From: a bacterium
GTDB lineage: Bacteria; Blakebacterota; Blakebacteria; Blakebacterales; Blakebacteraceae
Length of the DNA stretch: 5,682 nucleotides
Assembly: GCA_025774615.1 (NCBI GenBank)
Contig: JALGVQ010000178.1
Location: 1 to 5,682, forward strand
Direction: 5' to 3'
The notes below the pieces were generated by a model, which saw only the letters and a list, made by a program, of their open reading frames with translations, made no database searches and was not told the DNA's origin. This document shows positions 1-5,682 of this stretch, one piece after another. The position numbers and the translations under genes were made by a program. Each line of letters begins with the position of its first letter. Position 1 is the stretch's first letter.

Positions 1-1394
1 AGTTCCAGCAGATCATCGGAGTTGCAATCCCGCCGGCCACCTGGCACCTGATCTCCCGACTGCATGGAGAGTATCTGGAGAACGATGGACTCGAATCGTG
101 GTATCGATTTATCCATGAGCGACAACCGGTGGTGATCGTCGGGCCGTTCGAGCATCACTCCAACGAAGTCACCTGGCGACAGGGTCTGGCAACAGTCGTT
201 ACGACACGACTCACCGATGACGGCCAGATCGATCTCGAACACCTGGAATCGATCCTTACCGATCCCCGGTTCGAGGGAAGAGTGCGGATAGGTTCGTTCT
301 CGGCCGCCTCGAATGTGACCGGAATGCGCACGCCGGTACATGAGATCGCCCGGATACTCCACCGGCATGATGCCCTCGCCTGCTTCGACTACGCCGCGAG
401 TGCCCCCTATGTGGATATCGACATGAACCCCCCGCCGGGGGATGATGGGGATCCTTCTCTCGACGCGGTCTTCATCTCACCCCACAAGTTCCTTGGCGGT
501 CCCGGATCGACCGGTGTTCTGATCTTCAACGAACGTATCTATCGCCGGGAACTCCCGCCCACCGTCGGTGGAGGGGGTACTGTCGATTATGTGGGGACGG
601 ACGATCACGACTTCATGGACGATATCGAGGAGCGGGAAAAGGCGGGTACGCCCGGTGTTCTCCAGATCATGAAGGCCGCTCTGGCGTTCATGGTGAAGGA
701 CAGCATCTCGGTAGAGGCGATCGAGCAGCGTGAAGAGGAGCTGACCCGACGGGCATTCGCCCGATGGCTGGAGAACCCCAACATCGAGATACTCGGCAAT
801 CCCGATCCCGCAAAACGGGTCTGCATCATCTCCTTCAACGTGATCGATCCGGGAGGGCGATACCTCCACCCGAAGTTCGTGACAGTCCTGCTGAACGACC
901 TGTTCGGTATCCAGTCCCGCGCAGGCTGTTCATGCGCCGGTCCATACGGGCATCGTCTGCTCGGTATCGATGACGATACTTCAGAGCAGTACCGCGAGTG
1001 GGTCAGGGAAGGATATCAGGGGATCAAACCGGGCTGGTGCCGGGTGGGCCTGCATTATGTGATGGACGACACTGATGTGGAGTACATCCTCGATGCGGTC
1101 GATCTTATCGCACGTGAAGGATGTCGGTTCCTGCCTCTGTATGAGTTCGACCCGCGCAGTGGGGCCTGGAGCCACCGGGAATTCAGTGAGGAACCACAAT
1201 CATTCTCTCTTGAACATGCTCTGGTGATGGATAACCCGGAGAACGGCAGCCTCAGCGAGGAAGAACGTGGGCGGCTCTATGCCGGTTACCTGTCGGAAGC
1301 AACCGCTCTCGCGGAATCGTTACCTGTTCCTGGAGATGGCTCGACGAAGGAGGGGGATGACCTCTTCGGAGACCTGCGTTTCTTCTCTGTCTGA
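1..1394 (+). CDS. Class V aminotransferase / cysteine desulfurase-like PLP enzyme (5' partial)
   Basis: Fold-type I PLP enzyme related to SufS/selenocysteine lyase, presumably cytoplasmic, acting on an amino acid such as cysteine. The frame is open from base 3 (FQQIIGV...), so the GTG at 129 is internal and the true start lies upstream, together with the expected TGSG-type phosphate-binding segment. 463 residues are visible. Motifs in order: GPFEHHSN (141-164), whose His should stack on the PLP ring; the SN(V)TG strand; FDYAAS with the PLP-binding Asp at 387-389; SPHKF with the Schiff-base Lys at 486-488; the AGTPG loop; and RAGCSCAGP (918-941). In the last motif the second Cys (933-935) aligns with the catalytic Cys of SufS (RTGHHCA). 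About 85 residues extend beyond the usual SufS end, including FLPLYEFDP and a DLRFF terminus. No partner genes (sufBCD, isc) are visible. The fold is certain; cysteine desulfuration is plausible but unproven. Confidence 0.9.
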   Translation, partial: FQQIIGVAIPPATWHLISRLHGEYLENDGLESWYRFIHERQPVVIVGPFEHHSNEVTWRQGLATVVTTRLTDDGQIDLEHLESILTDPRFEGRVRIGSFSAASNVTGMRTPVHEIARILHRHDALACFDYAASAPYVDIDMNPPPGDDGDPSLDAVFISPHKFLGGPGSTGVLIFNERIYRRELPPTVGGGGTVDYVGTDDHDFMDDIEEREKAGTPGVLQIMKAALAFMVKDSISVEAIEQREEELTRRAFARWLENPNIEILGNPDPAKRVCIISFNVIDPGGRYLHPKFVTVLLNDLFGIQSRAGCSCAGPYGHRLLGIDDDTSEQYREWVREGYQGIKPGWCRVGLHYVMDDTDVEYILDAVDLIAREGCRFLPLYEFDPRSGAWSHREFSEEPQSFSLEHALVMDNPENGSLSEEERGRLYAGYLSEATALAESLPVPGDGSTKEGDDLFGDLRFFSV

Positions 1395-1399
1395 TTGTG

Positions 1400-1436
1400 C
1401 GGTACCCGGCCGGCATGCGCCTGTCGGTGGTGACCG
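1400..1436 (+). other. Imperfect hairpin downstream of the aminotransferase gene
   Basis: The 95-bp gap between the first two genes can fold. An inner stem CCGGCA/TGTCGG (1410-1415 with 1422-1427, one G-T pair) sits inside an outer CGGTACC/GGTGACCG stem (1400-1406 with 1429-1436, one bulged base). No T-run follows, so it is not a standard intrinsic terminator. It could be a weak or Rho-assisted 3' end, or chance. I see no convincing -35/-10 pair for the next gene in this gap. Confidence 0.25.
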
Positions 1437-1478
1437 ATAGACTCGCACTGAAATCGTCTGTTATCTGATTGGGTAAGT

Positions 1479-1488
1479 AAGGAGAGAG
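1479..1488 (+). promoter_or_regulatory. Shine-Dalgarno site of the CNB-ZIP gene
   Basis: AAGGAGAGAG ends one base before the ATG at 1490, with the AGGAG core about 6 bases from the start codon. The same GGAGAGAG-N-ATG arrangement precedes the gene starting at 3842, which supports both start calls. Confidence 0.75.
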
Positions 1489-1489
1489 T

Positions 1490-2851
1490 ATGGATCTGTC
1501 ACTTGCACTGACTGGGCTTTTCTGGGGGGCCGTGAGCGCGGCATCACTCCCGGTCGGGGCCATGCTCGGCCTATGGACGCGGCCCTCGCGCAAAGTCACC
1601 TCCCTGCTGATGGCGTTCGGCGGCGGAGCCCTTCTCTTCGCGCTTTCGATCGAACTGTTCGGCCATGCTGTCCATATCGCCGGTGACGGACACGGTCAGA
1701 TCAACCGCCCCGGGATCATACTGATAACGATCGCCGCGGCGGTGGTCGGGGGGCTCCTCTTTCAGGGACTCAATCACATCCTCAACAACCGGGGCGCTTT
1801 CCTGAGGAAAGACGCGCTTGTGAACAAGCGCGTCAGGGGTGAGAAGCGGCAACGGATGAAGCACCTCATGAATTGTCTCAGCAGGGTTCCGCTGCTGCAA
1901 TCCCTGCCACCCGATGAGATGATCCGGCTGGTACCGAAAGTGGGGAGCAGGAGTTACGACGAGGGGACATCGATCTTCTCCGAGGGTGATCCGGGTGACA
2001 GACTCTACACGATCGTTTCGGGTCTGGTAAGTATTCGGAGGAGTGGCGCCGGTGATGAAAACCCCGAGGTAGCCACCCTGGGCCCCGGTGATGTGTTCGG
2101 TGAGATCGCGCTCGTTTCCGATCAGCCGCGCACCGCGACCGCGGTAGCACAAACAGATATTGAAGTACTCGAGATCAGCAAACAGGACTTCGAGGATCTG
2201 CTCGACTCATCCCCCACAATGAGAGCAGCATTCCAGGAGGTCATAGAGACGAGGATCGGCGAACTCAGTGAGCGCCACACGGTTTCCGAGGCTGAGGCTC
2301 AGGAGTGGGAGGATCGGGCCGTCTCGCGTCTGCAGCAGGAACCGGTCAGCATCACGTCTGAAGAGATCAGGGAACAGGTGGATGCCCATTCCAGCGGGGC
2401 CGCTCTCTCTGTCTGGCTCGGTATCGCCCTCGACGGTATCCCGGAATCCCTGGTCATCGGGATGCTTGTCGTCACAGCATCAGCTGAGGGGACAGCGATG
2501 AGCCTGGCCTTCATCGCCGGGGTGTTCCTTGCCAACCTGCCTGAAGCGTTATCGAGCGCAGTGACGATGAAGTCCGGTGGGATGACGACCAGAAAGATTT
2601 TCTGGATGTGGATGTCCCTCTGCATCCTCACCGCCATAGGCGGCTTCTTCGGTACCATCATCTTCCCGGCACATCCCGAGGGTACGATCCTTTATATCCT
2701 CTTCGCCGTTGAAGGACTGGCCGGGGGAGCCATGCTTACGATGATTGCCGAGACGATGTTGCCTGAGGCATTCGAACAGGGTGGAGGAGGCTGGGTCGGA
2801 CTATCGACGCTGGCCGGTTTCCTGGCCGCGCTGGCGGTGAAACTGATTTAG
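1490..2851 (+). CDS. ZIP-like metal transporter with an inserted cyclic-nucleotide-binding domain
   Basis: A 453-residue inner-membrane protein. Approximate hydrophobic segments are TM1 4-28, TM2 36-60 and TM3 74-97, then a long cytoplasmic section 98-300, then TM4 302-330, TM5 335-360, TM6 369-391, TM7 398-421 and TM8 433-452: the 3+5 ZIP (SLC39) layout. Residues about 131-250 form a CNB domain of the CRP/PKA type, with the SEGDPGD turn at 164-170 and phosphate-binding cassette FGEIALVSDQPRTATA at 203-218, including the ligand-contacting Glu205 and Arg214. A charged, probably helical linker (about 251-300) leads to TM4. ZIP-like proline-glutamate motifs occur in TM4 (DGIPES, 315-320) and TM5 (NLPEA, 349-353), but the usual metal-binding histidines are absent. 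TM2 carries Glu55, His59 and His62. Inferred role: transport of a divalent cation gated by cAMP, cGMP or another nucleotide. The substrate is unknown. The gene is full length with a strong ribosome-binding site and ends 18 bp from the converging mutY-like gene. Confidence 0.85.
   Translation: MDLSLALTGLFWGAVSAASLPVGAMLGLWTRPSRKVTSLLMAFGGGALLFALSIELFGHAVHIAGDGHGQINRPGIILITIAAAVVGGLLFQGLNHILNNRGAFLRKDALVNKRVRGEKRQRMKHLMNCLSRVPLLQSLPPDEMIRLVPKVGSRSYDEGTSIFSEGDPGDRLYTIVSGLVSIRRSGAGDENPEVATLGPGDVFGEIALVSDQPRTATAVAQTDIEVLEISKQDFEDLLDSSPTMRAAFQEVIETRIGELSERHTVSEAEAQEWEDRAVSRLQQEPVSITSEEIREQVDAHSSGAALSVWLGIALDGIPESLVIGMLVVTASAEGTAMSLAFIAGVFLANLPEALSSAVTMKSGGMTTRKIFWMWMSLCILTAIGGFFGTIIFPAHPEGTILYILFAVEGLAGGAMLTMIAETMLPEAFEQGGGGWVGLSTLAGFLAALAVKLI
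1811..1834 (+). repeat. Perfect 10-bp-arm hairpin inside the CNB-ZIP gene
   Basis: GACGCGCTTG (1811-1820) and CAAGCGCGTC (1825-1834) are exact reverse complements around a TGAA loop. The hairpin encodes residues 108-115 of the transporter, in the cytoplasmic linker just after TM3 and before the CNB domain. It is GC-rich and should be stable in mRNA. It could slow ribosomes at a domain boundary, mark an old insertion junction, or be chance. Confidence 0.7.
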
Positions 2852-2869
2852 ATACCGGGCACCAGTGGT
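2852..2869. other. 18-bp gap between convergent stop codons
   Basis: Only 18 bases separate the stops of the CNB-ZIP gene (TAG, 2849-2851) and the mutY-like gene (complement of 2870-2872). The gap holds a short ACCA-G-TGGT dyad (2861-2869) but no T-run and no strong stem, so I do not call a terminator. Transcripts of the two genes probably overlap at their 3' ends. Confidence 0.5.
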
Positions 2870-3712
2870 TCAGGGAGCAATTGCGACCAGCCCGTTCTCT
2901 CTGACCAGGAATCCTTCATCTTCCAGCGTGCCGAGGATTGATTCCACCTTCTTCCTCTCAACGGTTGCAGTTGAAAGCCGCTCCAGCAGTTCATCGGTGG
3001 TGAGACTCCCCCTATCCAGAAGGATCCTGAGGATCTGGCCGCGGATCTGTCTGTCCGAACCATAAAAAGGGGATTGCCGGCTGTAGTGAGCGCTCCTCAG
3101 GTTGGGGTTGCTGACTTCCTTTGCCAGCGCGCTCCCGTAGTCCATGAGGGCATAGTACCACTCGCGCGGTCCGCTGCTGTCCACCGTGGCCTCCACAAAG
3201 GGAAGGATCTCACGATCGGTCACCCTGTCCCGACCGGGGAAGAAAGCATGGATATAGACCCGGCGGATGTTCGTCTCGATGAAGACGACCGGTCTGTCGA
3301 AGGCGAAGGCCTGAAGAGCGCCAGCGGTCGCCGGGCCGATCCCCGGGAGGGTCAGAAGGAGGTCGTTCGTGTCAGGGATGATCCCGTCATGATCATCAAC
3401 CACCATCCGCGCGGTGCGATGCAGTGCCAGGGCCCGACGGTTGTACCCGAGACCCTGCCAGAGTGCCAGTACTTCCCCGGGGGCGGCATCCGCAAGCGAT
3501 CCGATATCGGGAAAGCGTTCGAGGAATGGCGGGTACTTCTCCTCGACTCTCGACACCTGCGTCTGCTGAAGCATGAACTCTGACACCAGGATCTCGTATG
3601 GATCCCGTGTTCTCCGCCAGGGCAGATCACGTCTGTGTTCACGATAGTAATCATGGACCGATTTCCGGAATGCCTCGATCGCGTGGGGTGTCAGATCGGG
3701 AGTTTGAACCAT
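2870..3712 (-). CDS. MutY-type A/G-specific adenine glycosylase, cluster-less variant
   Basis: A 280-residue HhH-GPD DNA glycosylase, expected to remove adenine opposite 8-oxoguanine in base excision repair. Its start matches E. coli MutY: LPWR at 30-33, SEFMLQQTQV at 44-53 with catalytic Glu45 (E37 of E. coli MutY), WQGLGYNRRA at 85-94, and the helix-hairpin-helix LPGIGPATAGA at 122-132. The following FIETNIRRV (144-152) has Glu146 where E. coli MutY has catalytic Asp138 (LDGNVKRV). After ALMDYGSALAKE (188-199) MutY normally has four cysteines holding a 4Fe-4S cluster; here there are none, and the whole protein has no cysteine. The C-terminal NUDIX-like domain that reads 8-oxoG is absent. 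Residues about 219-279 look instead like a winged helix (TTDELLERLS, then VESILGTLEDEGFL). The ATG has no clear Shine-Dalgarno site. The HhH-GPD fold is certain. The MutY specificity is likely but not proven. Confidence 0.85.
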   Translation of the reverse strand: MVQTPDLTPHAIEAFRKSVHDYYREHRRDLPWRRTRDPYEILVSEFMLQQTQVSRVEEKYPPFLERFPDIGSLADAAPGEVLALWQGLGYNRRALALHRTARMVVDDHDGIIPDTNDLLLTLPGIGPATAGALQAFAFDRPVVFIETNIRRVYIHAFFPGRDRVTDREILPFVEATVDSSGPREWYYALMDYGSALAKEVSNPNLRSAHYSRQSPFYGSDRQIRGQILRILLDRGSLTTDELLERLSTATVERKKVESILGTLEDEGFLVRENGLVAIAP

Positions 3713-3841
3713 ACCGGCACGATATCCACAGAATCGTGTCCATCACAGAGAAATTGGCACTTCGAACTGCCGCCGGTAGTGATTCACCCGCTGTTTTCTG
3801 TTACTTTGACACAAACGAACATCTCCAGCGGAGGAGAGAGC
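3713..3841. promoter_or_regulatory. Divergent intergenic region with inverted repeat
   Basis: This 129-bp region must hold the promoters of both the mutY-like gene (leftward) and the glycosylasparaginase gene (rightward). An inverted repeat, CACGAT (3718-3723) with ATCGTG (3733-3738) around 9 bases, begins 6 bp upstream of the mutY-like start. It could be an operator or a leader hairpin. The stretch 3791-3820 is locally AT-rich. No -35/-10 pair with good spacing is visible in either direction, so exact promoters are not called. Confidence 0.4.
3830..3840 (+). promoter_or_regulatory. Shine-Dalgarno site that sets the glycosylasparaginase start
   Basis: GGAGGAGAGAG ends one base before the ATG at 3842. 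The open frame continues upstream to an ATG at 3635, but that extension overlaps the mutY-like gene and its promoter region, has no family similarity, and would bury the Tat signal. The start is therefore 3842. Confidence 0.85.
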
Positions 3842-4894
3842 ATGACTGAACAGATACCGAGGCGTCAGTTCTTCAACAGGGGACTCGGTGCGGGACTTGG
3901 TGTTGCGTTACTACCCGGCGTCGGTCGTCTCACCGCGGTGACCGGGACGGCTCCGATCATCGTCACCAGCCACCGGAATCAGGTATCACAGAATGGGATC
4001 ACAGCTGGCTTCGAGATCCTGTCCGCGGGTGGTTCGGCTCTCGATGCCGTTGAGAAGGCAACGAACATGATCGAGATCGATCCCGGTGACAGGAGCGTCG
4101 GATACGGTGGGATGCCGAACGAGGCCGGTGTGGTCCAGCTTGATGCATCGGTGATGGACGGTCGCACCTATAACGCCGGCGCGGTCGCGGCCATCGAGAA
4201 CATCCGTAACCCTTCCTCTGTCGCTCGACAGGTGATGGAACGCACCGATCACGTCATGCTGGTCGGCAGAGGCGCCCTCGAATTCGCGAAAAGCATGGGA
4301 TTCCCGGAAGAGAATCTGCTTACCGATGGGGCCCGGGAGGCCTGGGCCCGCTGGCGGGAGGACCACAGTGATCGGGACCACTGGGGGCCGCCCGAACACC
4401 TGCGGGACAGGGAGGGATCGGAGGAGGTCGATCCAGCGGTCGTCGAGGCAGTGGCGGTCCACGGAACGGTCAATGTACTGGCAGTCGACTCTGAGGGGAA
4501 CATTGCGGGCATCACCAGCACAAGCGGTTACGCCAAGAAGATCCCCGGTCGGGTGGGAGATTCTCCGATCATCGGCGCGGGCCTCTACGTCGACAACGCG
4601 GTAGGAGCCGCCGGTGCGGTCGGTCGGGGTGAGGATGTCATCAAGGCCTGCTCCTCCTACCATATCGTCATGCGGATGCGAGAGGGGCGCACTCCGGAGG
4701 AAGCCTGTATGGATGCCCTCCGGATGATCGAGGAGAGATATCGGAAGGTGAATCCCGATTACTATCCGGGTGAGCATTTCGTTGCCCTCAACCGTGGTGG
4801 TGAAGTGGGATGCGCGAGCATGTCAGGAGGCGCCAGGATGTCGGTGATGGATTCCGACGGCCTCCGCTACGTGGATGGCCCCGGTCTGCGCTGA
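3842..4894 (+). CDS. Tat-exported glycosylasparaginase / isoaspartyl peptidase-family hydrolase
   Basis: A 350-residue Ntn-hydrolase of the asparaginase-2 family, related to N4-(beta-N-acetylglucosaminyl)-L-asparaginase, which cuts the GlcNAc-Asn bond of glycoasparagines. The N-terminus IPRRQFF (5-11) followed by a Gly/Ala/Leu-rich stretch (about 14-30) is a twin-arginine signal, so the product should act outside the cytoplasm. Mature sequence begins around IIVTSHRNQ (39-47), with the N-terminal block GYGGMPNE (88-94) typical of the family. The self-cleavage site is HGT at 207-209, with Thr209 as nucleophile. STSG (226-229) and GRVGDSPIIGAGLYVDN (236-252) carry the substrate-binding Arg and Asp. 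The residue before Thr is Gly, as in isoaspartyl peptidases, where the Flavobacterium glycosylasparaginase has Asp; the rest resembles the latter. Length is normal. Substrate could be glycoasparagine or isoaspartyl/beta-aspartyl peptides. Confidence 0.9.
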   Translation: MTEQIPRRQFFNRGLGAGLGVALLPGVGRLTAVTGTAPIIVTSHRNQVSQNGITAGFEILSAGGSALDAVEKATNMIEIDPGDRSVGYGGMPNEAGVVQLDASVMDGRTYNAGAVAAIENIRNPSSVARQVMERTDHVMLVGRGALEFAKSMGFPEENLLTDGAREAWARWREDHSDRDHWGPPEHLRDREGSEEVDPAVVEAVAVHGTVNVLAVDSEGNIAGITSTSGYAKKIPGRVGDSPIIGAGLYVDNAVGAAGAVGRGEDVIKACSSYHIVMRMREGRTPEEACMDALRMIEERYRKVNPDYYPGEHFVALNRGGEVGCASMSGGARMSVMDSDGLRYVDGPGLR

Positions 4895-4896
4895 TA

Positions 4897-5007
4897 GACA
4901 TTTCCCTTCCTGAAGACGCCTGGTGGAAGGAATATTACGGCCCGCTCGAGGAATGGCTTGATCTGTTGCGTGGGAAGCACTGCAGCGACCAGGTAGCCTT
5001 GAGATAA
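4897..5007 (+). pseudogene. Possible C-terminal relic of a SAM-dependent methyltransferase
   Basis: Downstream of the glycosylasparaginase stop, one frame reads a protein-like tail ending at TAA 5005-5007. It includes LPEDAWWKEYYGPLEEWLDL (4906-4965), which resembles the WWxxYYxPLExRxxxL ending of many small class I (Methyltransf_11-type) methyltransferases. Upstream, this frame runs into the reverse of normal coding (arginine-rich shadow of the glycosylasparaginase gene), and there is no start codon or Shine-Dalgarno site for a separate gene. The simplest reading is a decayed remnant left by deletion of a methyltransferase gene body. The similarity is from memory of the family and is not confirmed. 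Confidence 0.4.
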
Positions 5008-5014
5008 TCGAGAG

Positions 5015-5020
5015 ACAGGA
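5015..5020 (+). promoter_or_regulatory. Ribosome-binding site of glnS
   Basis: ACAGGA lies 2 bases before the ATG at 5023, so the AGGA core is close to the start codon and weaker than the sites of the other two plus-strand genes. The start is still well supported because the protein begins at the expected distance from the conserved TRFPPEPNG motif. Confidence 0.5.
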
Positions 5021-5022
5021 AA

Positions 5023-5682
5023 ATGGAAAAAACCGATTTCATACGCGCGATCATCGCCGAAGATCTAGCCGGAGACACCCATGACGGCACGATCGCGACA
5101 CGCTTTCCGCCGGAGCCGAACGGCTATCTGCATATAGGTCATGCCAAGTCGATCTGTCTCAACTTCGGGATCGCGCTTGAACATAAAAAGGGTTCCTGCA
5201 ACCTGCGCTTCGATGACACCAATCCGAGCACCGAAGAGACAGAATATGTCGAGTCGATCATGGACGATGTGCGCTGGCTCGGTTTCGAGTGGAATGGGCC
5301 GGTACGGTACGCTTCTGATTATTTCGATCAGCTGTATGCATGGGCCCTCGACCTTATCGGGAAGAACCTGGCGTATGTTGACAGTCTGAGCGCCGAAGAG
5401 ATCGCTGAATACCGGGGCGGGTGGGATGAACCGGGACGGGAGAGTCCGCATCGGAGCCGCTCGGTCGAGGAGAACATCGATCTGTTCGAGCGGATGCGCG
5501 TCGGTGAGTTCACTGATGGAGAACATGTACTTCGCGCGAAGATAGACATGTCCTCATCCAACATGAATCTCCGTGATCCGATCATGTATCGCATCAGACA
5601 TGAATCCCATCACCGCACCGGCGATGACTGGTGCATCTATCCGACCTACGACTGGGCGCACGGGCAGTCGGACGCCATTGAG
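5023..5682 (+). CDS. glnS: Glutaminyl-tRNA synthetase (3' partial)
   Basis: Charges tRNA-Gln with glutamine in the cytoplasm. The first 220 residues are visible and the frame runs off the window; bacterial enzymes are about 550 residues. The class I catalytic domain is clear: [18 protein letters not shown] (26-43) with the HIGH motif at 37-40, LRFDDTNP (61-68) with the glutamine- and ATP-contacting Asp, WLGFEW (85-90), SDYFDQLY (98-105), AYVD (117-120), the [13 protein letters not shown] insert region (147-159), LRAKIDM (170-176), [11 protein letters not shown] (181-191) and [18 protein letters not shown] (203-220). Close match to E. coli GlnRS throughout, and the NLRFDDTNP and CIYP-YD blocks favour GlnRS over GluRS. 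The KMSKS-type motif and anticodon-binding barrels lie beyond the window. Its presence implies direct Gln-tRNA charging. Confidence 0.96.

Follow-up and report, generated by a model that had tools for sequence, protein, structure and literature searches.

Introduction

In ZIP carriers the scaffold, which also forms the dimer, is made of TM2, TM3, TM7 and TM8, and the moving transport domain is made of TM1, TM4, TM5 and TM6 (PMC9278863). Since TM3 lies in the scaffold and TM4 in the transport domain, the TM3-TM4 loop connects these two parts on the cytoplasmic side. In BbZIP of Bordetella bronchiseptica (GufA subfamily; 7z6n, 8ght, 5tsa), this loop, L(3,4), is a built-in zinc sensor with the motif DXXXPHXH that regulates uptake, and mutation of the histidines of the sensor raises uptake (PMC10256678).

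Among bacterial membrane proteins with a cyclic-nucleotide-binding (CNB) domain, the K+ channels MloK1 and SthK, in which this domain is C-terminal, are the closest functional model. A carrier of another kind, SLC9C1, is modulated by cAMP via its CNB domain (PMC6052114). It is an Na+/H+ exchanger of animal sperm in which the CNB domain acts together with a voltage sensor (VSD), and its membrane part is not a ZIP. In bacteria, a transporter and a CNB domain are joined in one protein in the MFS-CNBD fusions, which have the MFS fold and are mentioned in PMC10710835 as a domain fusion alone. Because SLC9C1 and the MFS-CNBD fusions exist, a cyclic-nucleotide-gated carrier would not be without precedent. 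We found no description of a ZIP-CNB fusion in the open-access literature, and the available part of a 2007 survey of CNB domains (PMC2246266; 30 families) names no ZIP family.

Here we describe a bacterial gene whose product is predicted to carry a CNB domain in the TM3-TM4 loop of a ZIP-type membrane protein.

Gene and predicted architecture

The window, that is, the whole stretch of DNA analysed (5,682 nucleotides), is one contig from an assembly that is fragmented into 324 contigs. The CNB-ZIP gene stands between a class V aminotransferase gene (3-1394, + strand), truncated where the contig starts, and a gene for a MutY-like DNA glycosylase on the opposite strand (2870-3712), beyond which lie genes for an asparaginase-2 family protein and a glutaminyl/glutamyl-tRNA synthetase. 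No match was obtained in a search of the plasmid database PLSDB. The features of the gene are as follows.

1479..1484, +, Shine-Dalgarno-like AAGGAG, 5 nt 5' of the ATG (read from the sequence)
1490..2851, +, whole CNB-ZIP fusion reading frame, 453 aa and stop (sequence read, ortholog coverage)
1496..1789, +, TM1-TM3, N-terminal ZIP part, residues 3-100, ending in the conserved NN(R)GAFLRK (model helices, BbZIP match, column comparison)
1862..2272, +, CNB domain in the TM3-TM4 loop, residues 125-261 (Pfam, structure match)
2096..2140, +, phosphate-binding cassette FGEIALVSDQPRTAT, residues 203-217 (FGEIAL...PRTATA at 203-218; invariant G204, E205, R214)
2252..2254, +, R255 of the CNB C-helix, aligned with MloK1 R348 (24/24 conservation, profile alignment)
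2273..2398, +, charged helical linker from the CNB C-helix to TM4, residues 262-303, with invariant W273 (model, alignment)
2399..2488, +, TM4 with D315-G-I-P-E319, at the positions of BbZIP H177/N178/E181 (model, column comparison)
2504..2575, +, TM5 with A348-N349-L-P-E352, at the positions of BbZIP Q207/D208/E211 (model, column comparison)
2588..2845, +, TM6-TM8, with T381, T422 and K451 at the positions of BbZIP E240, E276 and D305 (model, column comparison)

An earlier reading of the DNA letters (the sequence-only reading) had proposed a CNB domain within a ZIP-like transporter. The CNB part was borne out by Pfam, in which cNMP_binding matched residues 154-240 of the window protein with an E value of 1.7e-26. 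For the ZIP part the profile searches agreed only in part: a family profile of TM4-8 finds BbZIP at E ~1e-6, and the ortholog P0002, which is 53-55% identical to the window protein, scores 48.4 bits against Pfam Zip, above the curated cut-off of 35.1, whereas the window protein itself scores 32.4 bits, just below it. The Pfam scan found neither the HTH DNA-binding domain of CRP/FNR regulators nor an ion-channel family; TM helices come after the CNB domain, and the membrane part is that of a ZIP. Unlike MloK1 and SthK, the CNB-ZIP has no channel pore. A match to the NCBIfam family 2B encapsulin covered the CNB region alone, far below the cut-off, and was rejected.

We built an AlphaFold2 model on a 16-sequence family alignment (pLDDT 83.1, pTM 0.67). 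In this model the TM1-3 part has helices at 3-17, 19-30, 34-64 and 74-100, the middle begins with a helix at 108-130 and continues with the CNB barrel, the C-helix to 257 and linker helices at 267-281 and 290-299, and TM4-8 lie at 304-452. The three and five hydrophobic segments and the charged linker that had been read from the letters are found at 3-100, 304-452 and 262-303, respectively, and the linker is helical.

When the model was compared with known structures by VIA-align, the top eight matches were BbZIP entries, and cAMP-bound domains of the CRP family came next. The match to BbZIP 7z6n covered 242 aligned residues across model residues 1..453 (Z 24.1, 2.7 A), and residues 125-261 matched cAMP-bound CRP/GlxR/Clr over 137 residues (Z 17.6, 1.7-1.9 A). 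The best 50 matches of Foldseek were CNB structures only; the ZIP match appeared with VIA-align. Because the model matches both BbZIP and CRP-type domains, the two halves belong to a single ZIP fold, and the CNB domain has been inserted into the loop between TM3 and TM4. The structure prediction shows a ZIP fold of 8 TM helices, with the TM1/4/5/6 and TM2/3/7/8 bundles, whose cytoplasmic TM3-TM4 loop contains the CNB domain, as had been anticipated from the letters, and this predicted fold places the window protein in the ZIP superfamily (SLC39-like).

Distribution and origin of the fusion

The TM4-8 part was used to scan 84,980 species genomes. The scan found 17 relatives, all of which have CNB sequence N-terminal to TM4, in Myxococcota and other former Deltaproteobacteria, Gemmatimonadota, Delongbacteria, Bdellovibrionota, Pseudomonadota, Nitrospinota, Latescibacterota and Bacteroidota. 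The same architecture was present in all 24 full-length relatives, which come from at least eight phyla, and the insert was 201-208 residues long in 16/16 sequences measured. The insertion point was identical in every close relative, and the fusion is not unique to the window assembly, both of which the sequence-only reading had left to a survey of homologs. Of the two outcomes that this reading had named as refuting it, a membrane part unlike ZIP and a fusion confined to one assembly, neither was observed. Among 386 broadly sampled genomes, fused genes were present in nine, the genome of the window included (profile E <= 1e-46, frames of 431-487 aa). Below a score gap came three genes without the CNB domain (E 1e-28 to 1e-32, 248-274 aa), and then ordinary ZIPs. 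In two of the 17 relatives, both from fragmented MAGs (L014:2340-3053 and L026:4293-5429), the reading frame is broken within or ahead of the CNB domain; these breaks are probably assembly or sequencing frameshifts.

A tree was built on the membrane parts alone. Because the insert was removed before the tree was built, the grouping is independent of the insert. The CNB-bearing genes joined the three CNB-less sisters (100/99), distant from the GufA-type ZIPs, and a single branch split the CNB-bearing from the CNB-less genes (one change; branch support 87/81, recovered in 86% of bootstraps). These results show that the CNB-ZIP fusion had one evolutionary origin. Within the tree, the window gene pairs with Gemmatimonadota (99/97). 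G002, a genome of the same family as that of the window, encodes a CNB-ZIP protein that is 53-55% identical to that of the window and identical to that of L023, and its gene groups with Nitrospinota and Bdellovibrionota (98/89). Since the two copies fall in different parts of the tree, we consider horizontal spread of CNB-ZIP genes to be likely. The presence of the gene is also patchy (1/7 genomes in one order, 4/7 in one phylum).

The dN/dS value between the closest orthologs was ~0.05, and the inserts of L062 and L063 differ by 8 synonymous and 0 non-synonymous changes. Because of the 24 relatives with the same architecture and the purifying selection between close orthologs, the fusion is not a chance event.

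The nucleotide pocket

The CNB domains of the family are only 29-44% identical to that of the window protein, and G204, E205, R214 and the C-helix residue R255 are invariant in 24/24 full-length sequences. The cassette Glu of CNB domains contacts the ribose. The cassette Arg contacts the phosphate of cAMP in known CNB domains, for example as R209 of PKA, according to the 2007 survey (PMC2246266). By profile alignment, R255 (profile position 131) corresponds to MloK1 residue 348 in 2zd9 (end points: profile 132, chain 349), so that the cassette Arg and the C-helix Arg are common to MloK1 and the CNB-ZIPs. The match to chain 1u12, which is tied to the R348A mutant, ends at profile position 127, short of R255; wild-type MloK1 and R348A are listed together with the cAMP-bound and apo entries 1VP6 and 1U12 (PMC10761061).

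The intact cassette described in the sequence-only reading was thus found, and the CNB domain is, as far as its residues tell, a canonical one. An invariant pocket in a drifting domain is the pattern expected under selection for cyclic-nucleotide binding. We also considered a PKG-like specificity from the T/S after the cassette Arg and rejected it. Because bacterial channels share this motif (Table 1 of PMC2246266), we claim no ligand preference.

The membrane metal site and the TM3-TM4 loop

Column comparison with canonical ZIPs showed that BbZIP E181 and E211 are retained as E319 and E352, within the two Pro-Glu motifs noticed earlier (DGIPE at 315-319 and ANLPE at 348-352). Many other positions are changed: H177 to D315 and N178 to G316 in TM4, Q207 to A348 and D208 to N349 in TM5, D144 to N95, the M2 glutamate E240 to T381, the exit residue E276 to T422, and the entry residue D305 to K451, which is K or R in 20/22 CNB rows. 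D315-GIP-E319 and N349-xP-E352 are invariant in 24/24 sequences, as are many small helix-packing residues. The binuclear site of GufA/BbZIP, that is, HNxPEG and QNxPEG with the TM6 Glu, is absent from the window protein (H177D, N178G, Q207A, E240T).

Because several residues of the metal pathway differ from those of BbZIP, metal transport is not assured. Canonical binuclear zinc transport is not supported by these residues, and a single three-carboxylate site is plausible. The substrate is probably a divalent cation, not necessarily zinc, held by D315, E319 and E352. We infer the label of metal transporter, which the sequence-only reading had used, in the knowledge that several canonical metal ligands are substituted.

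The sensor of the BbZIP loop is also absent from the CNB-ZIPs: the window protein has N95, N99, N100 and G102 at the sensor positions, and the second sensor His is Gly in 22/22 CNB rows and in 3/3 sisters. BbZIP shares with the CNB-ZIPs the 8-TM fold and, as is predicted for the CNB-ZIPs, the TM3-TM4 loop as regulatory site, but its own loop has ~20 residues with the zinc sensor, whereas that of the CNB-ZIPs holds the CNB domain. Since two of the features that define the GufA/BbZIP subfamily, the binuclear site and the zinc sensor, are missing, the protein is to be placed outside that subfamily on its residues.

The CNB-less sisters (L041-L043) are the nearest relatives of the membrane part. 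They form a distinct ZIP subfamily with the remodelled motifs DGIPES and SNxPEG in TM4 and TM5, without the TM4 histidine, the TM6 glutamate or the CNB domain, and their own charged loop is short (~10-30 residues). To our knowledge, no substrate has been described for ZIPs of this type. Since the sisters share most of the metal-site changes, the site was remodelled before the CNB domain was inserted; and since they also have no sensor motif, this motif was lost before the insertion. The earlier proposal that the ZIP loop was replaced by a second-messenger sensor therefore holds as to the missing zinc sensor, but the insert did not displace it.

Proposed mechanism and alternatives

We think that the window protein is a cyclic-nucleotide-gated ZIP-type carrier, to which we give a probability of roughly 0.62. 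The ligand of the CNB domain would be cAMP or cGMP, supplied by the cell's own class III cyclases. It would sit on the physical link between the fixed, dimer-forming scaffold (TM3) and the moving transport domain (TM4). When the nucleotide is bound, the C-helix would close onto the pocket, and this closure would shift the linker with its invariant W273 and thereby move TM4. The shift of TM4 would alter the elevator equilibrium or the ease of sliding of the transport domain. In this way the state of the cell would control the carrier in place of its own substrate, which is the task of the loop in BbZIP; SLC9C1 would be a carrier working in a similar way. As to the sign of the effect, activation by the nucleotide is slightly more likely than inhibition.

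Other explanations have to be weighed against this. The CNB domain might be a structural or dimer-stabilising module, or a sensor of another ligand, that is indifferent to cyclic mononucleotides; the carrier would then be regulated otherwise or not at all. CNB folds that do not bind cyclic nucleotides are common, for example CooA and CprK (PMC2246266), the ZIP dimer axis runs along TM3, directly N-terminal to the insert (PMC9278863), and much of the CNB domain is poorly conserved. However, the same survey describes the canonical cassette as lost in CooA-like families, whereas here the ribose and phosphate binders E205 and R214, together with R255, stay invariant while most other residues drift, and we regard this explanation as unlikely. 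A carrier whose CNB domain serves targeting or turnover alone, and does not gate the transport cycle, appears very improbable to us: the loop does act via endocytosis and degradation in ZIP4 and IRT1 (PMC10256678), but these routes are eukaryotic, and the loop of the bacterial BbZIP acts directly on transport.

The ZIP part might also have become a membrane receptor, similar to a transceptor and no longer a carrier, in which occupancy of the remodelled metal site alters the CNB domain or another partner and the signal runs from the membrane to the cytoplasm. ZIP4 has been described as a transceptor (PMC13202269), and most of the M2, exit and entry residues of BbZIP are substituted in the CNB-ZIPs. 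On the other hand, D315, E319, N349, E352 and the small packing residues have been kept, the window protein has no enzymatic or DNA-binding output domain, and the CNB-less sisters share the remodelled site without an output domain, so that the function of the site is presumably independent of the CNB domain and most simply transport. We consider a receptor distinctly doubtful. Although the contig comes from a fragmented assembly, an assembly artefact or a chance recent fusion has practically no probability left and is refuted by the 24 full-length sequences, which form one clade under purifying selection.

If the cyclic-nucleotide-gated carrier is real, it would be the first cyclic-nucleotide-gated ZIP, and within a single protein bacterial second-messenger signalling would act on a metal-type carrier without a transcription step. 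The ZIP elevator could then be switched between two states by natural means, with a soluble ligand acting at the link of scaffold and transport domain, and cAMP or cGMP together with point mutants would make the question of how the ZIP loop controls transport directly testable. It would also point to membrane transport as an output of cyclic-nucleotide signalling in little-studied phyla. The chances seem to us evenly balanced that these genes form a ZIP subfamily not described before: the loop used elsewhere for metal feedback would now be a second-messenger sensor, and the elevator cycle of a metal carrier would be set directly by cAMP or cGMP at the hinge that joins scaffold and transport domain.

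Cyclases and gene neighbourhoods

Class III cyclases were present in 16/16 genomes with the fusion and in 29/40 without it (Fisher p 0.023, a value that ignores relatedness), which is a weak co-occurrence; the window genome has four class III cyclase matches. In two genomes of one genus (L062:4210-7606, - strand, and L063:2706-6096, + strand) the CNB-ZIP gene is immediately preceded, on its own strand, by a membrane HAMP-class III adenylate/guanylate cyclase gene, which ends 187 bases 5' of the fusion ATG. This genus has ~9-12 cyclases per genome, and by a rough estimate the chance of one such neighbour somewhere among the loci is ~10%. The adjacency is a single-lineage lead; tblastn showed no such adjacency in the other 25 sources examined. 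At L062, a stand-alone CNB gene is also found ~3 kb from the CNB-ZIP gene.

Neighbourhoods vary between phyla, and no gene partner was common to the ~20 loci checked. We therefore adopted no operon-based function. At L069:2725-5734, genes for the nickel regulator NikR and for cobalt/nickel uptake (CbiM) adjoin the CNB-ZIP gene, and in a Bacteroidota locus (L027:2-3855 and 5515-8567) the gene has RND/CusB-type efflux genes on one side and a NiFe hydrogenase operon on the other; these neighbours are hints of a link to nickel or cobalt.

Several other neighbours were observed. In Bdellovibrionota (L019:924-10443, L020:38-8622, L064:4742-9999) the CNB-ZIP gene lies inside a division and cell-wall cluster, flanked by genes for a penicillin-binding protein and a Mur ligase, and the L064 copy is near ftsZ. 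A class I Glu/Gln-tRNA synthetase gene is found a few kb from the CNB-ZIP gene in three lineages (window 5023-5682, L062:1948-4191, L066:1-864), which may be chance. In Nitrospinota (L022:1586-4091), genes for a DUF1538 membrane protein and a P-II-like protein lie immediately upstream of the CNB-ZIP gene.
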